DNA of 64,000 bases from the NCBI RefSeq assembly GCF_000378345.1, contig NZ_KB899546.1, positions 313,523 to 377,522 of the forward strand. The letters are read 5' to 3'. The first letter of the stretch is position 1. Each line of letters starts with the position of its first letter. The notes under the pieces were generated by a model. It was not told the origin of the DNA, made no database searches, and saw nothing but the letters and a program-made list of their open reading frames with translations. Made by a program: the position numbers and the translations under genes. The stretch is from Hirschia maritima DSM 19733. Lineage in GTDB: Bacteria; Pseudomonadota; Alphaproteobacteria; Caulobacterales; Hyphomonadaceae. This document shows positions 1 through 64,000 of the stretch, one piece after another.

Positions 1-601
1 CAATTTTTTGACTTTTTTCCGGATGAAACTGCGTACCAAATATATTGTTGCGTGCCACAGCGGCGGTGAAGTCACCGCCATAGTTAAAATGGGCAACAGA
101 CTGTTGTGAGTCATCTGTTTCAAACACATATGAGTGAGTGAAATAGAGATGAGGATTTTCTCCCAGATCAGATAAAATGGGGTGGTTCAAATTTTGAATT
201 TCATTCCAGCCCATGTGCGGGATGGCAAGTGAACTTGGTTCGGGTGTGATCCGTTTCACTGTGCCGGGGATCCAATTGAGGCCTAGCGTGTCACCGTCTT
301 CCAGACCTATTGACGCCAAAAGTTGCATACCTACGCAGATACCCATAAATGGGGTGCCTTTTGCGATGACGGCTTGCGTTAAAGCGTCGTGTAGACCTTC
401 ACGTTTCAACAGCCCGTTCATACAGTCAGCATAATGACCAACACCCGGAAGGAAAATACAATCGGCTCTTTCAATGACATCTGGATTAGATGTTATATCA
501 ATTTGTAGGTCAATTTCAGCAAGTTTTGCTGCTTCAGCCAGCGCACGTGATGCCGAGCGGATATTGCCTGAACCATAATCTATGAGAGCAAGTGTTTTCA
601 T
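1..601 (-). CDS. hisH: Imidazole glycerol phosphate synthase glutaminase subunit HisH (3' end cut off by window edge)
   Basis: Glutamine amidotransferase subunit that supplies ammonia to HisF in histidine biosynthesis. The reverse-strand frame opens with ATG at 601 and reads MKTLALIDYGSGNIRS, the usual HisH/class I amidotransferase start. The nucleophile elbow GICVGMQLL carries the catalytic Cys at about residue 89. The reading ends near the edge with FHPEKSQ, which holds the His and Glu of the catalytic triad. About 200 residues are present and only the last few residues should be missing. It lies 57 nt downstream of hisB on the same strand, so the two are probably co-transcribed; a hairpin sits in the gap. 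Identification is firm from motifs; the stop codon is outside the window. Confidence 0.95.
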   Translation of the reverse strand, partial: MKTLALIDYGSGNIRSASRALAEAAKLAEIDLQIDITSNPDVIERADCIFLPGVGHYADCMNGLLKREGLHDALTQAVIAKGTPFMGICVGMQLLASIGLEDGDTLGLNWIPGTVKRITPEPSSLAIPHMGWNEIQNLNHPILSDLGENPHLYFTHSYVFETDDSQQSVAHFNYGGDFTAAVARNNIFGTQFHPEKSQKI

Positions 602-612
602 GTGGGCCTTCT

Positions 613-640
613 AGCGTGACAAAGATGCTGATGTCACGCT
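613..640 (-). other. Hairpin in the hisB-hisH intergenic gap
   Basis: An 8-bp perfect inverted repeat, AGCGTGAC (613-620) and GTCACGCT (633-640), has a 12-nt loop and fills most of the 57-nt gap between hisB and hisH. Read in the direction of the operon it is followed by AGAAGG rather than a T-tract. It therefore looks more like an mRNA stability or partial-attenuation structure than a strong terminator. The AAGG just before the hisH start lies outside the stem and could act as ribosome binding site. Confidence 0.5.
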
Positions 641-658
641 TTGTGTATAGGATTTTTC

Positions 659-1270
659 CTACAGACTTCCTTTAGTGGATGCGGCTTGTCCGGCGAGTCT
701 TGGATCATTTTCTCCAGCCATTCGAACGGCACGAGCGAGTGCTTTAAAGCAAGCTTCTGCGATATGGTGTGTGTTGACGCCATAAAGACATTCGATGTGA
801 AGACATGCGCCGGAGCTCATGGCAAAAGCATGGAAAAATTCTTTGAACAATTCAGTATCAACTTCACCGACTTTGTCGCGAGTAAACTCAACTTTCCAGA
901 CAAGGTAGGGGCGGTTGCACAAATCGATACTGGCTCGGGCTAGGGTTTCATCCATCGGAATGTAGGCGTGACCAAAGCGCGTTATTCCCGTGAAACCGCC
1001 TGTTTCTTTTGTCAGTGCATCTTTAATTGCACCTCCGAGCACAATACCAACATCCTCCATTGTGTGGTGCATATCTATGTGTAGATCGCCCTTACATTTA
1101 ACATCTAGATCGATGGCGGAGTGCTTGGCAAAACTTTCCAGCATGTGGTCAAAAAAACCAATTCCTGTGTCGATTTTGGATTTACCAACGCCGTCCACAT
1201 TCACTTTTACTGTGATCTTGGTTTCCTTCGTTTCGCGAGATTTTTCCGCACTTCTTGGACTATCCGCCAT
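659..1270 (-). CDS. hisB: Imidazoleglycerol-phosphate dehydratase
   Basis: Dehydrates imidazole glycerol phosphate to imidazole acetol phosphate, the sixth step of histidine biosynthesis, in the cytoplasm. The 203-residue protein is of normal monofunctional HisB length, without the phosphatase domain of the enterobacterial fusion. It carries both metal-binding signatures: HHTMED at residues 68-73 and THHIAEA at 167-173. It ends in the family-typical STKGSL. The ATG at 1270 is preceded by CCGGAG at good spacing. It is the first visible gene of a minus-strand operon continuing into hisH. The 144-nt region upstream is shared with the divergent EAL gene and should hold both promoters. Confidence 0.97.
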
Positions 1271-1414
1271 TCAAAACTCCGGTTATCGTTAACAAAGTGA
1301 TTACAACTAATAATTAGTTTGTAGCTTATTAGTGTAATTCTCTTAATATGTAGTGCAAATTGCCTTGTTTTTGGTTGATAAAAAGCACTTTTGACGGAGT
1401 AAATAAAGCAATAA

Positions 1415-3145
1415 GTGATGACATCAAACCAAAAGATTTCCTCAAAGCGTATTAAATTGCCGCTTCGCATAACGTTTGTGAGTGTTATTGCGTCTTTTCT
1501 TGCTGGTTTGGGTGTTCTTGTTTTTGAGATTGTGGTTGCTGGATTCCCTGCATCTGTATTCAATATAGTTGTGTGCATTTTAGTGACAATGCTGATTTCG
1601 TCGGCGATTGGTTATGTCACTTATCGTATTACTGAGAAATTATTAGGGCCTATAAACACTCTCGCAAAAGAAATACGGCGTCTGCGTCCCGGACAGGGAG
1701 ATGGGCTAACGTCTTCGGTCAGAAAAGTATCTGATGAGTTAGCGGATGCTGTGCATGATATGACAGCTAAATATGATGCAATTATTCGTAAAACTTATCA
1801 GATGTCTATTTCAGATCCGCTGACGGGTTTGATAAATAGGGCTCACTTTTTAAAGAAAACAGAAGCATATATTCTTTCGGGAGGGGAGCGGACCGTAAGT
1901 GTCGTTATTGTGGACTTGGACAGATTTAGCCGGGTTAATGACAAATTTGGCCCCCAATTAGCCGACGAGTTGTTGGTAATGGTAGGTGCGCGGTTAAAAG
2001 CTTATCTATTGGAAGCTGACTCAGCTATGCGCCCTCTAGAGCAAATTGAAGAAGCGCCAAGTCTTTTGAGCCGTTTGGCCGCTGATACCTATGCAATTGT
2101 GATCCCTTATACTTCTCAAAAAGTCGTTGAAAAGATTGTTGAGTTCCTACGTTTTCAATTGGAAAAACCATTCACTCTTGATGGACGGTTAGTTGAGTTA
2201 ACTGCAGCTTATGCGGCGGCTTCCGCACCACAAGATGCACCCAACGCTGTCGAACTAATGAAACAAGTAGATTTTTCACTAAAAACGTCAAAACATGCGA
2301 AATTCAAAGGGCTTCGCTTTTATGATTCTTCGATGCAAGAGTCGGCACAAAGAAATCTCACCTTAGAGGACGATATCCGACGGGGAATTGAAAACAAAGA
2401 ATTTATTCCTGTTTTTCAGCCCAAAATAGAGTTGGAAACGGGCGTGGTCATTGGGGCTGAAGCTTTGGCACGTTGGCGTAGACCAGATGGTGCGGTAGTT
2501 TCTCCCGGCGTCTTTGTACCAAAAGCAGAGGAATTGGGACTAATTCCTAAAATGGGTGAGAATATCCTTCGTGAAGCATGTATTGAAGCTGCAAAATGGG
2601 ATTTCAATGGACACAAGCCACGTTTGGCGGTGAATGTGTCTCCGTTACAGTTTGAAGATCCAAATTTTGTGGACATGGTCAATGATGTTCTTACCGAGTC
2701 TAGATTGCCTGCAAAACAATTGGAATTAGAACTTACCGAGACCGCGGCGGTTGATAATCCAGAGCGTGTTGCCAAAATTATGCGACCTTTGCGTGCCAAA
2801 GGAGTTCGTTTTGCAATTGATGACTTTGGAACAGGACATTCTAACTTCACGACCGTGACGCGATTGCCGTTTGATGTGTTTAAGATCGACCAACAATTCG
2901 TCCGCGCCCATGGCACTGACCCACATGCTCCAGCTATCATTGAGATGATTTTAGCGATGGCAGAAGCGCTAGGGCAGGAGACTGTGGCAGAGGGTGTTGA
3001 AACACGTGAACACTATGAGTTTTTGCGACGTCGTGCTTGCACCATCGGGCAAGGGTATTTCTTTTCTCCACCTTTACCCGCGCATGAATTTGAGAGTTTT
3101 GTGCACCATTGGCGTTCGCCTGAACTCACCAAGAAACTAGCGTAG
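1415..3145 (+). CDS. Membrane-bound EAL-domain c-di-GMP phosphodiesterase with degenerate GGDEF domain
   Basis: Predicted cyclic-di-GMP phosphodiesterase anchored in the inner membrane. Two hydrophobic helices (about residues 18-42 and 48-70) are followed by a short HAMP-like linker, a GGDEF-fold domain (about 130-305) and an EAL domain (about 320-570). The GGDEF active-site loop reads AADTY at about 222-226, so diguanylate cyclase activity should be lost. The EAL domain keeps its catalytic residues: E349 of EAL, N407, E442, DDFGTG at 469-474, K490 and E526/E529 of VAEGVET. Either GTG 1415 or ATG 1418 could be the start; neither has a strong ribosome site at normal spacing. It stands alone between hisB (divergent) and hslV. 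The regulatory input is unknown; the dead GGDEF domain may bind GTP as an allosteric effector, as in some other GGDEF-EAL proteins. Confidence 0.9.
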   Translation: MMTSNQKISSKRIKLPLRITFVSVIASFLAGLGVLVFEIVVAGFPASVFNIVVCILVTMLISSAIGYVTYRITEKLLGPINTLAKEIRRLRPGQGDGLTSSVRKVSDELADAVHDMTAKYDAIIRKTYQMSISDPLTGLINRAHFLKKTEAYILSGGERTVSVVIVDLDRFSRVNDKFGPQLADELLVMVGARLKAYLLEADSAMRPLEQIEEAPSLLSRLAADTYAIVIPYTSQKVVEKIVEFLRFQLEKPFTLDGRLVELTAAYAAASAPQDAPNAVELMKQVDFSLKTSKHAKFKGLRFYDSSMQESAQRNLTLEDDIRRGIENKEFIPVFQPKIELETGVVIGAEALARWRRPDGAVVSPGVFVPKAEELGLIPKMGENILREACIEAAKWDFNGHKPRLAVNVSPLQFEDPNFVDMVNDVLTESRLPAKQLELELTETAAVDNPERVAKIMRPLRAKGVRFAIDDFGTGHSNFTTVTRLPFDVFKIDQQFVRAHGTDPHAPAIIEMILAMAEALGQETVAEGVETREHYEFLRRRACTIGQGYFFSPPLPAHEFESFVHHWRSPELTKKLA

Positions 3146-3251
3146 GCGGTTTCTTACCACTTTTCTTGAAAACTGATTTTTTTATAAAAATCCTTGATCC
3201 TGCCTGATTCAACGTTCACCTATAAGGGAGAATAGAATTCAGGAGACCTTT

Positions 3252-3809
3252 ATGACGCAAGATACTTCCCCACAAAGCTGGCACAGCACAACAATTTTAG
3301 CTGTTCGTAAGCCAGGCAAGGTGGTGATTATCGGTGATGGACAAGTGTCCATGGGCAATACAGTGATGAAGGGTAATGCACGCAAAGTTCGCCGTATTGG
3401 TGAAGGTGGTAATATTATCGCTGGATTTGCCGGAGCAACCGCTGATGCTTTTACTTTGTTTGAAAGGCTTGAACAGAAACTTGAGCGTTTTCCAGGTCAA
3501 TTGCAACGCGCAGCTGTTGAACTCGCAAAGGACTGGCGAACAGATAAATATCTCCAAAAACTCGAAGCGCTTTTGATTGTAGCTGATAAACATACGACAC
3601 TTGTCCTGACTGGTATGGGGGATGTGCTCGAACCTGAGCATGATGTCGTCGCAATTGGCTCAGGTGGAAATTACGCTTTGTCAGCTGCTCGAGCAATTTT
3701 TGAATATGAAGAAGATGCTGAAGTACTCGGCCGAAAAGCTATGGAAGTAGCGGCAGATGTATGTGTCTTCACCAATGAAAACTTTGTTGTGGAGACTTTA
3801 GATGTCTGA
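3252..3809 (+). CDS. hslV: ATP-dependent protease subunit HslV (ClpQ)
   Basis: Proteolytic core of the HslUV (ClpYQ) protease, a two-tier hexamer in the cytoplasm related to the proteasome beta subunit. At 185 residues it has the family's length. The catalytic threonine follows a short propeptide: SWHS then TTILAVRK, with Thr13 as the new N-terminus. GDGQVSMG and [19 protein letters not shown] are classic HslV segments. The start ATG at 3252 is preceded by AGGAGA (3241-3246). It is the first gene of hslV - membrane protein - hslU, overlapping the second gene by 8 nt. Expression is expected to rise on heat shock, but no convincing sigma-32 promoter was found upstream. Confidence 0.97.
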
Positions 3810-4947
3810 ACGTGATGCCCTTAACCAGGCAATCAAAGATGGAGTTTTAACGGCCGAACAAGGTGAAAAACTCCAAGGTTATCTGGCCAAGGGCGGGGAT
3901 CCATATGGTCCCGAAGATGCTGAAAATTTGAGTTTTTTAGCGTCGTTCAATGATATCTTTCTCACATTCGGCATCATGATTTTAATGTCGGGTGCGACTT
4001 TATTTTTGGGTTGGACCCTTAAAAGCATTATGCCTTGGACATTGCTTGGTCCTGTACTGGCATTGGTGATGGCGTCATTAGCGTGGTTGATGGCAGAGTA
4101 TTTTGCTACACGCCGTCGATTGCTGCTTCCCTCTATGGGATTAGCATTGGTTTTCTACTTTATGGTTGGAAGTGGAGTAGGCGCGCTTTTAACGAAACTG
4201 CTTTTAGACAATGCTGGCGATGTAATGTTGCAGGCTGCTCAAAATGGAAAGCAACAAGAAGACATTCCTGAAATCATGTTCGGGAAGATGTTTGATAACG
4301 GATATCTTTCAATTATAGCAGGTTCTGTGGCAGCTCTAGCCTTTTACATTCGTTTCCGTTTGCCATTTGCATTGTTTCTGATTGCAGTATCCGGTGCATT
4401 ATTATTCTACACTTTCACTTTCCAAAATAATGGATTTAACCTTTCTGCCATTGGGGCAGGAGCAGTGTTTTTTGTTGGTCTTGTAACGCTTGCTTTTGCG
4501 ATGTTCTTTGATGCAAGAGATCCGGCTAGACGCACCATTCAATCTGACAACGCTTTTTGGCTGCATTTGGCAGCAGCGCCGCAAATCATGTTGGGCATGC
4601 GCTTTATGATCATTGGAGATTCTGTTGAATCTGAAAGCGGATCGTCTGTAATGATGTTGATTGCTCTTTTGGGGGTGGGGATCTTATCCCTTGCACTCAA
4701 TCGACGAGCCTTGATCTTTTCGGGCCTGATCACATTTACATTGGTCGTATTCTCACTAGTTGGAAATTCTGGTTTGTCCGGCGTGGAAGTCGTTGCGCTG
4801 CCTCTTCTAATTGTAGGAGGAAGCGTTGTTTTATTGGGAGCAGGTTGGAAAACAGCTCGCAATATGGTTTTAAAGTTTTTTCCAGAAGACGGGATATGGG
4901 GCCGTCTATTTCCCCCAGAACATGTGCTTAGCGGCAAGAATAAATAA
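3802..4947 (+). CDS. DUF2157-like multi-pass membrane protein embedded between hslV and hslU
   Basis: A 381-residue protein of unknown function. The soluble N-terminus (about 50 residues, with [18 protein letters not shown] resembling the DUF2157 N-terminal module) is followed by about ten hydrophobic segments. A tract near residue 250 reads [15 protein letters not shown], a pattern I associate with alphaproteobacterial proteins of this kind. Its ATG lies inside the end of hslV (8-nt overlap), so translation is likely coupled, and hslU begins 11 nt after its stop. Being flanked by both halves of one protease suggests co-expression under the same stress, or a membrane role linked to protein quality control. 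That is inference from position; no catalytic motif is visible. Confidence 0.75.
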
Positions 4948-4958
4948 TAAGGGCTAAG

Positions 4959-6266
4959 ATGACTGAATTTTCTCCTCGTGAAATTGTTTCCGAGCTGGAT
5001 CGTTTTATTGTTGGACAAGCAGATGCAAAACGCGCGGTTGCTTTGGCATTGCGAAACCGTTGGCGCCGCAAGCAGTTGGATGCGGACCTTCGTGAAGAAG
5101 TAACACCAAAAAACATTCTTATGATTGGGCCGACAGGTGTTGGTAAGACCGAGATATCGCGTCGTTTAGCCAAGTTAGCTCAAGCGCCTTTCATCAAGGT
5201 TGAGGCCACGAAATTCACCGAAGTTGGATATGTGGGTCGTGATGTAGAACAGATCGTACGTGATCTTGTTGAAGCTGCAATAACAATGGTGAAAGAAGAA
5301 AAACGTAAGGGAGTTCGCGCACGCGCTGAGGCGGCCGCTGAATCTCGTGTTCTTGATGCGTTGGTTGGACCGGATGCAAAAGAGAGCACACGTGAATCTT
5401 TCCAAACAAAACTACGTTCAGGCCAGCTTGATGACAAAGAAATAGAGATTGATATCTCTGATAATGCTTCACCGATGCAATCCATGGAAATACCAGGCCA
5501 ACCTGGCGCAAGCATGGGCATGTTAAATCTGGGTGATCTGCTCGGCAAAGGATTTGGTGGTCGCACAAAATCCGTCAAATTGACTGTAAAAGATGCCTAT
5601 CGTCCATTGATTGATGAAGAGTCTGATAAACTAGTTGATGAAGAAGCCATCACGCGTGACGCTATCAAATTGGTTGAAGAAGAGGGCATCGTCTTCCTAG
5701 ATGAGATTGATAAAGTTGCAGCCCGCCAAGAATCAGGTGGAGCAGGGGTATCTCGTGAAGGAGTGCAGCGTGATCTCCTTCCGTTGATCGAAGGTACGAC
5801 AGTGTCCACAAAGCATGGTGCTGTGAAAACAGATTATATACTGTTCATTGCGTCAGGTGCTTTCCATGTTTCTAAACCATCTGACCTATTGCCAGAGCTT
5901 CAAGGGCGTTTGCCAATTCGTGTGGAATTGCGCGGTCTGACTGAAGAAGATTTCCGCCGCATTCTCACAGAACCAGAAGCAAGCTTGATCAAGCAATATG
6001 TTGCTTTGATTGGTGCAGAAGGCATGACGCTCGAATTTGAAGATGGCGCAATAGATGAAATTGCCAAATTGTCAGTTCAGGTGAATGACACTGTTGAGAA
6101 TATAGGTGCACGTCGATTACACACCGTGTTGGAACGTTTGCTAGAAGAGATTTCATTCACAGCGCCTGATCGCAATGGTGAAAGCTTTACAGTCACCGCA
6201 GACTATGTTCGCGAAAAAGTCGGCGGTTATGCCGGTGATGCTGATCTGTCTAAGTACATATTGTAG
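4959..6266 (+). CDS. hslU: ATP-dependent protease ATPase subunit HslU (ClpY)
   Basis: AAA+ unfoldase that feeds substrates into HslV. The 435 residues match family length. Walker A is GPTGVGKT at 57-64, Walker B IVFLDEID at 244-251, with the intermediate (I) domain of charged and Gly-rich sequence between them. The C-terminus ends in YIL, the short tail that docks into HslV and activates it. It is the third gene of the hslV operon, 11 nt after the membrane protein. The N-terminal [19 protein letters not shown] matches HslU orthologues closely, which supports the ATG at 4959. Confidence 0.97.
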
Positions 6267-6272
6267 AGAATT

Positions 6273-6761
6273 ATGATGCCAACTGAAGTGTTTGAATTTA
6301 GAGCAAGTCGGTTGGGATCATTTCTAATTTTAATTGGGTCCGTTGTGTTTGCTGCAGCGGGCCTTATTTTATGGTATCAACCTGACGCACCATATGATTT
6401 ACGTTTGTGGATGGGATTATTCGGCATTGGTGCGGCATGTGTGTTCTTTGTGGTGCTGTATCGTCTGGTTGTTGGTCCTGTCATGGTGAGAGTGTCGCCC
6501 GAAGGTTTGTTCATTAAAAATTATGATGCAACCATTCCGTGGGAGGCGTTGGAAACAGTTCGGTTAGTGATGATTGAAAATCGCGGAGAGATGCTGGAGT
6601 TAGTTCCAAAAGCACCGCTGCATTCAACCTTAGCAACTGGAAAATTTGCACTTGGAAAACAAGTAAATAACCTAGCTGGATTGCCAGATTATGCTTATTC
6701 GATGACAGGCATTCGCGGCACTAATCAAGATTTGATGCGGGCGATTTCTGTTTATATTTGA
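6273..6761 (+). CDS. Small membrane protein with PH-like C-terminal half
   Basis: A 162-residue protein with two hydrophobic helices near the N-terminus (about 15-35 and 46-68), followed by a soluble region. The part reading VRVSPEGLFIKNYDATIPWEALETVRL resembles bacterial PH-like domains of the STM3941/YcxB type; this is recognition by pattern only. No catalytic residues are seen. Two consecutive ATGs (6273, 6276) follow GAGAA, and the gene starts 6 nt after the hslU stop, so it probably belongs to the tail of the hslVU transcript. Function unknown. Confidence 0.7.
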   Translation: MMPTEVFEFRASRLGSFLILIGSVVFAAAGLILWYQPDAPYDLRLWMGLFGIGAACVFFVVLYRLVVGPVMVRVSPEGLFIKNYDATIPWEALETVRLVMIENRGEMLELVPKAPLHSTLATGKFALGKQVNNLAGLPDYAYSMTGIRGTNQDLMRAISVYI

Positions 6762-6781
6762 ATTGAGTAGGGGATAAAGTT

Positions 6782-7204
6782 GTGCCAAAGCCTTTAGAAT
6801 ATACACATGCAGGAACATATTTTTCAAAATTTATGAATGATGCTCAAAAAGCGCTAAATGCTCCAACAAGTAATGTGACTTACACAGCTGTGCAGTCTGT
6901 TTTTATGGTGTTTCGTAGAAGACTTACATTGAAGCAATCCATTTTGTTCGCTTCGGCATTACCAGTAATTTTAAGAGCATTGTATATTCAAGATTGGGAT
7001 ACCAACGAAGAGATACTTAAGTTTTCGAATATGACAGCGTTAAATAATGAGGCTTTGTCCCTGAGAAAACATCATAATTTTTCTCCAGAAAACACGATTG
7101 AAATTGTAGCAGACGTTTTAAAACGACACGTCGATGAAGACGTGTTTAAGAAGCGCCTTAAGGAAATTTCCCAAGACGCTTACAATTTTTGGGTACCAGA
7201 TTAG
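6782..7204 (+). CDS. DUF2267 family protein
   Basis: A 140-residue soluble, mostly helical protein. The segment FRRRLTLKQSILFASALPVILRALYIQDW matches the DUF2267 pattern, in which a helical repeat carries a conserved acidic or basic Leu-rich stretch and the phrase LP..L+.LYI.DW. The start is GTG at 6782, supported by AGGGGA about ten bases upstream. It follows the PH-like membrane gene by 20 nt and converges with the AlkB-like gene, their stops lying 8 nt apart. DUF2267 proteins have no agreed function; some are found near stress genes, as here after hslVU. Confidence 0.75.
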   Translation: MPKPLEYTHAGTYFSKFMNDAQKALNAPTSNVTYTAVQSVFMVFRRRLTLKQSILFASALPVILRALYIQDWDTNEEILKFSNMTALNNEALSLRKHHNFSPENTIEIVADVLKRHVDEDVFKKRLKEISQDAYNFWVPD

Positions 7205-7212
7205 TTATTCAA

Positions 7213-7812
7213 TTATACGTTAACTCGTCTAAGCGTTAAATTCAGCCTTCCACCCTTTTTTAGCAGGGTAGAACTGCCTCCATATATATGATCTATACCG
7301 TGATAGGCGAGACGGGATTGGCCGCCTAAGACAACCACATCTCCCGAATGTAATTTGAACGATTGTGTTGGATCTTTTCGATTGAGACCACCAATTCGAA
7401 AACGAGCTGTATCTCCCAATGATATAGAGACAACAGGCGCTGCTAGGTCTTCCTCATCATTGTCGACATGCAGACCCATTTTGGCTCCGGAGTTATAATA
7501 ATTTACCAAACAAGCATGTGGAGGATTTTTATATTGCGAAATGTCCTCCCATATGCTCATTAGGGGCCGCGGAATGCTTGGCCATGTTTTTTTTGTGGTT
7601 GGATGTGTTTTTTCATAACGATATCCAGTACCATCAGAGACCCAGCCAAGTTCTCCGAAATTCGTCATTTTTACACTGAAAGGATTATTGCTTCTGGGCA
7701 TTCTGGGAGTAAAAAAGGGATTATTTTTCATATGGTTACGGATATCATCGACCAGCTCTTCCTGAGCTTGTCTGTTTAGATATTCAGGTAGGTATTGAAA
7801 CCCGTCCAACAT
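7213..7812 (-). CDS. alkB: AlkB-family 2-oxoglutarate/Fe(II) dioxygenase (DNA alkylation repair)
   Basis: Oxidative demethylase of alkylated bases, using Fe(II), oxygen and 2-oxoglutarate. In 199 residues the full AlkB set is visible. The iron ligands are H115-x-D117 (GLHVDNDE) and H171 (LAYHGID). The 2-oxoglutarate contacts N104/Y106 (VNYYNSG) and R189/R195 (RLNLTLRR) have the same 2- and 6-residue spacings as the E. coli enzyme. The substrate lid lies in the Pro/Asn-rich N-terminal third. No Ada gene is adjacent. It converges with the DUF2267 gene and is divergent from dnaK. Whether the substrate is DNA, RNA or protein cannot be settled here. Confidence 0.92.
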   Translation of the reverse strand: MLDGFQYLPEYLNRQAQEELVDDIRNHMKNNPFFTPRMPRSNNPFSVKMTNFGELGWVSDGTGYRYEKTHPTTKKTWPSIPRPLMSIWEDISQYKNPPHACLVNYYNSGAKMGLHVDNDEEDLAAPVVSISLGDTARFRIGGLNRKDPTQSFKLHSGDVVVLGGQSRLAYHGIDHIYGGSSTLLKKGGRLNLTLRRVNV

Positions 7813-7863
7813 GTGTTTAATAACCCGCGCTAATAACCTTCATAACGAAAATGTGAGTTTGCC

Positions 7864-8031
7864 TATTGAGCCTGAAGATTTGAACCCCATATGGGCTTAC
7901 AAGCCTGGCTTTTTTAATATAAAGGAGCCGAGTTCAATTTTTTAGGGGACCGCCTGAACCAGGCGCCGCAAGTTAGGGCCTATATCGGGCAAGGGCGGCC
8001 GCCAATATCTAAGGAATGAGAGAGACTAAAT
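7864..8031 (+). promoter_or_regulatory. dnaK promoter region and GC-rich structured leader
   Basis: Two promoter-like signals lie upstream of dnaK. TATTGAG (7864-7870) with CCCCAT 14 nt later (7885-7890) loosely fits the sigma-32 layout. CTTACA (7896-7901) with TATAAA after 16 nt (7918-7923) fits a housekeeping layout. The following leader is much richer in GC than its surroundings. It contains a perfect 6-bp hairpin with a 3-nt loop (CGCCTG AAC CAGGCG, 7951-7965) and a 10-bp palindrome GGCGGCCGCC (7994-8003), then the ribosome site AGGAATGAG. No CIRCE (HrcA-binding) repeat is present. The promoter calls are tentative; the hairpins are read directly. Confidence 0.4.
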
Positions 8032-9951
8032 ATGGGAAAAATTATCGGGATCGACCTCGGTACAACTAACTCTTGTGTAGCTGTAATGGATGGCACAAGT
8101 GCAAAAGTAATCGAAAACGCTGAAGGTGCACGCACAACACCATCTGTTGTAGCTTTCCGCGAAGACGGCGAGCGCATGATCGGTTTGCCAGCTGTACGTC
8201 AGGCTGTGATGAACTCAGAGCAGACTTTCTACGCAATTAAGCGTTTGATCGGTCGCCAGTTCTCGGACCCGACAGTGGCTAAAGACCAAGAAATGTCACC
8301 ATTTAAGATCGTTAAAGGTCCAAATGGAGATGCTTGGGTTAAAGGTCGCGATAAAGATTACGCCCCTCAAGAGATTTCAGCTTTCATTCTTCAGAAGATG
8401 AAAGAAACAGCAGAAGATTTCCTTGGTGAGAAAGTTACTGAAGCTGTTATTACTGTTCCAGCCTACTTTAACGATGCTCAGCGTCAGGCAACAAAAGATG
8501 CCGGTAAAATTGCTGGTCTAGATGTTAAACGTATCATCAACGAGCCAACGGCTGCTGCGCTAGCATATGGTCTTGAAAAGTCTGAAGGTAAGACAATTGC
8601 TGTGTACGACCTTGGTGGTGGTACTTTCGATGTTTCCATCCTTGAAATTGGCGATGGTGTATTTGAAGTTCTTTCAACAAACGGTGACACATTCCTAGGT
8701 GGTGAAGACTTTGACCTTCGCATCGTAGATTACCTTGCTGAAGAATTCCAAAAAGACAAAGGCATCGACCTTAAAGCTGACAAGCAAGCGCTTCAGCGTT
8801 TGAAAGAAGAAGCAGAAAAAGCCAAGAAAGAGCTTTCAACATCTGCATCTTACGAAGTGAACTTGCCGTTTATTTCTATGAGTGCCGCCGGTCCTGAGCA
8901 CCTGAACTTGAAACTTACTCGCGCAAAATTTGAAAGCCTTGTGGCAGACCTTGTTAAGCGCACAATCGAGCCTTGTAAGAAAGCTCTGGCAGACGCTGGA
9001 AAATCTGCAGCCGACATCGATGATGTTGTGCTTGTGGGTGGTATGACACGTATGCCAAAAGTGCAGGAAGAAGTTGAGAAGTTCTTCGGTAAAGCGCCTC
9101 ACAAAGGTGTAAACCCAGATGAAGTTGTTGCGATTGGTGCGGCAATTCAGGCTGGTGTTCTTCAAGGTGACGTTAAAGATGTTGTTCTTCTCGATGTAAC
9201 ACCGCTTTCACTAGGTATTGAAACTCTTGGTGGTGTGTTCACGCGTCTGATCGACCGTAACACAACAATTCCAACTAAGAAGTCTCAGACATTCTCTACA
9301 GCTGAAGACAATCAGGCTGCTGTGACTATTCGCGTTCTTCAAGGTGAGCGTGAGATGGCTGCGGACAACAAAGTATTGGGTAACTTCAACCTTGAAGGTA
9401 TCCCACCTGCACCGCGCGGAATGCCACAAATTGAAGTGACTTTCGATATTGATGCAAACGGTATTGTGTCTGTGTCTGCGAAAGATAAAGCAACAGGCAA
9501 AGAGCAGCAAATTACTATTCAGGCTGATGGTGGTCTTTCTGACGACGATATCCAAAACATGGTAAAAGATGCCGAAGCAAATGCTGAAGCAGATAAAGCT
9601 GCGCGTGAAGCTGTTGAAGCTAAAAACAATGGTGAGTCTCTCATCGATGGCACAAACAAGCAGCTTGAAGAGCATGGTGAAAGCATTCCAGCTGAAGTCA
9701 AAGCTGAAATTGAAGCTGCTCGCGATGCATTGAAAGCTGCTCTGGAAACAGACGATACAGCTGAAATTCAAGCTAAGACACAATCATTGACTGAAGCTGC
9801 AATGAAAATGGGTGAAGCCATTTATGCTGCTGCTCAAGAAGGTCAGGCTCACGCTGACGCTGCTCAAGATGCTGCGGCTGATTCAGATGCGGCAGACGAT
9901 GATGTTGTCGACGCTGAGTTTGAAGAAGTTGATGGCGACAAGAAAGACTAG
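8032..9951 (+). CDS. dnaK: Molecular chaperone DnaK (Hsp70)
   Basis: Hsp70 chaperone; ATP-driven binding and release of unfolded proteins with DnaJ and GrpE, both encoded in this window. The 639 residues are of normal length. The nucleotide-binding domain opens [18 protein letters not shown], and the phosphate and adenosine motifs [16 protein letters not shown] and [13 protein letters not shown] are intact. The substrate-binding domain includes the interdomain linker [18 protein letters not shown]. The C-terminal lid ends in an acidic tail ([10 protein letters not shown]). A terminator-like hairpin follows, and dnaJ starts 196 nt downstream, so the two may be partly uncoupled. Confidence 0.99.
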
Positions 9952-9978
9952 GTTTAAGACCTGATCTAATGTTTCATG

Positions 9979-10008
9979 AAGGCTGCGGTGCTAATAGCTC
10001 GCAGCCTT
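9979..10008 (+). terminator. Terminator-like hairpin after dnaK
   Basis: AAGGCTGCG (9979-9987) pairs perfectly with CGCAGCCTT (10000-10008), a 9-bp stem with a 12-nt loop, 27 nt after the dnaK stop. The T-tract is short (TTT, then GTGG), so termination may be partial and could set the dnaK to dnaJ ratio. Confidence 0.6.
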
Positions 10009-10147
10009 TGTGGCATTAAATGATTATCGTGAAAAATGGAATGCAGTTTGCAGACCTTGTCATAGGTGATCAGCGTCCCAACATAAGATATGACTTTGAC
10101 TAGCGGTAAATAGCCCGCCTTACTGCTTTACAGGAAATGAACTGCGT

Positions 10148-11290
10148 ATGAGCGATACTTGTTATTATGAACTTCTAGGCGTCTCCAGAGACGTTGACGA
10201 GAAAGCACTTAAATCTGCCTTCCGTAAGAAGGCTATGAAGTATCACCCTGATCGCAATCCAGATGATGCGACAGCGGAAGCAAAGTTTAAAGAAGTTTCT
10301 TCTGCGTACGAATGTCTTTCCGACCCTCAAAAGCGAGCTGCTTATAACCAATACGGTCGTGCTGGATATGAACAAGCTGGTATGGGCGCAGCCGGCGGCG
10401 GTGGCGGTTTTGGTGGTCAACGACCTGAAGATGTGTTCGGCGATATTTTTGCAGACTTTTTTGGTGGTCGACAAGGCGGACGCAGAGGAGGTCCTGCTCG
10501 AGGATCAGACCTGCGTTATGATTATGAGATTTCGTTGGAAGAAGCTTTCGAAGGCAAACAGGCTGAGATTGAAATCCCTACGACTGAAGAATGTAATTCA
10601 TGTGAAGGGTCTGGTGCGGCTGAAGGATATTCCCCAGAGACATGTACGACATGTGGTGGAGCAGGGCGCGTGCGTGCCCAGCAAGGCTTTTTCACTATGG
10701 AACGTACCTGCGGAACATGTCAGGGCCGCGGAACGATAATCAAAAAGCCGTGTAAAAAATGTAGTGGACGCGGACACATCCATGCGCAGCGTAAGTTAAA
10801 CATCAATATTCCAGCCGGAATTGAAGATGGTCAACGTATTCGCTTGCAGGGTGAAGGTGAAGCGGGTGATATGGGTGGCCCGAAAGGTGATCTGTACATC
10901 TTCGTCAGCATTGAAGAACATGAATTGTTTGAACGCGATGGCCCAAACCTTTATGCTCGTGCACCTGTTCCATTCTGTAAGGCTGCATTGGGCGGCGATA
11001 TTGAAATGCCGACTATTGGTGGAAACCTTGCGCGTATTTCCATTCCAGAAGGCGCTCAAACGGGTAAAAGAATGCGGTTAAAAGGCAAAGGGATGCCTTC
11101 TCTTCGTTCTGGCCAAGCTGGTGATCTTTACGTTGAGCTATTTGTGGAAACGCCGCGCAATCTCACAAGTAAACAAAAAGAACTGCTACGCGAGTTTTCT
11201 GAATCTTGTGGTGAAAACACAAACCCTGAGCATCAAGGCTTTATTAGCCGCGTAAAAAGCTTTTTTGATGCTTCTGCAGAAGCTGAATAA
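10148..11290 (+). CDS. dnaJ: Co-chaperone DnaJ (Hsp40)
   Basis: Class I J-protein that stimulates DnaK ATPase and delivers substrates. The J domain carries HPD at residues 33-35 ([10 protein letters not shown]). A Gly/Phe-rich linker follows (about 75-120). The four zinc-finger repeats read [24 protein letters not shown] and CKKCSGRG. After these come the C-terminal peptide-binding domains. At 380 residues it has standard length. A ribosome site AGGAAATGAA precedes the ATG. It follows dnaK in the same orientation and dapB begins 30 nt after its stop, probably in the same transcript. Confidence 0.98.
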
Positions 11291-11320
11291 ATAATAAAAA
11301 TACAAAGCAGGAAGTGTCTC

Positions 11321-12127
11321 ATGACTTTAAAAATTGCCATTGCCGGTGTTGCGGGCCGTATGGGGCAGTCTCTTGTGCGAGCTTGTGAAACTGTAGATAA
11401 TTGTGAAATTATCGGTGGTACAGAGCGCCCTGGCTCAGAAGCACTAGGCAAGGATATTGGAAATGTTGCTGGGCTGCAGCCGAGTGGGGTTGAGATTGTG
11501 CAATCTCCTGCCGAAGCAGCAAAGAATGCTGATATATGGATCGATTTTACTGCACCCATCCCAACACTTGCAGCAATGACAGCGCTGGACATGACAGGTG
11601 TGAAAGCTGTTATTATTGGTACTACCGGATTCAACGAGGCTGAAGAGAAAGCTCTTCAAGAATTTTCCAAGCGCTTTTCCATAGTTAAAGCAGGCAATTT
11701 CTCATTAGGAGTTACCATGTTGACTGCACTGGTAGAACGCGCCGCTGCAAGCCTTGGTGATGATTGGGATATAGAAGTTTTAGAAACGCATCATCGTCGT
11801 AAAGTAGATGCACCATCAGGTACTGCTCTGATGTTGGGTGAAGCAGCTGCTGATGGCCGAGGAACACCTCTAAAAGACCTACAAACACCCCCATATGATG
11901 GGATTACAGGTGAAAGAGAAACAGGAAAGATAGGTTTTTCTGTTCGTCGTGCAGGTGGTGTAATAGGCGACCATGAGGTGTTGTTTGGTTCTGATGAAGA
12001 ATTAATTTCTCTTCGTCACACCGCACTAGACCGTAATGTTTTTGCTAAAGGTGCTATTAAGGCAGGGCAGTGGGCTGTCCAGCAATCACCAGGATATTAT
12101 TCCATACGCGATGTGCTGGACCTTTAG
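11321..12127 (+). CDS. dapB: 4-hydroxy-tetrahydrodipicolinate reductase
   Basis: NAD(P)H-dependent reductase of the lysine/meso-diaminopimelate pathway, so it also supplies peptidoglycan. The Rossmann start IAIAGVAGRMGQSL has the DapB glycine-rich turn. The signature ETHHRRKVDAPSGTALMLGE holds the catalytic His and substrate-binding Lys. 268 residues is normal. AGGAAGTGTCTC precedes the ATG. It is downstream of dnaJ and converges with the cyclophilin gene, the two stops being only a few bases apart with no visible terminator between them. Confidence 0.98.
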   Translation: MTLKIAIAGVAGRMGQSLVRACETVDNCEIIGGTERPGSEALGKDIGNVAGLQPSGVEIVQSPAEAAKNADIWIDFTAPIPTLAAMTALDMTGVKAVIIGTTGFNEAEEKALQEFSKRFSIVKAGNFSLGVTMLTALVERAAASLGDDWDIEVLETHHRRKVDAPSGTALMLGEAAADGRGTPLKDLQTPPYDGITGERETGKIGFSVRRAGGVIGDHEVLFGSDEELISLRHTALDRNVFAKGAIKAGQWAVQQSPGYYSIRDVLDL

Positions 12128-12133
12128 CTCAAG

Positions 12134-13033
12134 TTAAAAGTCGGCGATTTCTGTAGGCACATCCACATCACAAACATCTACGATTTGTGGTGGTGTGAAA
12201 AAGAAGAATGGATCTGACTTTACACGGCTCGAATTTATCACATTCATGAAGGCTTGCTTTTCTGTGCGCATGACTTCGTATTTTGGTTGTTCGTTTTCAG
12301 GCAGTTCAGAAGCAAGTTTTACAGATATAATTTGATCGCCTTTGTCTGGCGCTTGTATGACTCCACCAGCAACATTTTTATCACCGCGCTTAAGCTTTTG
12401 TATAAATTGCATTCCCGAAATGACTCGGCCGAACGTGGTCATATTGCGATCTAAATAACGTTGCGCATCCAAAACTATATAGAAATCGGTTCCACCAGTG
12501 TTTCTGTCTTCGCCACGGGCCATAGCTAAGGCCCCAGGGCAATGTAGCAACCATTTTGACTCGTTTTTAATGTCCATTCCGATAGCGAAACCATTAAGGA
12601 ATCCGACTTCTTCAGCGAACAAATCTTTGTTTCCTAAAGGCATAATGACATCTTCTTCGAGAAGAGGCTGTTCTTGTTCAATTTCCAAAGGAGGCCATTT
12701 ATCGTCTTTTGTGTTAATGCCGCCCTGAGCAACAAAGCCGTCAATAACACGATAAAATTCTTTGCCATTATAAGCTCGGGCCTTCACCATGTCCTGAAAC
12801 CTTTTGACGTGACCAGGCGCAAATTCAGGATTTAGCTCAATAACAACGTCACCGTATTTTGTGGTGAGTATCACAAGGTTTTCAGGTTCGATTTTGCGCC
12901 AATCATCGCCTTTAAGGCCGGCTTCAATGCTTATGGGTTGGCTTTCCAACTTAGGGACGATCTTTGTTTTTTCCTCCGCGCATGCTGTGAGTCCAAATGC
13001 GAGAGAAGCAGCCAAAAGTGTGTGCTTGAACAT
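12134..13033 (-). CDS. Lipoprotein cyclophilin-type peptidyl-prolyl cis-trans isomerase
   Basis: Predicted periplasmic, lipid-anchored prolyl isomerase. The N-terminus MFKHTLLAASLAFGLTAC is a signal peptide ending in lipobox LTAC. A cyclophilin domain follows (LTTKYGDVVIELNPEFAPGH, later FYRVIDGFVAQGG and NTGGTDFYIVLDA). An extra C-terminal tail of about 50 residues ends in a hydrophobic FFFFTPP patch. An upstream in-frame ATG at 13042 overlaps the glyoxalase stop. The ATG at 13033 has GGGGA nine bases before it and gives a cleaner signal peptide, so I chose it. It is last in a minus-strand run with the glyoxalase and two membrane proteins. Confidence 0.88.
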   Translation of the reverse strand: MFKHTLLAASLAFGLTACAEEKTKIVPKLESQPISIEAGLKGDDWRKIEPENLVILTTKYGDVVIELNPEFAPGHVKRFQDMVKARAYNGKEFYRVIDGFVAQGGINTKDDKWPPLEIEQEQPLLEEDVIMPLGNKDLFAEEVGFLNGFAIGMDIKNESKWLLHCPGALAMARGEDRNTGGTDFYIVLDAQRYLDRNMTTFGRVISGMQFIQKLKRGDKNVAGGVIQAPDKGDQIISVKLASELPENEQPKYEVMRTEKQAFMNVINSSRVKSDPFFFFTPPQIVDVCDVDVPTEIADF

Positions 13034-13035
13034 GT

Positions 13036-13503
13036 TTACCATTCCCCGATATTTTCAGCAGATGCCCAAGGTTCGATAGGCGTAAGGGCTTCGCCTTTTT
13101 GAAGTAATTCAATGGAGATGTTATCGGGTGATCTAACAAAAGCCATTCGCCCATCGCGAGGAGGGCGGTTAATTATTACGCCCATATCAGACAGTTTCTG
13201 ACAAGCCGCATAAATGTCTTCAACTTCATAGGCGAGGTGCCCGAAATTTCTTCCGCCATCATATGATTGTTTGTCCCAATTATAGGTGAGTTCCAATGCT
13301 GGAAGACCGGGCAATAAACCATTCTCTGGCAAACCACCTGCAGCCTCGACATCTTGAGGCGTAGCAAGGAATATTAAGGTAAAACGGCCCGCTTCAATGT
13401 CACGTCTGTCTACTTGGATGAGACCAAGTCCATCACAATAAAAATTTAGGCTCGCATCGATATCTTCAACGCGAACCATTGTATGCAAAAATCGAATGCT
13501 CAT
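13036..13503 (-). CDS. gloA: Lactoylglutathione lyase (glyoxalase I)
   Basis: Converts the hemithioacetal of methylglyoxal and glutathione to S-lactoylglutathione. The 155-residue protein has two beta-alpha-beta-beta-beta modules. The four metal ligands fall in the expected places: H7 (RFLHTMVRV), E71 (LELTYN), H89 (FGHLAYEV) and E132 (ISIELLQ). Residues FYCDGLGL are a glyoxalase hallmark. The C-terminal 20 residues extend beyond the minimal domain. Its stop overlaps or abuts the start of the cyclophilin gene, suggesting coupling. Glutathione supply is consistent with gshB elsewhere in the window. Confidence 0.93.
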   Translation of the reverse strand: MSIRFLHTMVRVEDIDASLNFYCDGLGLIQVDRRDIEAGRFTLIFLATPQDVEAAGGLPENGLLPGLPALELTYNWDKQSYDGGRNFGHLAYEVEDIYAACQKLSDMGVIINRPPRDGRMAFVRSPDNISIELLQKGEALTPIEPWASAENIGEW

Positions 13504-13505
13504 AA

Positions 13506-13964
13506 TTATTGCTGACCTTGTGTTTGGATCTGAATTTCTTCATCTAGGGACTTGGGGCGATTATGATGATGCAGACGTGCGGTAATAGCGGCTATCCCCA
13601 CAATGCCTATTACGCATAAAATCGAAACACCAAACAACCATGGTGCATGACCTTCATCGAGGTCTTCCATTCTACCGGAAATATTCCAGACATTATTCCA
13701 AAGCCATGTTGCGATGAAGAAAAAGGTTGGAAGACAAATTACAGCCGTCAATGCTCCTACAAAATTGAGTATCTGTCCGCGTACACTATTTGCGCGTTTA
13801 TAGGCTTCCACAAATGCTGTTTCTCCGAGTTTTGCTATCGGAGCTTCATTGAGTTTACGAGCATTGAAAATCTCGACTGCGTCTTTTTCTATTGTTTTGT
13901 ATTTATAGAAAATCAGTGCGGCCCAAAAGGCGAAGATTAAAGCAAGGGAGATAAACAGTGTCAC
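13506..13964 (-). CDS. Hypothetical membrane protein, three predicted helices
   Basis: I do not recognise this 152-residue protein. It has a hydrophobic N-terminal helix (about 3-20), a charged stretch (about 21-62), a second helix around the sequence FVGALTAVICLPTFFFIAT, and a third around WLFGVSILCVIGIVGIAAI. It ends in a short Gln-rich tail. The start codon is GTG at 13964. It lies immediately upstream of gloA (2-nt gap) and downstream of the DUF2244 gene, so it is probably part of the same minus-strand operon. No functional motif is visible. Confidence 0.65.
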   Translation of the reverse strand: MTLFISLALIFAFWAALIFYKYKTIEKDAVEIFNARKLNEAPIAKLGETAFVEAYKRANSVRGQILNFVGALTAVICLPTFFFIATWLWNNVWNISGRMEDLDEGHAPWLFGVSILCVIGIVGIAAITARLHHHNRPKSLDEEIQIQTQGQQ

Positions 13965-13991
13965 AATTCTTACCGTAGTTTTGAATGAATT

Positions 13992-14477
13992 TTAGATGTA
14001 TCGCTCTGCACGCGCAGAATGAAGGGCCTTGTTCAATGACGATACAAATGCGGTGCGTTCGTTTGGTGTGAGAAACTTGCCTATAGCATACGCTTTACCT
14101 GAGCTTGAAAGATGAATGTAAGTATTGTCATCGTTTTCTTGGTCGAGGCTTACATTTGCAAATGCAGTAGGCAATGAAACTTTTGATTCTTTTCCGTTGG
14201 GATCAATATGACGAATTTTCAGTTTGTCGGACGTAACTTGAACAAAAGTCTTTTGGGATAAGGATTTGTTGTTTGCGCGAAACACAAGCCACAAAATCAA
14301 TAGATCCAACATCAGGAACCCTAAGATAATAAAAAAGCCGTGAGGTAAGAAAGCAAAGCTTGGAATTAAGCCTAGCGCCGTCAATAGAATTATCAATTGA
14401 GTGAAACCCTTATTAGAGAGGGATCTTGAAGGCCTTAGTTCAGCATCCATGTAGAGGTTTTCGTCTAAGTCATTCAT
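13992..14477 (-). CDS. DUF2244 family membrane protein
   Basis: A 161-residue integral membrane protein of the DUF2244 type. The pattern LRPSRSLSNKGFTQL leads into two adjacent helices (about 27-46 and 48-66). A soluble part follows, ending in SSSGKAYAIGKFLTPNERTAF and a Leu/Ala-rich helix, as in the family. DUF2244 proteins often sit near nth or cytochrome genes in alphaproteobacteria; here the divergent neighbour is nth. Function is not established. Its upstream region (about 100 nt) is shared with nth and should contain both promoters. Confidence 0.78.
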   Translation of the reverse strand: MNDLDENLYMDAELRPSRSLSNKGFTQLIILLTALGLIPSFAFLPHGFFIILGFLMLDLLILWLVFRANNKSLSQKTFVQVTSDKLKIRHIDPNGKESKVSLPTAFANVSLDQENDDNTYIHLSSSGKAYAIGKFLTPNERTAFVSSLNKALHSARAERYI

Positions 14478-14583
14478 ATCGTTTTAAGTGTTCAAACTTT
14501 GAATTTTCTATAGTTATGGCTTGCCTTTGATGGCCGGTGCAAATCATATTGCAGACTGTTTCAACAATCTAGGCCAGTTTTTG

Positions 14584-15279
14584 ATGACCTCCAACTCCAA
14601 GTCAGCACCATCAAAGAAAAAACGGGTGTCCAAGCCGCGGACGCGATTGAAGAGCGATGATATATTGGAAATGTTTGTAAAACTTGCTGATGATCGGCCA
14701 AATCCAGAAACTGAACTCGAGTATAATTCACCATTCACTTTAGTTGTTGCCGTTGCTTTATCAGCTCAAGCTACGGATGTTGGGGTAAACAAGGCAACGC
14801 GTGTCTTGTTCGCTATTGCAGATACGCCAAAAGCTATGCTCGATCTTGGTGAAGAAGGGGTGGCTGAACGCATAAAAACGATTGGTCTTTGGCGAAACAA
14901 AGCTAAAAATGTCATTGCTTTGTCTAAAATGATTATCGATGATTTTGGCGGCGAAGTACCTCAGACACGTGAAGAATTAGTCAAACTTCCAGGTGTGGGA
15001 CGCAAAACTGCGAATGTCGTGCTCAATGAAGTTTTTGGTCAACCCACAATAGCTGTCGACACGCATATTTTCCGAGTGTCCAACCGCACTGGTTTGGCTC
15101 CCGGTAAAAACCCAGACCAAGTGGAAGACTTACTTGAACGGGTGGTCCCAGAAAGCTTCAAAAAGGGGGCGCATCATTGGCTTATCTTACATGGCCGTTA
15201 CATATGTTTGGCGCGCAAACCAAAGTGCGAAAAGTGCGTCATTTATGACTTGTGTAAATTCAAAGAGAAAACAGCCTAG
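14584..15279 (+). CDS. nth: Endonuclease III (base-excision repair DNA glycosylase)
   Basis: Removes oxidised pyrimidines and cleaves the abasic site. The helix-hairpin-helix LPGVGRKTANVV holds catalytic Lys at 141, and the catalytic Asp is D159 in AVDTHIFRV. The C-terminal [4Fe-4S] ligands are C208, C215, C218 and C224, with the family's 6-2-5 spacing. The open frame extends upstream (TTG 14521, ATG 14530). I chose ATG 14584, which has AGG ten bases upstream and gives 231 residues, close to the usual 210-230. The first 20 residues are basic and unstructured. Its stop overlaps the stop of the convergent ATP-grasp gene by 4 nt. Confidence 0.96.
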   Translation: MTSNSKSAPSKKKRVSKPRTRLKSDDILEMFVKLADDRPNPETELEYNSPFTLVVAVALSAQATDVGVNKATRVLFAIADTPKAMLDLGEEGVAERIKTIGLWRNKAKNVIALSKMIIDDFGGEVPQTREELVKLPGVGRKTANVVLNEVFGQPTIAVDTHIFRVSNRTGLAPGKNPDQVEDLLERVVPESFKKGAHHWLILHGRYICLARKPKCEKCVIYDLCKFKEKTA

Positions 15280-16229
15280 CTTGATGCTCTTTTAATCAGA
15301 GCATCTGCATACAGCATGCTCATATTGGGTCCCTCTACAGGATATAGGTAGGGCTCAATGAGTTCGACTTCCATAAGCAATAGACTTTCTTCCGGCCCAC
15401 GAATGACATCTATACGTGCATAAAGCGGTGTTTCAAATGGAAGGAATGACAATATTTTTTGGGCAGCTTGAATGTCGGAATCGGAAGGGGAGATTTTTTC
15501 TTCATAACCGCCATAAGTGCCTTGAATACGATAGTCACCCGTTTTGGCGCGTTTTAACAATGCATGAGAAAACTCACCATCTATGAATATAAAAGAGTAC
15601 TCACCCTCCGTTTGGATGGATGGCATAAAAGGTTGCAACATTGCAGGTTTATCAAGCAACACTCCGTCAGGAATTTCATCACCCTTTTTGTATAGTGATT
15701 GCTCAAAAGCGCCGGCCCCAACTTGCCTTTTAATCACTACTCCTTGCGTGTCGTGTGATTTGAAAACAGCTTCGACATCATTTTTGGTTGGATTATCAAT
15801 CCAAGAAGTAGGAATTGTAGCAGCTCCTAATTCAGTCAATTCCCGAAGATAGGTTTTTGTTACATTCCACTTTACAATGTCAGATGAGTTGAACAGCTTT
15901 AAGCCAGCATTTTCGATTTCTTCCAGTTTCGAGATGAACTCATCCTGATAGTTTTGGTAATTCCAAGGTGTCCCCAAAACTATTCCATCGGCCTGAGCCA
16001 TATCGGAAAGGGGGGCTTTCCAATCCAAAGCTATCAATGAATGACCGCGTGCTTCTAACGCTTCTTTCAAACCACCAAATTGAGCTTCAAACTCTTTTTC
16101 AAAGTTGAGTTGTCTGGATAATGGGTTGTTCGCACTCGGGAGCGTGATCTCACATGCCAAAAAAATAAAATTCAATGTCAAATCTCCCAAATAACCAAAC
16201 TTCACCTTGTGGACAGCTTTACTTGGCAT
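15276..16229 (-). CDS. ATP-grasp ligase, RimK/DcsG-like
   Basis: Predicted ATP-dependent carboxylate-amine ligase. The pattern GTPWNYQNYQDEFISKLEEI, then NSSDIVKWNVTKTYLRELTE, ATIPTSW, and a terminal ARIDVIRGPEESLLLMEVELIEPYLY is that of the prokaryotic glutathione-synthetase/RimK-type ATP-grasp family that also contains the D-cycloserine ligase DcsG. Substrates are unknown. The far N-terminus (about 18 residues) looks over-extended. A TTG at 16175, eight bases after GGGAG, would start the protein at NFIFLACEITLP, where the fold normally begins (299 residues). It is a single gene convergent with nth and divergent from the sugar kinase. Confidence 0.78.
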   Translation of the reverse strand: MPSKAVHKVKFGYLGDLTLNFIFLACEITLPSANNPLSRQLNFEKEFEAQFGGLKEALEARGHSLIALDWKAPLSDMAQADGIVLGTPWNYQNYQDEFISKLEEIENAGLKLFNSSDIVKWNVTKTYLRELTELGAATIPTSWIDNPTKNDVEAVFKSHDTQGVVIKRQVGAGAFEQSLYKKGDEIPDGVLLDKPAMLQPFMPSIQTEGEYSFIFIDGEFSHALLKRAKTGDYRIQGTYGGYEEKISPSDSDIQAAQKILSFLPFETPLYARIDVIRGPEESLLLMEVELIEPYLYPVEGPNMSMLYADALIKRASS

Positions 16230-16276
16230 ATAACAAGCGAAAATCTTTGCAAGCCTGATAATAATTGGAGTTATTT

Positions 16277-17281
16277 ATGTCGAACACGCGCTTTGATGTC
16301 ATCGCTTTAGGAAACGCTATTATGGATGTCATTGCGAGTGTGGATGATCAGTTTTTGACGGAAAACGACATTGCCAAAGCTCGCATGAACCTCATTGATC
16401 AGGAGCGGTGTGACTTTCTTTATAATGTATTGCCAGTGGACAAAGTTGAAACATCTGGTGGATCTGCAGGAAACACGATAGCCGGTCTTTTAAGCTTTGG
16501 TGCAAAAGCTGCGTTTATGGGTAAAGTTGCAGATGATGAAATTGGACAAGCCTATGTAAACGACATGGAGAATATCGGAGCAACATTCTCGGGTAGTCCA
16601 CTGAAAACTGGTGTAGCCACAGCACGGAGCATGATTGCCGTGACACCCGATGGTGAACGTTCAATGAATACGTTTCTGGGAGCATCCACTGAGTTTACTG
16701 CAGAAGATGTAGATTCAGATCTCATTTCAAACTCAGAATGGCTTTATTTAGAGGGCTATTTGTTCGATAAACCAGCTGCTAAATCAGCGTTTATTCGTGC
16801 ATCGGAAATTGCGAAGAAATCTGGCCGTAAAGTCGCTGTCACCTTGTCGGATGTATTTTGTGTAGAGCGACACCGCGAAGCTTTTCGCGACCTTGTAAAA
16901 AACTATGTAGACTTGGTGTTTGCAAATGAAGAAGAGTTATTGGCTCTTTATGAAGTGCAACAGTTCGATGTGGCCGCTGATTTGTTGAAAAAAGAAACTG
17001 AATTTGCCGCCATTACAAGATCAGCCAAAGGTTCTGTCATAATCGAGAATGAAACTCGTATGAACATACCTACCAAACCTATTGAAAAGGTGGTTGATGC
17101 TACTGGAGCAGGGGATGCATATGCAGGCGGTTTCTTTTTTGGACTAAGCCAAGGACTCAATTTGGATACATGTGCTCGACTTGGTCATTTGGCTGCGAGT
17201 GAAGTGATTTCTCATTATGGCCCGCGTCCTGAAGCTGATCTCAAAGACATGGCAATAAAAGCCGGGTTGATTCAAGCATGA
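16277..17281 (+). CDS. PfkB-family carbohydrate kinase, adenosine kinase type
   Basis: ATP-dependent kinase of the ribokinase/PfkB fold, of the type often annotated as adenosine kinase in alphaproteobacteria. Substrate-binding region GNAIMDVIA (12-20), the GGSAGNT motif (61-67), and the C-terminal signature DATGAGDAYAGGFFFG containing the anion hole GAGD and catalytic D280 are present. 334 residues is normal. The in-frame TTG at 16265 is part of the ribosome site TTGGAG, so the ATG at 16277 is the start. Exact substrate (adenosine, ribose or another sugar) is not shown by sequence; the gene has no pathway neighbours. Confidence 0.88.
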   Translation: MSNTRFDVIALGNAIMDVIASVDDQFLTENDIAKARMNLIDQERCDFLYNVLPVDKVETSGGSAGNTIAGLLSFGAKAAFMGKVADDEIGQAYVNDMENIGATFSGSPLKTGVATARSMIAVTPDGERSMNTFLGASTEFTAEDVDSDLISNSEWLYLEGYLFDKPAAKSAFIRASEIAKKSGRKVAVTLSDVFCVERHREAFRDLVKNYVDLVFANEEELLALYEVQQFDVAADLLKKETEFAAITRSAKGSVIIENETRMNIPTKPIEKVVDATGAGDAYAGGFFFGLSQGLNLDTCARLGHLAASEVISHYGPRPEADLKDMAIKAGLIQA

Positions 17282-17346
17282 AGAAAAGCTTGATTTCACA
17301 AACTTGTCTTTGTTTTCCTACCAAATCAGTCTTATAGTTAATTGAT

Positions 17347-17703
17347 ATGAAGTGGGATGAATTATCAGATGACTGGTGCCCAATAGCACGGGCAAGTTCG
17401 ATTGTTGGAGATCGTTGGACTCTCCTTATCGTACGAGATTGCTTTCTAGGCGTAAGCCGCTTTGACCAATTTCAGAAAAATTTGGGTATTACACGTCATG
17501 TGCTTGCCCAGAGATTGAAGAGATTAGTTGCAGTCGGTGTGCTTGAAAAAAAGCCCTATCAGACACGTCCTGAGCGTTATGATTATGTCCTTACAGAACG
17601 AGGAAAAGAGCTTGGTCCAGTGCTTGAAACACTGAGACATTGGGGAAGAGAGTATCTTTCTATTCGTCGGCAGGCCGGTATTGGTGAAACAATCGATGAA
17701 TAA
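17347..17703 (+). CDS. HxlR-family winged-helix transcriptional regulator
   Basis: A 118-residue MarR-like regulator of the HxlR type. CPIARASSIVGDRWTLLIVRD with a Cys near the N-terminus (residue 11) is the family's hallmark. The recognition helix lies around ITRHVLAQRLKRL, followed by the wing (RPERYDYVLTERG). The N-terminal Cys is redox-sensitive in several relatives, so it may sense electrophiles or oxidation; this is inference. It follows the sugar kinase by about 65 nt with its own possible promoter, and ends at a bidirectional terminator shared with grpE. Targets are not evident from neighbours. Confidence 0.88.
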   Translation: MKWDELSDDWCPIARASSIVGDRWTLLIVRDCFLGVSRFDQFQKNLGITRHVLAQRLKRLVAVGVLEKKPYQTRPERYDYVLTERGKELGPVLETLRHWGREYLSIRRQAGIGETIDE

Positions 17704-17708
17704 ATAAA

Positions 17709-17738
17709 AAAGGACGCCCAGTAAAATGAGCGTCCTTT
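17709..17738. terminator. Bidirectional terminator between the HxlR gene and grpE
   Basis: AAAGGACGC (17709-17717) pairs perfectly with GCGTCCTTT (17730-17738), flanked by A-rich sequence on the left and T on the right. It sits between two convergent genes, so it can stop transcription from both sides. Confidence 0.85.
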
Positions 17739-17761
17739 GAACTTTTAAACCTATAAATAAT

Positions 17762-18385
17762 TTATTCGCTGGTAGAAGCGCCTCCACCAGCGCTGACCGC
17801 AACCATGGCCGCGCGAAGTGTTCTGTCTCCAATTTTCCAACCAGATTGAAATGTTTCAGCTACGGATCCATTAGGTTGGTCAGATGGAATTTGTGAAATT
17901 GCTTGATGAAAGTTTGGGTCAAAGCTTGCACCCGGAGCCGCATCAATTGCGATAACACCATTACGTGCAAAAGAAGCGTGAAGCTCTTTTTGCGTCATTT
18001 CAATTCCGGCAAGTAAACTTTTTCCTTGCTCAGACAATTGCTCTTTAGCTTCGTCGCTGACAGCTGATAGTGCACGTGTCATATTATCAGATACTGACAA
18101 TAGATCTCCTGCAAACTTTTCAATCGCATAACTACGTGAGTCAGCAATTTGTTTCTCTGTGCGTTTACGCAGGTTTTCCATATCAGCCATCGTACGGACG
18201 AGCTGATCTTTGATTGCGTTGCGTTCAGCTTCCAATTCAGCAATACGCGCTTCTGGTTCATTTTCTACAGGTGCTGTATCTTCTGCTTTTTCGGCACCTT
18301 CTGTTTGAACTTCTTCTTCAGTGTTTGTCACTTCTTCTGCTTCTTTGGCAGTTTCATCTTTTGGCGTTTGCGTTTCTTCGCTCAT
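17762..18385 (-). CDS. grpE: Nucleotide exchange factor GrpE
   Basis: Releases ADP from DnaK. The 207-residue protein has a long acidic, low-complexity N-terminus rich in Glu (about 1-45), a coiled-coil dimerisation helix (RIAELEAERNAIKDQL and onward), the DMENLRKRTEKQI core, and the beta-domain with GVIAIDAAPGASFDPNFHQA, a clear GrpE signature. Its start is 2 nt after the hrcA stop, so hrcA-grpE is one operon. The Glu-rich N-terminus is longer than in E. coli but common in alphaproteobacteria. Confidence 0.97.
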   Translation of the reverse strand: MSEETQTPKDETAKEAEEVTNTEEEVQTEGAEKAEDTAPVENEPEARIAELEAERNAIKDQLVRTMADMENLRKRTEKQIADSRSYAIEKFAGDLLSVSDNMTRALSAVSDEAKEQLSEQGKSLLAGIEMTQKELHASFARNGVIAIDAAPGASFDPNFHQAISQIPSDQPNGSVAETFQSGWKIGDRTLRAAMVAVSAGGGASTSE

Positions 18386-18387
18386 CG

Positions 18388-19494
18388 CTAATCCTCTAAT
18401 TTTTCGGTCGAACCACCATCCAATAATCGACCAACAACTTGCGCTGTATAATCAACCATTGGAATGACGCGTGCATAATTCAAACGCGTTGGACCAATAA
18501 CACCCAGTGCTCCTACAACTTTCCGCTCAGAATTCATATAGGGAGCAACAATAACACTTGAACCAGAGAGGCTAAAAAGTTTGTTTTCTGCACCAATAAA
18601 CAGACGAACTCCTTCAGCTTCATGTGCTCGGTCAAGCACTTGTATCAAACTTTCAGTTTTGTCCAGATAAGAAAATAAATCTCTTACCTTATCGACATCT
18701 TCAGCTAATTGTTCGTCACCCAACAGGTTGGCTCGACCGCGTATGATGAGTGAGCGCCCTCTGATAGGGTCTTCACCAGTCCAGTGGGCCATTCCAGCTT
18801 CAACTAATGTCGATGCTTTTTCATCGAGTTGAGCGCGTTTTTCACGCACTTCTGTAAGAATATCTGATTTAACTTCGGAAAGAGTTTTCCCACGCAAACG
18901 AGCGTTTAGGTAATTGCTAGCTTCCTGTAATGCTGAAAGTGGCATTCCATCAGGAAGAGAGATAAGTCGGTTTTCTACATCATCATCTGAAGAAACAATA
19001 ACTGCTAGCGCTTGACCAGGGCCGACGGATACAAATTCAACATGTTTGATTGCAGAGCCATCACTTTTGGGGCTCGCAACTAAACCGGCACCGCCCACTA
19101 ACCCTGAGAGTAGTTCTGATGCTTCGCCAAGGAAATCCTCAGGAGGGCGGTTTTGTGCGGCTGAAAGGCGTTGTTGGATTTTACGTTTATCAACAGCGCC
19201 TAGTTTCATCTGTTGAACTTCCATAAGCCCATCAACGAAAAGCCTTAGACCTTGGTGCGTAGGTAGCCTCCCAGCAGACGTGTGAGGACTATCCAGTAGA
19301 CCTTGCTCTGCTAGGTCGGCCATCACATTACGGATGGAGGCTGATGACAGGCTGATACCTCTTCTTGCAATAGTACGTGACCCCACTGGTTCACCTGTTT
19401 CCAGATATGCGTCTACTATTTCACGAAATATAGTTCGTGAACGTTCATCCATTGCTGAAAGCTGGGATTGGGGAGAAGAAGGTTTGGAATTCAT
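18388..19494 (-). CDS. hrcA: Heat-inducible transcription repressor HrcA
   Basis: Repressor that binds CIRCE repeats upstream of chaperone genes and is kept active by GroE. The N-terminal winged helix (IFREIVDAYLETGEPVGSRT, then SSASIRNVMADL) and the HTSAGRLPTHQGLR segment are diagnostic. The frame is open up to 19554, but the leading residues look non-coding. I chose ATG 19494, which gives 368 residues; family members are about 340-360. It is first in an operon with grpE and is divergent from rph. No CIRCE element is seen anywhere near dnaK, grpE or hslV, so its target (typically groES-groEL) should lie elsewhere. Confidence 0.95.
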   Translation of the reverse strand: MNSKPSSPQSQLSAMDERSRTIFREIVDAYLETGEPVGSRTIARRGISLSSASIRNVMADLAEQGLLDSPHTSAGRLPTHQGLRLFVDGLMEVQQMKLGAVDKRKIQQRLSAAQNRPPEDFLGEASELLSGLVGGAGLVASPKSDGSAIKHVEFVSVGPGQALAVIVSSDDDVENRLISLPDGMPLSALQEASNYLNARLRGKTLSEVKSDILTEVREKRAQLDEKASTLVEAGMAHWTGEDPIRGRSLIIRGRANLLGDEQLAEDVDKVRDLFSYLDKTESLIQVLDRAHEAEGVRLFIGAENKLFSLSGSSVIVAPYMNSERKVVGALGVIGPTRLNYARVIPMVDYTAQVVGRLLDGGSTEKLED

Positions 19495-19660
19495 ATCTCT
19501 CATAGAATAGAGATAGTTATTCTTGGATGCAATGCGAATTGTTTGCATTGCCAAACCATACTTGCTTCCTGTATCGCCTTTTCAAATAAGTTTCATACAA
19601 TTTCGTCGTATAGCTTCAAAGAGCTGGCGTTATTGTCCGTATTTTTAGGAATTAAGAGCC

Positions 19661-20395
19661 ATGAATCAATTTGAACGTCCTTCCAGTCGTACACCAGAAT
19701 CTCTTCGTGAAGTGAGCATGGAGGTTGGGGTAACAAGATATGCAGAAGGGTCATGTTTGATCAAATTCGGGCATACGCATGTATTGTGTACTGCGTCTTG
19801 GACAGCAGATGTTCCGCGCTGGATGAAGGGCTCTGGAAAAGGGTGGGTGACTGCAGAATATGGAATGTTACCAAGAGCGACGCACACGCGTGGACGCAGA
19901 GAAGCTGCAGCTGGAAAACAATCAGGCCGTACACAGGAAATTCAACGTTTGATCGGTCGCGCCCTTCGATCAGTCACAGATCTTGAAGCTCTTGGTGAAA
20001 ACCAAATTACAATAGACTGTGATGTTATTCAGGCCGACGGTGGAACGCGTACGGCTGCAATTACAGGCGGGTATGTGGCCCTCGCAATTGCAATCAATTA
20101 CCTCAAAGAAGAGGGTGTAATCGAAACAAACCCGCTAACTGCCCAAGCTGCAGCAATTTCTTGTGGTGTGTATAAAGATGTGCCTGTGCTTGATCTAGAC
20201 TACGCAGAAGATTCAAATGCTATGGTGGATGCGAATTTCATTATGTCATCTGATGGTCGTATTATCGAAGTTCAGGGGACTGGTGAAGAACGTCCTTTCT
20301 CACGCGATGAATTCATGGCGATGAGTGATTTGGCTGATGCAGGCTGTAAGGACCTCTTTAAGCTTCAATTGGAAGCTATTGAACAATCCAAATAA
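19661..20395 (+). CDS. rph: Ribonuclease PH
   Basis: Phosphate-dependent 3'-5' exoribonuclease that trims tRNA 3' ends. The 244 residues begin with [26 protein letters not shown]-like sequence typical of RNase PH. They contain the phosphate-binding GRRE and [16 protein letters not shown] segments and the catalytic [18 protein letters not shown] region. The ATG at 19661 comes shortly after a weak purine-rich site (AGGAATTAAGAGCC). It is divergent from hrcA. In many alphaproteobacteria rph is followed directly by rdgB and hemW; here an inverted two-gene cassette lies between. Confidence 0.97.
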
Positions 20396-20418
20396 GATTT
20401 GACGATATGAAATGTGAG

Positions 20419-20440
20419 GAGGAGATTTAATTTTCTCCTC
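20419..20440. terminator. Bidirectional terminator between rph and the XRE gene
   Basis: GAGGAGA (20419-20425) pairs with TCTCCTC (20434-20440) around an AT-rich loop and is followed by ATTTTG. It is placed between two convergent stops, and the T-rich loop and tail fit a rho-independent terminator. Confidence 0.65.
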
Positions 20441-20455
20441 ATTTTGAAAGCCGAC

Positions 20456-20713
20456 TTATTCGGCGGCGGTTCGCTGACCTTCTTCATCAGAATCGTTTAA
20501 TTCATCCTCTTCATCTTCCCAGATGAGAATGTCTCCAGGCTGACAGTCCAGCTCTTTGCACAATGCTTCGAGCGTTGAAAAACGGATCGCCTTTGCTTTT
20601 CCAGTTTTCAAAATGGATAGATTAGCCAGCGTAATACCAACGCGATCACCAAGCTCTGTCAAAGACATGCGGCGATCTAAAAGGACCTGATCTAGTTTTA
20701 CACGAATTGTCAT
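20456..20713 (-). CDS. Small XRE-family regulator (YozG-like), partner of the DUF2975 protein
   Basis: An 85-residue Cro/CI-type helix-turn-helix protein. RRMSLTELGDRVGITLANLSILKTGKAKAIRFSTLEALCKELDCQPGDIL is the short YozG-like HTH layout, followed by a strongly acidic tail. It starts 23 nt after the stop of the DUF2975 membrane gene on the same strand. DUF2975 and YozG-type HTH genes are regularly found as a pair, so I regard this as the cognate regulator. Its DNA target is unknown; self-regulation is likely by analogy. Confidence 0.85.
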   Translation of the reverse strand: MTIRVKLDQVLLDRRMSLTELGDRVGITLANLSILKTGKAKAIRFSTLEALCKELDCQPGDILIWEDEEDELNDSDEEGQRTAAE

Positions 20714-20736
20714 GGGTTTTGGGTAGGGCCTTTTGT

Positions 20737-21321
20737 CTAAATGGTCATTTTTTGATCTTCACGAAGGCGAGCACCTTCATCAAAGACTTGAGATAGAACG
20801 ACCAGAACGAGTACCGCCCCCCAAGTGATAAAATCTGTCATCATTAGGCGTTGAGCTATTCCAACTGTTTCAAGTTGTGTTTCAACACCTAACATATTGA
20901 TAATAAAAGCTATTAATGGATTTACAAAAATTCGAGCGAGTTCGAGAAAAGCAAGAATTAGCGCAATTTTTTTAAATCGTTTTGCATTTTCTGGGACAAA
21001 TGGGTCGCCTTCAACAAGAGTTTCGAAAACTCCTCTGAGGTTTGAAGCGATCGACATCACCCCTATACATAAAATTGAACCAACCAATGCGAGGCTGGTT
21101 AATCGAAACGGATCAGCGTGTAGAGAAATTTTTCCGAGAATTGAATTTTCAACCATTCCTCCACTTAACATGGTGATGATTGAAAGAATGGTGATGATCC
21201 AGATAAACCCGAGTGCAGCACACGCTGTTATCCAGAATATATCTACCAATACCTTCAAGACAGAAGATAAAGACCCGCGACCGATTGCGCGTAGCTTTAA
21301 TGTGTCTTCAATGCCGCTCAT
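20737..21321 (-). CDS. DUF2975 membrane protein
   Basis: A membrane protein of about 194 residues with four hydrophobic segments. The central phrase LRGVFETLVEGDPFVPENAKRF and the C-terminal QVFDEGARLREDQKMTI are the two conserved stretches of DUF2975. A TTG start at 21345 would add eight residues; ATG 21321 is preferred, with GGAAGG upstream at slightly long spacing. It is paired with the downstream XRE gene. The pair lies inverted between rph and rdgB. The role is unknown; related pairs in Firmicutes are uncharacterised membrane protein/regulator modules. Confidence 0.85.
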   Translation of the reverse strand: MSGIEDTLKLRAIGRGSLSSVLKVLVDIFWITACAALGFIWIITILSIITMLSGGMVENSILGKISLHADPFRLTSLALVGSILCIGVMSIASNLRGVFETLVEGDPFVPENAKRFKKIALILAFLELARIFVNPLIAFIINMLGVETQLETVGIAQRLMMTDFITWGAVLVLVVLSQVFDEGARLREDQKMTI

Positions 21322-21453
21322 TAGGTCAGAAAACCTTCCGATCAATAATTCAAATTCTTTCTTCGTTTTTCAAACGAATACTGTAGACAGTTAGATGTGA
21401 CACATTTATTATCGAAAAACAATATATCACATGCATTTTGTCTGGAGCCAATT

Positions 21454-22068
21454 ATGACTGATTCGCCACAATCTAAGAAACTTCAGCCCGGTAAGCTAGT
21501 TGCAGCGACACATAATCAGGGGAAAGTGCGTGAATTACGTGATCTCCTCGTACCGCTTGGATTTGAGCCGATCTCTGCGGGTGATCTTGATTTACCAGAG
21601 CCTGAAGAGACTGGTTCTACTTTTGAGGCGAATGCAGAATTGAAAGCTCTGGCAGCGGCAAAGGCATCTGGATTTCCAGCGTTAGCAGATGATTCAGGTT
21701 TAGCTGTGGATGCTTTAAATGGTGCTCCTGGAATTTATTCAGCGCGCTGGGCAGGGGAGAGCAAGGATTTCACTGTGGCAATGGAAAAAGTCAACCAAGC
21801 GCTCGAGGATGAAAAGGCCGCTGATAGAAGCGCGCGTTTTGTTTGTGCATTGTGCGTTGCTTGGCCGGATGGTGAAACAGTGACTTACCGCGGAGAAGTT
21901 GAAGGCGAATTAGTCTGGCCACCTCGTGGGAATCAAGGATTTGGATATGACCCTATATTTGTAGCGACAGGAGAGAGCATTACTTTCGGTGAAATGGAAC
22001 CAGAGCGTAAACATGCCATGAGCCATCGTGCGAACGCATTCAAATTACTGACGGAAGCACTGCTTTAA
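21454..22068 (+). CDS. rdgB: XTP/dITP pyrophosphatase (RdgB/HAM1)
   Basis: Hydrolyses non-canonical purine nucleotides (XTP, dITP, ITP) to keep them out of nucleic acids. The opening [18 protein letters not shown], the [24 protein letters not shown] core and QGFGYDPIF are the three family signatures. The frame is open from 21397, but GGAG at 21444-21447 positions ATG 21454 as the start, giving 204 residues. Its TAA shares a base with the ATG of hemW, so the two are translationally coupled. Confidence 0.97.
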
Positions 22069-23219
22069 TGCTGGAATTTGAACCTCATCGCGGATTTGGG
22101 GTTTATATTCATTGGCCTTACTGCGCCAAGATTTGTCCTTACTGTGACTTCAATGTTTATGCGGCAAAACAACGAGATGTTGCTCCCTTGTTGTCGGCTA
22201 TCGAAAAGGATCTGACAACGTGGAGGGAAAAGACCGGGCCGCGGCAAGTTGATACGATTTTCCTTGGAGGAGGCACACCTTCGCTCATTCCTCCCAAAGA
22301 GGTGAAGTATTTGATTGATGTCATAGCTAGCATGTGGGGATTAGCGCCGGATGTCGAGATTTCTTTGGAAGCTAATCCTGATGATAGAAGTGCTTTCGTC
22401 GGATTAGCAAAAGCAGGCATTAATCGCTTGTCGTTAGGCGTACAGAGCTTGAACAATGACGCTCTCAAATTTTTAGGGCGCAATCATAATGCAGAAGAAG
22501 CGCTACGAGCTATTGAAGAAGCTAGAAGTGCTTTTCCATCACTTTCATTAGATTTCATTTATGCACTTCCAAGGCAAAATTTGATAGAATGGAAACAAGA
22601 GCTTTCAGGAATTATTGATCTAAAAGCAGATCATTTATCTCTATATGAACTGACCATTGAGCAACGTACTGCATTTGGAAAAGCTGTTGGGCGTGGGGAG
22701 TGGCAGCCAGCAGATGATGATACAGCCGCTGATTTGTATGAGATAACTCAAGAGATGATGTGCGAAGCGGGGTATCCCGCTTATGAAATTTCAAATCATG
22801 CCATAAGTTCGCAGCATCATGCACAGCATAATCTTGTGTATTGGAATTCGGGAGATTGGCTTGGTATTGGGCCGGGTGCTCATGGAAGGGTCACTATTGA
22901 TGGTAATCGCTATGAAACTGTTGCTGAGAGACGCCCCGAGAAATATATTTCTGTAGTGGAAGATACTGCTTTGGGTTTAGCTTCTCAAAATATATTAACC
23001 ATTGAAGATGTCGCGAATGAGCGTGTCATGATGGGGTTACGCAAAACTTCCGGCATATCAAAGTCAGACTTTGAAGTTTTGGTAGGAAGAAAATTCAATC
23101 AGGAAACTCTATCAGAATTTATAGATGATGGATTGCTTGAAGAGACAGACAATAACTTACAGCTCACACCAGCAGGGCGGCTACTGGCTGATTATGTGAG
23201 TTCAAGATTGGTTCTTTAA
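22068..23219 (+). CDS. hemW: Heme chaperone HemW (radical-SAM, coproporphyrinogen III oxidase-like)
   Basis: Radical-SAM protein of the HemN/HemW family, thought to insert heme into respiratory enzymes. The [4Fe-4S]/SAM motif is C19-x3-C23-x2-C26 (YCAKICPYCDF), with GGGTPS at 67-72 for SAM. The opening GVYIHWPYCAKICPYC fits HemW rather than true HemN. 383 residues is the normal length. Overlap with rdgB (TAATG) indicates one operon. A strong bidirectional terminator follows it. Confidence 0.94.
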   Translation: MLEFEPHRGFGVYIHWPYCAKICPYCDFNVYAAKQRDVAPLLSAIEKDLTTWREKTGPRQVDTIFLGGGTPSLIPPKEVKYLIDVIASMWGLAPDVEISLEANPDDRSAFVGLAKAGINRLSLGVQSLNNDALKFLGRNHNAEEALRAIEEARSAFPSLSLDFIYALPRQNLIEWKQELSGIIDLKADHLSLYELTIEQRTAFGKAVGRGEWQPADDDTAADLYEITQEMMCEAGYPAYEISNHAISSQHHAQHNLVYWNSGDWLGIGPGAHGRVTIDGNRYETVAERRPEKYISVVEDTALGLASQNILTIEDVANERVMMGLRKTSGISKSDFEVLVGRKFNQETLSEFIDDGLLEETDNNLQLTPAGRLLADYVSSRLVL

Positions 23220-23223
23220 TAAA

Positions 23224-23250
23224 AAAGCCAGCCTAATGAGGACTGGCTTT
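23224..23250. terminator. Bidirectional terminator between hemW and the LpoA-like gene
   Basis: AAAGCCAG (23224-23231) pairs with CTGGCTTT (23243-23250), extended by an inner CCT/AGG stem with one bulged A. A-tract on the left and T-rich sequence on the right let it work in both directions between convergent genes. Confidence 0.85.
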
Positions 23251-23274
23251 ATATATTTTCATCGTAAGCTATTT

Positions 23275-24633
23275 TTAGAAAACATCTGGTTCAAATGTTG
23301 TTTGAGCTGGATCGATAACACGAACATCTCCGCGACCTGTAACTTGCACAACTGATAGTCCGCGTTCAATTGTGCCATTGGTTTTAAAACGGAAAAGTCC
23401 GTTAGTGCCGATGAAACCATCGCGGCGCTCGAGAGAAAGGCGGTTCAATGAACCTTCGCTCAGCATCATCAAAGTCATGAGCGTAGCGTCATAGCCTAGT
23501 GAGGACATGCTGCTGGCATCTGCACCATTGATTTGCTTATATATATCTTTGTATTGCGTAAGGGCGGATGGATCAGGAGCCGCGAACACACCACCTTCAA
23601 GCGTTGGTTCACGCCAAACTTGAGACGAATTCCAAAGGCCAGTCCCAAGTAATTTAACCGATTTGATATCCACATCATAATATGGAAGCAATGGCGCTAC
23701 ACTGCGAAGGCGTGTTCCTTGTTCTGGAATAAGGACGGCAATTTCGCCTGGCGTATATTCATCCGCTTCGATGAGTGTTTGGGCTAAACGTTTTGCTGCA
23801 TCAGTGGGTGATGGATTTTTAGGGTCATACAACTCTGTTTTAATTACAGTCGTGTTGCGCAAGCTTGCTTCAAAACGAAGGGCGCTTTCAACTTTATATC
23901 CATAGTTATTAGCCGGCCCAAACATCGCAAACTGAGTGATGCCATTTAAGGTCGCCCAATCAACAATACGTTTAACCTCTTCTTCAAGAGGAAGAGAAAC
24001 TAGATAGACACCATTACCTGCAACCTGACCATTAGTCGAAAATGCAAGAATTGGAATACTATATCTTGAAGCGATTTCGTTCACTGCAGATACGTTTTGA
24101 GCGAATACGGGCCCGATGAAGGCATCTGCTCCTTCATTGATGGCGTCTATAGCTGCTTGGCGAGCTTTAGACTGAACGCCTCCAGTATCTTTTGGTATAA
24201 GAATGACATTCTCTATCCCAGCTTGGAAAAGAGCCATTTCCGCACCTGCTAGAATGCTTTCGGCTTGCTTCCTAACACCAGCATTTGAACTGGTTAGGGG
24301 CAGAAGGACGGCAATTTCCGACATTCCTTCAAAAGCTGCTGGATCCAACCCTCGAAGGTGACGTGGAATGACGCTTCCAACTGGGTTTATTTCAGATTGT
24401 TGAAGCTCGGGAATTTGATTTTCCTTTACTTCTTCCTTAGGCTTAGGTGGCTCAGGGCGCTCTGGTCTTGTTGATTCTGGTCGCTCTTCACCGCGGTAAA
24501 TTGGGGTGGTGGGGCTGGTGTCAGTCGTTGCGCACCCAGCAAGTAATGCCAAACTTAGCCCTAGCGCTGCCAGTGATCGACCGCTAATGGTGAAGGAGTA
24601 TTTTTTATCCCGAGCATTGGGCAGTGATGTCAT
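23275..24633 (-). CDS. LpoA-like penicillin-binding-protein activator lipoprotein (periplasmic binding fold)
   Basis: Predicted outer-membrane-directed lipoprotein. A signal peptide with lipobox LLAGC is followed by a Pro/Glu/Arg-rich linker. Then comes a type I periplasmic binding fold (IAVLLPLTSSNAGVRKQAESI, DAFIGPVFAQNVSAVNEIAS, FAMFGPANNYGYKVESAL, VKLLGTGLWN) as in LpoA and the ABC leucine-binding family. LpoA activates PBP1A in enterobacteria; whether this alphaproteobacterial relative does so is inference. An upstream ATG at 24666 exists. I chose ATG 24633, which puts basic residues before the hydrophobic core. Even so the gene overlaps the annotated start of divergent rsmI. Confidence 0.78.
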   Translation of the reverse strand: MTSLPNARDKKYSFTISGRSLAALGLSLALLAGCATTDTSPTTPIYRGEERPESTRPERPEPPKPKEEVKENQIPELQQSEINPVGSVIPRHLRGLDPAAFEGMSEIAVLLPLTSSNAGVRKQAESILAGAEMALFQAGIENVILIPKDTGGVQSKARQAAIDAINEGADAFIGPVFAQNVSAVNEIASRYSIPILAFSTNGQVAGNGVYLVSLPLEEEVKRIVDWATLNGITQFAMFGPANNYGYKVESALRFEASLRNTTVIKTELYDPKNPSPTDAAKRLAQTLIEADEYTPGEIAVLIPEQGTRLRSVAPLLPYYDVDIKSVKLLGTGLWNSSQVWREPTLEGGVFAAPDPSALTQYKDIYKQINGADASSMSSLGYDATLMTLMMLSEGSLNRLSLERRDGFIGTNGLFRFKTNGTIERGLSVVQVTGRGDVRVIDPAQTTFEPDVF

Positions 24634-25625
24634 CTTCAAATTTCTCCAGCGGCCAACAAGGCGCAAAACTTAATTCTGATAAGTCCGATTCAGATGAAAC
24701 TGATTTGGACCTTGAGCCGGACAATAGTGTCGAGGTTGAAACAACACAAGCATCAGATGCGGTTGTTAACTCTATGATTCGACCAAATTCAGACCTTAAT
24801 GGTGGTCTTTACATCGTCGCAACGCCGATTGGTAATTTACGAGACATAACTTTAAGGGCGTTGGATGTGTTGGCTTCAGTGGATGTTGTCTATGCAGAAG
24901 ATACACGGGTCGCCAGCAAACTTATGTCCGCCTATGGTTTAAAACCTGAGCTACGACCATATCACGACCATAATGGGGCAATTACACGGCCTAAAATTAT
25001 AAGAGATTTGGATAAGAACAAGCGTATTGCTTTAATTTCTGATGCAGGAACGCCGTTGATTTCGGACCCCGGTTATAAATTGGCGAGGGAAGTTATTGAT
25101 GCAGGGCATTTTGTAACCACCTTGCCAGGGGCATCAGCTCCTTTGGCTGCACTCACGATATCTGGTTTGCCATCCAACAATTTTCTTTTCGCCGGATTTC
25201 CACCTCCGAAACAGGGTGCTCGTATCAAATTTTATGAGAAATTCAAAAATTTGGAATCCACATTGATCTATTTTGAAGGTCCATCGCGCTTGGCAAAAAG
25301 TCTAAGGGATATGCATGACGTTTTTGGAGAGCGTGAGGCGGTCTTAGCGCGTGAATTAACCAAGCGATTTGAAGAAGCTATTCGATTACCGCTCAGTGCA
25401 TTGGCCGCAAAAATTGAAGAAGAGGGCCCACCTAAGGGTGAATTGGTGCTGTTAATTAGTCCACCTCAAGCGGATGAGACTATCGATGAGGCTGAACTGG
25501 ATTCAGCAATAGTTGAAGCCTTAACCGATATGTCTGTGAAGCAAGCATCATCGCAAATTGCAGAAAGATATGGGTTGAAAAAAAGAGATGTTTACGCGCG
25601 AGCACTTGAATTAAAAGATAAGTGA
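24627..25625 (+). CDS. rsmI: 16S rRNA 2'-O-methyltransferase RsmI
   Basis: Methylates the ribose of C1402 of 16S rRNA using SAM. The core begins GGLYIVATPIGNLRDITLRA and includes SDAGTPLISDPGYKLARE, the tetrapyrrole-methylase-like SAM site. The first 50 residues are Ser/Asp/Glu-rich and not conserved. The start is uncertain: GTG 24624 or ATG 24627 would overlap the divergent lipoprotein gene, and the internal ATG at 24774 lies 10 codons before the domain. The stop is 1 nt before the yraN ATG, so rsmI-yraN is one operon. Confidence 0.95.
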   Translation: MSSSNFSSGQQGAKLNSDKSDSDETDLDLEPDNSVEVETTQASDAVVNSMIRPNSDLNGGLYIVATPIGNLRDITLRALDVLASVDVVYAEDTRVASKLMSAYGLKPELRPYHDHNGAITRPKIIRDLDKNKRIALISDAGTPLISDPGYKLAREVIDAGHFVTTLPGASAPLAALTISGLPSNNFLFAGFPPPKQGARIKFYEKFKNLESTLIYFEGPSRLAKSLRDMHDVFGEREAVLARELTKRFEEAIRLPLSALAAKIEEEGPPKGELVLLISPPQADETIDEAELDSAIVEALTDMSVKQASSQIAERYGLKKRDVYARALELKDK

Positions 25626-25626
25626 A

Positions 25627-26013
25627 ATGTTTGAGCGGTCCAATTCATCGGGAAAATCAACGCGGCAGATACGTGAAAAACTGGGCCGAAATGCAGAATT
25701 ACTCGCAGCCATTTGGCTTAGGCTAAAAGGGTATAAAATTCTTGAAAAACGGCTTCGGCTTAAATCCGGAGAAATTGACCTCATCGCAAAACGTGGAAAA
25801 ATGATTGCCTTTGTAGAAGTCAAAGCAAGACAAACGGTTGAATTAGGCTTGTCGTCAGTTCCGGACCGTTCATGGAACCGTATCGCGCGCAGTGCACAGA
25901 TTTGGATGTCGCATAAAAACCAATATTCAGATCACGACTGGAGGTATGATTTGATTATTGTTTGCCCGCGAAAATTACCAATCCATCGCCGTGATCATTG
26001 GCGACCCAAATAA
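25627..26013 (+). CDS. yraN: YraN family protein (UPF0102, endonuclease-like fold)
   Basis: A 128-residue protein of the YraN/UPF0102 family, related in fold to Holliday-junction resolvases. GRNAELLAAIWLRLKGYKILEKRLR, then SGEIDLIAKRGKMIAFVEVKAR carries the Asp and the EVK pattern of a PD-(D/E)XK site. Adjacent to rsmI as in many genomes. The exact function is unsettled in the literature. The C-terminus (CPRKLPIHRRDHWRPK) is basic. Confidence 0.92.
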   Translation: MFERSNSSGKSTRQIREKLGRNAELLAAIWLRLKGYKILEKRLRLKSGEIDLIAKRGKMIAFVEVKARQTVELGLSSVPDRSWNRIARSAQIWMSHKNQYSDHDWRYDLIIVCPRKLPIHRRDHWRPK

Positions 26014-26169
26014 ATTTGATCAGTTTCTCAAAATATATACGCTTTTTTCAGGTGTCATATGTCAAATCATTGTGAAGAATTTTACATGTGCGTCTGTTGA
26101 TACTTACCCTATATTGTTAGTGGTCAAAGAATTTATTGGTTAACAGACTTGGTATTCAGGAGCCTGAAG

Positions 26170-27051
26170 ATGAAATATCGTGTAGCTGCAATTGCATTGC
26201 TTGCCACAGGCTTGGGTGGTTGTGCCGTTGTTCAAGAAAAGACATTTGGTGAAAGCCTCGATGAAGCATCAGCTTCAAGTCAAATCAAAGCGAGACTCCT
26301 TAGTAAGGGTGGAGGGCGTTTTAAACAGGTAGACGTTGAAGTCACATCTCGTCTTGTGTTGCTAACAGGCCGCGTGGATAGCGAAGAAGACAAAGTAGCC
26401 GCTGATCAAATAGCATGGAGTGTGCGTACCATTGATGAGGTGGCCAACGAGATTGAGGTTATTCCTAAAACCAAAATTCTTGAAAATCTTAATGATGAAT
26501 GGATCACTGCCAAATTGCGGTCACGCCTTGTTGGTGATGCAGAAATCAAAAGCGTGAACTACAATATCGAGACCTTTAACGGTGTTGTCTACCTGCTCGG
26601 ATACGCGCGAAATCAAACCGAATTGAAACGTACAGCGGAGCATGCAAGCTTAATTAAAGGGGTGAAGCGTGTTGTGTCTTATGTGAAGATGAGAGATCGC
26701 TCACTACCACCGGGGTATACTGCTGAAACAGGGCCACCTCCGGGATATAATGCACCTCCAGCGCCGATTGAGACTGCTCCGTCAGTTTCACAATATCCAA
26801 ACTCTCAGCCTCATAATGGACAAGTGGGATATGTAGATCCTAATCCGCCTCAGGAATATGATGATTCTGGACTTTATGGCGGCGTGAATGATCCAGTTCA
26901 ATCTCCATACGTGGATCCTGCGGATTCAAATGTTCAGTACGATTCAGAGGGATATTTGATCGAAACAGATCAACAAAACTCTCAACCTGCTTCAGGTGGG
27001 TATTCTGACCCGTATTCTGACCCTTTTGGAGATAATAGCTCTTATAATTAA
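26170..27051 (+). CDS. Lipoprotein with two BON domains and a Pro/Tyr/Asp-rich tail
   Basis: Predicted lipid-anchored envelope protein. The signal peptide MKYRVAAIALLATGLGGC has lipobox LGGC. Two BON (OsmY/nodulation) domains follow at about 35-105 and 108-180, each with the LLTGRV- or YLLGYA-like core. The last 110 residues are low-complexity, rich in Pro, Tyr, Asp and Gly, ending in SDPYSDPFGD-like repeats. The frame is open from 26149, but the AGGAGC site and signal peptide fix ATG 26170. BON proteins of this DolP/OsmY kind bind membrane phospholipid and support envelope integrity. The placement before gshB is common in alphaproteobacteria. Confidence 0.88.
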   Translation: MKYRVAAIALLATGLGGCAVVQEKTFGESLDEASASSQIKARLLSKGGGRFKQVDVEVTSRLVLLTGRVDSEEDKVAADQIAWSVRTIDEVANEIEVIPKTKILENLNDEWITAKLRSRLVGDAEIKSVNYNIETFNGVVYLLGYARNQTELKRTAEHASLIKGVKRVVSYVKMRDRSLPPGYTAETGPPPGYNAPPAPIETAPSVSQYPNSQPHNGQVGYVDPNPPQEYDDSGLYGGVNDPVQSPYVDPADSNVQYDSEGYLIETDQQNSQPASGGYSDPYSDPFGDNSSYN

Positions 27052-27139
27052 GAGCTGATTACACTATCTATAGGGCCCAAGAGCATTCTCTGATTTTATA
27101 TTAGAGAGTGAGTACGCATGTCGGAGGCTGATACGTAAA

Positions 27140-28087
27140 ATGAGAATTGCTGTTCAAATGGACCCGCTGGAAAATGTAAATCCAGAAGGGGACACGACAT
27201 TTGCGATGATCGAAGAAGCTCAAGCACGAGGGTTCTCGGTTTGGGTCTATAGTGTGGATGACCTTTACTACGATGCCGGTGAGGTCAAAACTTGGGCAAA
27301 ATCTGCAAAAGTTTTCCGACGTGATGATGGCCACTGTGAGCTAGGTGATAGAGAATTATTGGACCTACGTGCAGATGTTGATGTTGTGTTGATGCGACAA
27401 GATCCACCTTTCCACATGGGGTATCTAACAGGGGCACATTTGTTGGAATTGATCCACGAAGACACTTTGGTAGTGAATGATCCTGCATGGGTGAGATCTA
27501 GCCCAGAAAAAGTGTTTCCATTGGAATACCCAGAACTGCAACCTCCAACATTGATCAGTCGTTCATTGGAGGCTGTTCAGGCATTTCGAGACAAGCATAA
27601 AGACATAGTGCTCAAGCCATTATATGGTCACGGCGGTGCATCTGTAGTGCGTATCAAACCAGATGATGGAAACTTTGAAGCCCTTGTTGAAATGTTCCAA
27701 GAAAAAGCGCCGGAACCATTTATTGCTCAAGCTTTCCTCCCTGATGTCACGGCTGGAGACAAGCGTATTATTCTTGTAGATGGTGAACCTTGTGGGGCGA
27801 TAAATCGTATGCCTCCAGAAGGAGCGATTAGGTCCAATCTTGTCGTCGGCGGAACCGCAGAAGGCTCTGAATTGACAGAGAGAGAGTTAGAAATTTGTCG
27901 AACGATCGGCCCTGAGCTGAAACGCCGTGGTTTGATATTTGTCGGCATCGATGTGATCGGCGATTACATGACTGAAGTGAATGTGACATCTCCTACGGGT
28001 GCACAGGCCATTAAAAAAATGACTGGCATCGATCCTGTGGCTAAGATGTGGGATGTTATTCAGGCTAAGTTCAAAAATCGTACGTAA
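27140..28087 (+). CDS. gshB: Glutathione synthetase
   Basis: Joins gamma-glutamylcysteine and glycine with ATP. The 315-residue protein starts MRIAVQMDPLENVNPEGDTT, the usual GshB opening. It has the ATP-grasp loop LKPLYGHGGASVVRI and ends with FVGIDVIGDYMTEVNVTSPTG, where Mg/ATP ligands E and N lie. The ATG at 27140 follows GGAGGC at slightly long spacing. It supplies the glutathione used by GloA. Upstream is the BON lipoprotein, with a 27084-27110 hairpin (CATTCTCT/AGAGAGTG, one G-T pair) in the gap. Confidence 0.97.
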   Translation: MRIAVQMDPLENVNPEGDTTFAMIEEAQARGFSVWVYSVDDLYYDAGEVKTWAKSAKVFRRDDGHCELGDRELLDLRADVDVVLMRQDPPFHMGYLTGAHLLELIHEDTLVVNDPAWVRSSPEKVFPLEYPELQPPTLISRSLEAVQAFRDKHKDIVLKPLYGHGGASVVRIKPDDGNFEALVEMFQEKAPEPFIAQAFLPDVTAGDKRIILVDGEPCGAINRMPPEGAIRSNLVVGGTAEGSELTERELEICRTIGPELKRRGLIFVGIDVIGDYMTEVNVTSPTGAQAIKKMTGIDPVAKMWDVIQAKFKNRT

Positions 28088-28183
28088 AATTCAACCTTAA
28101 AGTTGACAGAATATAGGCTTATGGGTCGAATAAAGATATGTAACACTCATCAAGCTAGAGTAGATGTGAAGGAATTCTTCGTT

Positions 28184-28501
28184 ATGAAACAATTATCATT
28201 GAGTATTTTAGCATGTGCTGCAGTTGCATTTGTTCCGGCTGCATGTGCTGCGGATGAAGAAGTAACGCCTCCTAAAGAGACACAGGAAGCTACTTCAGAA
28301 ACATCGAGCTTTAATTTTGCGATTCCAGGTGATGATACAACGCCGGCTTCTTCAGGGTTTAACTTCAAGAATGCCGATGATGCTTCTGAAGGTCAAACAG
28401 CTCTTGGCAACATAGATCTGCCAACAGATGATGGTGCATCTATCGAAACTTTTGACACCGAACTCACTCTTCCAAAGGCTGAAGACGAAGCCACAGAATA
28501 A
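28184..28501 (+). CDS. Small exported protein with repeated FNF segment
   Basis: An unrecognised 105-residue protein. The N-terminus MKQLSLSILACAAVAFVPAAC is a signal peptide; PAAC may be a lipobox, or cleavage may come after ACA. The mature part is acidic, Thr/Ser/Asp-rich, with the segment SSFNFAIPGDDTTPASSGFNF repeating the S-x-FNF phrase twice. The frame is open from 28103, but AAGGA ten bases before ATG 28184 supports that start. It stands between gshB and comM with its own likely promoter. Function unknown; low complexity suggests a disordered envelope protein. Confidence 0.6.
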   Translation: MKQLSLSILACAAVAFVPAACAADEEVTPPKETQEATSETSSFNFAIPGDDTTPASSGFNFKNADDASEGQTALGNIDLPTDDGASIETFDTELTLPKAEDEATE

Positions 28502-28574
28502 TCAAATTTGACCTTGTTCCCTAAATGTTCTATCGCTATTAGCAGTAGTGACCGAGACTGTTTGGGGGGATATC

Positions 28575-30113
28575 ATGGTCAGTCGAATTACGACTTTTGC
28601 ATTTGAAGGTGTAACCGCTAATCCGGTTGATGTGCAGGTGCAATTATCTAGTGGTCAATCGAATTTTGCGATCGTTGGGTTGGCCGATAAAGCAGTCGCG
28701 GAAAGCCGAGAACGCGTCGGTGCTGCTTTTTCTTCTCTAGGTTTGTCGCTTCCTCCCAAAAGAATAGTTGTGAATTTGGCGCCTGCGGATTTGCCAAAGG
28801 AGGGCAGCCATTATGACTTGGCTATCGCTCTTGCCCTTTTGCAAGCAATCGAAGTTATTCCAAATGGTGCACTGGAAGATTTGGCCGCCATTGGAGAATT
28901 ATCACTCGATGGCAAAATAGCGGTCATCCCCGGAGCACTACCTGCTTCAATGGCAGCGGTAGGGTTGGGTAAAACTTTGATTTGCCCAGAAAGTTGTGGG
29001 CCTGAAGCGGCTTGGTCAGGCGGGCAGGTTTTAGGTGCTAAAAGTCTAATGGCGCTGATTTCCCACTTTAAAGGCAACCAACAGATACCTTCATCAAAAG
29101 CAGGTGAGTTAAAAGCGGATGTAAATGTGCCTGATCTAAAAGATGTGAAGGGACAAGAAGGCGCAAAAAGAGCATTGGAAATAGCCGCTGCGGGCGGCCA
29201 TAATTTAATAATGATGGGTCCGCCTGGTTCTGGAAAATCAATGCTTGCTCAACGTCTTGCAGGTATTTTACCATCACTTTCTGCTCATGAATTGTTAGAA
29301 GTTAGTCAAATCCAATCAATTGCAGGGACTTTGGAGAAAGGACAGCTATCTCGTATCCGCCCGTTTAGATCTCCGCATCACTCAGCGAGTATGGCTGCAT
29401 TAGTTGGAGGAGGGATTAAGGCGCGTCCAGGTGAAGTTTCGCTGGCTCATCATGGTGTATTGTTTTTAGATGAGTTACCCGAATTTTCCAGTCAGGTATT
29501 AGATAGTTTGCGTCAACCATTGGAGAGTGGGGAAGCGGTCATCTCCCGCGCCAATCGGCATGTAAAATATCCCAGTCGGTTCCAGTTAATAGCTGCGGCA
29601 AACCCTTGTAAATGTGGGGGAGGGCCATCTGAAAGCATGTGCCGCCGAAAACCAGCTTGTAAGGCGGATTATATAGGGCGAGTTTCTGGTCCGTTTTTGG
29701 ATCGCATGGACATATTTATAGATGTTCCTGCCGTGACCGCGATGGATTTGACATTGCCGGCTCCAACCGAGGGAAGCAAAGAAGTAGCGGGACGTGTGCT
29801 TCGGGCGAGATTGCTTCAAGAAAAGCGTTATGAAAATTCCAGTCATTCCCGAAAACTGAACGTTGATGCGGATACATCGGCAATTGATCAATTCTGCACT
29901 CCGGAGCAATCCGGCGTAGACCTACTAATGCAAGCTGCAGAGAAACTTGGCTTGTCGGCGAGGGGGTATCATCGTGTCTTGAAGGTATCCAGAACCATTG
30001 CTGATCTTGATGGTACAGAACAGATAGCACGTGTTCACGTGGCAGAAGCGCTTAACTATCGATTTAGACCAATAACTGCTTCAAAGGTCTCAAATGATAT
30101 CTTAAAGGCTTGA
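28575..30113 (+). CDS. comM: ComM/YifB-type AAA+ helicase (magnesium-chelatase-like)
   Basis: Cytoplasmic AAA+ protein; ComM drives branch migration during natural transformation and recombination. It has an N-terminal Lon-protease-like S5 fold (VQVQLSSGQSNFAIVGLADKAVAE), Walker A GPPGSGKS at 215-222, Walker B VLFLDELPEF, and a Cys-rich insert NPCKCGGGPSESMC with further Cys. The ATG at 28575 follows GGGGGGA. At 512 residues it is full length. Whether the organism is naturally competent is not shown by this gene alone, as ComM is widespread. Confidence 0.94.
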   Translation: MVSRITTFAFEGVTANPVDVQVQLSSGQSNFAIVGLADKAVAESRERVGAAFSSLGLSLPPKRIVVNLAPADLPKEGSHYDLAIALALLQAIEVIPNGALEDLAAIGELSLDGKIAVIPGALPASMAAVGLGKTLICPESCGPEAAWSGGQVLGAKSLMALISHFKGNQQIPSSKAGELKADVNVPDLKDVKGQEGAKRALEIAAAGGHNLIMMGPPGSGKSMLAQRLAGILPSLSAHELLEVSQIQSIAGTLEKGQLSRIRPFRSPHHSASMAALVGGGIKARPGEVSLAHHGVLFLDELPEFSSQVLDSLRQPLESGEAVISRANRHVKYPSRFQLIAAANPCKCGGGPSESMCRRKPACKADYIGRVSGPFLDRMDIFIDVPAVTAMDLTLPAPTEGSKEVAGRVLRARLLQEKRYENSSHSRKLNVDADTSAIDQFCTPEQSGVDLLMQAAEKLGLSARGYHRVLKVSRTIADLDGTEQIARVHVAEALNYRFRPITASKVSNDILKA

Positions 30114-30210
30114 AATAGCGTCAGTTAGCTTGGAGAAGCGTTGATGGTAAGCTTTTGTTAACCACGGCGATAGCTATGTCATTGTAGGAAAATGATAATA
30201 GGCACGAATC

Positions 30211-31725
30211 ATGGCTTCTACATCTCGTATTGCAGACATTGATCATAGTGGTGAGAATGGCAAAACGGAGCCTGATACATCGCAACGATTTACTGCTTCT
30301 GTGTCTCATGAAATTCGTACCCCTTTGAATGGAATATTGGGAATGGTGTCCTTGTTAAAGGAAACCGAATTATCATTGGTTCAGAAAGAGTATGTTGAAG
30401 CGATAGGTAAAAGTGGGTCACGGCTTCTGGATCTCCTAAATAACGTTTTAGACTATTCTCGATTGGAAGCAGGCGACATTCCACTTGATGTCGCAGCATT
30501 TGATCCCGCTGAACTTATTCAAGATGTTGTCGAGCTTCTCGCTCCGCGTGCTCATACTGCCAATCTAGATATAGCAGCGGCTCCTATGCCCGAACTGCCT
30601 TATAAATTTTTAGGAGATGCGGGGCGTATTCGTCAGATTTTGTTTAATCTGGCTGGTAATGCAATCAAGTTTACCCAATCTGGCGGCATCCTTGTAACAG
30701 CGCGATACCTAGCTTCTGGTGAATTGGTTTTTGCTGTTCGCGACACGGGCTCTGGAATTCCAAAAGATGATCAGGAGAAAATTTTTTCAGCTTATGGTCA
30801 GGTATCGGCATCAGATGCTGGAAAAGATAGTGGTGTAGGACTGGGGTTGGCTATTGCTCAACGTTTGGCTACCGCCATGGGTGGTCGACTACACATTTCT
30901 AGTGAAGTGGGGCATGGGGCCGGTTTTTTCCTGACTATTCCGTTGGAGGTTTCGCCGGCGCCGAATGAAAATTCATCCGCTGATAAGAAACGCACTAAAT
31001 TATGTGTTGATCTTAATGCGAGTTGTGCGTCTCAAATTGCGGTTATCAGTTCGCTAGCCAGCTCGCAGCTAGAATGCAACCTTCCAAAAGAAAAAGAGAA
31101 GGCTGATGTGGCTGTTATTGATGCGTCACTATCGCCAGCCAAAATCAAAAAATATGTAAAAAACTCACCCACACTCGTAATTTTACGGCCAGAGGATCGC
31201 GCTCAAATTCCCAAATTTAGAGAGATGGGTTGTGTAGGGTATCTAATCCGACCATTGCGGGCGTCTTCCATCGCAAAGCGTGTCGAAATCGCAGCGCGTG
31301 GCGAAGAAATTAAAGATGCTCAAGAAAATGAAACTCAAGCTCCTAAAGGAGCTAGAGCGCTCATCGCTGATGATAATCCTGTAAATTCTTTACTTGCAAA
31401 GCGTGCTCTGACGACTGCTGGGTTTGCAGTGGATACTGTCGGCACAGGTGCCGAGGCATTAGAGGCCGCCCAAAATACACCATATTCTATCATTTTTATG
31501 GATGTAAGAATGCCAGTTATGGATGGTTTAGAAGCGACACGCCGCATTCGTGAAATGGATGGATCAAAAGGCAAAGTGCCAGTCATTGCTGTTACGGCTG
31601 ACGTCGATCCCGATCTTGAAGCTAAAGCTGAAAATGTTGGGGTTAGCCTGATCGCTGCCAAACCGATTGATCCGCAACGCTTACGTGACCTAGCTTTGAG
31701 CTGGGCAATGTCTGAAGGAAGTTAG
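30211..31725 (+). CDS. Cytoplasmic hybrid histidine kinase with internal pseudo-receiver (ShkA-like)
   Basis: A soluble 504-residue kinase without membrane segments or PAS domain. In order: H-box with H33 (SHEIRTPLNG), N-box (NLAGNAIKFTQ, about 146-156), G1 (DTGSGIPKDD, D178), and G2 (SGVGLGLAIAQRL). A degenerate receiver follows (about 262-363, no acidic pocket or phospho-Asp, containing LRPEDR and GYLIRPLR). A full receiver comes last (about 381-500) with D386/D387, phospho-Asp D431 and K484. This layout resembles ShkA of Caulobacter, where the pseudo-receiver binds c-di-GMP and frees the kinase. That control here is inference. It ends 4 nt before the AmpG-like gene, so the two may be co-transcribed. 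Confidence 0.92.
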   Translation: MASTSRIADIDHSGENGKTEPDTSQRFTASVSHEIRTPLNGILGMVSLLKETELSLVQKEYVEAIGKSGSRLLDLLNNVLDYSRLEAGDIPLDVAAFDPAELIQDVVELLAPRAHTANLDIAAAPMPELPYKFLGDAGRIRQILFNLAGNAIKFTQSGGILVTARYLASGELVFAVRDTGSGIPKDDQEKIFSAYGQVSASDAGKDSGVGLGLAIAQRLATAMGGRLHISSEVGHGAGFFLTIPLEVSPAPNENSSADKKRTKLCVDLNASCASQIAVISSLASSQLECNLPKEKEKADVAVIDASLSPAKIKKYVKNSPTLVILRPEDRAQIPKFREMGCVGYLIRPLRASSIAKRVEIAARGEEIKDAQENETQAPKGARALIADDNPVNSLLAKRALTTAGFAVDTVGTGAEALEAAQNTPYSIIFMDVRMPVMDGLEATRRIREMDGSKGKVPVIAVTADVDPDLEAKAENVGVSLIAAKPIDPQRLRDLALSWAMSEGS

Positions 31726-31729
31726 GAAT

Positions 31730-33655
31730 ATGATAGCTGGGATAAATTCGAAATTAGATACTCTTGGCACTTATTTCAAAAACGCTTTAGGTCCTTATAG
31801 CAGCCCAAAAATTGCGAGTATGTTGGTTCTTGGGTTTTCATCTGGATTACCCATTCTCCTGCTTTATGGTACGTTTTCAACTCGCCTGCGTGAAGCTGGA
31901 ATTAGCCGGACAACAATTGGCTTTTTATCATTAATTGGATTGTTCTACGCTTTTAAATTTTTATGGGCTCCGTTTATTGATCGTTGGAAAGTTCCAGGTC
32001 TGTCTAAAATTTTGGGTCAAAGGCGAGCATGGATTCTTGTCTGCCAAATCGGACTGATAATTGGATTGGTGTCACTTGGGATTAGCGATCCGGCCAGCAA
32101 TCTTGTCTGGACATCCATTTGCGCGGTGATCGTTGCATTCTTTTCTGCCACACAGGACATTGTAATTGATGGTTGGCGTATCGATGTGGCCAATGATGAT
32201 GATCAAGGCGACATGGCCGCTGCAACACAGATTGGTTATAGGTTTGGATTGATTGTCGCCGGGGGTGGGGCATTGGCTTTTGCTGATGCTATCGACTGGA
32301 CATTGGCATATTGGTTTATGGCGCTGATGATAGCTATTGCCGGAATTGGGTTATTTAAGGTTTGCGAACCAGATAGATCTGAATGGATATCGGAAAATTT
32401 TTCTCTCAAACCAATAATGACAGGCATTGTTGCTGCTTTTGTGGGCTTGTTTTTTTCAATTGCCATTTTGCAATTCGTCAGTCCCGAATTGGTCAATGTT
32501 CTCGATTCCAATGGCAACCCTGTTTTAGGGGATGATGGAAATAATATCACAAAAGAATCTAATGGTTATAGAATTTTTGCGCTACTTTATCTCGCCGGTG
32601 CTTGGGTTCCGGTCTTCATTTCATGCCTGGTTTTTTTGATACCCAAAGCATCGAATTTTTTGGTTGAAGAAACAATTGAGATATCGAAGGAAATTTTAAA
32701 AGCTGTTGCCTTCATATTTGTACTCGGCTTGTTTTTGTTGAGTATTGTGCAAGGTGTAAGAACATACTTTCAATGGGACCAATTGATCGCCGATTACACG
32801 GGACGAGGTGATCTCTCTGTATTATATGGATGGTCACTACAATTATTGAGTTATGTTGTCAGCGCGTTAGGCTTTGTGCTTGGAAAAATATCTTCCTTTT
32901 TCTCTCTTATTTTACAATATGGCGGCGTGTATGCACTCGTTATTTTAGCGCTTTTACCATTTTGTTTTGCCTCAGGATTGGGTGTTTTTTTCAGAACAAA
33001 CAAAGTGTCAGAAAGTCTCTCCAAAGGTGTTGTTCTCGGTGCATTTGTTGACTACGCACGTAAGTACGGCCCGGGAGCTGGCCTTTTACTTTTGATGATA
33101 GCAACCTACCGTATGACAGATACAACAATGGGTGTGATGGCCAAGCCGTTTTATGTTGAACAGGGGTTCACCAAAACAGAAGTTGGATTGATCTCGGGAT
33201 CTTTGGGCCCTTGGATATTGCTGGTAGGGGCTATTTTTGCCGGTATTTCAATTCGATATTTGGGTTTATTTAAGTCGTTGGTTATTGGTGAACTTCTGAT
33301 GATCACGACTAACGCTGCTTTTGCTTGGTTGGCGATGCAATCTGATTCAATTTTCTGGCATTTGTGCGTCACGATTACAGCCGACAATATAGCTGCAGGT
33401 TTTGCCGGCACAGTGTTTATTGCTTACATGTCGTCTTTGACATCCAAAGGGTTTTCAGCAACGCAATATGCTTTGTTTACATCATTCTTCGCGTTGTATG
33501 GAAAATTATTGGCCAGCATGTCAGGTGTTCTAGCTGATGAAGTCGGGTGGGAGGCATTTTTTCTGATTACAGCCGCGATTGGAATTCCCGCAATGATTAT
33601 TCTGTTCTTGGTTCGATATTTCAAATCGGATGAACCGTCACTCGAAAATGCCTAA
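31730..33655 (+). CDS. AmpG-like MFS permease (muropeptide transporter family), enlarged
   Basis: Inner-membrane major-facilitator protein of the AmpG family, which imports anhydro-muropeptides for cell-wall recycling. FSSGLPILLLYGTFSTRLREAGI, FKFLWAPFIDRW and FSATQDIVIDGWRID are typical AmpG segments. At 641 residues it is some 150 longer than E. coli AmpG. The extra length is in the middle (about 230-450) and adds hydrophobic helices and a loop. GAAGGAAG precedes the ATG. It probably shares a transcript with the hybrid kinase. AmpG function is inferred from family, not from neighbours. Confidence 0.85.
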   Translation: MIAGINSKLDTLGTYFKNALGPYSSPKIASMLVLGFSSGLPILLLYGTFSTRLREAGISRTTIGFLSLIGLFYAFKFLWAPFIDRWKVPGLSKILGQRRAWILVCQIGLIIGLVSLGISDPASNLVWTSICAVIVAFFSATQDIVIDGWRIDVANDDDQGDMAAATQIGYRFGLIVAGGGALAFADAIDWTLAYWFMALMIAIAGIGLFKVCEPDRSEWISENFSLKPIMTGIVAAFVGLFFSIAILQFVSPELVNVLDSNGNPVLGDDGNNITKESNGYRIFALLYLAGAWVPVFISCLVFLIPKASNFLVEETIEISKEILKAVAFIFVLGLFLLSIVQGVRTYFQWDQLIADYTGRGDLSVLYGWSLQLLSYVVSALGFVLGKISSFFSLILQYGGVYALVILALLPFCFASGLGVFFRTNKVSESLSKGVVLGAFVDYARKYGPGAGLLLLMIATYRMTDTTMGVMAKPFYVEQGFTKTEVGLISGSLGPWILLVGAIFAGISIRYLGLFKSLVIGELLMITTNAAFAWLAMQSDSIFWHLCVTITADNIAAGFAGTVFIAYMSSLTSKGFSATQYALFTSFFALYGKLLASMSGVLADEVGWEAFFLITAAIGIPAMIILFLVRYFKSDEPSLENA

Positions 33656-33659
33656 TACA

Positions 33660-33691
33660 AAAAGGCCACTGCGTTGAAACAGTGGCCTTTT
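33660..33691. terminator. Strong bidirectional terminator between the AmpG-like gene and maeB
   Basis: AAAAGGCCACTG (33660-33671) pairs perfectly with CAGTGGCCTTTT (33680-33691): a 12-bp stem with an 8-nt loop, A-tract on one side, T-tract on the other. It lies between two convergent genes. Confidence 0.92.
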
Positions 33692-33717
33692 GAAGAGTCA
33701 GGTTGTCGAGTTAAAGT

Positions 33718-36015
33718 TTAAACCATTTTCCATTTGTGATCTTTATCATCACTATGTGGACCATAGGCGGCAAAAGTCGCCATGTTTACTATGTCAGACA
33801 CTGAAGACCCCATTTGCATAATTTGGATAGGTGCGTTTAGGCCCAATAGAAGTGGCCCAACAACCGTTGTGTTTCCAAGATAAGAAGCAAGCTTTGTAGA
33901 GATCGAGGCAGAGTGAATAGCCGGCATAATCAAAATGTTTGCTGGTTCACTTAAACGAGAGAATGGGTAAGTATCTCGCGCATTGGGGTTTAACGCAACG
34001 TCGACAGCGATGTCGCCTTCATATTCAAAATCAACCTCATCACGTTCTGCCATAAGTTCTGCGGCTTTTCGCACAACATCCGCACGTTCCCCTTTAGGGT
34101 ATCCAAAGGATGAATTGGAAAGGAAAGCTACACGGGGTTCATAACCCATGTGGCGAACAACTTTTGCAGACAAAATAGCATTGTCTGCCAATTCTTCTGC
34201 AGTCGGCATTTCCGTAATAGCGGTGTCAGATACAAATAGGGGACCGCTTTTCGATATAATGATCGACATCCCGATTGCATGTTCACCATTGCGTTCGTCA
34301 GATACAAGACGGATATCGCGCAAGGCGGTGTTATAGTTACGGGTGAGGCCTGTCACCATGCCGTCTGCATCACCACATGCAACCATACACGCTCCGAAGA
34401 TGTTACGGTCATTATTGACCATACGTTGGACATCGCGTTGCAAAAGGCCTTTTCGTTGAGTTCTTTTGTAGAGATACTCGAAATAAGTTGGGTTATTGTC
34501 TGACAGGCGCGCATTGATGATTTCAAGCTCGTCTTCAGGCACACCAACTAGGCGCATATTGCGTTTTACTTGATCTTCGCGCCCAACAAGAATTGGGTGG
34601 CCAAGTTCTTGTGTTTTAAAGGCATAAGCAGCACGGATGATTGCCGGTTCTTCACCCTCGGCAAACACAATGCGTTTTGGTTCCTCGCGGCGGACCGCAC
34701 CCTGGAATTTTTGTAGGAAACCAGCCGATGGGTCCAAACGTTGGGCCAGTGTTTCCGTATAGGCTTCCATATCATCAATCGGCTTCCGCGCTACACCTGT
34801 ATCCATCGCAGCTTGCGCCACGAAAGGTGGGATGTATGAAATTAAGCGCGGATCAAAAGGAACAGGGATGATATAGTCTTTCCCAAATTTGGGCCTCGCA
34901 CCATGATAGGCAGCGGCAACTTCATCAGGAACATCTTCACGAGCAAGCATTGCCAACGCGCGCGCACAAGCCACTTTCATTTCTTCATTGATAGCAGATG
35001 CGCGGACATCCAAAGCGCCACGGAAAATATATGGGAAACCGAGCACATTATTCACTTGGTTTGGATAATCTGAACGACCAGTCGCGATAATCGCATCATT
35101 GCGTACTTCGCGGATTTCTTCTGGTTTAATTTCAGGATCAGGGTTTGCCATTACAAAGATAATCGGGTTCTTTGCCATGGATTTAACCATGTCTTTGCTG
35201 ACCGCACCTTTAACTGACAATCCCAGCAAAACATCTGCACCTTCACATGCTTCCGCCAATGTACGTTTTGATGTTTTGACCGCGAATGCAGATTTGTATT
35301 GATCCATTCCTTTTTTGCGGCCCTGATAGATCACTCCATCTCTGTCACACATAAGAATGTTTTGCTTGGGCACGCCAAGGTGGTGGATTAGGCCGGCTAC
35401 AGATAATCCAGCTGCACCTGCGCCAGAAACTGCAACTTTGATGTCTTTAAGATTACGCCCTGTGATTTCAGCAGCATTGATCAATCCGGCAGCAGCAATA
35501 ATAGCGGTTCCGTGTTGATCATCATGAAAGACAGGAATGTTTAGCTTTTCGCGTAGTTCAGCTTCAATTTGGAAACATTCGGGAGACTTGATGTCCTCCA
35601 GATTAATGCCTCCAAAAGTAGGGCCGATCAAACGCACGCATTCAATGATTTTTTCCGGATCTTTTGTGTCAACTTCTATGTCGAATGAGTCGACATCAGC
35701 AAAACGTTTGAAGAGTACGGATTTACCTTCCATGACCGGTTTAGATGCCAATGCCCCAAGATCGCCGAGTCCGAGAATTGCTGTACCGTTAGAAATTACG
35801 GCAACAGTGTTTCCCTTGGAAGTATAATCATATGCTAGATCTTCATCTTTCGCGATTGCTTCCACAGGGACAGCAACACCGGGAGAATAGGCCAATGACA
35901 AATCTTTTTGTGTTTGCATCGGTTTTGTCGGCAACATCGAGATTTTGCCGGGTGTCGGTTCCTGGTGAAAAGCTAGCGCTTCTTCATCTGTGAAAGATGG
36001 GCGTTTCGAGCTCAT
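33718..36015 (-). CDS. maeB: NADP-dependent malic enzyme with phosphotransacetylase-like C-terminal domain
   Basis: Decarboxylates malate to pyruvate with reduction of NADP, linking the TCA cycle to gluconeogenesis and NADPH supply. The N-terminal malic domain (about 1-430) carries TPMLPTKP-like sequence, SPGVAVPVEAIAKD, KGNTVAVISNGTAILGLGDLG, and VFHDDQHGTAIIAAAGL (metal/catalytic). A phosphotransacetylase-related domain (about 430-765) follows, as in the 760-residue MaeB type, and is thought to regulate the enzyme. Length is normal. It is divergent from mutS; a 191-nt gap carries both promoters. Confidence 0.96.
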   Translation of the reverse strand: MSSKRPSFTDEEALAFHQEPTPGKISMLPTKPMQTQKDLSLAYSPGVAVPVEAIAKDEDLAYDYTSKGNTVAVISNGTAILGLGDLGALASKPVMEGKSVLFKRFADVDSFDIEVDTKDPEKIIECVRLIGPTFGGINLEDIKSPECFQIEAELREKLNIPVFHDDQHGTAIIAAAGLINAAEITGRNLKDIKVAVSGAGAAGLSVAGLIHHLGVPKQNILMCDRDGVIYQGRKKGMDQYKSAFAVKTSKRTLAEACEGADVLLGLSVKGAVSKDMVKSMAKNPIIFVMANPDPEIKPEEIREVRNDAIIATGRSDYPNQVNNVLGFPYIFRGALDVRASAINEEMKVACARALAMLAREDVPDEVAAAYHGARPKFGKDYIIPVPFDPRLISYIPPFVAQAAMDTGVARKPIDDMEAYTETLAQRLDPSAGFLQKFQGAVRREEPKRIVFAEGEEPAIIRAAYAFKTQELGHPILVGREDQVKRNMRLVGVPEDELEIINARLSDNNPTYFEYLYKRTQRKGLLQRDVQRMVNNDRNIFGACMVACGDADGMVTGLTRNYNTALRDIRLVSDERNGEHAIGMSIIISKSGPLFVSDTAITEMPTAEELADNAILSAKVVRHMGYEPRVAFLSNSSFGYPKGERADVVRKAAELMAERDEVDFEYEGDIAVDVALNPNARDTYPFSRLSEPANILIMPAIHSASISTKLASYLGNTTVVGPLLLGLNAPIQIMQMGSSVSDIVNMATFAAYGPHSDDKDHKWKMV

Positions 36016-36206
36016 ATGTGCGTTGTCCTCGTAGTGACCTAAGTCTCTTTATTCTCGTTCGTCGGGCTGTTCACTTCAGATGCTTCTCTTTCGGAGGCAT
36101 TCTGTTGTGAATAAAGTCAGTTTGCTATCCTGTAAAAGTGATAAAATGCAATTTCCAGCGTTTGTCACCCTTGAAGTGCAATATAGTCTGGATAGTGTGC
36201 ACCGCT

Positions 36207-38864
36207 ATGTCTAAAGCCCCATCTCCATTTTTGCTCCAATACTTGGAAATCAAAGACCGTCATCAAGATGCTCTTTTGTTTTTCCGTATGGGAGATTTCT
36301 ATGAATTATTCTTTGAAGACGCACAGATTGCTGCGGAAGTGCTGGATATTACTTTGACAGCTAGGGGCAAGGATTCCGGCGATCCAATACCGATGGCAGG
36401 TGTTCCGTTTCATGCCGCCGAAGGGTATTTAGCGCGTTTGATAAAAGCCGGACATCGTGTGGCTGTATGTGAACAATTAGAGACTCCAGAACAGGCGAAA
36501 AAACGCGGATATAAAGCCGTTGTAAAGCGTGATGTGGTACGAATTGTCACACCCGGTACTTTGACAGAAGACTCGCTCTTGGATGCAAGATCATCGAATA
36601 TTCTTGCTGCAATCGGTGTTTCAAATGGGGGAGATGAGGGCGCAATTGCCCTTGCTGACGTTTCTACCGGACGATTTGAAGTCTTTGCTGTCGCTCCGGA
36701 GAGCTTAGGAGAGATGCTCTCAGCTATCGCGCCAAAAGAGTTGCTATTGAGCGAAGCAGTCATGGCGCGGCCATTGGTAAATTCTATGCTGGAAGGGCTT
36801 CGTACATCTGTAACACCCAGACCAAGCGCCAAAGCAGATAAAAGTGTCGGACAACGTCATTTAAAAAGCATATTGGGTGTTAAATCACTCGATGCTTTTG
36901 GCAAATTTTCAAACACAGAATTATCGGCCTGCGCACTTTTGTTGGATTATCTTAAACTGACACAAGCGGGAGAAGAAGTACGTTTGGATCCTCCCAAACG
37001 GCATATGACGTCAAGCTTTATGGCAATAGACCCATCTACGCGTACTAGTCTTGAAATTGATGTTTCAGCACAAGGAACGCGGGCTGGATCATTGTTGTCG
37101 ACAATAGATAGAACCATCACTGCTCCCGGTGCGCGTCAATTAGCGGACAATCTTTCTCGTCCCTTAATTGATATCAACGCTATAAACGCAAGATTGGATG
37201 CGGTTTCATTATTTGTATCTGCTCGTGATTTACGAGAAGAAGTACGAGAAGCACTAAAAGAAAGTGCCGATGTGGAACGCGCGCGTATGCGTCTTCAATT
37301 GGGGCGCGGTGGTCCAAAAGATTTGAAAGCGTTAGCGCAAGGGTTGAGCGCGGGAGCAAAAGCGTCAGCTAGCTTAAGATCAGAGATGGCTGGTCTTCCT
37401 GTGTTGCTTGATAATGCTTGCTCTGCTCTAGATCTAAAAGAACAAAAAACTTTGGGAGCATTTTCCGATACTTTAGAGAGCGCGATAAAAGAAGACATAC
37501 CAGTTTTAGCGCGGGAAGGCGGGTTCGTACGTGAAGGTTATGATGCGGCCTTAGATGAAGTGAGGTCTCTGCGCGATGGCAGCCGTAAAGTGATTGCAGC
37601 GCTACAAGCTGAATATGCAGAGAAAACAGGTATTTCGAGTTTAAAAATCAAGCATAATAAGGTGCTTGGTTATTTCATTGATGTAACGTCTCGTAATGCA
37701 GATGCCATGCAAAATGGTCCCCACGCATCCGATTTTATACATCGTCAAACTTTGGCTTCGGCGATGCGCTTTACAACAACGCAGCTTGGTGAATTGGATG
37801 GCCGCATAGCGAGAGCTGAGGAAGAAAGCAAAGCTCGAGAACTTGAGATTTTCGATGATTTGGTGAAGCAGGCTGAAATTCTTTCAGAAGAACTTCGTGA
37901 TGTAGCAGATGCCCTGGCTTCCATAGATGTGGCAGCCGGTTTGGCGCATTGGGCAGAAGATGCTCAAGCTGTGCGTCCAGAAATTGATGAAACAACGCGT
38001 TTTGAAGCGATTGGAGCTCGTCACCCCGTGGTTGAGGCTGCGCTAAGAAAAGAGGGGGATGGCTTTACTGCTAATGATTGCTCGTTAGATGCAAGTGGAG
38101 ATGTCGCTTCTCGTTTAATGATGATTACAGGTCCTAACATGGCAGGTAAGTCAACATTTCTTCGACAAAATGCGCTGCTAACAATTATGGCTCAAGCTGG
38201 TTGTTTTGTGCCCGCTCAAAAATTTGAGCTTGGGTTGGTGGATCGTGTTTTCTCACGTGTAGGCGCCTCTGACGATCTTTCCCGTGGTCGATCAACTTTC
38301 ATGGTTGAGATGATCGAAACTGCTGCAATATTAAACCAAGCGGGCGAGAGAGCTTTTGTCATCCTTGATGAGGTTGGGCGAGGCACGGCTACCTATGATG
38401 GGCTTGCCATTGCTTGGGCTGCGGTCGAGCATTTGCATGAAAAGAACAAGTGTCGAGCTATTTTCGCTACACATTATCACGAACTAACTGATCTTGCTGA
38501 AAAGTTGGAGTATGCTGGGAATGCATCTCTCAGAGCTAAAGATTGGCAAGGTGATCTTGTGTTTTTGCACGATGTAAAGCCAGGCGCTGCCGATCGCTCA
38601 TACGGTGTGCAGGTTGCAAAATTGGCGGGAATGCCTAGAGCGGCGGTTGCTCGGGCGGAAGATGTGTTGTCTCGTCTAGAAGGTGAGGCAAAAAAAGGTG
38701 GACCACAATTGGACGATCTGCCTTTGTTTGCCGCTGTTGCAGAGCCTTCGTCTAGTTTTGAGCCGTCTGAAGTTGAAAAAATGCTACTAGATATAGATGT
38801 CGATGCGACATCGCCACGCGATGCGTTGGATATTTTGTATGCATTGAAACAAAAAATGTCTTAA
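36207..38864 (+). CDS. mutS: DNA mismatch repair ATPase MutS
   Basis: Recognises mispairs and starts mismatch repair. The mismatch-binding Phe-x-Glu is in GDFYELFFEDA (F31, E33). The connector, lever and clamp domains follow, and the ABC-type ATPase has Walker A TGPNMAGKSTF and Walker B FVILDEVGRGT. The C-terminus ends in a short MutL/dimerisation region. The frame is open from 36138, but the conserved part begins at MSKAPSPFLLQYLE, so ATG 36207 (885 residues) is preferred, although its ribosome site is weak. It is followed by glnD and murJ, a conserved alphaproteobacterial order. Confidence 0.97.
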   Translation: MSKAPSPFLLQYLEIKDRHQDALLFFRMGDFYELFFEDAQIAAEVLDITLTARGKDSGDPIPMAGVPFHAAEGYLARLIKAGHRVAVCEQLETPEQAKKRGYKAVVKRDVVRIVTPGTLTEDSLLDARSSNILAAIGVSNGGDEGAIALADVSTGRFEVFAVAPESLGEMLSAIAPKELLLSEAVMARPLVNSMLEGLRTSVTPRPSAKADKSVGQRHLKSILGVKSLDAFGKFSNTELSACALLLDYLKLTQAGEEVRLDPPKRHMTSSFMAIDPSTRTSLEIDVSAQGTRAGSLLSTIDRTITAPGARQLADNLSRPLIDINAINARLDAVSLFVSARDLREEVREALKESADVERARMRLQLGRGGPKDLKALAQGLSAGAKASASLRSEMAGLPVLLDNACSALDLKEQKTLGAFSDTLESAIKEDIPVLAREGGFVREGYDAALDEVRSLRDGSRKVIAALQAEYAEKTGISSLKIKHNKVLGYFIDVTSRNADAMQNGPHASDFIHRQTLASAMRFTTTQLGELDGRIARAEEESKARELEIFDDLVKQAEILSEELRDVADALASIDVAAGLAHWAEDAQAVRPEIDETTRFEAIGARHPVVEAALRKEGDGFTANDCSLDASGDVASRLMMITGPNMAGKSTFLRQNALLTIMAQAGCFVPAQKFELGLVDRVFSRVGASDDLSRGRSTFMVEMIETAAILNQAGERAFVILDEVGRGTATYDGLAIAWAAVEHLHEKNKCRAIFATHYHELTDLAEKLEYAGNASLRAKDWQGDLVFLHDVKPGAADRSYGVQVAKLAGMPRAAVARAEDVLSRLEGEAKKGGPQLDDLPLFAAVAEPSSSFEPSEVEKMLLDIDVDATSPRDALDILYALKQKMS

Positions 38865-38915
38865 TCCGTGAATTTGTTTCTGTTCTGGCTGAAGAATTGG
38901 AGCTAGAAGCAATGC

Positions 38916-41747
38916 ATGACACAACAAAATTCGACCCCGAAAAAAAAGACACGCCGAGTTAAACCTACTGCATGGCGTATACATGATATAATTGACCCCA
39001 GAAGTTTACGTGTTCAGTTAACTGCTGCGCACATGGAAAATGTCCATAATCAACAAGCAGCGCGTAAACGTGTGCTCGACCTTTTGCATGGTGCGTTGTT
39101 CAGGGGACGAATGATTGCACAAGAAAGACTAGAATCAGGTGCTGATGGCCTTGATACAGCAAATCTGCTTGCTGCGGTGATGGATGAAGTTCTGCATGCG
39201 CTCTTCGATTATACGACGACCCACGTATTCCGATCGAAAAATCCAACGCAAGGCGAGCGTATGGCTGTTATGGCCGTGGGCGGGTATGGACGACGCGCTC
39301 TAGCGCCGTCTTCTGATGTGGATCTGTTATTTGTACGCACATATAAACAGACAGCATGGGCTGAGAGTGTGATAGAGTTTATGCTCTATGCCTTGTGGGA
39401 TTTGGGATTGAAGGTTGGTCATGCATTCAGAACGATTGATGAGTGTATCCGCCTGTCCAAAGAAGATTACACTATCCGCACTGCTATCTTGGATAAACGC
39501 TTGTTGTTTGGTGATGAGGAGATTGCCGAAGAGCTAAATCAGCGTTTCGCCAAAGATGTTATTGATGGTCGGGCTGCAGAATTTATTCAGGCAAAGCTTG
39601 AAGAACGCGATCACCGTGTCTCGAAAGAAGGTAATTCTCGTTTTCGCGTGGAACCAAATGTAAAAGAAGGCAAGGGTGGGCTTCGAGATCTACAGACACT
39701 GTTTTGGTTGGCAAAATACATCCACGGTGGCGACAACTTTGATGAGGTTCTGATCAATCAGGTTTTTTCAAAATCTGATGCATCCAGTTTTCGACGTGAA
39801 GCGCGCTTCTTGTGGACGGTGAGGTGTCATCTGCACTACGTGGCAGGGCGTGGTGAAGATCGTCTTAGTTTTGACCTGCAGCCCGAGATTGCTTCTCGTA
39901 TGGGCTTTGTTGATAAAGCCGGAATGAGCGGTGTTGAACGCTTTATGAAACGATACTTCCTTGCTGCAAAAGAAGTAGGCGCTTTAACTCGTATTTTGTG
40001 TGCAAAGTTGGAGGCAATTGAGCAGAAGAAGCCGTCTGGCTTGCTGCGTTTTATGCCGGCACCAGCACCTAAACCATTAGACGATAAGAATTTCGTTTTG
40101 GATGGTGGGCGTGTATCTTATGTACAAGCTGATGTTGTTAAAAATGATCCGCTAAACCTTCTGAGATTGTTCAAATTCGCTGATGAGGGCGGTTATGATA
40201 TTCATCCCGATGCTATTGGGATAACGCGTGAAAATTTGAAAGCTTTCAAGATTGAATATCGCAAAGATCCTGAAGCGCAAAAACTGTTCATTGATGTTGT
40301 AACCTCTAAAGATCACCCCGGCACAACATTAAAAATAATGAACGAGACTGGCTTACTTGGACGGTTTCTACCCGAATTTGGGCGTATTGTCGCTCAAACG
40401 CAGTTCAATATGTATCACCATTACACCGTGGATGAGCATACTATTCGTGGTGTAGAGGCGATGAATAATGTTGAACGAGGGGAGTTGGCAGAAGATCACC
40501 CATTATCAACCTCCATTTTTGCGGAAATTGTCCACCGACGTGCACTTTATTTAGCCATGTTATTGCATGACACCGGTAAAGGGCAGGGAGACCAGCAAAT
40601 TGAGGGTGCTAAAAATGCTCGTGGTGCGTGTTTGCGCTTGGGGTTAGGAAAAGAAGAGGCTGAACTCGTAGCGTGGTTGGTAGGAAACCACTTGGAAATG
40701 AGTGATACAGCACAACGCCGCGATATTTCTGATCCTCGTACAATTGCGACATTCGCTAAAAAAGTAGGAACAGTTGAAAGATTGCGTCTGCTTTTGGTAC
40801 TTACTGTGTGTGATATTCGCGCGGTGGGCCCTGGAGTGTGGAATAGTTGGAAAGGTCAGCTATTGCGCGAGCTTTACTACGCGACAGAGGCGGCATTACG
40901 TGGAGGGCGAACAGATGAAGCATCTGTGCAAATGCAGATCTCCAAACGTGCTGAAGAAAGCCGAAATGCTGTTATGGGCAAAATATCATCGTTGCCTGTT
41001 TCATTATCCAACTTAGAGGATGCTTATTGGATTTCCTTCGATACGGATATTCATCAATGGCATGCTGAAACAATTATAGCCGCAAAAGAAAAAACGATAT
41101 CTGCTGCGCGCATTGAAGCAGAGCTAAGCGCTACGCAGGTCTTGGTTTTTGCTGAAGATCGCCCGCGCTTGTTTGCAGATTTGTGTCAGGAATTGACGGA
41201 TGCAGGAGCGGACATAATTTCTGCTCGACTGTTTTCCACCGGAAATGGTCAGGTATTGGATGTATTTGAAATTCAAACCAGTTCTGGGGAGCCATTTTGT
41301 GCTGATGATCCTAACCGATTAACATTGCTAGCAGATGCGTTGACTGCAACGGCATTGGGTGAAGAACACAACACCAGCATTGCAATGGGCGGGTTCAAAG
41401 CATCTAGGCGGCAAGCTGCATTCATTGTGGAGCCTGTTGTTTCTATCAATACAAAGGATTCAGATAGTGCAGTTTTGGTCGAACTCTCTGGTCGCAATAG
41501 ACAAGGACTGATGCAAGAAATTGCCAATGTTTTGGTGAATGAAGGTTTGTCCATTCTTTCAGCGCATGCTGAAAGTTATGGAATGATGATTCATGATGTT
41601 TTCTATGTTGAAACTCAGGAAAACAAAGAACTGGATAAGGAAAAACTGACAAAAGAATTGCTGGGCGTATTGCGTCGTGATGAATTAAAGGCTCCAAGGA
41701 CACCAGCGCGAGAGTTAAAACGCGCAAAAACGTCGGAAAATAGATAG
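38916..41747 (+). CDS. glnD: Bifunctional uridylyltransferase/uridylyl-removing enzyme GlnD
   Basis: Central nitrogen sensor: it uridylylates PII proteins under low glutamine and removes UMP when glutamine is plentiful. The nucleotidyltransferase site GGYGRRALAPSSDVDLL lies at 122-138. The HD phosphohydrolase motif is LLHDTGKGQGD in the middle. Two C-terminal ACT domains (glutamine sensing) lie at about 745-820 and 855-930. The 943 residues fit the family. Basic N-terminus. Its stop is 8 nt before the murJ start. It also explains how nitrogen status could influence hut expression, although no direct link is seen. Confidence 0.97.
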   Translation: MTQQNSTPKKKTRRVKPTAWRIHDIIDPRSLRVQLTAAHMENVHNQQAARKRVLDLLHGALFRGRMIAQERLESGADGLDTANLLAAVMDEVLHALFDYTTTHVFRSKNPTQGERMAVMAVGGYGRRALAPSSDVDLLFVRTYKQTAWAESVIEFMLYALWDLGLKVGHAFRTIDECIRLSKEDYTIRTAILDKRLLFGDEEIAEELNQRFAKDVIDGRAAEFIQAKLEERDHRVSKEGNSRFRVEPNVKEGKGGLRDLQTLFWLAKYIHGGDNFDEVLINQVFSKSDASSFRREARFLWTVRCHLHYVAGRGEDRLSFDLQPEIASRMGFVDKAGMSGVERFMKRYFLAAKEVGALTRILCAKLEAIEQKKPSGLLRFMPAPAPKPLDDKNFVLDGGRVSYVQADVVKNDPLNLLRLFKFADEGGYDIHPDAIGITRENLKAFKIEYRKDPEAQKLFIDVVTSKDHPGTTLKIMNETGLLGRFLPEFGRIVAQTQFNMYHHYTVDEHTIRGVEAMNNVERGELAEDHPLSTSIFAEIVHRRALYLAMLLHDTGKGQGDQQIEGAKNARGACLRLGLGKEEAELVAWLVGNHLEMSDTAQRRDISDPRTIATFAKKVGTVERLRLLLVLTVCDIRAVGPGVWNSWKGQLLRELYYATEAALRGGRTDEASVQMQISKRAEESRNAVMGKISSLPVSLSNLEDAYWISFDTDIHQWHAETIIAAKEKTISAARIEAELSATQVLVFAEDRPRLFADLCQELTDAGADIISARLFSTGNGQVLDVFEIQTSSGEPFCADDPNRLTLLADALTATALGEEHNTSIAMGGFKASRRQAAFIVEPVVSINTKDSDSAVLVELSGRNRQGLMQEIANVLVNEGLSILSAHAESYGMMIHDVFYVETQENKELDKEKLTKELLGVLRRDELKAPRTPARELKRAKTSENR

Positions 41748-41755
41748 GCCCATCA

Positions 41756-43321
41756 ATGAGCTTAGCCCGTAATGTATTTGTTCAATCCGCGCTGACCTTT
41801 GGAAGCCGAATACTTGGGTTTATCCGAGAAGCGGTCATTTTTGCAAAGCTCGGCGCGGGGCCTCTTACGGATGCATATTTAACCGCGCAGCAATTTCCAA
41901 ATCTATTCCGCAGGGTTTTGGCAGAAGGGGCATTTGCGCAGGCATTTGTGCCACTTTACACAAAATCTCAAGCTGAAGATGGCGACGAAGCAAGTACAAA
42001 ACTTGCGATTGAAACGCTGTCCATGCTGTTCACAGTAACGATCTTATTATCTTTGATCGCACAATTCTGCATGCCGTGGATCATGATGGTGATGCAAGCT
42101 GGTTATCGAAATGATCCTGATATTTTTAACCTGTCGATTTTATTGACCCAAATTACCATGCCGTATTTGGCGGGGATGGCATTGTCAGCATTATTTGCGG
42201 GTGTTCTCAATGCGGCGGGACGATTTGTGTTGTCCGCCGCCGCTCCAACATTGATGAATATCTGTCTTTTGATAGCCGCATTTAGTTTTGATGAACCTAG
42301 GACCGTTGCACTTGCTTGTTCAGTTGCGACGTTGATTGCTGGAATTTTACAGGCTGCTGTTTTGTGGTGGGGTGCAAAACGGCAGGGAGTGCACCTTAAA
42401 TTTCGCCTTCCCCGAATCACTCCTTCGGTTAAACAAGTTGCAAAAATAGCGATACCCGGTGCGTTGGCTGCAAGTGCAACACAGATCAATATCATTGTGT
42501 CTTCTTCGATTGCTTCATTCGAGGCTGGAGCCAAGGGGTGGTTAGCCTCTGCTGATCGCTTTTATCAATTACCATTGGGAATTGTTGGCGTGGCAGTGGG
42601 GGTTGCTATTCTGCCACGTTTATCTCGCGCGATGAGTAAAACTGGTTCGCAGGCCGATGCACATAAAACTTTAGATGAAGGCATCTCATTGGCAATGGCA
42701 CTCACTCTGCCAGCTGCGGTCGCGCTTGGCCTAATTCCGTTTTTCCTCATCGATGCATTATTTGGTCGTGGTCAGTTTGATGCAAATGATTCCACGCTAG
42801 CTGCACAAGCTTTGATTCATTATGCTTGGGGCGTACCTGCCTTTGTATTGGTCAAAGTGTTAGCGCCGGCTTTCTTTGCGCGACAAGACACGAAGCGACC
42901 AATGCAGTTTGCTGTAACGTCGGTGATTGTGAATACAATATTGGGCGCGGGGGCTTTCTATTGGTTGAGAGAGCAGGGGCAATACGGGTTTCCAGCACTT
43001 GCGGCTGCGACCAGCTTTGCTGCTTGGCTCAATGTTTTTATGTTAGGCATTACACTTATACGTCGCGGAGATTACAAACCAAGTGGGTTACTGATTAGCC
43101 GAATGTTCCGCGTTTTGATTGCATGTGGATTGCTTGGTGGGTTTTTGTATTTTGCTGATCTGCACCGCGAATTAACTCAATCCTATCTGTGGGATTCTCA
43201 GATTTTAGCGTTGTTTGCTACGGTTGCAGTGGGCGGTCTTCTTTACGGCATTCTGGCCTTGTTGACGGGCGCAGTTTCTTTGCGTGAAATTCGCAATTCC
43301 ATGCGTCGATCTGCGACTTAA
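41756..43321 (+). CDS. murJ: Lipid II flippase MurJ
   Basis: Polytopic inner-membrane protein (MVF fold, 13-14 helices) that flips lipid II for peptidoglycan synthesis. It opens with [28 protein letters not shown], and the segment [36 protein letters not shown] is diagnostic of MurJ. 521 residues is normal. It follows glnD by 8 nt and precedes trpS by about 85 nt. Confidence 0.97.
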
Positions 43322-43406
43322 TAGAAGCATCGTCGGCCCCCCCTTGCAACAGCCTCTCTTTGTGCGTTACAGCCTATGCTCTCAATTAAGTATAAGGCGC
43401 AATGAG

Positions 43407-44438
43407 ATGAGCGATGCAGCAACGGCCTATCAGGGGCCACAACGTATATATTCCGGTATGCAACCTTCAGGTGATCTACACCTCGGGAATTATCTTGGTG
43501 CGCTTATCAATTGGGTAAAATTACAAGAAGAGTGGGAATGCGTATTCTGTGCGGTTGATTTACACGCCATCACAGTACCTCAAGACCCTAAAAAACTTGC
43601 CAGCCAGACACGTGAGATAACGGCTGCTTGGTTGGCAGCTGGTGTGGACCCAGATAAATCAATTGTATATGCACAATCGAGCGTGCCTGCGCATTCTGAA
43701 TTAGCGTGGATATTAAACTGTACCGCTCGCATGGGGTGGGTCGAGCGCATGACACAGTTTAAAGACAAAGCAGGTAAGGATTCTGAACGTGCTTCTGTGG
43801 GTTTGTTTACGTATCCAGTTCTCCAAGCTGCGGATATCCTGGCTTTTAAAGGGACTCACGTGCCTGTGGGAGAGGACCAAAAACAGCACCTAGAATTGTC
43901 GCGAGATATCGCAGATCGTTTCAACCGGGACTTTGACGCGGAGAATTTTTTCCCGCAGCCTGAGCCTTTGATTCAGGGCCCCGGTGCGCGTGTGATGTCT
44001 TTAAAAGACGGGACAAAGAAAATGTCTAAGTCTGATCCGTCAGAACTATCTCGAATCAACTTTATCGATGATGCGGATGTAATTGCTAAAAAGATCAAAA
44101 AAGCCAAATCAGATGCAGATGCACTTCCGTCAGAGGTGGAGGGGTTGGAGGGGCGGCCCGAAGCTCGCAACCTCGTAGGTATTTATGGAGCTTTAGCAGA
44201 AAAAACTAATGCTGAAGTGCTAGCTGAATTCGGTGGTGAAGGGTTTGGTAAATTTAAGCCAGCCTTGGCGGAATTGGCCGTAGAAAAACTCTCTCCAATT
44301 ACACAGAAAATGCGGTCCTATATGGACGATCCGGCGCAGATTGATGCAGTACTCAAAAAAGGTGCTGAAAAAGCGAATGCTATTTCCGAGCCCATCATCA
44401 AAGAAGTGCGTGAAATTGTCGGGTTTTGGAATACTTAG
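43407..44438 (+). CDS. trpS: Tryptophanyl-tRNA synthetase
   Basis: Class I synthetase charging tRNA-Trp. The HIGH-like motif is HLGN at 25-28 ([10 protein letters not shown]) and the KMSKS motif is at 205-209. The frame is open upstream into murJ (from 43284), but the region before M43407 is not conserved. ATG 43407 gives 343 residues, the family's normal size. It is followed 45 nt later by a copper-chaperone lipoprotein. Confidence 0.97.
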
Positions 44439-44483
44439 AGTTCAGTCTAAATATTGAAGAATAAAATTTGAATGGAGCAAAAT

Positions 44484-45080
44484 ATGTCTTGGAATAGTTT
44501 CACAAAAACTCTGGGGCTGTCTTGCTCCATTTTAGTTATGGCAGCGGCATGTTCACCGAAAGAAGATGCGTTGGGCGTTGAAAAAGCAACTGAGCATGCC
44601 ACACATGAAACGCATGATGACCACAGCGGACACGGTCAAGATGAGCACAAGTCTCATTCTCCAACAGTGAGCCAACCAGATGTGAGTATTGATGCATCCG
44701 TAATTCAAATTGAGAATGGCATAATCCGTCCCCCTTTGGGTGGCAAAACTATGACAGCTGGCTATTTCACAATCACACTCGGGCAAGATGATAAGATTGT
44801 CGCTGCAACGTCTGACATTGCTGAAAACATTGAATTGCACACGCATGAAATGAATGATGGCATGATGCAAATGCGCAAAGTTGAAGCGGTAGAAGTAAAA
44901 GCCGGTGTGCCGCTAGAATTTAAGCCCAAAGGCCTTCACTTAATGGTATTTGGTGTGGGTGAACTTAAAGAAGGTGAAACTGCTGATGTTGTGCTCAGTC
45001 TCGAGTCGGGTCGCACAGCAACTGCCCAGTTCACTATTGCTGTTCCAGATGTTTCAAAAGGCTCTGGACATAAACATTAA
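44484..45080 (+). CDS. PCu(A)C-type copper chaperone lipoprotein with His-rich segment
   Basis: Predicted periplasmic copper carrier. The signal peptide ends in lipobox MAAAC. A His-rich run (HATHETHDDHSGHGQDEHKSH, about 42-62) should bind metal. The PCu(A)C domain has the expected ligand set: H in LHTHEM, M in MMQM, and the later GLHLMVFG His-x-Met. An upstream ATG at 44472 overlaps the ribosome site GGAG, so ATG 44484 is chosen (198 residues). PCu(A)C proteins deliver Cu(I) to cytochrome oxidase CuA centres; no ScoI or oxidase gene is nearby. A strong terminator follows. Confidence 0.9.
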   Translation: MSWNSFTKTLGLSCSILVMAAACSPKEDALGVEKATEHATHETHDDHSGHGQDEHKSHSPTVSQPDVSIDASVIQIENGIIRPPLGGKTMTAGYFTITLGQDDKIVAATSDIAENIELHTHEMNDGMMQMRKVEAVEVKAGVPLEFKPKGLHLMVFGVGELKEGETADVVLSLESGRTATAQFTIAVPDVSKGSGHKH

Positions 45081-45112
45081 TGAAAAGTAAGTTTTCTTAA
45101 TGTTGCAAAATT

Positions 45113-45147
45113 GGTGCACTCACCTCAATCATATGAGTGCACCTTTA
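45113..45147 (+). terminator. Rho-independent terminator after the PCu(A)C gene
   Basis: GGTGCACTCA (45113-45122) pairs perfectly with TGAGTGCACC (45134-45143), a 10-bp stem with an 11-nt loop, followed by TTTATT. It closes the murJ-trpS-copper chaperone group. Confidence 0.85.
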
Positions 45148-45173
45148 TTGATAGTATTTAGGTAGATTTTTCT

Positions 45174-46136
45174 ATGAGTGTTCTTCAATTCAGTCGGAAG
45201 AGTGAAGTAACTGCTGAAGAACCTCCTGTTGTTGAAATAGAAAAGCCGATACCACTGAAAACTCGGACGGTAGAAGCTTTAAAACCTTCCAAACTACCCA
45301 AAATTATTCGTAATTATCTTATAGTTGCGTTTGTTGTACTTGCGGTGCTTGCTTATCCAATCATGATTTTTCAATCAAACAAGATTGGTGATGAATTGAG
45401 TTTCCCTGAATCTATCAATCAAAACTGGTCTTCTCCATGGGCAGGTGTAGGCACCAAATTGCTTGAACGAGAAGTTGACAAAAATGGCTGGGTGCCAGGC
45501 GCCCATGCTTGGATGCCTCAATCCCGATTGACAGCGATGCCTGTTTATCAAAATTCAATTGCTTATGCGATTGGAGATTTTGCGGAATTAGTCAATTATC
45601 AGATAGGTGGTGACTCTGATTCCGATCTGAACACCATTGCTTTATTGTTGTCGCAGGATATCACAACAGATGAAATTTATGCTGCGATTGAGGGACTCTC
45701 AAGTTATGATGGCGGCGTAAGACTACACCGCTATAATGACACTCTGACCGCACAAAGATATGCTGAACGTGTATCTTTAATGGCATCTTGGTTGCGGCAG
45801 TCATCCAGCGAATTGTCATCTATTGTAAATGCAGAAGATCGTAAAACCTTTGATCGCGCTGCAACTGAAGCCGTGTATCGCGCAAAAGCAAGAGCTTATA
45901 TGGCGCACAGATTTTTGTCCTTTATGCAGGCACCCGTAGGGCTTTCCATTAAAAATGAACATTCTGATGCTCTTGTTCAATTGGAAAAAGTAGCGCGCTT
46001 TAGTCCATTGTTTGTCGTTAATGGAAATGCAGATGGAATGTTGTTTTCTTCTCATCCCGCAACACTGAATCACTTTGTAGATGGAGCAGAAGCAGAGCTT
46101 CAAAAAGTAGTTAAAACAGTAGAGGCGCAATACTAA
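45174..46136 (+). CDS. DUF2333 family single-pass membrane protein
   Basis: A 320-residue protein with a cytoplasmic Pro/Glu-rich start (1-45), one hydrophobic helix (IVAFVVLAVLAYPIMIF, about 50-68) and a long extracytoplasmic domain. The REVDKNGWVPGAHAWMPQSRLTAMPVYQ segment and overall length match DUF2333. Function is not established. It stands alone after a terminator and before the universal stress protein gene (about 70 nt). The start has no strong ribosome site, but no alternative Met fits better. Confidence 0.78.
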   Translation: MSVLQFSRKSEVTAEEPPVVEIEKPIPLKTRTVEALKPSKLPKIIRNYLIVAFVVLAVLAYPIMIFQSNKIGDELSFPESINQNWSSPWAGVGTKLLEREVDKNGWVPGAHAWMPQSRLTAMPVYQNSIAYAIGDFAELVNYQIGGDSDSDLNTIALLLSQDITTDEIYAAIEGLSSYDGGVRLHRYNDTLTAQRYAERVSLMASWLRQSSSELSSIVNAEDRKTFDRAATEAVYRAKARAYMAHRFLSFMQAPVGLSIKNEHSDALVQLEKVARFSPLFVVNGNADGMLFSSHPATLNHFVDGAEAELQKVVKTVEAQY

Positions 46137-46209
46137 CTGTTTTTCTGCGGGATCGCTTTTTTTCAAAACCGTGTTAAATTCTCCAAAATATAAAAATCGG
46201 GGATGAACA

Positions 46210-46746
46210 ATGCCAACTGAAAGCGGACAGATGGATAGCGCATTGATGGAATGTGAGAAGACGACTGCTCTAACGCGTAAATTCCTGACTTTGGCTGATG
46301 ATACGCAAGAGTGTTATTCAGCGATTTTGTTTGCTGCTATGCGTGCAAAACGTGTGGGTGCTGGCCTTGTTATTTTGAAGGTCGTCCAAGTGTCTGGCAT
46401 GGGGCATTGGCGCGGTCTCGATGAGGATATGCGCACTGAAGCTATGGATAATGCACTTGCCGAAGTGAAATCTACAGCGCGAATGGTGAAAGAACGCGTC
46501 GATATAGATGCTGAAATTATCATCGAAGAAGGCAAACCCGAACAGGCCATTACCAAAGTTACCAATCAAGATAGTACGATCAAAGTCATTGTGTTGGGAT
46601 CTGGAGAGGGGAGAGCTGGACCGGGACCGCTGGTTTCAAGGATTGGTAAAGGCAAGTCCATCACCGACAGACATGTTGCCATCACCATTATTCCTGGTGG
46701 ATTAACTGATGCTCAACTGGATGAAATGGGTGGGGCTAACCACTAA
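46210..46746 (+). CDS. Universal stress protein (UspA family)
   Basis: A 178-residue cytoplasmic protein of the UspA fold. LTRKFLTLADDTQECYSAILFAAMRAKRVGAGLVILKVV is the first beta-alpha unit. The ATP-type motif appears as VIVLGSGEGRAGPGPLVSRIGKG, slightly altered from the usual G-x2-G-x9-G(S/T). GGGG lies eight bases before the ATG. Downstream 90 nt is nfuA. Its role is a general stress function; the ligand is unknown. Confidence 0.85.
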   Translation: MPTESGQMDSALMECEKTTALTRKFLTLADDTQECYSAILFAAMRAKRVGAGLVILKVVQVSGMGHWRGLDEDMRTEAMDNALAEVKSTARMVKERVDIDAEIIIEEGKPEQAITKVTNQDSTIKVIVLGSGEGRAGPGPLVSRIGKGKSITDRHVAITIIPGGLTDAQLDEMGGANH

Positions 46747-46836
46747 TATCCCACTGTCACAGTAGGAAAAGTATATTCCTCACTTGTTTTTGTGCGATAA
46801 AAGGGCCATTTGAATTTCCTAGAAGGAGATTTGCCT

Positions 46837-47409
46837 ATGTTTATTCAGACCGAAGCTACACCAAACCCCGAGACTTTGAAGTTTCTTCCCGGTCGTGAAG
46901 TATCTCCCAAAACCCCATATGAATTCTTGGATGAGAAAGAAGCAGCCGGGTCTCCTTTGGCAGCATTTTTGTTTACCTTGAAAGGCGTAAAGGCAGTTTT
47001 TCTTGGTGTGGACTTTGTGTCTCTAACAAAAACTGAAGATACAGATTGGGCAATACTTAAGCCGCAAGCGTTAGCCGCGATTATGGACCACTTTGTGTCT
47101 GGCATGCCTGTTATCGCCGATATGAGCGATCCTGAACCAGCAGAAGAAATAGTATATGAAGGCGAAACAGGGGAGATCGTAGCTGAAATCAAGGAATTGA
47201 TTGAAACGCGCGTACGTCCAGCTGTTGCCCAAGATGGTGGTGACATCATCTTTGAAAAGTTTGATGTAGATACGGGTGTTGTCACGTTGCAAATGCGGGG
47301 TGCGTGTGCGGGATGTCCTTCATCTACAATGACACTTAAAGGTGGCATCGAGAATATGCTTCGTCATTACGTACCCGAAGTCACGGCAGTTGAAGCGACA
47401 GCGATGTAA
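46837..47409 (+). CDS. Nfu-type Fe-S cluster scaffold/carrier
   Basis: Carries [4Fe-4S] clusters to target enzymes. It has an N-terminal Nfu domain (MFIQTEATPNPETLKFLPGR, about 1-90) and a C-terminal NifU-like domain with VRPAVAQDGGDI and the cluster-binding Cys pair in GACAGCPSS. 190 residues is usual. AAGGAGA before ATG 46837 excludes the upstream in-frame ATG at 46810. It is followed directly by tsaB. MiaB and Nth in this window are plausible clients (inference). Confidence 0.95.
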   Translation: MFIQTEATPNPETLKFLPGREVSPKTPYEFLDEKEAAGSPLAAFLFTLKGVKAVFLGVDFVSLTKTEDTDWAILKPQALAAIMDHFVSGMPVIADMSDPEPAEEIVYEGETGEIVAEIKELIETRVRPAVAQDGGDIIFEKFDVDTGVVTLQMRGACAGCPSSTMTLKGGIENMLRHYVPEVTAVEATAM

Positions 47410-47424
47410 GCGCTGATTTAGTGA

Positions 47425-48054
47425 ATGAGAATCCTAGCTTTAAATACTGTTGGTCCGACGTGCGAAGCGGGCGTTTGGGAAGATGATTCCCAATTGTCAC
47501 ACGTGCAAGAAGAAATGCGAAATGGGCATGACAAGCGGCTGCCTCTTCTAACAAAACAAGCTATTGAAGAGGCCAACATCGAGTTTTCTTCAATTGATCG
47601 TGTGGCCGTTGTAGCGGGACCGGGATCATTCACCGGAGTTCGTGTTGGGGTAGCATTCGCACGAGGATTGGGCGTTGCTTTGAATGTTCCTGTTGTCGGC
47701 ATTAACAGTTTAGAAGCTGCCTTACCGAAGGGCGTATCGGGAAAAGTTTTAATTGCGTTGCCGGCGCGCCGGCGTGAACCCGATTTAAGCTGGTGGGCGC
47801 AACTTTTTGATGGGGAACAAAAATTTGGTGACGCTCTGGAAGCGGACAGATCCCAAATGCAGGATTTGATCGCCGGTGCAAACCATGTTTTTGGTGAAGG
47901 ATTGTCTCCAATAGAAAATTTAAACTGGGGTGAGGCATCTCCTTTGCTCAGCCGCGTTGCAAATCGCGCTTATAACACTGTTGAGTTGGATCGCGCCGAT
48001 CCGCAATATGTACGTGCGCCAGATGCTGTACCGATGAAGAAAAGCGGTGACTAG
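47425..48054 (+). CDS. tsaB: tRNA threonylcarbamoyladenosine biosynthesis protein TsaB
   Basis: ASKHA-fold partner of TsaD in making the t6A37 tRNA modification. MRILALNTVGPTCEAGVWED is a slightly divergent TsaB start, and VAVVAGPGSFTGVRVGVAFARGL is the family signature. 209 residues is normal. The stop is 2 nt before the GTG of rimI, and the nfuA stop is 15 nt upstream. The short nfuA-tsaB-rimI spacing suggests one transcript. Confidence 0.95.
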   Translation: MRILALNTVGPTCEAGVWEDDSQLSHVQEEMRNGHDKRLPLLTKQAIEEANIEFSSIDRVAVVAGPGSFTGVRVGVAFARGLGVALNVPVVGINSLEAALPKGVSGKVLIALPARRREPDLSWWAQLFDGEQKFGDALEADRSQMQDLIAGANHVFGEGLSPIENLNWGEASPLLSRVANRAYNTVELDRADPQYVRAPDAVPMKKSGD

Positions 48055-48056
48055 CG

Positions 48057-48518
48057 GTGCGTAAATTACGGACGGTAGTTTCCAAAGATTTGACTAAATT
48101 AGCATCTATCCACGCTGCATCTTTTAAAAAAAATTGGGGCCAGGATGCGTTTGCTAAATTGCTCGAACAAACATCAAATGCAGCTTGGCTGATAGAAGAA
48201 GACGATGAAATTGCAGCTTTTATCGTTGTTATGTCCTCAGGCGATGATCTGGAAATTTTGACAATTGCAACTCACCCTGATCATCGGCGTAAGGGATTAG
48301 CCAAGCAATTATTGCTTGGTGTAGATGGAAAACAAGCTCTCGGATTAGATGGGAATTGGTTTTTAGAGGTGTCAGAAGAAAACCTTTCAGCGGTTCAATT
48401 TTATGAAAACTTGGGTTTTCTAAAACGTGGCGTGCGCAAAAATTACTACAAATTGGATGATGGAAGGCGTGTAGATGCATTGGTTTATGGTATTAAACTA
48501 GGTCATTTGGTCTGCTAG
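48057..48518 (+). CDS. rimI: RimI-like GNAT acetyltransferase
   Basis: Predicted N-terminal acetyltransferase of the RimI type (ribosomal protein S18 in E. coli). The GNAT acetyl-CoA site is ILTIATHPDHRRKGLAKQLL, and the C-terminal FLEVSEENLSAVQFYENLGF is typical RimI. The start is GTG at 48057. Next to tsaB, as in many bacteria. At 153 residues it is single-domain. Confidence 0.92.
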   Translation: MRKLRTVVSKDLTKLASIHAASFKKNWGQDAFAKLLEQTSNAAWLIEEDDEIAAFIVVMSSGDDLEILTIATHPDHRRKGLAKQLLLGVDGKQALGLDGNWFLEVSEENLSAVQFYENLGFLKRGVRKNYYKLDDGRRVDALVYGIKLGHLVC

Positions 48519-48620
48519 TTTGATTTATGGTAAATTTATCTGACTAGATTGCTTGGTCTTCCTCTGGACAATTTAGGGGGATGCAAGCATATCTGGGAAA
48601 ATACAAAGTGAGGTTATGAC

Positions 48621-49031
48621 ATGATTGAAAAACGCTGTATCGAAAAAGGTCTTCGTATGACGGAGCAGCGTCGTGTCATTGCGCGGGTTCTATCTGAGGC
48701 AAAAGATCACCCTGATGCTGAGGAACTTCATCGCCGTGCGGCATCCGTTGATGATAATATTTCACTGGCAACTGTTTATAGAACTGTGCGGTTGTTTGAA
48801 GAATATGACATCATTGAACGTTTGGATTTCCGCGATGGGCGCGCGCGCTATGAAGAGGCTGGCGCAGGTCACCACGATCATCTAATTGATGTAAAAAGCG
48901 GTGAAGTCATTGAATTTGTAGATGATGAAATTGAACGCCTGCAAGTGGAGATTGCCAAGAAGCTTGGTTACAAACTGGTTGACCACCGTTTGGAATTATA
49001 TGCTGTTCCATTGGACAGCAAAGACGATTAG
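48621..49031 (+). CDS. fur: Fur-family metal regulator (alphaproteobacterial type)
   Basis: Metalloregulator of the Fur family. The winged helix contains ISLATVYRTVRLFEEYDII. The regulatory metal site HHDH lies at 84-87. Where enteric Fur has the CxxC structural zinc pair right after HHDHLIC, this protein reads DHLIDVKSGE and has no Cys there, as in alphaproteobacterial Fur/Mur. It may therefore sense iron or manganese; which one is not decided here. 136 residues. The gene stands alone, with about 100 nt upstream and a terminator before miaB. Confidence 0.93.
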   Translation: MIEKRCIEKGLRMTEQRRVIARVLSEAKDHPDAEELHRRAASVDDNISLATVYRTVRLFEEYDIIERLDFRDGRARYEEAGAGHHDHLIDVKSGEVIEFVDDEIERLQVEIAKKLGYKLVDHRLELYAVPLDSKDD

Positions 49032-49089
49032 GAACAGTGTGCGCAGCTGTTAAGTGCTGTAAAGCAGACACATTTAAAAATTGAATCAC

Positions 49090-49119
49090 AAGGCGCTTGG
49101 AATCTCCTAGCGTCTTTTT
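49090..49119 (+). terminator. Terminator after fur
   Basis: AAGGCGCT (49090-49097) pairs with AGCGTCTT (49109-49116) with one G-T pair, then a T5 run. It ends about 25 nt before the miaB start, separating fur from miaB transcription. Confidence 0.75.
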
Positions 49120-49144
49120 GGGTTTTAAGGCATAACACGGCCCC

Positions 49145-50500
49145 ATGACTGAACACACACAAACACAAAGCCCTAAAAAGCTATTTATCAAAACTTATGG
49201 CTGCCAAATGAACGTATACGACTCTGATCGTATGAAAGATGTTCTGAAGCCACTTGGATACGCCCCGACAGACACGCCGGAAGGTGCAGATCTTGTTGTG
49301 CTGAACACGTGCCATATTCGTGAAAAGGCAACCGAGAAAGTGTTTTCTGAGCTGGGACAGCTTAAGCGTATGAAAGCTGATACTGGCGGTAAAATGACTA
49401 TCGCAGTCGCTGGTTGTGTTGCACAGGCTGAAGGGGCGGAGATAAAGCGCCGTCAACCCGCTGTGGATCTTGTGCTAGGGCCTCAGAGTTATCACAAATT
49501 ACCTGAGATGATCGCAAAGGTATCTCGCGAGACAGGTGATGTGCTTGAGACTGAATTTGATGTTCAGGAAAAATTCGACGCATTGCCGATTAAACGCGAA
49601 GTGGAAGGTAAGTCTGCTTTTGTGTCTATTCAGGAAGGGTGCGATAAATTTTGTACTTTCTGTGTAGTGCCTTACACACGCGGTGCAGAGTTTTCGCGTG
49701 ATGTCGACTCAATTATCGCTGAAGTTCGTGGATTGGCCTCACAAGGCGTTAAAGAGATTACCCTGTTAGGGCAAAATGTGAACGCATTCCATGGTGCTGC
49801 ACCATCTGGTGAAGAGGGTGAGTGGGGCCTTGGCCAACTTTTGCGTCATATGTCTAAAATCGGTGGTTTAGAACGCCTTCGTTTTACGACTTCGCACCCT
49901 AAAGATATGGATGATGATCTAATTTCTGCCTTTGGTGAGTTGGACGTTTTGATGCCTTATTTCCATCTGCCAGTGCAGGCGGGTTCAAATAAGATATTGA
50001 AATCGATGAACCGTAGTCATACGGCTGAATCTTACATCGAAACGATGAAAAAGGTGCGTGAGCAGCGTCCTGATATAGCTTTAGCTTCTGACTTTATAGT
50101 GGGCTTTCCGGGTGAGACCGATGAAGATTTTGAAGCTACGATGGATCTTGTACGTGAAGTGAAATATGCATCTGCTTATTCATTTAAATATTCAAAACGT
50201 CCTGGAACTCCAGGTGCGGAGATGTTTGGGCAAGTTGATGAAGCAGTTAAAGATGAACGTCTTCAACGTTTACAAGCGTTGATACGCGAGCAAACGAAAG
50301 AGTTCAATGAACAGCAAATAGGCCGCACCATTCCAGTTTTGTTTACCCACAATGGTAAGTTGGAAGGGCAGGCGCTTGGAAAATCGCCTTATATGCAATC
50401 AGTGCATGTTGAAAATGCTCAGAACTTAATTGGCGAGATAGTGGATGTTGAGATTGTAGGTGCTACACTTAGTTCACTAACTGGTATTTTAAAAAAGTAA
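49145..50500 (+). CDS. miaB: tRNA-2-methylthio-N6-dimethylallyladenosine synthase MiaB
   Basis: Radical-SAM methylthiotransferase acting on i6A37 of tRNA. The N-terminal cluster Cys are C20 (YGCQMN), C56 (NTCHIRE) and C91 (AGCVAQ). The radical-SAM cluster is C166-x3-C170-x2-C173 (EGCDKFCTFC). A C-terminal TRAM domain follows. 451 residues is normal. It starts a run of genes, miaB-phoH-ybeY-corC-lnt, each within about 20 nt of or overlapping the next. Confidence 0.97.
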   Translation: MTEHTQTQSPKKLFIKTYGCQMNVYDSDRMKDVLKPLGYAPTDTPEGADLVVLNTCHIREKATEKVFSELGQLKRMKADTGGKMTIAVAGCVAQAEGAEIKRRQPAVDLVLGPQSYHKLPEMIAKVSRETGDVLETEFDVQEKFDALPIKREVEGKSAFVSIQEGCDKFCTFCVVPYTRGAEFSRDVDSIIAEVRGLASQGVKEITLLGQNVNAFHGAAPSGEEGEWGLGQLLRHMSKIGGLERLRFTTSHPKDMDDDLISAFGELDVLMPYFHLPVQAGSNKILKSMNRSHTAESYIETMKKVREQRPDIALASDFIVGFPGETDEDFEATMDLVREVKYASAYSFKYSKRPGTPGAEMFGQVDEAVKDERLQRLQALIREQTKEFNEQQIGRTIPVLFTHNGKLEGQALGKSPYMQSVHVENAQNLIGEIVDVEIVGATLSSLTGILKK

Positions 50501-50515
50501 GAAGAGAAATAGCGC

Positions 50516-51532
50516 TTGAACACTAAAAAAACAGCTTCGAAAAATCGTTCTAAAACAGCCAACCGCACTTCGCGGGTATTCAAGTTAGAAGATAGTAAGC
50601 GTTTACGAGATTTATGTGGTCCGGCGCACCGAAACCTTCAAGTTTTAGAGCTGCAACTTGCTGATTTTGATATCAGTGTTGAAAGTCAGGGCGGAGAAAT
50701 ACGCATTGATGGTGAAGGGCAAGGGCCCGCTCTAGCCGAGCAGGCATTGATTGCGTTTGCCGACAGAGTAGAGGCTGGTGCTGATCCTTCTGGATTTGAA
50801 CTGGAAGGCGTTATTCGTCTTGTGCGTGATGATGCCTTGCCGGGCACTTCGGGTGGCGGTGAAATCATTGCTGGTCTAAATAAACCGGTGACACCTCAAA
50901 CTCCCGGACAACGAAGTTATCTAAAAAAACTCCGAGACGATGCCTCTGGTTTGGTATTTGGAACTGGACCAGCTGGAACTGGTAAAACATTTCTGGCTGT
51001 TGCTGTGGGTGCATCAGAACTAAAATCTGGCAAGAGAGAACGATTGATTGTCGCGCGGCCTGCGGTCGAGGCAGGTGAACAGCTCGGATTTCTTCCCGGT
51101 GCATTAGAGGAAAAAGTTGATCCATATATGCTCCCTATTTGGGATGCATTGAATGAACTTCTAGGTGCCAAAGAAGTAGAACGCCGTAAGGAGCGCAAAG
51201 AGATTGAAGTTGCACCACTTGCTTTCATGCGTGGACGAACTTTGAAAAATGCTTTTGTGATTATTGATGAAGCGCAAAATGCAACAATTCCACAAATGAA
51301 AATGGTGTTGACGCGTTTAGGGCGTGGTTCTCGCATGGTTGTGACCGGTGATCCCTCGCAAACTGATTTACCCGATCGTTCTCCGTCTGGGTTGGCCCAT
51401 GGTATGCGAATACTAAATGGTGTTGAGGGAGTGTCTCAAACGGCGCTGACTGCAAGCGATGTTGTGCGCCATGATCTCGTCGCGCGAATAGTGACAGCTT
51501 ATGACGATGATGAGAATAGCCGCAATGATTGA
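50516..51532 (+). CDS. phoH: PhoH-like ATPase
   Basis: Predicted cytoplasmic ATPase/helicase-like protein linked to RNA metabolism together with YbeY. Walker A GPAGTGKT at 151-158, Walker B-like FVIIDEAQN, and VVTGDPSQTDLP are typical. The start is TTG at 50516 with AGAAGAG upstream; the first 20 residues are basic. Its last codons overlap the ybeY start by 8 nt, indicating coupled translation. Confidence 0.94.
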   Translation: MNTKKTASKNRSKTANRTSRVFKLEDSKRLRDLCGPAHRNLQVLELQLADFDISVESQGGEIRIDGEGQGPALAEQALIAFADRVEAGADPSGFELEGVIRLVRDDALPGTSGGGEIIAGLNKPVTPQTPGQRSYLKKLRDDASGLVFGTGPAGTGKTFLAVAVGASELKSGKRERLIVARPAVEAGEQLGFLPGALEEKVDPYMLPIWDALNELLGAKEVERRKERKEIEVAPLAFMRGRTLKNAFVIIDEAQNATIPQMKMVLTRLGRGSRMVVTGDPSQTDLPDRSPSGLAHGMRILNGVEGVSQTALTASDVVRHDLVARIVTAYDDDENSRND

Positions 51533-52010
51533 TACGCCAACAGTGCTAACCATTGATCTTCGTATTGAAGACGAAAATTGGACAAGTGCTTTAGTTGATT
51601 GTGAGAAGGTCATCGAAAGCGCATTGGAAGCAGCAGCACAGAAAATGAACCAAAGTGGGTTGGTTGAAGTCCTGTTGACCAATGATGCTGAAATGCGAGA
51701 ATTAAACTCAAAATGGCGTGGTAAAGATACACCTACAGATGTTCTATCGTTTCCATCTGAAGGTGCTGATATGCCCGGCATGCAAACCTTTCTGGGCGAT
51801 TTGGCACTTGGCCTAGAGGTTGCAAAGACTGACGCAGACAAATTGGGGCGTGACTTTGAACTGCATGTCATGCATCTTCTAGTGCATGGCTTCTTGCATC
51901 TTTTAGGTTATGACCACATGTCTGAGGAAGAAGCGAAACACATGGAAGGGTTGGAGGCGCAAATTCTTGCACCACTTGGATTACCAGACCCATATGGAGA
52001 TGCGGCATAG
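51525..52010 (+). CDS. ybeY: Endoribonuclease YbeY
   Basis: Metal-dependent endoribonuclease needed for 16S rRNA 3' maturation and ribosome quality control. The zinc site is H-x3-H-x5-H in VHGFLHLLGYDH. LLTNDAEMRELNSKWRGKDTPTDVLSFP is the conserved core. The frame is open from 51501, but ATG 51525 (161 residues) gives the usual length and overlaps the phoH stop by 8 nt. corC starts 2 nt after its stop. Confidence 0.95.
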   Translation: MIDTPTVLTIDLRIEDENWTSALVDCEKVIESALEAAAQKMNQSGLVEVLLTNDAEMRELNSKWRGKDTPTDVLSFPSEGADMPGMQTFLGDLALGLEVAKTDADKLGRDFELHVMHLLVHGFLHLLGYDHMSEEEAKHMEGLEAQILAPLGLPDPYGDAA

Positions 52011-52012
52011 AC

Positions 52013-52933
52013 ATGCCCGAAGATGGATCGAGGATCGAGAAAAATAGCCGTAAGAATCGCGGGTTTTTCTCTAAATTAGGTAGTTTGTTTGCTGGCTCTG
52101 ACGGCGAAGCTGTTCAGAATGGACAGATTGAAGAAAATGTTTCTTCTGGTCCTTCAGCAAGTGAGATGCGCTTGCGGATAAGCGAGTTCGAAACATCCAC
52201 AGTCTCTGATGTGATGATTCCCCGAGTGGAGATCAAAGCTGTAGAAATAGAGACTACCGTAGAAGAATTACTGCAAATTTTTACGGAAGAACCACATTCG
52301 CGATTGCCAGTTTATCGAGAAGCGCTCGATGATCCGATAGGTTTTGTTCACATTAAAGACGTCGTTGCCGAAATTTCCAATGGTGGCGATGTAAACGGAA
52401 TGTATGGTGAGCAAATTCTTAGCAAGATTAAACGCGAAATTCTATTTGTGCCTGCCTCTATGCGTTTGCCGGACCTTCTTGTGAAAATGCAAACAAGCCG
52501 TATTCATCTAGCGCTTGTTGTCGATGAGTATGGTGGAACAGACGGGCTAGTGTCCATCGAAGACCTCGTTGAGCAAATTGTCGGTGACATCGAAGATGAG
52601 CATGATGAAGAAGAAGCTCATTTTGAGTTAAAGGCTGAAGGCGTTTGGGTTGCAGATGCGCGTGCGGAGATCGAAGATTTTGAGGAAGAAACAAAGCTTT
52701 CTCTTGCCCTTGCTGATTATGAAGACGAGATAGATACACTCGGTGGGCTTGTGTTTGCACTTGCTGGCCGTGTTCCCCAAAGAGGTGAAATAGTTCAACA
52801 CCCAGCAGATGTTGCTTTTGAAGTGATGGAAGCTGACCCAAGACGCATCAAAAAACTGAGAATACGTTGCGAAAATGGACATTCTCCTGCTACGACAGTG
52901 AAAATGAATGAAAACACCAAAGCTGTTGGCTAG
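52013..52933 (+). CDS. CorC/HlyC-type CBS-domain protein
   Basis: Soluble CBS-pair protein with a C-terminal transporter-associated CorC_HlyC domain. VSDVMIPRVEIKAVEIETTVEELLQ begins the first CBS, IHLALVVDEYGGTDGLVSIEDLVEQIVGDI the second, and LGGLVFALAGRVPQRGEIV the C-terminal domain. It lacks the N-terminal DUF21 membrane domain of larger relatives. The role in Mg/Co efflux or in supporting Lnt is unresolved. It sits between ybeY and lnt, a widely conserved order. Confidence 0.92.
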   Translation: MPEDGSRIEKNSRKNRGFFSKLGSLFAGSDGEAVQNGQIEENVSSGPSASEMRLRISEFETSTVSDVMIPRVEIKAVEIETTVEELLQIFTEEPHSRLPVYREALDDPIGFVHIKDVVAEISNGGDVNGMYGEQILSKIKREILFVPASMRLPDLLVKMQTSRIHLALVVDEYGGTDGLVSIEDLVEQIVGDIEDEHDEEEAHFELKAEGVWVADARAEIEDFEEETKLSLALADYEDEIDTLGGLVFALAGRVPQRGEIVQHPADVAFEVMEADPRRIKKLRIRCENGHSPATTVKMNENTKAVG

Positions 52934-52951
52934 GGTATAAGCGGGGTCACT

Positions 52952-54652
52952 ATGTTCGAGAAGTTCAGGTCGACGAATGAAGAATTCGCGCCAAACGGGA
53001 ATTTTTTGGCAGCGCCATATAATTTTTTAAATTCTCTGAGCGGAACACCAGCACTCGTTGTTTGTTTTGCGCTGGGTGTGTTGTCAAACCTTTCTTTTGC
53101 GCCGTTAAATATTTGGCCAATGATGATGGTAGCGTTGGTTAGCTTAATTTGGCTGATTGATGGTGCTACGCGTCAAGAAAATCCGCGGTCCGCGGTGTTT
53201 TGGCGAACGCTCTGCTTTGCATTCGGACAATTTGGAATTGGATTTCACTGGGTTGCTTTTGCTTTCCTGGTGGATTCCAAAGCGCACGCTGGATTTGTTT
53301 GGCTTTCGATGTTGTTGCCGCTCACCATTGCAGTCATTTGGGCCGTGTTGATGCGCGTTGCCATAAATTTTTGGGTTTCTGGACCAGCAAGAGTTGCCAT
53401 TTTTGCGCTTACGATATTCGCTGCTGAATGGGTGAGAGGGCATATTTTTGGCGGGTTCCCATGGAATATTCCTGCCATGGTCTGGACGCCTGGAGAGGCT
53501 GTCTCGCAAACAGCGTCTGTGTTTGGCGTGTGGGGACTGAGTTTACTCACACTAGCGTTTTTCAGTGCGCCTGCAGCTCTCTGTGATGGTCGAACGCAAG
53601 TTGGCTCAAAAATGGGGGGGGTAGGTCGATCTCTACCCATAATTCTGGTTGCGGTCGTGTTTGGCTGTGCTTGGGGATGGGGCTCCAGTCGTCTCTCGGA
53701 TGCGGTTGATGAAATTTCAGGCCCAGAAGTTCGCCTTGTCGATGTGGGTGTTCCGCAAGATGAGAAGTTCAAGCCAGAAGTACGTCAAATGGTGTTGCGT
53801 AGGTATCTTGAGCTGACTGAACCGGATACTGGGACCAACCCTCGAATCGTTATTTGGCCGGAAGGGGCAGTGCCATATGCGCTATTGCAATACCCTGATG
53901 CGTTGGATCCGGTTTCTGCTAATTTAGGTGCCAGGAAACTGATTGTTGGTACGAGTTTTGTGAATCGACAATTTCATCCTGAGCGTTGGTTTAACTCGCT
54001 GGCCGTTCTTTCTCAGGAAAGTTCAGTGGCAGAAGCCATCTATTATAAGCACAGGCTGGTACCTTTTGGTGAGATGGTGCCTTTCCGGTCTCTAGCGTCT
54101 CGATTGGGAATAAATGCATTACAACAAATAGCTGAAGCTGGGTTTTACGCTGGCCCACCGCCTGCACCCGTGTCTGTTGAAGGTATCCCTGATTTTCAAC
54201 CGCTAATCTGTTATGAAGCGCTCTTCCCCGGTTTGCTCCCGAGGCGTATTGAAGAGCTTGGTGTAATGGGAGTTGAGTCTGATGTAGCCTATGAACGTGC
54301 TGATTGGATTATAAACATATCCATTGATTCATGGTTTGGGCCGTTGTGGGCCCCATCTCAACACTTTGAACACGCAAAATATCGGGCAATTGAAGAGGGA
54401 TTGCCGATGGCCCGCGTTGCATCTCGAGGAATATCTGGGATTGTTGATGGTTATGGACGCGTGACAGCATTGGCGGAATCGCCAGACTTTGACCACTACC
54501 CTGAGGACCCAAAGGGTTGGAAGTCTAGAATTTTGGATTCAAATATTCCCAATTCTCTTTTACCAACAATCTATAGTAGACACAGAGAAGTACTTGTCCT
54601 TGGTTTGATATTTATATTGATTGTTGGATGGGTTACTTTGCCTAAACATTAA
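52952..54652 (+). CDS. lnt: Apolipoprotein N-acyltransferase
   Basis: Inner-membrane enzyme adding the third acyl chain to lipoproteins. About seven N-terminal helices precede a nitrilase-type domain with the catalytic triad E304 (IWPEGAVPY), K366 (YYKHRLVPFGE) and C420 (LICYEALFP). 566 residues is slightly long, with an extra 25-residue N-terminus. It serves the many lipoproteins encoded in the window. A GGGG site lies before the ATG. Confidence 0.96.
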   Translation: MFEKFRSTNEEFAPNGNFLAAPYNFLNSLSGTPALVVCFALGVLSNLSFAPLNIWPMMMVALVSLIWLIDGATRQENPRSAVFWRTLCFAFGQFGIGFHWVAFAFLVDSKAHAGFVWLSMLLPLTIAVIWAVLMRVAINFWVSGPARVAIFALTIFAAEWVRGHIFGGFPWNIPAMVWTPGEAVSQTASVFGVWGLSLLTLAFFSAPAALCDGRTQVGSKMGGVGRSLPIILVAVVFGCAWGWGSSRLSDAVDEISGPEVRLVDVGVPQDEKFKPEVRQMVLRRYLELTEPDTGTNPRIVIWPEGAVPYALLQYPDALDPVSANLGARKLIVGTSFVNRQFHPERWFNSLAVLSQESSVAEAIYYKHRLVPFGEMVPFRSLASRLGINALQQIAEAGFYAGPPPAPVSVEGIPDFQPLICYEALFPGLLPRRIEELGVMGVESDVAYERADWIINISIDSWFGPLWAPSQHFEHAKYRAIEEGLPMARVASRGISGIVDGYGRVTALAESPDFDHYPEDPKGWKSRILDSNIPNSLLPTIYSRHREVLVLGLIFILIVGWVTLPKH

Positions 54653-54771
54653 AGCTTTAGGTTGACATTTTCTTCGATTTACTATGGAAAATGGGGTATG
54701 AGCTAGGGTATTCCCTATGTATCCCCCCACCTGCTGTTTTGGGGAGCGGCAGAATTGCAAAAGTGTGATGA

Positions 54772-55191
54772 ATGTCAGAAAATAAGCTACCTAATTCAAT
54801 CGATAAACATGTTGGGCGACGCGTGAGATGGCGTCGTAGAGAGTTAAATTACAGTCAGGAGAAGTTGGGGGAACTTCTTGGGCTAACTTTCCAGCAAATC
54901 CAAAAATACGAAAAAGGTGTGAACAGAATTTCCGCCGGACGTTTGTTCGAGATGTCGCGTGTGTTGGAAACAACAATTGGCTATTTCTTCATGGGGGTTG
55001 AAGAAATGGACGAAGCGATGAATCGGACTTTTGCTGAAAGTGATAAGGATCAAGCACTTACTGGTCTGATTGATGCTGATGCAGTAGATCTGGTTGTAGC
55101 GTTCCAATCTATTCCTGATCCAAAGCTACGCCAGTCTATTCTAACAATGGTTAGGAACTCGGCTGAAGCTTTTTCAGATGATGAGCAATAA
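54772..55191 (+). CDS. XRE-family transcriptional regulator downstream of lnt
   Basis: A 139-residue HTH protein. The HTH lies at about 12-68 (VRWRRRELNYSQEKLGELLGLTFQQIQKYEKGVNRISAGRLFEMSRVL), and a C-terminal region ends in a helix (DPKLRQSILTMVRNSAEAF). XRE genes of this kind are commonly found right after lnt in alphaproteobacteria. Targets are unknown. The 119-nt gap after lnt contains a C-rich/G-rich inverted pair (CCCCC...GGGG), so it may have its own promoter. Confidence 0.88.
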   Translation: MSENKLPNSIDKHVGRRVRWRRRELNYSQEKLGELLGLTFQQIQKYEKGVNRISAGRLFEMSRVLETTIGYFFMGVEEMDEAMNRTFAESDKDQALTGLIDADAVDLVVAFQSIPDPKLRQSILTMVRNSAEAFSDDEQ

Positions 55192-55213
55192 GTTCAACAT
55201 CTAATTCTAAGAA

Positions 55214-55260
55214 CTTACAGCCTATTGGAATTTTCATTTTTGGGTCCAATAGGTTGTAAG
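55214..55260 (+). terminator. Long hairpin after the XRE gene, upstream of tRNA-Arg
   Basis: CTTACAGCCTATTGGA (55214-55229) pairs with TCCAATAGGTTGTAAG (55245-55260): a 16-bp stem with one G-T pair and a 15-nt loop. No T-tract follows (ATCATATTG), so it is either a terminator relying on stem strength or a different regulatory or insulating structure just before the tRNA. Confidence 0.55.
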
Positions 55261-55307
55261 ATCATATTGATTGTTGTTTCATATAATGCCAAACAGTCGA
55301 GCAGAAT

Positions 55308-55384
55308 GCACCCATAGCTCAGCTGGATAGAGCGCTGCCCTCCGAAGGCAGAGGTCAGAGGTTCGAATCCTCTTGGGTGCGCCA
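55308..55384 (+). tRNA. tRNA-Arg, anticodon CCG
   Basis: A complete cloverleaf. Acceptor GCACCCA (55308-55314) pairs with TGGGTGC (55374-55380), discriminator G, and CCA is encoded (55382-55384). The D-loop is TAGCTCAGCTGGATAGAGCG. The anticodon stem CTGCC/GGCAG encloses loop CTCCGAA with anticodon CCG, reading CGG codons. The T-arm has GGTTCGAATCC. It ends 30 nt before the stop of the SDR gene, which runs towards it. Confidence 0.97.
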
Positions 55385-55414
55385 TTGGCTTCATGGAAAA
55401 TTCAACTGTTTTGC

Positions 55415-56233
55415 CTATTTGGGCAAGCCTTCTTTCGCTACTTGCGCTCCCATTTGGGCGATTAGTCCGAAAAATTGTTCCGGCTGTGCATGGCGCATTT
55501 TTGCTGCTTCTAATTCCATGCCTTGCGCAAAAATAAGCTCAGGAGTGTTATTCTTTACGGCGTCAATGATAGCTTCGGCGCAATCTTTAGGGTCATCACC
55601 AGCCTCGATATATCCATCAGACTCTCCACGTTTAGAACCATCAGCCGTTAAGGCATTTCGAGACACATCGGTGGCAACGGAACCGGGTAAGATATTGGTG
55701 ACTTGAATGTTATGGGTTTGAGAGACTTCCGCCCGTAAAGCATCCATATAACCAATTAGCCCGTGTTTGGCGGCGCTGTAAGCTGTACGCATTGGTGCAC
55801 CTATGCGCCCTGCGACAGAGCTAATGGCTACAACGTGCCCTCCGCCAATTTTTGACATGCGCTGTAATTGTAATTGAGTGAGCCAAATAGGGGCGGTTAG
55901 ATCGATTTCTATAAGATCAGTGTAAACTTGCGGGTCCGTATCAATTGCAAGGCTTCTTTGACTGATTCCAGCATTATTTATGAGAATATCAACTTGTCCT
56001 TTCCAGTCCCAGGCTTGTGCAACTAGGCCTTCTAGGGCTGAAAAATTTGTAACATCGAAAGGTAAAACCAAAGATTGAGATGGCAGGCTTTGAGCAAGAG
56101 CTTCCAATTCTTTAACACGTCGCCCCGACAGGATGATGTTTGACCCTTCGGCTGCACAGCTTTGTGCTAAAGCTTTACCAATGCCTGATGATGCACCTGT
56201 GACCCATACTGTTTTGCCATTAAAATTTGTCAT
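55415..56233 (-). CDS. Short-chain dehydrogenase/reductase
   Basis: NAD(P)-dependent oxidoreductase of the classical SDR family. The dinucleotide loop is [16 protein letters not shown] is present, and catalytic Ser-Tyr-Lys are in ISSVAG and YSAAKHG. The C-terminal tail after the core lacks an obvious cofactor or substrate clue. ATG 56233 is preferred over the upstream ATG 56248 because GGAGGAG precedes it at good spacing. It follows hutU on the same strand after 85 nt. A role in histidine degradation is not expected. Confidence 0.88.
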
Positions 56234-56318
56234 ATCGGACTCCTCCACGCATGTTTTGAAGGAATCCTTAGACGAAAAATAAAGGTGTGAATGTAAAGAG
56301 TTTTACAGTTTAATTTAG

Positions 56319-57986
56319 CTATAAAATTCCGGGTAGGTTTAGGCTGTTCTTTTGAGCGCAATCTTTGGCGATGTCATAGCCAGCATCTGCGTGTCTCATG
56401 ACACCCGTTGCAGGATCATTCCACAAGACGCGATTAAGACGACGTGCTGCATCTTCACTTCCATCAGCCACGATCACCACGCCTGAATGTTGTGAGAAAC
56501 CCATTCCCACACCGCCACCATGATGCAGGCTGACCCATGTCGCACCTGATGCTGTGTTGAGCAGGGCATTGAGCAAAGGCCAGTCTGATACAGCGTCAGA
56601 GCCATCTTGCATGGATTCAGTTTCACGGTTTGGGCTAGCTACAGAGCCACTATCCAAGTGGTCACGTCCGATGACGATTGGGGCCTTTAATTCACCCTTG
56701 GCGACCATTTCGTTAAAAGCCAGCGCAAGGCGGTGACGATCTCCCAATCCGACCCAACATATGCGTGCTGGTAATCCTTGAAATGCAATACGGTCACGTG
56801 CCATGTCCAACCAGTTGTGTAGGTGTTTGTTGTCCGGAAGAAGTTCTTTCACTTTTGCGTCTGTTTTGTAGATATCTTCAGGATCACCTGAGAGAGCTAC
56901 CCAACGGAACGGCCCTATACCCTGACAAAAAAGAGGGCGAACATAAGCGGGGACAAAGCCTGGAAAATCAAACGCATTTTCTAGGCCTTCATCTTTTGCG
57001 ACCTGACGGATATTATTGCCGTAATCCACTGTTGGTATGCCTGCATTCCAGAAATCCAACATAGCTTGAACTTGAACTCTCATCGAAGCTCTGGCGGCCG
57101 TCTCAACTGATTTTGGGTCTGTCTCGCGCTTTTCTTTCCATTGCGCCATTGTCCAGCCTTGGGGAAGATATCCATTCACAGGATCGTGGGCGGAGGTTTG
57201 ATCCGTTACCAAATCAGGGCGAATGCCGCGCTTCACCAGCTCAGGAAAAATATCAGCTGCATTGCCTAGCAGACCTACAGATTTTGCTTCGCCAGCCTTT
57301 GTCCAGCGGTCTATCATTTCTAAAGCTGTATCTAAATCATCTGTCTTTTCATCGAGATAACGCGTCCGTAACCGAAAATCGATGCTGTCCGGGTTACATT
57401 CAACAGCTAAACAACACGCGCCTGCCATGACAGCGGCGAGAGGCTGGGCACCACCCATTCCGCCAAGTCCGCCCGTGAGTATCCATTTGCCTGTTAGATC
57501 GCCATTATAATGTTTACGGCCAGCTTCAGCGAAGGTTTCATATGTGCCTTGAACAATGCCTTGTGTTCCGATGTAAATCCAAGAGCCAGCTGTCATTTGG
57601 CCATACATCATCAAGCCTTGCTTATCGAGTTCATTGAAATGATCCCAATTAGCCCAATGCGGGACGAGATTGGAATTTGCAATTAAAACACGGGGCGCAT
57701 CTTTATGAGTTTGAAACACGCCGACGGGCTTTCCAGACTGAATAAGTAGAGTCTCATCTTCCGTAAGAGTTTTAAGCGTGGAAATAATTTTATCAAAGTC
57801 GGACCAAGTACGAGCTGCTCTGCCAATCCCTCCATAAACGACAAGTTCATCGGGATTTTCCGCAACTTCTCTATCCAGATTGTTTTGAAGCATGCGGAAG
57901 GGGGCTTCTGTCGTCCAACTCAAACAATTCAGCTCTGGTCCTGTCGGGCTTTTTACGTCTCGGGCATTGGCAAATTTGTTGGTCAT
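56319..57986 (-). CDS. hutU: Urocanate hydratase (urocanase)
   Basis: Second step of histidine degradation: urocanate to imidazolone propionate, with tightly bound NAD. The 555-residue protein shows [16 protein letters not shown] (NAD-binding), [20 protein letters not shown], and the signature region [20 protein letters not shown] containing the catalytic Cys. Length is normal. It is the last gene of the minus-strand arm hutI-hutH-hutU, 23 nt after hutH. Confidence 0.98.
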
Positions 57987-58009
57987 TTCGTTTCCCTACG
58001 GACTTGTAT

Positions 58010-59542
58010 TTATAGCTTGATCGAAGCGACATCGGCTTCAAATTCATTGAGTTGGTTTTGAGTGTGGATTAGATCGCTGAGCGTCTCGATATCATTGCTG
58101 ACAATGCGATCTTCAATAAAAGGCGGGCAAACATTGCGAACTTGAGAAATTATGCCTTGAAGCAATGTGCTAGTTTTTAAAGGTGCTCTTAGTTCAATGC
58201 CTTGCACGCCTGCCATAGCTTCAACAGCCAAAATACCGGCTAGATTAGTATTCATTTCCAATAATCGACGCGCTGCATGGCAACCCATGGAGACATGGTC
58301 TTCCTGATTGGCAGATGTGGGCGTTGAATCAATTGAGCGCGGATTAGCTAGAGACTTATTCTCGCTCATCAATGCTGCTGACGTGACTTCAGCAATCATC
58401 AGACCGGATTTTAAGCCCGGATTAGGTGCAAGAAATGCGGGTAGACCAAAACTTAGGGCAGGGTCCACGAGCAGTGCGACACGTCTTTGGGCAATACAAC
58501 CAATTTCGGAGACTGCCATAGCGATTAAATCCGCAACTAGGGCAACGGGTTCGGCGTGAAAATTTCCGCCAGAGACAATGTCACCATTGGATAAGACAAG
58601 TGGATTATCGGTTGCAGCATTGGCTTCAATTTCAAGAGTTCGTCCTGCATGGCGCAATTGGTCCATGCAAGCGCCAATGACTTGAGGTGCACACCTTAAA
58701 CAATAAGGGTCTTGTACGCGCTCATCTTCATCGCGGTGGCTTTCGCGAATCTCTGATGATGACAGCAAAGAACGAAGTCTATCAGCACTTTCAATTTGAC
58801 CTTGGTGGCCTCGTAGAGTGTGGATTTCTTCACGGAATGGCGCGCTTGATCCCATTGCTGCTTCAATAGACAATGCAGTTGTGGTTAGAGAAGTTGTGGC
58901 CAGTCGCCATGCATCAAATAATCCGGCGAGTGCCAGAGCAGTGGATGCTTGGGTTCCATTGAGTAGCGCCAAACCTTCTTTTGCAGACAACTCAATTGGC
59001 TCTAATTCTGCCAATTTAAGCGCTCTTATCGCCGGCATTTTCTCACCCTGATAAAAAGCTTCACCTTCGCCGATCAGGGTCGCAGTCATATGTGCAAGTG
59101 GAGCTAAATCTCCAGAAGCTCCAACTGATCCTTTTTCAGGAATAATAGGAATGACATCTGCTTTTATCAGGTTTTGAAGACCTTCAATCACAATCGGTCG
59201 AACACCAGATGCGCCGCGTCCAAGAGAGAGACATTTAAGCGCGATAATAAGGCGCACGATTTCTTTCTGCAAAGCAGGGCCAAAACCAGCACTGTGAGAC
59301 AATACGAGATTGCGTTGTAGTGTGGCTAAGTCGCTGTCATCAATACGAACTGAAGCTAGCTTACCAAACCCAGTATTTACGCCGTAAATAGCTTGGTCAC
59401 CCGCTATTTGCTGAGTCAAAATATCAGCTGAAATTTGAACAGCTTCATATGCACTGGAATCCAACGAGAAATCATCATCACTTCGATAGATTTGCTCGAG
59501 CGTCTTAAGAGATGTTGTTCCCGGCGTTAGAATAGTCGTCAT
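58010..59542 (-). CDS. hutH: Histidine ammonia-lyase
   Basis: First step of histidine degradation: removal of ammonia to give urocanate. The self-formed MIO prosthetic group comes from A142-S143-G144 in [14 protein letters not shown]53 lies in IYGVNTGFG, and the C-terminal half carries further active-site residues of the family. 510 residues is normal. The start overlaps the hutI stop by 3-4 nt (ATGA), so the two are translationally coupled. Confidence 0.98.
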
Positions 59543-60753
59543 GAAAAATCCGAAGGTGAAATTGTTTTATAGAGAGGGGAGCTGCCGATCCAATAAGATA
59601 GCTCAGCAGGGTGTGAGACATTCCATACGGCCAGATTTGTAGGCATATCTGTTGCGACCTTTCCAAATGCGCCCTGAATGCCTAGAGCCTTAGCTGCATT
59701 TCGTGTGGTGCCTGCCAAGGCCTCTTCGGGCGTAAGGTCAAAAAAGGTGCACGCCATATTCATGGCAGTTAGGAGGGATGTAAGAGGGGAGCTGCCAGGG
59801 TTGCAATCTGTCGCCACAGCCATATCCACATTGTGTTTACGTAGAGCAGAAATTGGCGGACGCTTTGTTTCTTTCAGGGTGTAAAATGCACCTGGTAACA
59901 GCACAGCAACCGTCTCATTCTTTGCAAAGTTGGGCACGTCTTCATCTTGCAGATATTCGAGGTGATCGGCAGAAAGTCCATTATACTCTCCGACAAGAAG
60001 AGCACCTTTTAGATCGGATAATTGTTCAGCATGTAACTTAACGGGTAGGCCAAGCGATTTTGCTTCATCAAATATTCGTTTCATTTGAACGGGTGTAAAA
60101 CCAATGGTTTCGCAAAACCCATCTACCGCATCAATAAGGCCTTTGGTGTGTGCTTGCTTAAGACCCTCAATGACAACTTCGTCTATATAGGCGTCGGTTT
60201 TTCTTTTATATTCTGGAGGAACAGCATGAGCAGCTAGCCATGTTTTCTTGACCAAAATATCGCGCTGTTTTTCTATCTCCGCGGCTACTTCCAGCATGCG
60301 GATCTCATCTGCTATGGATAGGCCATATCCAGATTTGATTTCAATTGCCCTAACTCCCTCAGCCATAAGCGCATCTACGCGGAGTAGAGCGTTTTGAAGA
60401 AGTGTTTCAAAGCTGGCTTGGCGGGTTTGGGTAACTGTTGAAAGAATGCCTCCGCCTTGACGCGCTATTTCCTCATAGCATGCACCTTGAAGGCGCAATT
60501 CAAATTCTTTTGCGCGGTTTCCTCCAAATATTATGTGTGTGTGGCAATCAATCAAAGATGGAGTGACGAGACGGTCTTCAAGTGAAATTGAATCAATAGA
60601 CCTGTATTCATCAGGGCACTTAGATGCTGCACCAACCCACAATATAATACCTTTAGAAACAACAAGTTTGGCATTTTCGATCAAGCCATAGGGTGTTGTG
60701 TCCTTCACCATTGTGGCGACGTTACAATTTTCAAAAACAGTGATTTTGTTCAT
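59539..60753 (-). CDS. hutI: Imidazolonepropionase
   Basis: Third step of histidine degradation: hydrolysis of imidazolone propionate to N-formimino-glutamate. An amidohydrolase with metal ligands in [10 protein letters not shown], the HAVPPEYK and [10 protein letters not shown] segments, ADHLEYLQD, and catalytic Asp in [10 protein letters not shown]. 404 residues is normal. It is first in the minus-strand arm; its promoter overlaps a palindrome shared with the divergent hutC gene. Confidence 0.97.
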
Positions 60754-60803
60754 TTTGAATCTACAAATGCAATGGATAAAAGCTTGCCAAAAACAGTTAT
60801 AAT

Positions 60804-60827
60804 ATTATTATGTATGCACATAATAAT
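60804..60827. promoter_or_regulatory. Palindromic operator between hutI and hutC (probable HutC site)
   Basis: ATTATTATGT (60804-60813), spacer ATGC, ACATAATAAT (60818-60827): perfect 10-bp arms. The centre TGTATGCACA fits a TGT-N4-ACA GntR/HutC-type site. It is the only extended palindrome in the 91-nt gap between hutI and hutC and lies where both divergent promoters must be. HutC represses hut genes until urocanate binds. Assignment to HutC is inference from position and symmetry. Confidence 0.7.
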
Positions 60828-60844
60828 GAAGTTGAGCAAGTCCT

Positions 60845-61537
60845 ATGAACGCAATCTCTCATAAGATAATTCGAGAAACACTGCTTGAACGTATTCAATC
60901 GGGAGAATGGGAATTAGGGGAATTAATCCCGAATGAGGAAGAATTAGCTGAAGAATTTGGATGTGCTCGAACGACTGTAAACCGGGCGTTAAGGGCACTG
61001 GCTGAAGAAGGCATTGTTATTCGCAAACGCAAGGGAGGAACGCGTGTTTGTGAGTTACCAAAACGGGAAGCAAAATTCGAGATTCCTATCGTCCGGCAAC
61101 AAGTGGAAGCTACAGGTGCTGTTTATCGGCATAAGATTGTATGTCGGGAATCTAAAAAGCCACCAATTTCTGTGAGTACACGGCTTCATTTGGGCGCTGA
61201 TGAGAAAGCGCTGTATTTGGAAGCGCTTCATTTGGCAGATGAGCGACCATTTGCATTTGAGATGCGTTGGGTAAATCCAGCAGCTGTACCTCATATTGAA
61301 GAAGAGAAATTTGATACAATCAGCGTGAACGAGTGGCTGATTAAATCTGTTCCATTTTCTTCGGGTGATGTCTCGTTTTCTGCTGTGAATGCTGATTGCG
61401 ATATTGCTGATGCCCTAGATGTTACTGAGGGCAGTGCATTATTCCTGGTTGACCGTACAACTTGGTATGATCAATCATTTATAACAACTCTGAAACTTTA
61501 TTATAATCAAGGATTTAAGTTTTATTCAAAGCTTTAG
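60845..61537 (+). CDS. hutC: HutC-type GntR-family regulator
   Basis: Transcriptional repressor of histidine utilisation, relieved by urocanate. An N-terminal winged helix (LIPNEEELAEEFGCARTTVNRALRALAEEGIVIRKRKGGTRV, about 24-68) is followed by a UTRA ligand domain (about 85-225). At 230 residues it is the usual HutC/FarR-type length. It is divergent from hutI and 12 nt upstream of hutG, and probably regulates both arms through the intergenic palindrome as well as itself. Confidence 0.93.
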   Translation: MNAISHKIIRETLLERIQSGEWELGELIPNEEELAEEFGCARTTVNRALRALAEEGIVIRKRKGGTRVCELPKREAKFEIPIVRQQVEATGAVYRHKIVCRESKKPPISVSTRLHLGADEKALYLEALHLADERPFAFEMRWVNPAAVPHIEEEKFDTISVNEWLIKSVPFSSGDVSFSAVNADCDIADALDVTEGSALFLVDRTTWYDQSFITTLKLYYNQGFKFYSKL

Positions 61538-61549
61538 TTAGGAGCTTTT

Positions 61550-62476
61550 ATGCCTGTTTTTCATAAGTCTGCTCAGCGTTTAATGTGTCGTGCGGATCCT
61601 GAAGATGGAGAAAATGCAAAACGGGTCGCGCATTTTCAAAGTGAATCGGGACCAAATGCAATAATTGGATTTGCATGCGAAGCAGGGGTCTTGCGTAATA
61701 AAGGGCGAGGTGGAGCAAAAGAAGCTCCGACGACAATTCGTCAATCATTTGCTGGATTGGCTGCACCAACGGACTTCAAACCCTTTGTAGATTTGGGCGA
61801 TGTAGTTGTGGATGGTGATGATCTTGAGCAGGGGCAAGATGAGCTGGGGAAACGAATTGGCGAGGCCTTGGCAATCCACTCTAAACTAATTGTGTTTGGT
61901 GGAGGTCACGAAACCGCTTTTGCCAGCTATTTGGGATTGAGATCGGCTTATCCAGATAAGCGCATCGGCATTATCAATTTGGATGCGCACTTGGATTTAC
62001 GTAATATTGGCGAGGCGGGACCTTCTTCGGGCACGCCTTTCAATCAGATTAAACAGCTTGAAAAAGATCAGTTTGATTATCTTTGCATCGGTGTTGCGCA
62101 GGAAGCCAATACGGAAGCGCTATTTATGCGCGCTCGGAAATGGGGTGTAAAACTCGTGTCAGATAAAGCATTGGTTTCTGATCTGATATCCGCAGACGTA
62201 GAAATTGAAGAAATCACAAAGCGCTGCGATCTTATTTATCTAACGATTGATATTGATGTATTGCCTCACTACCAGGCTCCCGGCGTGAGTGCGCCTGCTG
62301 CTCGAGGTGTCAGTCTTTCGGTGATTGAGTACATAATAGATAAAATCAAAACATCATGTGCAGTATACAATTGCGTGATGCCGCTTGCAGATTTGGTAGA
62401 AGTGTCTCCCAAACATGACAAAGACAATATGACCTCAAAAACCGCTGCGATATTAGCATGTTCCTTGTTGAGATAG
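61550..62476 (+). CDS. hutG: Formimidoylglutamase (arginase-family)
   Basis: Final step: N-formimino-L-glutamate to glutamate and formamide. Arginase-fold metal ligands are H120 (GGGHE), D145/H147/D149 (NLDAHLDLR) and D234/D236 (TIDIDVL). 308 residues fits the arginase/HutG family rather than the deiminase route (HutF). AGGAG precedes the ATG. With hutI, hutH, hutU and hutC it completes a four-enzyme route to glutamate. Confidence 0.94.
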   Translation: MPVFHKSAQRLMCRADPEDGENAKRVAHFQSESGPNAIIGFACEAGVLRNKGRGGAKEAPTTIRQSFAGLAAPTDFKPFVDLGDVVVDGDDLEQGQDELGKRIGEALAIHSKLIVFGGGHETAFASYLGLRSAYPDKRIGIINLDAHLDLRNIGEAGPSSGTPFNQIKQLEKDQFDYLCIGVAQEANTEALFMRARKWGVKLVSDKALVSDLISADVEIEEITKRCDLIYLTIDIDVLPHYQAPGVSAPAARGVSLSVIEYIIDKIKTSCAVYNCVMPLADLVEVSPKHDKDNMTSKTAAILACSLLR

Positions 62477-62487
62477 AGCTCTATCTC
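62470..62487. repeat. 18-bp perfect palindrome over the hutG stop codon
   Basis: GAGATAGAG directly joined to CTCTATCTC with no spacer, covering the TAG of hutG (62474-62476). A further GAGATA at 62500-62505 could pair with TATCTC (62482-62487) instead, giving two mutually exclusive hairpins. No T-tract follows. Confidence 0.6.
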
Positions 62488-62600
62488 TAAATGGAAAACG
62501 AGATATAGAATGCTACATTCCGCAGGATATGGTTGACGTATTGTAACGAATTATTACTAAGGTAAACAACTTACATTTTTCTTGTATGGAGATCCCCAAT

Positions 62601-63413
62601 ATGGCGGACTGGAACTTTCCCAAAGGCGAGCTAATGGCAGGCAAGAAAGGCCTAGTCATGGGTGTTGCAAACCAGAACTCTATTGCTTGGGGTATTGCCC
62701 AGCAATTGGCAGCTCAAGGCGCTGAAATGGCTTTCACATATCAAGGTGAAGCGCTTGAACGCCGCGTGCGTCCGCTTATCGAGTCTATCGGAATGGATAC
62801 AATGATATCCGCTGATGTGACGAATGATGATGAGATGGATGCAGCTTTTGCTACCCTCAAAGATAAATATGGTAAGCTGGACTTCGTTGTTCACGCCATT
62901 GCTTTTGCGGGAAAAGATGAACTCAAAGGTTCGATGGTTCACAACACGACTCGTGAGGGTTTTGCGCGTGCCATGGATATCTCTGTCTTCTCATTCATTG
63001 ATGTATGTCGCCGTGCGTCAGACATGATGGAAGAGGGTGGGTCTATTGTGAACCTAACTTATCTTGGTTCTGAACGTGTTATTCCTTCTTATAATGTCAT
63101 GGGTGTTGCTAAGGCTGGACTTGAAGCAGCGACACGTTACGCAGCCCGTGATTTGGGTAAGCAGGGTGTGCGTGTGAATGCTATTTCAGCTGGCCCAATG
63201 CGCACATTGGCGTTGATGGGCATTAAAGGATCAAAAGGGTTGATGTCAGCTGGTAAAGAAATGTCTTTGCTTGGTGAAGACACTAAAATGGAAGGTGTGG
63301 CAGGTTCAGCGCTTTATCTTCTTTCTCCGATTGGTCAGTCTATTACGGGAGAAGTGTTGCACGTTGATGCTGGTTTCCATGTTGTAGGTGTTCCTGAGCC
63401 ATCTGAAGGTTAA
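62601..63413 (+). CDS. fabI: Enoyl-[acyl-carrier-protein] reductase FabI
   Basis: NADH-dependent enoyl-ACP reductase, last step of each fatty-acid elongation cycle and target of triclosan and related inhibitors. Cofactor region GLVMGVANQNSIAWGIAQ. Catalytic residues Y154, Y164 and K171 lie in NLTYLGSERVIPSYNVMGVAKAG, the FabI Tyr-x6-Lys arrangement. The frame is open from ATG 62586, but GGAGA at 62588-62592 makes ATG 62601 the start (270 residues). No other fab gene is adjacent; the next gene begins 5 nt later and encodes a metallo-beta-lactamase. Confidence 0.96.
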   Translation: MADWNFPKGELMAGKKGLVMGVANQNSIAWGIAQQLAAQGAEMAFTYQGEALERRVRPLIESIGMDTMISADVTNDDEMDAAFATLKDKYGKLDFVVHAIAFAGKDELKGSMVHNTTREGFARAMDISVFSFIDVCRRASDMMEEGGSIVNLTYLGSERVIPSYNVMGVAKAGLEAATRYAARDLGKQGVRVNAISAGPMRTLALMGIKGSKGLMSAGKEMSLLGEDTKMEGVAGSALYLLSPIGQSITGEVLHVDAGFHVVGVPEPSEG

Positions 63414-63418
63414 TAACA

Positions 63419-64000
63419 ATGCAAATTACCTCGATCGGAATATTGATTATATTTACATCGATGTTCCTTTCGGGGTGCGCGCATCAAAAAGTCTCTACAA
63501 CGCAGAACAAAAGTGATGCAGAAGTAAAAGAACCTCGTAAAACATCCCCAGATTTAAAACCCGTTGAAATCAAAGAGCTAGGAGACGGTGTATGGATTCA
63601 CACATCCTATAAGATTGTGATGCCATGGGGAAATGTTCTTACAAATGGCCTTATCATTGAGCGAGGAAACCACACTGTATTGATTGATACGGCGTGGAAT
63701 GATGAACAAACAGCCGAGATATTAGATTGGGCCGAAATTACTCTTAAGAAACCTGTTCAAGCGTCCATCCATACTCATGCTCACAGTGATAAAATGGGTG
63801 GAATGAAAGCACTGCATTCTAGAGGCGTTGTAACTTATGCCTCAAAGCTCACGAATAAATTGGCGTTAGAGCGCGGCTTGGATCAAGCTCAGAGCCAGTT
63901 GGACTTGTCTGAAATTGGTGATCAAATTGAATGGAATGGGCTCAGTGTATTGTATCCGGGGGGAGGTCATTCAGAGGACAATATTGTCGTAAATGATTTT
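63419..64000 (+). CDS. Subclass B1 metallo-beta-lactamase, lipoprotein type (3' end cut off by window edge)
   Basis: Predicted periplasmic zinc hydrolase of the B1 class. 194 residues are visible with no stop. The signal peptide ends at FLSGC (lipobox, C20), so the enzyme is probably lipid-anchored, as in NDM. After a 30-residue linker comes the B1 fold: H120-A-H122-S-D124 (the HxHxD of Zn1/Zn2) followed by KMGG, and H184 in GGGHSEDNIVV. The Zn2 Cys and last His lie outside the window. Its ATG is 5 nt after the fabI stop, with AAGG inside fabI as ribosome site, so it is likely co-transcribed with fabI. Substrate range cannot be read from sequence. Confidence 0.9.
   Translation, partial: MQITSIGILIIFTSMFLSGCAHQKVSTTQNKSDAEVKEPRKTSPDLKPVEIKELGDGVWIHTSYKIVMPWGNVLTNGLIIERGNHTVLIDTAWNDEQTAEILDWAEITLKKPVQASIHTHAHSDKMGGMKALHSRGVVTYASKLTNKLALERGLDQAQSQLDLSEIGDQIEWNGLSVLYPGGGHSEDNIVVNDF

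Follow-up and report, generated by a model that had tools for sequence, protein, structure and literature searches.

Hirschia maritima encodes an orthologue of the hybrid kinase ShkA whose receiver linker lacks the DDR motif

The hybrid histidine kinase ShkA of Caulobacter is a model for c-di-GMP gating via a pseudo-receiver, and passages of PMC10779265 describe it as the first two-receiver hybrid kinase to be solved in full. The linker between its receivers, REC1 and REC2, carries a DDR motif (D369-R371) that helps keep REC2 in the off state, according to passages of PMC7010744. c-di-GMP competes with this motif for REC1 (passages of PMC7010744 and PMC10779265). In Caulobacter, signalling or activity is regained independently of c-di-GMP when D369 or R371 is mutated, and binding of the nucleotide persists in the D369N protein (PMC7010744, same passages).

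A 64,000-nucleotide stretch of the Hirschia maritima DSM 19733 genome, referred to here as the window, encodes a soluble protein of similar design (the Hirschia kinase; Table 1). A preliminary description, made from the sequence of the window, proposed that it could be gated by c-di-GMP as ShkA is. Two questions follow. Is the protein the counterpart of ShkA by descent, or one of many hybrid kinases that happen to share its layout? And what would hold it in the off state? We report that it is a known kind of protein with one real variation, the absence of the DDR linker motif, which the preliminary description missed.

Table 1. Features of the Hirschia kinase locus, with positions in the window.
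Feature	Position	Strand	Extent and basis
ShkA-orthologue gene (Hirschia kinase)	30211..31725	+	504 aa, soluble hybrid histidine kinase
HisKA/DHp domain, phospho-His H33	30283..30474	+	residues 25-88; Pfam, alignment
HATPase_c/CA domain	30613..30948	+	residues 135-246; Pfam
REC1 pseudo-receiver	30994..31299	+	residues 262-363; 6qrl match, modelled beta-alpha fold
D304, phospho-Asp position of REC1	31120..31122	+	aligned with ShkA D297
RPEDR of REC1 (R326, D329, R330)	31186..31200	+	alignment
GYLIRPLRASS, presumed c-di-GMP surface (Y344, R347, R350, S353)	31237..31269	+	alignment
REC1-REC2 linker without DDR	31297..31353	+	residues 363-381
Acidic stretch DAQENE in REC1-REC2 linker	31315-31332	+	
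REC2 canonical receiver, phospho-Asp D431	31360..31689	+	residues 384-493; Pfam, alignment
comM-like Mg-chelatase-family gene	28548..30113	+	conserved neighbour upstream of kinase
MFS transporter gene, ampG position	31730..33655	+	conserved neighbour downstream of kinase

The domain order given in the preliminary description, HisKA, HATPase, pseudo-receiver and receiver, is borne out by Pfam, by a match to the structure 6qrl, by the modelled fold and by alignment. Pfam detects just one Response_reg domain in the protein, at residues 384-493, and no domain ahead of HisKA. Searched alone, the REC1 stretch has no Pfam receiver match at E values up to 10 (HMMER filters apply); it does match ShkA Rec1 (6qrl) with an E value of 6.1e-7, and AlphaFold gives residues 261-370 the beta-alpha fold of a receiver, with block pLDDT values of 85-97. 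The working residues are intact in the alignment: H33 in the HisKA domain and D387, D388, D431 and K484 in REC2.

To place the protein we compared it with relatives grouped in families: f1, the family of the Hirschia kinase (101 genomes), which is presumably Hyphomonadaceae or near; f2, the Caulobacter group, presumably Caulobacteraceae, which includes the Caulobacter genome G192; and f3, f4 and f5. A match at E<=1e-60 occurs in 98 of the 101 f1 genomes and is single in 92; six genomes hold a second, weaker kinase match, at 1e-65 to 1e-68. The alignment comprises 155 orthologues: 98 from f1, the Hirschia kinase included, 29 from f2 (of 98 matching genomes), 14 from f3 (of 28), 11 from f5 (of 25), two from f4 (of three) and one from L031, an unplaced Caulobacterales metagenome-assembled genome. 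Five duplicate rows were removed, and the f2 rows number 29 because L159 was dropped, its shkA being split across two frames. That locus, in the Caulobacter-group genome G291, has shkA in two overlapping frames and may be a pseudogene or an assembly error. For f4, the E<=1e-75 limit may by itself account for the many genomes with no match. L031 was the sole match labelled Caulobacterales among the best 80 kept from a wider scan of contigs; seven of the other matches were inspected and five of these were taken as the outgroup for a tree. The f3 and f5 orthologues (for example L179 and L188) lie in open frames of 575-683 aa, with two of 771 and 794 aa. The Hirschia frame is 507 aa from stop to stop, and long frames occur in f1 and f2 as well; because all these frames run stop to stop, N-terminal extensions before HisKA in f3 and f5 are a hint only.

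Three lines of evidence bear on descent. The best solved relative of the Hirschia kinase is 6qrj, full-length ShkA, matched over residues 28-499 with an E value of 5.8e-88 (phmmer); the next solved match is far weaker (4.6e-55). The two proteins are 38% identical in the alignment. The window shares the gene order rsmI-yraN-gshB-comM-kinase-MFS with G192, which encodes a kinase of 99% identity to the 6qrj chain. In the window the MFS gene starts 4 bases past the kinase stop, and in C. crescentus ampG lies downstream of shkA (passages of PMC7010744). Among 20 loci from other genomes, comM or the MFS gene stands beside the kinase in most and many have a partial block; L179 and L185 keep the MFS gene only, and L183 keeps neither. 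Finally, a tree with the five unrelated hybrid kinases as outgroup and 27 f1 rows makes each family one clade, with SH-aLRT values of 99 for the ingroup, 100 for f1, 99 for f2, 87 for f3 and 98 for f5. A second tree, without the unrelated kinases and with 31 f1 rows, agrees: one clade per family, with 100/100 for f1. Both trees show f1, f2 and f3 at a fork without a firm branching order.

Could the protein instead be a BarA/GacS-like hybrid kinase, of which there are many, whose pseudo-receiver is generic? The domain databases lend this some colour: no ShkA model is among the best 25 of 135 NCBIfam rows, and the top row is BarA. That match reaches 311.9 of 890 bits, far under the cut-off, as does the match to the RcsC model. 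BarA, GacS and RcsC are membrane sensors with N-terminal input domains, unlike the Hirschia kinase. What they share with it is the order HisKA-HATPase-pseudoREC-REC (passages of PMC7010744). Gene order, both trees and the lead of 6qrj over the next structure contradict this alternative, which we regard as highly improbable. By sequence, neighbour order and tree, the Hirschia kinase is a ShkA orthologue by descent, so that the resemblance to ShkA first noted proves to be true orthology. It is like ShkA (6qrj, 6qrl) in its domain order, its catalytic residues, its gene neighbours and its want of an N-terminal sensor domain.

Are the other members of the relay present? The preliminary description placed a TacA-like partner elsewhere in the genome, and we found one: an NtrC-type regulator at C3:519840-521330 that is 63% identical to the Caulobacter protein L193 in G192 and forms a reciprocal best pair with it. 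The comparison with G192 covered four other sigma-54 activators of the Hirschia genome. L194, L195 and L196, which we take to be FlbD, NtrX and NtrC, are the best partners of three of them; the fourth, L167, has no close partner there. Counted from its likely start, residue 54 of L193 is the receiver Asp, and a TacA D54E allele is named in passages of PMC7010744. We take L193 to be TacA by elimination and because residue 54 fits this allele. A single-domain Hpt protein of 123 residues (C4:242215-242583) matches L203 of G192 with 41% identity over 71 aa (E 2.7e-17); L203 is presumably ShpA. There is another Hpt pair, L164-L205: the Hirschia genome encodes, at C1:568749-569012, a second small Hpt protein that is 44% identical to Caulobacter L205 over 151 residues and is thus a conserved Hpt distinct from the partner of L203. 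At C1:707938-709658 two frames, of 140 and 472 aa, encode a receiver and, after it, a REC-REC-GGDEF protein, a pair that looks like DivK-PleD. The genome, like that of Caulobacter, holds both a TacA orthologue and a PleD-like protein. The window itself encodes, at 1415-3145 (+), a GGDEF-EAL protein with a hydrophobic N-terminus. Its EAL domain is strong (E 2.3e-69) and its GGDEF signature is, by eye, degenerate (AADTY instead), so it is probably a c-di-GMP phosphodiesterase.

Matches to the kinase, to TacA and to the Hpt protein were compared across f1. Among the 101 genomes the kinase is missed in three (E<=1e-60), TacA in five (E<=1e-130) and Hpt in four (E<=1e-6). Two genomes, G001 (97% complete, 520 contigs) and G086 (90%, 20 contigs), match none of the three, and there the shkA query finds other kinases only. 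The third, G078, has a 77-residue piece of shkA together with full TacA and Hpt matches. The piece (C80:26613-26843, 65% identity, in a 95-aa frame) may reflect recent decay or a contig edge. The kinase occurs without a TacA match in G059, G090 and G098, and without an Hpt match in G059 and G062, all four being fragmented drafts of 330 to 610 contigs. With G078 scored as kinase-less, Fisher's P is 0.0058 for TacA and 0.0035 for Hpt; scored as kinase-positive, it is 0.0020 and 0.0012, a choice made afterwards. Co-occurrence of this kind is weak proof of partnership. Passages of PMC12700997 report that two Caulobacteraceae lineages without flagella lost shkA and shpA along with other c-di-GMP genes.

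How much of the ShkA pocket survives in REC1? When REC1 is aligned with ShkA Rec1, the residues R324, Y338, R344 and S347 of the ShkA set are all matched, by R330, Y344, R350 and S353. Among the 98 f1 sequences R330 is kept in 97, R350 in all and S353 in 95; position 344 is aromatic in every one, Tyr in 27 and Trp in 71. Y338 matters in ShkA, according to passages of PMC7010744. The preliminary description had picked out R326, Y344, R347 and R350 as resembling the part of ShkA to which c-di-GMP binds. Y344 and R350 stand. R347 is a substitution for ShkA K341, the beta-5 Lys, and the alignment rules out R326 as a ShkA contact: it replaces T320, the beta-4 Thr/Ser, and the true equivalent of R324 is R330. 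Both new arginines are nonetheless invariant in f1 (98/98), as is D329, and Arg at the R326 position is found in five of the 29 f2 proteins as well.

It had also been said that REC1 lost its acidic pocket and its phospho-Asp, and here the claim divides. The acidic pair after beta-1 is gone; the phospho-Asp is present, since beta-3 ends in D304, the counterpart of ShkA D297. The label of pseudo-receiver stands because REC1 lacks three features of canonical receivers: the acidic pair, the Thr and the Lys. Asp is found at the D304 position in 29/29 f2, 13/14 f3 and 11/11 f5 sequences. A salt bridge from D304 to the new arginines was considered as a conserved device and rejected: 31 of the 98 f1 proteins have the Asp and all 98 have the arginines.

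Conservation within REC1 is higher in the beta4-alpha5 part (mean 0.74) than in the N-half (0.51). Arg three residues past the Lys/Arg position occurs in 155 of 155 orthologues and at the equivalent place in REC2, which shares the receiver fold, in none of the 155; KPxR alone is unspecific, being present in two of seven unrelated hybrid kinases. Six of the 16 REC1 residues mutated in PMC7010744 fall among the 11 of 102 positions conserved at >=95% (P 0.0017), in a count that includes K341 (Arg in the Hirschia kinase) and reads one misprinted name as L339. This last test is partly circular because those residues were picked by conservation. Conservation of the ligand surface supports, and is consistent with, binding of c-di-GMP by REC1.

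The linker is another matter. The alignment reveals no DDR motif in the linker of the Hirschia kinase, which is unlike ShkA in this, in being about eight residues shorter, and in having Arg for T320 and K341. D[DE]R occurs in 29/29 f2 and 10/14 f3 linkers and in L031, and in 1/98 from f1, 0/11 from f5 and 0/2 from f4. The sole f1 carrier, L214, sits inside the f1 clade together with L207, the one further aligned sequence from its genus, whose linker reads DEQ. Between ShkA positions 348 and 383 the linker has a median of 28 residues in f1 versus 36 in f2. What f1 does have is acid. Counted from the second REC2 Asp, an acidic residue stands at -16 in 78% and at -15 in 76% of the 98 sequences, with D and E interchanging; in f2, DD lies at -18/-17, so that the f1 acid is two residues closer to REC2. 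An adjacent acidic pair within -18..-13 is found in 66/98 f1 proteins; the Hirschia kinase has ENE there (within DAQENE) and no adjacent pair. The Arg of DDR is gone: R or K occurs anywhere in -18..-13 in 17/98. In four of five f5 linkers inspected (L188, L189, L190 and L192) RLD replaces DDR, perhaps as another lock.

Structural models do not speak to this point. A ShkA control model compared with the crystal gave a TM score of 0.66 and an rmsd of 11.4 at 95% identity, and its domain arrangement was not reproduced; the Hirschia kinase model gave a TM score of 0.59. As the control is arranged unlike its own crystal, the Hirschia model is silent on the lock, and we rejected AlphaFold inter-domain arrangement as evidence.

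We consider it fairly probable, from these comparisons, that the protein is the ShkA orthologue of a stalked budding bacterium and acts in a c-di-GMP-activated relay with an off-state lock differing from that of Caulobacter. PleD would raise c-di-GMP at the swarmer-to-stalked transition; the nucleotide would bind the alpha4-beta5-alpha5 face of REC1 through R330, Y344, R350 and S353, probably together with R326 and R347. REC2 would thereby be freed, H33 would autophosphorylate, and phosphate would pass from H33 to D431, to the single-domain Hpt protein in the role of ShpA, and on to the TacA orthologue. The off-state lock would most likely be the acidic linker stretch, docked on the enlarged arginine pocket and displaced by c-di-GMP. 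Against this account stand the absence of DDR, an acidic pair that is not universal, Trp in place of Y344 in most relatives, Arg at the R326 position in some f2 proteins and KPxR in unrelated hybrid kinases. A more specific version, in which f1 rewired the ShkA switch as a unit, from a DDR plug to a purely acidic plug facing a four-arginine pocket (R326, R330, R347, R350), is one we entertain only tentatively.

What is most likely is that c-di-GMP still binds REC1 and that the lock has been either rebuilt or lost. Gating by c-di-GMP is a weaker claim than it would otherwise be, because DDR is absent and its mutation frees the Caulobacter kinase. The kinase might therefore bind c-di-GMP yet be unlocked: active by default and merely tuned by its ligand, or controlled through expression, proteolysis or another partner. 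The absence of D[DE]R from 97/98 f1 proteins and the shorter linker fit such a kinase, as do the Caulobacter D369 and R371 mutants, active without c-di-GMP, and the D369N protein that still binds it; indeed, an unlocked kinase fits the loss of DDR nearly as well as an acidic plug does. Yet the pocket is strongly conserved, and acid at -16/-15 in most of f1 would be needless in a mere spacer. We favour a rebuilt lock because of this acid and the invariance of R326 and R347, and we judge an unlocked kinase unlikely. Less likely again is that REC1 no longer senses c-di-GMP, its Arg-rich pocket serving another ligand, a protein partner or a structural end. The exchange of T320 and K341 for arginines throughout f1, the frequent change from Tyr to Trp and the long stem of f1 in the first tree (0.96) would all suit such a change of function; R330, R350, S353 and an aromatic residue at 344 are retained as in ShkA, and the genome encodes a PleD-like protein, a TacA orthologue and an Hpt protein, which argues against it.

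Among the open-licence titles and opening lines of abstracts listed, none announced a ShkA lacking DDR and none dealt with the protein in Hyphomonas or Hirschia; alignments in the supplement of PMC7010744 may show such variants. The main text of PMC7200025, on Hyphomonas neptunium, does not mention ShkA, TacA or ShpA, and the passages seen of PMC13269768 do not name ShkA. If f1 has indeed rewired the switch, c-di-GMP would gate its kinases through another lock and possibly at another threshold. In keeping the pocket without the published lock, f1 offers a natural experiment on the gating part of ShkA, in stalked budding bacteria.

Follow-up and report, generated by a model that had tools for sequence, protein, structure and literature searches.

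A chromosomal HBA-type metallo-beta-lactamase gene of subclass B1 directly behind fabI in Hirschia

The locus at the end of the window, the whole stretch of 64,000 nucleotides analysed here (positions 313523-377522 of the third contig of a 3.34 Mb genome in 10 contigs), raises the question of what kind of metallo-beta-lactamase gene, termed bla below, starts directly behind the lipid gene fabI, how old this arrangement is, and whether it is connected with clinical enzymes such as NDM. An initial annotation, made from the letters of the window, had described a chromosomal, lipid-anchored subclass B1 enzyme and placed it among the candidate ancestors of the clinical ones. The chromosomal B1 gene, its zinc site, its lipobox and its adjacency to fabI were all recovered in the present analysis, whereas the clinical ancestry was not. 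Taken as a whole, it is highly probable that bla is an intrinsic B1 gene orthologous to that of the HBA enzyme of Hirschia baltica, coding for an envelope lipoprotein that would hydrolyze beta-lactams, lying distal to fabI and in an old linkage with it. The features of the locus are listed in Table 1.

Table 1. Coordinates of the features at the fabI-bla locus and of the Vat-like genes (window positions unless a locus is given).
Feature	Position	Strand	Remarks
fabI, enoyl-ACP reductase, 275 aa as listed	62586..63413	+	Pfam adh_short_C2; 95% identity to H. baltica copy
SD-like GAAGG in last fabI codons	63405..63409	+	Read directly; 9 nt ahead of bla ATG
bla (HBA-type), subclass B1 metallo-beta-lactamase, first 194 codons	63419..64000	+	NF033088 and PDB 6v54 matches
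Complete bla, including part past window	L002:6942-7748 (to window position 64225)	+	268 aa
Signal peptide, lipobox FLSG-C20, predicted SPII cleavage before Cys20	63419..63478	+	Cys20 invariant in alignment A2
H-A-H-S-D motif: Zn1 His116 and His118, Zn2 Asp120 (BBL)	63776..63790	+	Invariant, alignment A1
Zn1 ligand His196 in PGGGHSEDN	63968..63970	+	Invariant column H184
Vat-like gene, window strain	L002:10702-11427		About 3 kb past window end
Vat-like gene, H. baltica	L015:6815-7471		17 nt behind lactamase

Zinc site, family and signal peptide of the bla product

The reading frame of bla begins with the ATG at 63419 and is still open at 64000, the window edge. Reading of the full gene in the parent contig placed its end, stop included, at 64225, resulting in a product of 268 aa. 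Its zinc ligands were assigned in an alignment with NDM-1, VIM-1, IMP-1, and VAM-1 (alignment A1), where His116, His118, and His196 of the Zn1 site correspond to H120, H122, and H184 of the product, and Asp120, Cys221, and His263 of the Zn2 site to D124, C203, and H245, each of them invariant. The active-site motifs HAHSDKMGG and GGGHSEDNIVV, named in the initial annotation, were both read in the frame. Cys221 (FGGCMIRPG) and His263 (VPSHGKP) are encoded beyond the window end; the Zn2 cysteine and the terminal histidine, which the annotation had expected in the extension, were thus found there as FGGC and VPSHG, and the B1 reading stood. All six B1 ligands are present (HAHSD, GGGH, GGC, SHG).

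The product scored 248.7 bits against the B1 equivalog model NCBIfam NF033088 (cutoff 200, E = 4.6e-74), which, together with the complete zinc site and placement within B1 in the tree, confirms the subclass first proposed. The top clinical match by HMM was the FIM model, with 211.2 bits, under its cutoff of 590; the NDM model yielded 182.8 bits, under its cutoff of 580. Among solved structures, the best match was PDB 6v54 (371.6 bits, E = 2.3e-110), with 74% identity over 218 mature residues, and the chain of this entry matches the H. baltica protein at 217/218 positions. HBA is the named B1 enzyme of H. baltica (PMC10740994). Over its full length the bla product is 66% identical to HBA, and the two are sisters in a tree of 59 proteins with support of 100/99. 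Because HBA is the closest sequence and occupies the same locus behind fabI, bla is judged from sequence to be its ortholog, an intrinsic chromosomal gene of subclass B1. The HBA family is already known and crystallised, and bla is an ordinary further enzyme of this type, by which the family gains a second well-defined species. The gene is consistent with purifying selection; dN against H. baltica is about 0.3, and dS (NG86) is near saturation, hence no firm dN/dS is obtained.

The proposed lipobox FLSGC was found in the sequence, and its Cys is conserved in kin, as judged from alignment A2, which includes NDM-1. The basic n-region is absent, the first seven residues MQITSIG containing neither Lys nor Arg. 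Typical lipoprotein signals carry such residues in the n-region; HBA of H. baltica carries one at position 2 (Arg2), and an Arg is also present in this region in each of the two Henriciella proteins described below. Lipidation of the bla product is therefore less sure than that of the H. baltica protein. The initial annotation had also named the lipid anchor in its argument for clinical ancestry, but such signals are common among environmental B1 relatives. Chromosomal B1 enzymes with lipoboxes are scattered across related marine Alphaproteobacteria. The product would most likely be exported via Sec and may be held in the envelope by a lipid anchor at Cys20. There, it would bind two zinc ions, in a three-His site and an Asp-Cys-His site, and probably open the beta-lactam ring in the periplasm.

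The fabI junction and its distribution in the Hyphomonadaceae

The fabI product matches Pfam adh_short_C2, 'Enoyl-(ACP) reductase', with E 2.9e-84; the conserved start of the protein (MADWNF) probably lies at 62601. The fabI stop TAA is located at 63411-63413 with the bla ATG 5 nt further, so that reading of the junction bears out the spacing given initially. Regarding the ribosome site claimed inside fabI, a GAAGG stretch does lie there, but it is less special than was implied: GAGGA-type fabI tails (Glu-Glu/Glu-Asp codons) also occur in most Hyphomonadaceae that lack bla. Because these non-carriers have an equivalent tail, the SD-like stretch is pre-existing, with no special coupling to bla. 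No terminator was found between fabI and bla, and the promoter/terminator scan did not rise above shuffles. Co-transcription of the two genes is plausible, given the 5-nt gap and a junction where no terminator was detected. Here, bla would be the distal gene of the fabI transcript, probably constitutive, with translation initiated from the SD-like stretch already in the fabI C-terminus. Despite its adjacency to fabI, bla may also have its own promoter.

In a survey of 105 Hyphomonadaceae genomes, 102 of which had a detectable fabI, B1 genes were carried by five, comprising three Hirschia (the window strain, H. baltica, and Hirschia sp. SP140) and two Henriciella (Henriciella aquimarina and Henriciella pelagia). 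The B1 gene lies directly downstream of fabI on the same strand in all five carriers, with gaps of 5, 5, 20, 6, and 5 nt. By comparison, B1 genes from other families of the order had no fabI inside 1.5 kb. FabI of H. baltica and SP140 is 95% and 89% identical to the window copy, and the lactamases are 66% and 52% identical, indicating that the linkage outlasted large divergence. The arrangement is, to judge from these sequences, old in Hirschia and some Henriciella, and looks to have been lost or never acquired in the remaining Hyphomonadaceae. In open-licence papers, no report of fabI beside an MBL, nor of a Henriciella lactamase locus, was found; the linkage is real and appears to be unreported. 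The home locus of the HBA family, directly behind fabI, is thereby fixed for two genera, and home loci are what tracing of B1 escape from chromosomes requires.

Unrelated genes start 0-8 nt behind fabI in several non-carrier Hyphomonadaceae (G019, G010, G004, G016, and G172; loci L093, L097, L100, L101, and L103). Most simply, the 3' end of fabI may offer a ready-made site for the transcription and translation of a new gene. In three Rhodobacterales (L119, L123, and L164) fabI was also noticed within 6 kb of a B1 gene, and these were rejected as the same arrangement on the grounds that fabI is convergent there, about 1.2 kb downstream, with two genes between in L119. The proximity is probably coincidental.

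Two Hirschia species also have, downstream of the lactamase, a gene of the Vat-like family (streptogramin A O-acetyltransferases). It reaches 256 bits where the cutoff is 300, so its function as a Vat enzyme is not certain. Elsewhere in the genome, two weak matches to the class-A-type beta-lactamase fold (PF13354) are located at G000:C1:696399-696839 and G000:C2:611505-611945.

Phylogeny, mobility and alternative explanations

The initial annotation held that B1 enzymes are usually mobile or restricted to a few lineages, which understates their distribution, as 34 out of 348 genomes surveyed in the order encode a protein above the B1 cutoff. The scores leave a clear gap, with true B1 proteins at 194 bits or more and the remainder at 88 or less. 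B1 genes on proteobacterial chromosomes are also well covered in the literature (PMC5637372). For bla itself, GC (0.43) and GC3 (0.40) are near the values for the genes of the window, and no obvious mobile-element gene was seen among the surrounding ORFs, which were inspected by eye and partly with Pfam. A search of plasmid DNA with bla gave zero matches, every plasmid protein match to its product was below 60% identity, and viral contigs contained no relatives. It is not alarming, in that a close relative is absent from all plasmids in the searched collection.

In a contig search the single protein found no relatives, and an alignment query did. Two Arenicella (Gammaproteobacteria) MAGs (L109 and L110) contain lactamases that nest in the Hirschia clade and are situated away from fabI, 8 nt behind a peptidase-like gene in both. 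Because both contigs have identical neighbours, a binning error is unlikely. The lactamase of the first MAG has no lipobox, and in the second the pattern match LATAC falls within the hydrophobic stretch; judging from sequence, the signal peptides of both appear ordinary. The five Hyphomonadaceae genes and the two from Arenicella form one clade with support of 98/95. Among alternative topologies compared by the AU test, the Hyphomonadaceae without Arenicella were rejected (p = 0.01), as were the three Hirschia genes alone (p = 3e-4), and the three Hirschia genes with Arenicella were not rejected (p = 0.50). These results fit a single transfer into Arenicella, with a Hirschia-like donor.

As an alternative to one old arrangement, a mobile lactamase gene may have been inserted recently and independently behind fabI, as a hot spot for new genes. 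For this speak the patchy carriage (5/105), the unrelated genes behind fabI elsewhere in the family, and the failure of the three Hirschia genes alone to form a clade. Such insertions are nevertheless unlikely in view of the supported seven-gene clade, the compatibility of a clade of Hirschia with Arenicella, and surroundings that show no obvious mobile element. Given that clade and the p of 0.50, one old fabI linkage and one outward transfer suffice. The fuller proposal, in which an old heritable fabI-bla unit provides a constitutive, fabI-driven lactamase that escaped once, without fabI, to Arenicella and lost its lipobox, is possible and put forward tentatively. If true, the Arenicella case would show in nature how an intrinsic B1 enzyme departs its home locus.

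An enzyme with a different task would also suit an intrinsic chromosomal gene of marine bacteria that is tied to a housekeeping lipid gene and patchily carried. The natural substrate of this B1-fold hydrolase might then be a metabolite of the cell envelope or a piece of peptidoglycan, for instance, and hydrolysis of beta-lactams would be no more than a side activity. This is quite improbable, given the tree position within B1 proper, next to FIM-1 and NDM-1, the Arg shared with FIM-1 at position 224, together with Asn233, and the downstream Vat-like acetyltransferase in two Hirschia, which looks like a resistance neighbourhood. Furthermore, the majority of environmental B1 genes tested in E. 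coli were active (PMC5637372). From its sequence, bla is more probably a beta-lactam hydrolase with a putative role in resistance. As to direct ancestry or close kinship with mobile NDM enzymes, suggested initially and encouraged by the HAHxDKMGG motif and the lipobox, NDM-1 is placed inside a clade of Erythrobacteraceae and Sphingomonadaceae with support of 100/100, a clade of NDM with Hirschia was rejected (AU p = 1.9e-5), and identity to NDM-1 is only 38%. On this sampling the kinship is refuted and has hardly any probability left, and one candidate is struck from the list of NDM ancestors.

Comparison with known enzymes

HBA, the closest known enzyme, is likewise from Hirschia, has identical zinc ligands and an equal lipobox position, and is encoded 5 nt behind fabI; its structures comprise PDB 6v54 and four further entries. 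The two loci differ further downstream, where a TonB receptor gene intervenes in the window strain ahead of the Vat-like gene that follows the H. baltica lactamase closely. FIM-1, an acquired enzyme of Pseudomonas aeruginosa, shares the subclass and the IRP motif after Cys221, but belongs to its own clade with Lujinxingia and one MAG sequence, and bla falls below the FIM cutoff. ElBla2 and other B1 enzymes of Erythrobacteraceae are also chromosomal and marine alphaproteobacterial (PMC5770381), but form a separate clade nearer NDM without fabI linkage. NDM-1, similar in subclass, metal-binding motif and lipobox, differs in nesting with these Erythrobacteraceae enzymes.
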